From contig QGSR01000023.1 in NCBI GenBank assembly GCA_003387805.1, forward strand, positions 1-12,982: 12,982 nt of DNA. Reading direction: 5' to 3'. Position numbers and translations under genes: made by a program. The notes beneath the pieces were generated by a model, which worked only from the letters and a program-made list of their open reading frames with translations, was not told where the DNA came from and did no database searches. The stretch is from Bacillota bacterium (GTDB lineage Bacteria; Bacillota; Limnochordia; Limnochordales; ZCTH02-B6). Positions 1-12,982 of this stretch are shown here, in pieces (the first letter of the stretch is position 1; each line of letters begins with the position of its first letter).

Positions 1-179
1 AGGATCTGTGGCAGGAACTGCTGCGCGCGATGGAGGCCCACCAGGGGGAGTGGGTGAAGGTGACGGGCCACGCGGACGACGAATGGAACAACCGCGCCGA
101 CGCGCTGGCCCGGGCCGCCATCCCCAAGGCGCCCGGCGCGTCGGATCATCCCGGCAAAGGAGTGGAGCAACATGAGTGA
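1..179 (+). CDS. rnhA: Ribonuclease HI, C-terminal fragment
   Basis: This is the last 58 codons of a gene that begins before the window; the reading frame starts at base 3 and ends with TGA at 177-179. RNase HI cleaves the RNA strand of RNA-DNA hybrids in the cytoplasm. The fragment matches the family's C-terminal end: it opens with DLWQELLRAM, followed by WVKVTGHADDEWNNRADALA, which corresponds to E. coli WVKGHAGHPENERCDELA. The histidine of the GHA motif (fragment residue 23) and the last catalytic aspartate (fragment residue 33, in RADALA) are both present. The tail after residue 40 is a short non-conserved extension. The stop overlaps the start of the next gene (ATGAGTGA), so the two are probably translationally coupled. 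The identification is by motif; the N-terminal active-site residues lie outside the window. Confidence 0.8.
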   Translation, partial: DLWQELLRAMEAHQGEWVKVTGHADDEWNNRADALARAAIPKAPGASDHPGKGVEQHE

Positions 180-990
180 GCTGCTGCGCGTGCGGGAAGC
201 GGCCGAGTACGTGGCCGGCCGGACGGAGCTGCGTCCGGAGGTGGGGCTGATTCTCGGGTCGGGCCTGGGCGGGCTGGCCGATGAGATGGAGGACGCGACG
301 GCCATCCCGTACCCGTCCATTCCGCACTTTCCCGCCTCGACGGTGCCCGGCCACAAAGGCCGGCTGGTGGTGGGCAGGCTGGCCGGCACGCCCGTCTACG
401 CCATGCAAGGGCGCTTCCATTTTTACGAAGGCTACGCGATGGAGCAGGTGGTGCGCCCGGTGCGGGTCATGGCCCGCCTGGGCGTGCGGATCCTCATCGT
501 CACCAACGCCGCGGGCGGCGTCAACGAGTCGTTCAACCCCGGCGACTTGATGCTCATCGTGGACCATATCAACATGTTCGGCACCAACCCCCTCATCGGG
601 CCCAACGAAGAAGAGTTCGGCGTCCGCTTCCCGGACATGACCGAGGCCTACGACAAGGAGCTGCGGGCCCTGGCGGAAGAAGTGGCCCGGGAGCGGGGTC
701 TGACGCTGCGGCAGGGCGTGTACATGGGCCTCTCCGGCCCGGTGTTCGAGACGCCCGCGGAGATTCGGGCGTGGCGCACGCTGGGCGCGGACGCGGTGGG
801 CATGTCCACCGTGCCCGAGGTCATCGCCGCCCGGCACATGGGCGTGCGGGTGCTGGGCATCTCCTGCATCAGCAACATGGCCGCGGGGATCTTGCCCGAG
901 CCGTTGACCCACGAAGACGTCATCAAGGTGACGGCCCGGGCCGCGGGCGATTTCGGCGGGCTGGTCAAGGGCATCGTGGCCCGGCTGTAA
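172..990 (+). CDS. punA: Purine nucleoside phosphorylase (class II, trimeric type)
   Basis: This enzyme cleaves purine (deoxy)ribonucleosides, typically inosine and guanosine, with phosphate to give free base and ribose-1-phosphate, in cytoplasmic purine salvage. The 272-aa length is normal for the family. Visible motifs are the phosphate-site GSGLG (29-33), VPGHKG (58-63), GRFHFYEG (80-87), TNAAGG (111-116), GPVFETPAE with the base-contacting Glu193, GMSTVPE (210-216), and CISNMAAG with Asn235, equivalent to the purine-binding Asn of mammalian PNP. Glu193 and Asn235 together mark the 6-oxopurine-specific trimeric class rather than the hexameric DeoD class. The ATG start is supported by AAAGGAG at 156-162, 9 nt upstream. 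It overlaps the RNase HI stop by 8 nt, which suggests co-transcription. A hairpin terminator follows at 1015-1054. Confidence 0.93.
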   Translation: MSELLRVREAAEYVAGRTELRPEVGLILGSGLGGLADEMEDATAIPYPSIPHFPASTVPGHKGRLVVGRLAGTPVYAMQGRFHFYEGYAMEQVVRPVRVMARLGVRILIVTNAAGGVNESFNPGDLMLIVDHINMFGTNPLIGPNEEEFGVRFPDMTEAYDKELRALAEEVARERGLTLRQGVYMGLSGPVFETPAEIRAWRTLGADAVGMSTVPEVIAARHMGVRVLGISCISNMAAGILPEPLTHEDVIKVTARAAGDFGGLVKGIVARL

Positions 991-1014
991 CGCGTTCCGA
1001 CGGGCCGGAACCGA

Positions 1015-1054
1015 AGGAGCGCGAAGCGGTTTCCGCCTCGCGCTCTTAATGTTT
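1015..1054 (+). terminator. Hairpin terminator after the phosphorylase gene
   Basis: A long GC-rich inverted repeat has its left arm at 1017-1029 and right arm at 1033-1045, with a TTT loop and one A/C mismatch. The arms extend by an A-T and a G-T pair at the base. The downstream tail TTAATGTTT is only moderately T-rich, so termination strength is uncertain. A second small hairpin (GTTCCG/CGGAAC, 994-999 with 1006-1011) precedes it. It separates two convergent genes. Confidence 0.6.
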
Positions 1055-1085
1055 CCGCCGCCGGCGCGCCGCGCGGCCGCGCCGT

Positions 1086-1559
1086 CTACGCGCTGTGGGA
1101 CCGGCCCTGGCCGGGCTCTTCGTCGGGCCGGTCATCGTCGTCGCCCGGCGGCCGGCCGCCGGGGAAGCCGGCATCGTCGGCCCGGGGCCCGCCGGGAGCG
1201 TCCGGAAAGTGCTCCAGCGGCACGGGCCCGCGCTCGCGCAAGTCCGTTTCCCGGATCTCGTCCAGCATCAGCAGCAGCTCGTCCACGCTGCGGGCCTCTT
1301 TGATGGCCTGGCGGGACAGGGCTTCGTTGTAGATGCGGCGCTGCTCCAGCAGCACTTCGTGCAGCAGCCGTCGCACTTCGGCCCGGGACTTGCCTTCCAA
1401 GTATTTCTCCGCCAAGGCGCGGACCAACGCTTTCAGTTCCAGATTTTGCTTGAGCAAATGGGCGATGTGCACGTCGCTGCGCAGCATGCGCAGCCGCTTT
1501 CCGAACAGCCGGGCGTGGGGGATGCGGCCCTTGGGGGACCGCGGTGGTCGGACGTTCAA
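1086..1559 (-). CDS. Unrecognised 157-aa helical protein with acidic disordered tail
   Basis: I do not recognise this family. The open frame extends further upstream, but TTG at 1559-1557 is the best start: GGAGGTGA (minus strand, 1572-1565) sits 5 nt before it, and a good promoter lies just upstream, leaving a leader of only about 25 nt. The N-terminus (1-27) is basic and proline-containing ([15 protein letters not shown]). Residues 28-108 are charged and leucine-rich, with likely amphipathic or coiled helices ([20 protein letters not shown], then [20 protein letters not shown] and [13 protein letters not shown]). The tail (about 117-157) is rich in Gly, Pro and Asp, includes GDDDD, and is probably disordered. 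There is no signal peptide or membrane segment, so it is likely cytoplasmic. It is convergent with the phosphorylase gene and divergent from aconitase. Its coding status rests on the promoter, ribosome binding site and helical pattern. Confidence 0.72.
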
Positions 1560-1564
1560 CGGGG

Positions 1565-1572
1565 TCACCTCC
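1565..1572 (-). promoter_or_regulatory. Ribosome binding site that sets a TTG start
   Basis: On the minus strand this reads GGAGGTGA, an almost complete complement of the 16S rRNA 3' end. It overlaps an in-frame GTG (1568-1566) that is too close to be its start, and lies at correct distance from TTG at 1559-1557. It therefore argues for the 157-aa form and against longer versions of the open frame. Confidence 0.75.
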
Positions 1573-1589
1573 GCGACCAAGCCAGTTTC

Positions 1590-1619
1590 ATCATATCGCA
1601 ACGCGACGGCCCGCGTCAA
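1590..1619 (-). promoter_or_regulatory. Sigma-A-type promoter of the minus-strand gene
   Basis: On the minus strand there is TTGACG (1619-1614), an 18-bp spacer and TATGAT (1595-1590). Both boxes differ from consensus by one base. Transcription would begin near 1583, about 25 nt before the TTG start. This is the best-formed promoter in the window. Confidence 0.75.
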
Positions 1620-1702
1620 AAGCGAGGCGCGGCGGGCCGGCCCCGCGGGCGCCGGCGGAGCGGGCGGAAGTGCGGCGCGGTGCACGATTCGGCGGGCAGT
1701 TA

Positions 1703-1711
1703 TGGTACAAT
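1703..1711 (+). promoter_or_regulatory. Probable extended -10 promoter of aconitase
   Basis: The sequence TGGTACAAT combines an extended -10 TG with TACAAT (1706-1711). No good -35 box is visible at the usual distance, as expected for an extended -10 promoter or one needing an activator. The transcript would carry a leader of about 85 nt before the aconitase ATG. I see no recognisable operator in the leader. It is divergent from the promoter at 1590-1619, about 90 bp away. Confidence 0.45.
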
Positions 1712-1801
1712 GGAAACGGTGCTTGGCAAAAACGAGCCTTCCGTGAAAAATGTGGCTTGGAATATCCGCAACGAAACGATGCGCAAGGAAAGGGGATCGC
1801 A

Positions 1802-4531
<2,730 letters not shown>

Positions 4532-4585
4532 GCCGGCGGCCCGCCCGGGGACGCGGCGGGCGCTGCGCGTGAAAACCGCTTCTGC

Positions 4586-4626
4586 AACGGCCTTTTCGAG
4601 CTTGCGAAAAGGCCGTTTCACTTTTT
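4586..4626 (+). terminator. Strong Rho-independent terminator after aconitase
   Basis: A perfect 13-bp stem pairs AACGGCCTTTTCG (4586-4598) with CGAAAAGGCCGTT (4605-4617) around the 6-nt loop AGCTTG. A T-rich run (TTTCACTTTTTC) follows. It lies 55 nt after the aconitase stop and insulates the transporter operon downstream. Confidence 0.9.
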
Positions 4627-4640
4627 CGGGAAGGAACGAG

Positions 4641-4672
4641 TTGACGGAAAAGAGAAGTTAATTGCCTGTAAT
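4641..4672 (+). promoter_or_regulatory. Possible promoter of the transporter operon
   Basis: A TTGACG box (4641-4646) is followed by TGTAAT (4667-4672), but the spacing is 20 bp, longer than ideal. It lies in the only AT-richer stretch between the aconitase terminator and the binding-protein gene, where a promoter is needed. The leader would be about 65 nt and contains an unused Shine-Dalgarno-like AAAGGAGG near 4687. Confidence 0.3.
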
Positions 4673-4744
4673 CCAATCGGGGTCGGAAAGGAGGCGAGCA
4701 GGCACATACGCTGACCCGCCACATCAAGACCGAGGAGGGTACGT

Positions 4745-6265
4745 ATGAGCAGAAAGCTGGCAGGACTCGCGACGATCCTGATTCTCCTGTTCGCGTTCGG
4801 GACGGTTTTCGCCCAGTCTGATTCGAATACCATCGTCGTCGGCATCAGCTCCGATATTCAAAATTTGGATCCCCACAATTTCCGGCACCGCTACACGGAA
4901 ACCGTGCTGCGCAACATTTACGACGGCTTGGTGACCCGGGGCCCCGACATGGTGCCCGTGCCCGAGCTGGCCGAGTCCATCGTGCAGATTGACCCCACCA
5001 CGTGGGAGTTTGTCCTGCGCCGGGGCGTCAAGTTCCATGACGGCTCGGAGATGACGGCCGAGGACGTGGCCTTCTCCATCAACCGCTACGTGCAGGAAGG
5101 CGCCATGGGCGGCATGACTTCGCCCCGGAAAGACCTGCTGGGCCCCGTGACCCACGCGGAAGCGGTGGACACGTACACGGTGCGCGTGTACATGAGCGAG
5201 CCGTGGACCGTGTTCCTGCCGTATTTGGTGCACCACCTGGTGGTCCCCAAGTCCGTGGGCGACAGCCTGGTGGAGCATCCCATCGGCACGGGCCCCTTCA
5301 AGTTCGTCGAATGGGTGCCGGGCAGCCACATCGTGCTGGAGCGGTTTGACGACTACTACGGCGGCGCGCCGGACCTGGGCCGCAGCGGCCCCGCGCAGGT
5401 GGAGCGGGTCATCTTCCGGGTCATTCCCGAGAACGCCACCCGCCTGGCGGCGCTGCGGGCCGGCGAGATTGACATTATGGAAGCCGTTCCGGTCCACGCG
5501 ATCAACGAGATCATCAACCACCCGGATCTGGAGCTGCGGCCCGTGGCCGGCACCCGCAGCTACTTCATGGAGCTGAACGTGCGCAAGGCGCCCTTCAACG
5601 ACAAGCGGGTGCGGCAGGCGCTGAACTACGCCATTGACATCGACCTGATCGTGGAGGAGTTCCTGGACGGTCTGGGAGAGCCGCTGCCCACCATCTTGTC
5701 GCCGCTGTCCTTCGGCTACAATGACGAGCTGGAGCCGTATCCGTACGATCCGGAGAAGGCGCGCCAGCTGCTGGCCGAAGCCGGCTATCCCAACGGCTTC
5801 ACCATGGAGCTCAGCACCGAGGACGTGCGCCGCGACATCGCGGAGGCGTACGCGTTCATGCTGTCGCAGGTGGGCATCACGGTCAACGTGCGGCCGTGGG
5901 GCGACCGCACGGCCATGAACGACGCCATGGCCCGGGGCGAGCTGGACGCGATGCTGGCCGACTGGGGCGACAGCGCGATGGATCCGTTGGGCATCTTCCT
6001 GCCCAAGCTGCGCACGGGCGACCGGGGCAACTACGGCGGCTACTCGAACCCCGAGGTTGACGATCTGATCAACCGGGCCGAGTCCACCACCGACCCCGAG
6101 CTGCGGGCCGAGCTGTACCGGCAGGCGCAGGCCATCGTGTACGAGGACGCGCCCTACGTGTTCGAGTACATCACCCAGGAGCTGTACGCCCAGAACAAGC
6201 GGGTCAGCGGCTGGGATCCCATCCCGGACAGCCGCATCAACCTGCACACGGCGACGAAAGAGTGA
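4745..6265 (+). CDS. ABC importer substrate-binding protein, family 5
   Basis: This is the extracytoplasmic receptor of a peptide/nickel-type ABC importer (SBP_bac_5 family). It is 506 aa, a normal size. Residues 1-23 form a signal peptide: SRK, a hydrophobic core (LAGLATILILLFAFGT), then VFA before Gln24. There is no lipobox cysteine, so it looks like a signal peptidase I substrate rather than a lipoprotein. Family signatures include NLDPHN (40-45), PELAESIVQIDPTTWEF with LRRGVKFHDGSEMTAEDVAF (about 73-110), GTGPFKFVEW (181-190), and later DKRVRQALNYAID. The ATG follows GAGGAGGG. It heads an operon with two permeases and two ATPases, separated from them by a T-tailed hairpin. Family 5 proteins bind dipeptides, oligopeptides, glutathione, nickel chelates or sugars; the sequence alone does not settle which. 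Confidence 0.93.
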   Translation: MSRKLAGLATILILLFAFGTVFAQSDSNTIVVGISSDIQNLDPHNFRHRYTETVLRNIYDGLVTRGPDMVPVPELAESIVQIDPTTWEFVLRRGVKFHDGSEMTAEDVAFSINRYVQEGAMGGMTSPRKDLLGPVTHAEAVDTYTVRVYMSEPWTVFLPYLVHHLVVPKSVGDSLVEHPIGTGPFKFVEWVPGSHIVLERFDDYYGGAPDLGRSGPAQVERVIFRVIPENATRLAALRAGEIDIMEAVPVHAINEIINHPDLELRPVAGTRSYFMELNVRKAPFNDKRVRQALNYAIDIDLIVEEFLDGLGEPLPTILSPLSFGYNDELEPYPYDPEKARQLLAEAGYPNGFTMELSTEDVRRDIAEAYAFMLSQVGITVNVRPWGDRTAMNDAMARGELDAMLADWGDSAMDPLGIFLPKLRTGDRGNYGGYSNPEVDDLINRAESTTDPELRAELYRQAQAIVYEDAPYVFEYITQELYAQNKRVSGWDPIPDSRINLHTATKE

Positions 6266-6316
6266 CGCGGCCGCCGCGGCGGCGCCAGCGCCGCGCGGAC
6301 CGCACGCACTTGCGGG

Positions 6317-6351
6317 GGCGCCGTCACCGGCGGCGCCTCCGCCGGTTTTTT
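6317..6351 (+). terminator. Intra-operon terminator/attenuator with competing hairpin
   Basis: A terminator hairpin pairs CCGGCGG (6327-6333) with CCGCCGG (6339-6345) around loop CGCCT, followed directly by six T (6346-6351). An alternative stem pairs GGCGCCG (6317-6323) with CGGCGCC (6331-6337) and shares bases with the terminator, so the two folds exclude each other. It lies between the binding-protein gene and the first permease. Partial read-through would give excess binding protein over membrane complex, a common arrangement in ABC import operons. Confidence 0.7.
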
Positions 6352-6374
6352 CACCGTGGTGAGGTGAGCCGTAC

Positions 6375-7385
6375 TTGAACATCGCGCAGGTCATCACGCG
6401 TTTGCTGCAGCTCATTCCCGTCATCATCGGCGTGACGTTCATCGTCTTTTCGCTGATGTACCTGACGCCCGGCGACCCGGTGGAAGTGATGTTCGGCGGC
6501 GAAGGCGCGGTCAGCGAGGAAGACCTGGCCCGCATCCGCCGGGAACTGGGGCTGGATCGGCCGTTTTTCGAGCAGTATCTGCGTTTTCTCGGCGGCCTGC
6601 TGAGGGGCGACCTGGGCATGTCGTTGGTGCAGCGGCAGCCCGTGGCGCGCCTCATCGCCGGCCGGCTGCCGGCCACCATCGAGCTGACCGCGGCGGCCAT
6701 TTTGGTGTCGCTGGTCATCGCCATTCCCGCGGGCGTCATCTCCGCGGTGCGGCGCTATTCCACCATCGACAAGCTGGGCACGCTGGGGACCCTTTTGGGC
6801 GTGTCCATGCCCGACTTCTGGCTCGGTCTCGTCTTCATTCTTCTGTTCGGGATTACGTGGAAAGTGCTGCCCATTTCGGGGCGCATGCCTTTCGGCATGG
6901 AGCCGGAACACGTTACCGGGCTGTTCGTGGTGGACGCGGTCTTGACCCGGGACTGGGTGGCGCTGAAGACCGCCCTGCGGCACCTGGCGCTGCCCGCGAT
7001 TACGCTGGGCACGTCCATGGCCGCGCTGACCATGCGGGTCACCCGCTCCAGCATGCTGGAGGTGGTGCAGCAGGACTACATCACCTTCGCGCGGGCCAAG
7101 GGCCTTTCGGGCACGCAAGTGGTTTTGGGCCACGCGCTGAAAAACGCGCTCATCCCCACCGTGACGGTAGTGACGCTCAACATCGGGATTCTGCTGGGCG
7201 GCAACATGATCGTGGAGTCGGTGTTCGCGTGGCCGGGGCTGGGCCGGCTGGTGGTGGATTCCATCTACAACCGGGACTATACCGTGGTGCAGGCCGCGGT
7301 GCTGATTTACGCGATTACGTACGTCACCATGAACTTCCTGGCGGACGTGCTGTACACGGTGCTGAACCCCCGGGTTCGGTTCTGA
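6375..7385 (+). CDS. ABC importer permease, DppB/OppB type
   Basis: This is one of the two membrane subunits forming the translocation pore of the peptide/nickel-family importer. It has 336 aa, normal for the type. The N-terminal membrane segment (about 9-30) ends in the family hallmark YLTPGDPVE. A periplasmic or external region follows (about 35-98), then further membrane segments near 103-124, 138-160, 203-222, 262-283 and 306-330. The ATPase-docking EAA loop is seen as ARAKGLSGTQVVLGHALKNA at 239-258. The start is TTG, chosen because GAGGTGA ends 7 nt upstream and the first residues (MNIAQVITRLLQLIPVIIGV) match the family N-terminus. It follows the intra-operon terminator and is 46 nt ahead of the second permease. 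The exact substrate is unknown. Confidence 0.93.
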   Translation: MNIAQVITRLLQLIPVIIGVTFIVFSLMYLTPGDPVEVMFGGEGAVSEEDLARIRRELGLDRPFFEQYLRFLGGLLRGDLGMSLVQRQPVARLIAGRLPATIELTAAAILVSLVIAIPAGVISAVRRYSTIDKLGTLGTLLGVSMPDFWLGLVFILLFGITWKVLPISGRMPFGMEPEHVTGLFVVDAVLTRDWVALKTALRHLALPAITLGTSMAALTMRVTRSSMLEVVQQDYITFARAKGLSGTQVVLGHALKNALIPTVTVVTLNIGILLGGNMIVESVFAWPGLGRLVVDSIYNRDYTVVQAAVLIYAITYVTMNFLADVLYTVLNPRVRF

Positions 7386-7431
7386 CGAGGTTCACGGCCT
7401 GCGCTTTGCCGGGCTGAACGGAGTGATGCAC

Positions 7432-8358
7432 GTGGCAACGGCAACGCCTACGACGCCCGTGGACGGCCGGGCCGCGCGGCGGCGGGCGTGGGCGCGCACG
7501 CGGGAGCAGCTGGCGGATTTTTGGCGGCGGTTCAGCAAAAACCGGCTGGCCGTGGTCGGGGGCGTCGTGCTGCTGCTGGTCATTATCATGGGCTTGTTCG
7601 CGCCGTGGATTGCGCCCCACGATCCGACGCTGCCCAACTTCCGCAACCGCTTCGCGCCGCCGGCGTGGATGGAGGGCGGCAGCTGGGAGCACCCGCTGGG
7701 CACGGACCAGCTGGGCCGGGACATGCTGAGCCGCATCATCTGGGGCGCGCGGGCGTCGTTGAAAGTGGGCGCGGTGGTCATCTCCTTCGCCACCGTCGTG
7801 GGCATTTTCATGGGGCTGGTCTCGGGCTACTACGGCGGCTGGGTGGACGTGGTCATTCAGCGCCTGTCCGACATTTTGCTGGCCTTTCCGTACCTGGTGC
7901 TGGCCATCGCCCTGATGGGCGTCATGGGGCCCGGGTTCGGCAATCTCATTTTGGCGTTGGTATACAAAGAATGGGTGACGCCGTCGCGCATCGTGCGCGG
8001 GGAAGTTCTGGCCGCGAAAAACGTCGAGTACGTGGAGGCGGCCAGGGCGGTGGGCGCGCGGGACCGGCACATTATGTGGCGAGAAATTTTGCCCAACACG
8101 TTCTCGTCGGTCATCGTGGTGGCCACGCTGCGCGTCGCGTGGGTCATTTTGATGGAGGCGTCGCTCAGCTTTCTCGGCCTGGGCGTGCAGCCGCCCGAGC
8201 CCGCGTGGGGCTCCATGATTGCCCAGGGCAGGGAGTACATTTTCAGCTCGTGGTGGCTGGCCACCTTTCCCGGCATCGCGATTTTGCTGACGGTGCTGGG
8301 CATCAACCTGCTGGGCGAAGGGCTGCGGGACGCGCTGGACCCGCGCCTGAGGGAGTGA
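7432..8358 (+). CDS. ABC importer permease, DppC/OppC type
   Basis: This is the second membrane subunit of the importer. From GTG 7432 it has 308 aa. That start is preferred over the in-frame GTG 7423 and ATG 7426 because the best Shine-Dalgarno (GGAG, 7420-7423) overlaps the upstream candidates and is 8 nt from GTG 7432; the difference is only three residues. A basic N-terminus carries the OppC hallmark FWRRFSKNRLAVVGG (30-44) before the first membrane segment. HPLGTDQLGRDMLSRIIWGARASL (88 onwards) is the conserved external motif. The EAA loop is EYVEAARAVGARDRHIMWRE at 199-218, and LSFLGLGVQPPEPAWG (245-260) is typical of the family. Only 4 nt separate it from the next gene, so translation is probably coupled. 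Confidence 0.93.
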   Translation: MATATPTTPVDGRAARRRAWARTREQLADFWRRFSKNRLAVVGGVVLLLVIIMGLFAPWIAPHDPTLPNFRNRFAPPAWMEGGSWEHPLGTDQLGRDMLSRIIWGARASLKVGAVVISFATVVGIFMGLVSGYYGGWVDVVIQRLSDILLAFPYLVLAIALMGVMGPGFGNLILALVYKEWVTPSRIVRGEVLAAKNVEYVEAARAVGARDRHIMWREILPNTFSSVIVVATLRVAWVILMEASLSFLGLGVQPPEPAWGSMIAQGREYIFSSWWLATFPGIAILLTVLGINLLGEGLRDALDPRLRE

Positions 8359-8362
8359 CGAG

Positions 8363-9445
8363 ATGCTTCCGGACACGGAACGAACCATAAATGCGGAACC
8401 GATTCTGGACGTGCGGAACCTCCGGACGCACTTTTTCACCGATCGCGGCGTCGTCAAGGCGGTGGACGGCGTCAGCTTTCAGCTGTACCCCGGCGAAACC
8501 GTGGGCGTGGTGGGCGAGTCGGGCTGCGGCAAGAGCATGACCGCCGCGTCCATCATGCGGCTGGTCAGCCACCCGGGCCGCATCGTCGGCGGCGAGATCC
8601 TGTTCATGGGCGAAGACCTGGTGCGGAAGTCCGAGCGGGAGATGCGGCGCCTGCGGGGCAACCAGCTGGCCATGATTTTCCAGGACCCGTTGACGACGCT
8701 GAATCCCGTGCTGAAAGTGGGGCGCCAGATCACCGAGTCCATCCGGGTTCACGCCGGGGACGACCGGGAGGACGGCGGCTTTTTTGGCTGGCTGCGGCGC
8801 CTGCTTGACCCGTCGGGCCGCATCAGCCGCAAGGAGGCGTGGGACCGGGCGGTGGACCTGCTGCGGCAGGTGGGCATCCCCGCGCCTGACGAGCGCATGC
8901 GGGCGTACCCCCACGAGATGAGCGGCGGCATGCGCCAGCGGGTCATGATTGCCATCGCGCTGGCGTGCAACCCGGTGCTGCTGCTGGCCGACGAGCCGAC
9001 GACGGCGCTGGACGTGACCATTCAGGCCCAGATTTTGGAACTGATGCAGGACATCAAGGAGAAGCGCGGCACCAGCATTTTGCTCATCACCCACGACTTC
9101 GGCGTCGTCAGTGAGTTTTGCGACCGGGTCATCGTCATGTACGCCGGCAAGATCGTGGAGCAGGCGCCGCTGGACGAGCTGCTGGACAACCCGCGCCACC
9201 CGTATACGCAGGGGCTGCTGGCGTCCATCCCGCGGCTGGGCGACAAGAGCCACAAGGTGCGGCCCATCAAAGGCATCGTGCCCGAGCTGCACGATTTGCC
9301 CCCGGGCTGCAGCTTCTCCACCCGCTGCCCGCTGGCCGACGAGTACTGCGGGCGGGTGGAGCCGGAGCTGGAGGAGATCGCGCCGGGACACTTGGTGGCG
9401 TGCCACAAGGTGGACGCGACGGCGGCCGGAGCGAAGGGGGCGTGA
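8363..9445 (+). CDS. ABC importer ATPase, DppD/OppD type
   Basis: This is one of two cytoplasmic ATPases that power the importer. The 360-aa product shows Walker A GESGCGKS (51-58), Q-loop Gln107 in IFQDP, signature MSGGMRQR (186-193), Walker B LLLADE (206-211), D-loop ALDV (215-218) and switch His244 in LITHD. The C-terminal oligopeptide-importer domain has [12 protein letters not shown] (279-290) and four cysteines (316, 322, 329, 347) in the spacing that binds a [4Fe-4S] cluster in characterised DppD/OppD proteins. Residues about 132-160 (including [20 protein letters not shown]) look like an insertion in the helical subdomain compared with typical family members. The ATG is preceded by GGGAG and begins 4 nt after the permease stop. 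The next ATPase starts 5 nt after its own stop. Confidence 0.94.
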
Positions 9446-9450
9446 CGGGG

Positions 9451-10494
9451 ATGGCCGAGGCACAAGCGGCGGTCAGCGCCCGCGGGGGGGGCGGGGGCGG
9501 CGCACCGGCGGCCTTGGAACGTGGCGGACTGAAGGCGGATTTCCCCCTCCTGGCCCATTTTGGTGAGCGGCTGTTTGGCAAGAAAGTGCGCCACGTGCAC
9601 GCCGTGGACGGCGTCGACCTGACGGTTTACCGGGGCGAGACGGTGGGGCTGGTGGGCGAGTCGGGCTGCGGCAAGTCGACGCTGGCCCGCAGCGTGCTGC
9701 GGCTTTATCAGCCCACGGCCGGGTCCGTCAAATTCGAGGGCCGGGAAATTTTGAACTTGCCGCCGGCGGAGATGCGGCGGCTGCGGAAGGATATGCAGAT
9801 TATTTTCCAGGACCCGTTTGCGTCCCTGAATCCCCGGCAGACGGTGGAACAGATTGTGGGCCTGCCGCTGCGCATTCAGGGCGTCCCGAAGCACGAAATC
9901 CGGGGCCGGGTGCTGGAGCTGCTCGAGATCGTCGGCTTGCCGCCGGGGCATATCGACCGGTTTCCGCATCAGTTCAGCGGCGGGCAGAGGCAGCGCATCG
10001 GCATCGCCCGGGCTTTGGCCGTGCGGCCCAAGTTCGTCGTGGCCGACGAGCCGGTGTCGGCCCTGGACGTGTCCATCCAGGCCCAGATCATCAATTTGCT
10101 GGAGCGGTTGCAGGAAGAGTTCGGCCTGACGTATTTGTTTATCACCCACGACTTGTCGGTGGTGAGCTACGTCAGCGACCGCATCGCGGTCATGTACCTG
10201 GGCCGCATCGTGGAATGGGCCAAGACGGAGGACTTGTTCGCCGAGCCGCTGCATCCGTACACGCAGGCGCTGCTGTCGGCCATTCCCACGGTGGAGCGGC
10301 GGGGCCGGCGGCGGGAGCGCATCATTTTGCAAGGCAGCCCGCCGACGCCCATCGACCCGCCGGGCGGGTGCCGGTTTTACGAGCGGTGCTTTCTCAAGGA
10401 AAAAAACGAGACGTGCCGGCTGGTGGACCCGGAGCTGGTGGACCTGGGCAACGGCCGGAAAGTGGCGTGCCACGCGGTGGCGGGGACGCTGTGA
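9451..10494 (+). CDS. ABC importer ATPase, DppF/OppF type
   Basis: This is the second ATPase of the importer, 347 aa from ATG 9451. An in-frame GTG at 9442 is a less likely start because AAGGGGG lies too close to it. Walker A GESGCGKS is at 69-76, Q-loop Gln120, signature FSGGQRQR at 175-182, Walker B FVVADE at 195-200, D-loop ALDV at 204-207 and switch His233. The oligopeptide-importer C-terminal domain has [12 protein letters not shown] (268-279) and four cysteines (307, 313, 322, 340), again suiting an Fe-S cluster. The N-terminal 26 residues are non-conserved and contain six consecutive glycines (12-17), encoded across an uninterrupted run of eight G (9484-9491). Family homology starts at about residue 27 ([12 protein letters not shown]). 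It ends the core transporter genes; the hydrolase follows after 44 nt. Confidence 0.93.
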
Positions 10495-10538
10495 CGGCCG
10501 GCCGCCGGCCCGACGCGGCACGCTGAGGGGGAACGCGC

Positions 10539-11399
10539 ATGAAGGAGACGGGCACAAACGGCGCCGCGCCGGTCATCGGCATCACGATGGCCTTCGACGA
10601 CGGCACCCACGAAGAGTCGCTGCGGCCCGGGGTGGCCATTCACCAGGTGAGCGCAGCATACGCCTGGGCGGTGGAGCACGCCGGCGCCGCACCGGTGCTG
10701 CTGCCGCTGACCGCGTCGGAAGAAGTGGCGCGTGCCTACGTGCGCATGGTGGACGGCATCATGTTCTCCGGCGGCGGGGGCGCCGTGCGCCGGCGCCATC
10801 TGGACCGGGCGGTGCTGCCGGACCTGCGGGCCCTGGCGCCGCGGCGGTACCGGTTCGAGGCCATGCTCTTGCGCTTGGCGCTGGAGGAAGACGTGCCGGT
10901 GCTGGGCATTTGCCGGGGCCATCAGATGATCGTGCGGGTCTTGGGCGGCACCATTTACTCCCGCATCGACCGGCACGTGCCCGAGGCCCTGAACCATTAC
11001 GCCGGGCAGCCGCCGCTGGGGCGGGCCGTCGTTCATTCCATTGCCGTGGAGCCCGGCACCATGCTGCACGACATCCTGGGCAAGCGGACGGTGGGCGTCA
11101 ACAGCTTGCACCGCCAGGCGGCGAAGCGCGTGCCCGCGCCCGTCATCGTCAGCGCCCGGGCGCCCGACGGCGTCATCGAGGCGGTGGAGAGCACCGCCCA
11201 CCGGTTCGTGGTCGGCATTCAGTCCCATCCGGAGCTGATCGCGTCCACCGTGCCCGCGTGGCGCCGGCTGTTCGAGGCGTTTGTAGCGGCGGCCCGGGAG
11301 CGCCGCCGCGCCGCGGGCGAAAGGGTCCCGGGGCGAGATGCCGAAGCCGGGGAGCTGCGGTCCGGCGCCCAGGAACGGGCGCTGCGGTCCGGCACATAG
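10539..11399 (+). CDS. Class I glutamine amidotransferase-like hydrolase (PuuD / peptidase C26 type)
   Basis: This is a cytoplasmic Cys-His-Glu hydrolase of the gamma-glutamyl-GABA hydrolase (PuuD-like) group, which cleaves gamma-glutamyl amide bonds. In the 286-aa product the nucleophile is Cys125 in GICRGHQ, with a typical following LGG (135-137). VNSLHRQ (187-193) is a PuuD-family motif, and GIQSHPE (226-232) supplies His230 and Glu232. The N-terminal PVIGITM (11-17) is also typical. The start follows GAGGGGG and is 44 nt after the OppF-type gene, so it probably belongs to the transporter operon; this suggests imported gamma-glutamyl or related compounds are cleaved, which is inference from context. 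Homology ends near residue 253. The last 30 or so residues are low-complexity, partly encoded by the 27-bp tandem repeat, and the stop codon lies inside repeat copy 2. Confidence 0.88.
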   Translation: MKETGTNGAAPVIGITMAFDDGTHEESLRPGVAIHQVSAAYAWAVEHAGAAPVLLPLTASEEVARAYVRMVDGIMFSGGGGAVRRRHLDRAVLPDLRALAPRRYRFEAMLLRLALEEDVPVLGICRGHQMIVRVLGGTIYSRIDRHVPEALNHYAGQPPLGRAVVHSIAVEPGTMLHDILGKRTVGVNSLHRQAAKRVPAPVIVSARAPDGVIEAVESTAHRFVVGIQSHPELIASTVPAWRRLFEAFVAAARERRRAAGERVPGRDAEAGELRSGAQERALRSGT

Positions 11400-11461
11400 G
11401 CGACCATGCTGTGGCCCGGCACGTAGGCGAGCACGTTGCGGCCCGGTCCCCCGGACGCCGT
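11354..11461 (+). repeat. 27-bp tandem repeat, four copies
   Basis: Copies lie at 11354-11380, 11381-11407, 11408-11434 and 11435-11461. All begin GYTGYGGYCCGG; copies 2 and 3 also share GGCACRTAGGCGA. Identity decays toward copy 4. The 27-bp period is nine codons, so every frame on both strands shows a nine-residue pattern, but the hydrolase stop codon (11397-11399) cuts through copy 2. Half the array is therefore coding tail and half is not. Confidence 0.85.
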
Positions 11462-11802
11462 GGAGCCGGAGCCCAGTACGTTGGGCTTGGCGCGGCCGGT
11501 CGGGGGTCGAGCCAGAGCCGGCGGGCGGTTGGCCGGGCACCCGCGTTCCAGCGGTTTACGGCCGTGCCGCGATGTGGCGGCCGTGCCGCGATGCCGCGGT
11601 CGTGCCGTGATGGCGCGGCCTTGCCGCGATGGCGTTGCCTCGCTGTGGCCCAAAGTCTTATCCTTGTGCGCGGCCGCAGCCTTTCCGTGGGCCGCATCCA
11701 CGCTGGGTGGCCCGCGGCAGCGCGCCTCCGTTTGTCCCCGCCCCGCGCACATATGGACCGCTCCCTCGCGCACACTACGTGTCACGGAGAGAGGGGAACG
11801 GC
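11400..11802. other. Gene-free repeat-bearing spacer
   Basis: No supported gene lies in this stretch. It holds the last part of the 27-bp repeat, then GC-rich unique sequence, the 19-bp repeat array (11559-11634), and about 170 bp of unique sequence leading to the small gene at 11803. Open frames crossing it are repeat-derived or lack ribosome binding sites. I see no convincing promoter for the downstream gene and no T-tailed terminator for the upstream operon, so read-through from the hydrolase is possible. Confidence 0.7.
11559..11634 (+). repeat. 19-bp tandem repeat, four copies
   Basis: Copies lie at 11559-11577, 11578-11596, 11597-11615 and 11616-11634, with consensus CGGCCGTGCCGCGATGNCG. 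A decayed fifth copy may follow (TTGCCTCGCTG). Because 19 is not a multiple of three, the array cannot be a maintained protein repeat and is best read as non-coding. It is unrelated in sequence to the 27-bp repeat about 100 bp upstream. Confidence 0.85.
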
Positions 11803-12006
11803 ATGAAGCGGCGCCGGGACGAAATTGACGAAATTCTGCGGTTTGTGCAGGAACATCCCGAGTCGTACGCCAGCCTGGCCGTCTGCCGCCGGGCGCTGGA
11901 CGGCGGCCTCGAGCGGGTTACCGGCGACACGCTGCTCCAGCTGGAGCAGTACTTGCACGAGGCGCCCGATGACGAGATCGAGGCGTACTATACGATTATC
12001 ACCTGA
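11803..12006 (+). CDS. Unrecognised 67-aa acidic small protein
   Basis: I do not recognise this protein. The ATG is preceded by GAGAGAGGGG six nt upstream, a good ribosome binding site. After a basic start (MKRRRDE) the protein is acidic and probably all-helical: EIDEILRFVQEHPESYASLA, then CRRALDGGLERVTGDTLLQL and EQYLHEAPDDEIEAYYTII. There is one cysteine (Cys28), and no signal peptide or membrane segment. The amphipathic pattern and clean ribosome binding site favour a real gene. The same frame is open far upstream through the repeats, but that part lacks protein-like character. It follows the hydrolase gene on the same strand after about 400 bp; a terminator-like hairpin lies about 190 nt downstream. 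Confidence 0.65.
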   Translation: MKRRRDEIDEILRFVQEHPESYASLAVCRRALDGGLERVTGDTLLQLEQYLHEAPDDEIEAYYTIIT

Positions 12007-12049
12007 GGGGCCAGCCGCCGCCCGGCCGTCGTGGGCGCCAGGCACAAGG

Positions 12050-12128
12050 CTCAAGAGCGAGGCTTGCCCGCCACAGCAATGCTCGGAAATGAGGCTTCGC
12101 CCACAATTAGACCTCACTCTTGAGGCTT
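12050..12128 (+). repeat. Repeat array A: three CTC-N6-GAGGCTT units
   Basis: Cores lie at 12050-12065, 12082-12097 and 12113-12128, spaced 32 and 31 bp. Each is CTC, six variable bases, then GAGGCTT. The variable bases are AAGAGC, GGAAAT and ACTCTT; the first and third are complementary except for one C/A mismatch. Units 1 and 3 can therefore fold into one imperfect long stem enclosing unit 2, or all three can form tiny CTC/GAG hairpins. Array B (12296-12374) is a diverged relative. Confidence 0.75.
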
Positions 12129-12195
12129 GCGGCGGGGCCTGCTTTAAGCAGCGGCGGCTGTAAGAAACCGCCAGGCAAGACAGGAAACGGCATCG

Positions 12196-12224
12196 CGAAA
12201 ACGCCGACGTCATCGGCGTTTTCG
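12196..12224 (+). terminator. Terminator-like perfect hairpin, possibly bidirectional
   Basis: CGAAAACGCCGA (12196-12207) pairs perfectly with TCGGCGTTTTCG (12213-12224) around CGTCA. The T tract is within the right arm rather than after it, and the A tract is mirrored on the left, as in hairpins that work in both directions. It lies between repeat arrays A and B, and could end the transcript of the 67-aa gene about 190 nt upstream. Confidence 0.55.
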
Positions 12225-12295
12225 TTACGCCCCAGTCACTGGTCCGTGGGGGAGCGGCCGGTCCGGTGTCGGTCCACTTGCAGCACCGGCTTAAG

Positions 12296-12374
12296 CCTCA
12301 AAAACGAGGACTAATTTCTGGCCAACGCTCGAAAACGAGGCTTAGCCCGACATTAGTCCTCGTTTTTGAGGACT
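12296..12374 (+). repeat. Repeat array B: three-unit array with a perfect 20-bp inverted repeat
   Basis: Cores start at 12297, 12328 and 12359, exactly 31 bp apart: CTC, then AAAAAC, GAAAAC or GTTTTT, then GAGG. Units 1 and 3 form a perfect 20-bp inverted repeat, CCTCAAAAACGAGGACTAAT (12296-12315) with its reverse complement at 12352-12371. The 36-nt loop contains unit 2, itself able to form a small CTCG-AAAA-CGAG hairpin. It is noticeably richer in A and T than its surroundings. The stretch after unit 2 (GAGGCTTAGCCCGACATTAG) closely matches that in array A, so the two arrays are homologous. Confidence 0.85.
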
Positions 12375-12613
12375 GTGCTGCACGACGCTCGGACCGCGAC
12401 CAGCCGTCCACGGGACCCGGTAACGACGGGGAATGGCGGGCGTCGACATGGCGGAAACAGCAAATGCCGTGAAAACATCGACGGCGTCGGCGCTGGCGAG
12501 AGGCCCGGTTCGCTGCGGCGCCGGCGGAGAAGGCACGAGGCGCGGACCGCGGGCTAGGCTGCATACAATGAACCGCGGGCCGGGACCCGAGAAGACGGCG
12601 CTTTTCGTCGGCG

Positions 12614-12731
12614 TCGACCCCGATACCGCTGTTGGGCTCGACACGACCGCTGGGCGCGACGTGACAGCCGAACTCGACCGGGCTCCGGGGTTGAGGTTGC
12701 CACTGGTCTCGACGCTGTCACGGGGCTCGAC
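12614..12731 (+). other. Possible decayed coding repeat with a frame slip
   Basis: TCGAC recurs at 12614, 12638, 12674, 12709 and 12727. The spacings are 24, 36, 35 and 18, all multiples of three except 35. Read in the frame of 12433 it gives VGVDPDTAVGLDTTAGRD; after a one-base shift near 12690 it gives VATGLDAVTGLDSVSAVN. This looks like a V/T-GLD repeat protein interrupted by a single-base change or error, but no family is recognised and chance remains possible. Confidence 0.22.
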
Positions 12732-12824
12732 TCGGTCTCCGCCGTCAACGTCAGCGCCGGAGCCGTCACGGCAGTGAGCGCAGCCGCCGGAGCCGCCCCG
12801 GAGCCGCCCCGCGCGCCGGCTCGC

Positions 12825-12884
12825 CCGTTACCGCTGCCGTTACCGCTACAGTTGCCGCTGCCGCCGCCGCTGCCGCTGCCGCCG
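12825..12884 (+). repeat. 12-bp tandem repeat, five copies
   Basis: Five consecutive 12-bp units begin at 12825, 12837, 12849, 12861 and 12873. The first is CCGTTACCGCTG, and units change gradually into CCG/CTG triplets. The period is four codons: one plus frame reads Pro-Leu repeats and one minus frame Ser-Gly-Asn-Gly repeats. It is either a slippage-prone microsatellite or a low-complexity protein segment. Confidence 0.75.
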
Positions 12885-12982
12885 CCGGGCCCGGGCGTAC
12901 CCCCGGCCTCAATGCGCACGTCTCTTCTGCAAACAATCGACGCTCCGAGGAATTGCTTCCCACTTCCACTCTTGACAGTCTC

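Follow-up and report, generated by a model that had tools for sequence, protein, structure and literature searches.

Triads of short palindromes on a 31-bp lattice form a dispersed repeat family in a Bacillota genome and recur with changed letters in two others

Interspersed palindromes of bacterial genomes are often attributed to RAYT transposition in the accessible part of one account (PMC2817692), and the REP/BIME repeats are portrayed, in excerpts of two accounts, as dispersed extragenic palindromes that form regularly spaced clusters, bind several proteins and have a suggested role in chromosome organisation (PMC2817692, PMC3733652). According to the same excerpts, REPs usually number more than 100 copies (PMC2817692), and some REP families (CGTC-type) are listed without a transposase association (PMC3733652). 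A second comparison is offered by the Lrp/AsnC proteins, whose targets are described, in the available sections of two papers, as clusters of 13-15 bp imperfect palindromes that each bind one dimer, with site centres two or three helical turns apart; for the autoregulatory region of Ss-LrpB, three cooperative sites and DNA wrapping are reported there (PMC2995911, PMC4046817). Our search of open-licence literature, in texts that were partly accessible, found no account of arrays like those described here. The nearest described repeats are REP/BIME and, judging from its sequence, the array family appears to be a variant of interspersed palindromic repeats.

The window, the whole 12,982-nucleotide stretch of DNA that was analysed, is contig C285 of the host assembly (G000; 2.37 Mb in 454 contigs). 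An initial annotation had described two arrays of three units at 31-32 bp spacing, and direct reading of the sequence bore this out: array A extends over 12049-12125 with unit spacings of 32 and 31 bp, and array B over 12296-12371 with spacings of 31 and 31 bp (Table 1). The six central letters of the units (N6) had also been given correctly, two A-T pairs of array B being G-C in array A and one pair being broken in A. Elsewhere in the window, a 67-codon open frame at 11803-12006, ending 42 bases before array A, and a 240-codon frame on the minus strand at 1089-1808, between phosphorylase and aconitase genes, have no Pfam match. GC-rich minisatellites occur within about 0.5 kb of arrays at 11559-11634 of the window (period 19 bp), at 1-105 of locus L051 (14) and at 1313-1423 of L202 (19).

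Table 1. Units of arrays A and B and features of the linker between them, in window coordinates
Feature	Position	Strand	Sequence	Remark
Array A unit 1	12049-12062	+	GCTCAAGAGCGAGG (GCTC AAGAGC GAGG)	Sequence read directly
Array A unit 2	12081-12094	+	GCTCGGAAATGAGG (GCTC GGAAAT GAGG)	32 bp after unit 1, an exceptional spacing
Array A unit 3	12112-12125	+	CCTCACTCTTGAGG (CCTC ACTCTT GAGG)	Sequence read directly
Array B unit 1	12296-12309	+	CCTCAAAAACGAGG (CCTC AAAAAC GAGG)	Sequence read directly
Array B unit 2	12327-12340	+	GCTCGAAAACGAGG (GCTC GAAAAC GAGG)	Sequence read directly
Array B unit 3	12358-12371	+	CCTCGTTTTTGAGG (CCTC GTTTTT GAGG)	Exact complement of array B unit 1
Linker, A to B	12126-12295	+		Semi-conserved; its middle part lines up in register with the linkers elsewhere in G000
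Linker dyad/hairpin	12189-12231	.	GCGAAAACGCCGA CGTCA TCGGCGTTTTCG	Centre near 12210

Further copies, on which the initial annotation had staked its claim, proved to be plentiful in the host genome. A two-unit pattern allowing up to 3 mismatches gave 28 forward and 23 reverse matches in G000, and its reversed-letter control gave 0. Eighteen triads were aligned without gaps over 90 columns (alignment A1, which excludes array A with its 32-bp spacing, C302:822, C67 and C222), and a model with three local hairpins, R1, was built from them. R1 returned 46 matches at E <= 0.1, which merged across strands into 24 triads (72 units) on 11 contigs (C67, C134, C199, C209, C222, C285, C302, C343, C417, C441 and C450); 22 of the 24 were matched on both strands, partly by construction, as the hairpins of R1 are symmetric. 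Eighteen of these triads are training members of R1. Outside the training set are array A, C302:822 (E 0.008), and the triads of C222 and C67, one and three in number (best E 5e-7 to 0.036); only the three C67 triads first came to light through R1. Because the C222 copy has its first ~46 bases in common with C209 at a contig edge, there may be 23 rather than 24 distinct triads; conversely, true numbers may be higher, as in 9 of the 11 contigs no more than 1 kb separates an array from an end of the contig.

Within G000, triads occur both singly (C417) and in triad-linker-triad tandems. Tandem triads repeat at 245-248 bp, once at 266 bp, consistent with a period of 246 assigned by Tandem Repeats Finder on C67, and are separated by linkers of ~165-170 bp with a conserved middle; no linker was seen downstream of the last triad in C134, C343, C441 and C450. 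Averaged over 11 monomers, the linker shows a near-palindrome centred at +153.5 from the centre of unit 1, which corresponds in place to the linker dyad at 12189-12231 of the window.

Arrays of the same architecture were found in two further genomes. A three-unit pattern scan of a genome collection described as 84,980 species yielded 17 stretches, one of which was clearly genuine (Firmicutes bacterium UBA1393; L064, genome G060), and 13 of which were dismissed as chance or as GC-rich or tandem repeats. Three others, all from one Deltaproteobacteria MAG (L053, L059 and L062), have their first ~140 bp in common and then diverge. In the shared part, several C-rich/G-rich palindromes follow one another at intervals of roughly 30-31 bp and may represent a comparable multi-palindrome repeat in a different phylum. 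In G060, a pattern with up to 3 mismatches matched 35 places per strand and its controls 0. The contigs fetched from this genome hold, on 10 contigs, 18 complete triads and one with an unreadable third unit; units are near CCTCCAGCTGGAGG (CCTCCN4GGAGG), triads lie 238-260 bp apart, and one array (L095) has four units on the 31-bp lattice. In linkers of G060 (L097 ~130-205; L104 ~2510-2570), a hairpin such as GGCATGCCCGC...GCGGGCATGCC is followed by a similar CTTCTACCTGC-GTTTTGATG stretch. Among 12 genomes of the class of G060, G073 carries triads with units such as TCCACAGATCTGTGGA (TCCACN6GTGGA), with tandem distances of 196 bp (two arrays in L114) and 230 bp. A 53-nt terminator-like hairpin is present on both sides of G073 arrays, at 1265-1317 and 1777-1829 of L114, with 92% identity. 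R1 found one place in G073 at E 0.15, not significant alone; inspection of the sequence there showed a triad, with a second array following after 230 bp. R1 scored none of the G060 triads and none of the other G073 triads at the loci searched, and a shared origin of the three families is therefore not established.

Four overlapping sets of 72, 12, 398 and 398 genomes (in which G277 is G060 and G253 is G073) were also scanned with patterns and yielded few other candidates. At class level, 6 of 72 genomes had matches to the CCTC-type pattern, and at phylum level 17 of 398. Beyond G000, G060 and G073, the 398-genome set has 14 genomes with one or two such places each, near background given that the reversed-letter control matches in 6 genomes. 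Seven places read in six of the 398 genomes included no array, and all but two were chance; the two set aside we take to resemble RNase P RNA and a T-box. The match in G013 was dismissed as coding, and single matches in G008, G030, G045, G067, G043 and eight genomes of the 398-genome set are known from the pattern match alone. The G073-type pattern had 11 matches in G073 and zero in 396 of 397 other genomes; in the exception, it fell in a DnaA-box region. Either arrays of this build are rare and patchily distributed, or their letters diverge too quickly for pattern searches to follow.

A feature common to the three genomes is a spacing of 31 bp, retained despite varying spacers and N6, although the triads compared were selected at exactly 31 bp and array A has one spacing of 32 bp. 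A letter-blind scan for three equally spaced dyads, applied to loci chosen for holding arrays, gave 10 matches at spacing 31 against 0-4 at each other spacing from 20 to 45 in G000, and 15 against 0-1 in G060. The same scan showed no peak in 265 kb of G073 (5 matches at 31 and as many as 6 at other spacings) and zero matches at every spacing in 51 kb of G001. A motif scan of G073, with the motif taken from the two loci found first, gave 6 pairs at 31 bp (two of them at a new locus), 2 at 32 bp and 0 at the 23 other spacings from 20 to 44. Unit arms have changed on both sides, appearing as CCTC/GAGG, CCCC/GGGG, CGTC/GACG and CCAC/GTGG.

The triad as a whole is near-symmetric about unit 2. The spacer between units 1 and 2 (S12) is identical to the reverse complement of that between units 2 and 3 (S23) at 8.4 of 17 positions in G000 and at 7.1 in G060, where 4.25 are expected, and this likeness is no greater within than between triads (P 0.78 and 0.82, respectively), a pattern that fits a symmetric protein site and not a co-evolving stem. 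A conservation component at 10.33 bp is the strongest harmonic in G060 (P 0.0005); in G000, it has P 0.032, and the 15.5-bp harmonic is stronger. Genes flanking the arrays, as delimited by a crude ORF caller, look unrelated in kind and are co-directional at L044, L052, L096 and L101, convergent at L103 and L113, and divergent at L102 and L105, with L050 ambiguous.

These properties suggest a dispersed intergenic DNA element on which cooperating dimers of a putative protein would occupy a three-turn lattice for chromosome-scale organisation, a reading that is quite possible and that we favour tentatively. Its core would be the triad of 14-16 bp palindromes at 31-bp (three-turn) intervals, each palindrome a candidate site for a single dimer of a protein that binds DNA in a sequence-specific way; with three turns between neighbouring sites, three dimers would lie on one helix face and could thus bind cooperatively, and the DNA would probably be bent or wrapped by them. 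Triads occur singly or in tandem with a linker (every 245-266 bp in G000; 238-260 in G060; 196 and 230 in G073). Given the many sites and no evident regard to gene direction, the likeliest role would be chromosome-scale nucleoprotein organisation (marking, condensing or tethering) and not promoter control. Our preference is kept tentative because the 10.33-bp component is not the strongest in G000, because tests on the units disagree (see below) and because the letter-blind scan has no peak in G073. Weighing against binding by a protein, too, is that the tandem linkers look like an amplified repeat.

Among known binding systems, the arrays are most readily set beside Lrp/AsnC targets, which they resemble in having several ~15 bp palindromes three turns apart; unlike those targets, they come in tandem repeats and show no evident link to promoters. 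The Lrp/AsnC domain (PF01037) had 1 match in G000, 0 in G060 and 0 in G073, all incomplete assemblies, and an Lrp regulon is unsupported, the domain being undetected in two of the three carriers. Clusters of DnaA boxes that titrate or reactivate the initiator, of which datA and DARS are named examples, are a very improbable alternative. The sequence TCCACA...TGTGGA in the units of G073 comes near to inverted DnaA boxes, and a DnaA-box-rich stretch of another genome, upstream of a gene that appears to be dnaA, is matched by the G073 pattern as well; the best match to the box at one G073 locus has 2 mismatches. Against this, 45 of 54 G000 units and 53 of 54 G060 units lie 3-5 mismatches from TTATCCACA (raw counts), and on these counts DnaA boxes were rejected as the units of G000 and G060. 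In all three genomes, moreover, 9-mers with at most 1 mismatch from TTATCCACA are found near dnaA, and their DnaA proteins have GGRDHTTV in common. Among the families searched (Lrp/AsnC, Y1/RAYT and DnaA boxes), none was identified as the binding protein for the arrays.

The initial annotation had proposed that a stem between units 1 and 3 is kept by covariation, and array B does fold far better than its shuffles (z -8.8; 0 of 200 equal it), with array A alone at z -2.4 (3 of 200). Complementarity between the N6 of units 1 and 3 is 6/6 in array B and 5/6 in array A; in the other 17 triads it is 1-4/6, averaging 2.65/6 against 2.48/6 for mismatched triads (P 0.28), and the proposal did not hold for these further copies. 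With A and B added, P falls to 0.019, so the signal is carried by two ascertained cases; complementarity in A and B could reflect hairpin-templated correction at the locus, or chance among 19 triads. A permutation test compared complementarity within and between triads, using 18 triads each in G000 and G060 (with the exclusions of A1 and also without the first triad of L098, which is out of register and has Ns near unit 3, and the spurious match L044:6709). Units 1 and 3 gave P 0.059 in G000, array A excluded, and 0.93 in G060; self-pairing of units gave 0.09-0.996 over both genomes and both pairing rules, and the lowest single value was 0.034, for units 2 and 3 with wobble in G000. A long hairpin with unit 2 at its apex is likewise at shuffle level (covariation score 97/500, percentage paired 190/500). 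A unit 1-unit 3 stem was thus rejected as a family feature by the permutation, long-hairpin and 17-triad tests. For local hairpins of single units on A1, 0 of 500 column shuffles matched the score, the percentage paired or the cells changed on both sides, and 17 and 24 of 500 matched on two other measures; this result leans partly on the related C343 copies, and relatedness inflates such scores. Tests on the unit hairpins therefore disagree, column shuffles being exceeded and whole-arm permutation showing no excess.

In the linker, the hairpin at +153.5 does not covary significantly (P 0.11-0.17, linkers of L044 and L045 excluded), whereas a stem centred at +207 covaries above mismatched rows with a familywise P of 0.006 (15 linkers, that of C199 excluded), and a scan of whole monomers gave P 0.013 in 11 monomers. 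Differences in row composition may produce the +207 signal, and an RNA or cruciform signal is possible too; this covariation is the main remaining evidence for an RNA, or for a cruciform. Searches of Rfam returned 7 matches in 11700-12982 of the window, all far below the gathering score, and a sole match over 20 array loci, a TPP riboswitch away from the array (RF00059, 76 bits; L052 7538-7644, minus strand, contig C450). With no Rfam match for the arrays, a known RNA family was rejected.

A structured non-coding RNA of ~246 nt, tandemly repeated, with three small unit hairpins and linker stems and with array B as one long hairpin, seems quite unlikely. The fold of array B, the covariation of unit hairpins above column shuffles, and the linker-stem and whole-monomer signals all point towards it, and changes on both sides of a unit would suit RNA hairpins as well. 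It is opposed by the lack of excess complementarity between units 1 and 3 outside A and B, in the spacers and in the long hairpin; by a constant spacer length, though RNA loops need no fixed length; by the convergent as well as divergent gene contexts; by the lack of a sigma-70-like promoter in 11700-12982, a weak test; and by the absence of an Rfam family.

Like REP/BIME, the arrays are multicopy extragenic palindromes, with the host triads extragenic as judged from crude ORFs. Their 72 units in G000 fall below the more than 100 copies usual for REPs and, unlike the alternating orientation of REP/BIME, they form a fixed 31-bp lattice of self-symmetric units. The consensus of the 18 aligned G000 triads has no GT(A/G)G or CGTC tag beside the units, and a Y1 transposase/RAYT (PF01797) was found in 0 of the 3 carriers G000, G060 and G073 (incomplete assemblies), compared with 2 of 5 other genomes and 5 of 14 controls; with tag and RAYT both missing, membership in REP/BIME is unsupported. 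More broadly, the arrays might be a non-autonomous mobile or amplifying palindromic repeat (MITE- or REP-like), its hairpins recognised by a transposase or recombinase, in which the triad would be an end or attachment site, the linker would be co-copied and the enzyme would dictate the rigid spacing. We consider this rather unlikely. It accords with the intergenic, multicopy and patchy occurrence (under stricter filters, R1 matched none of 40 relatives of G000, including 4 from its own family, and pattern scans point only to G000, G060 and G073) and with tandems standing alongside single triads. The missing Y1 transposase speaks against it, a point weakened by its absence from three array-free genomes of the same family and by REP families that are transposase-free in the available part of one account (PMC3733652). 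Also against it, copies inside one genome are strongly diverged and yet keep spacing and symmetry. Matches were absent from viral contigs (pattern search) and from plasmids and phages (distant blastn), leaving a phage or plasmid origin unsupported as well. A CRISPR array was rejected, as the units within one triad differ and number three (four in one array).

Of the candidate roles named in the initial annotation, the protein-binding array is thus the one we favour, with the structured RNA and the mobile element retained as less probable rivals. Whether a putative new protein family in some Firmicutes organises the chromosome by binding dozens of three-site arrays, its site rewritten across species while the lattice is kept, is a narrower proposition that we regard as doubtful. 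If a protein underlies the family, it would be a DNA-organising or partition factor that has gone unrecognised and whose footprint is easy to spot; otherwise the family would be a mobile repeat or RNA of new build. In carriers where no RAYT was found, the family keeps its helical geometry while letters diverge both between and within genomes, and this fixed-spacing dyad geometry allows such elements to be searched for without sequence similarity.
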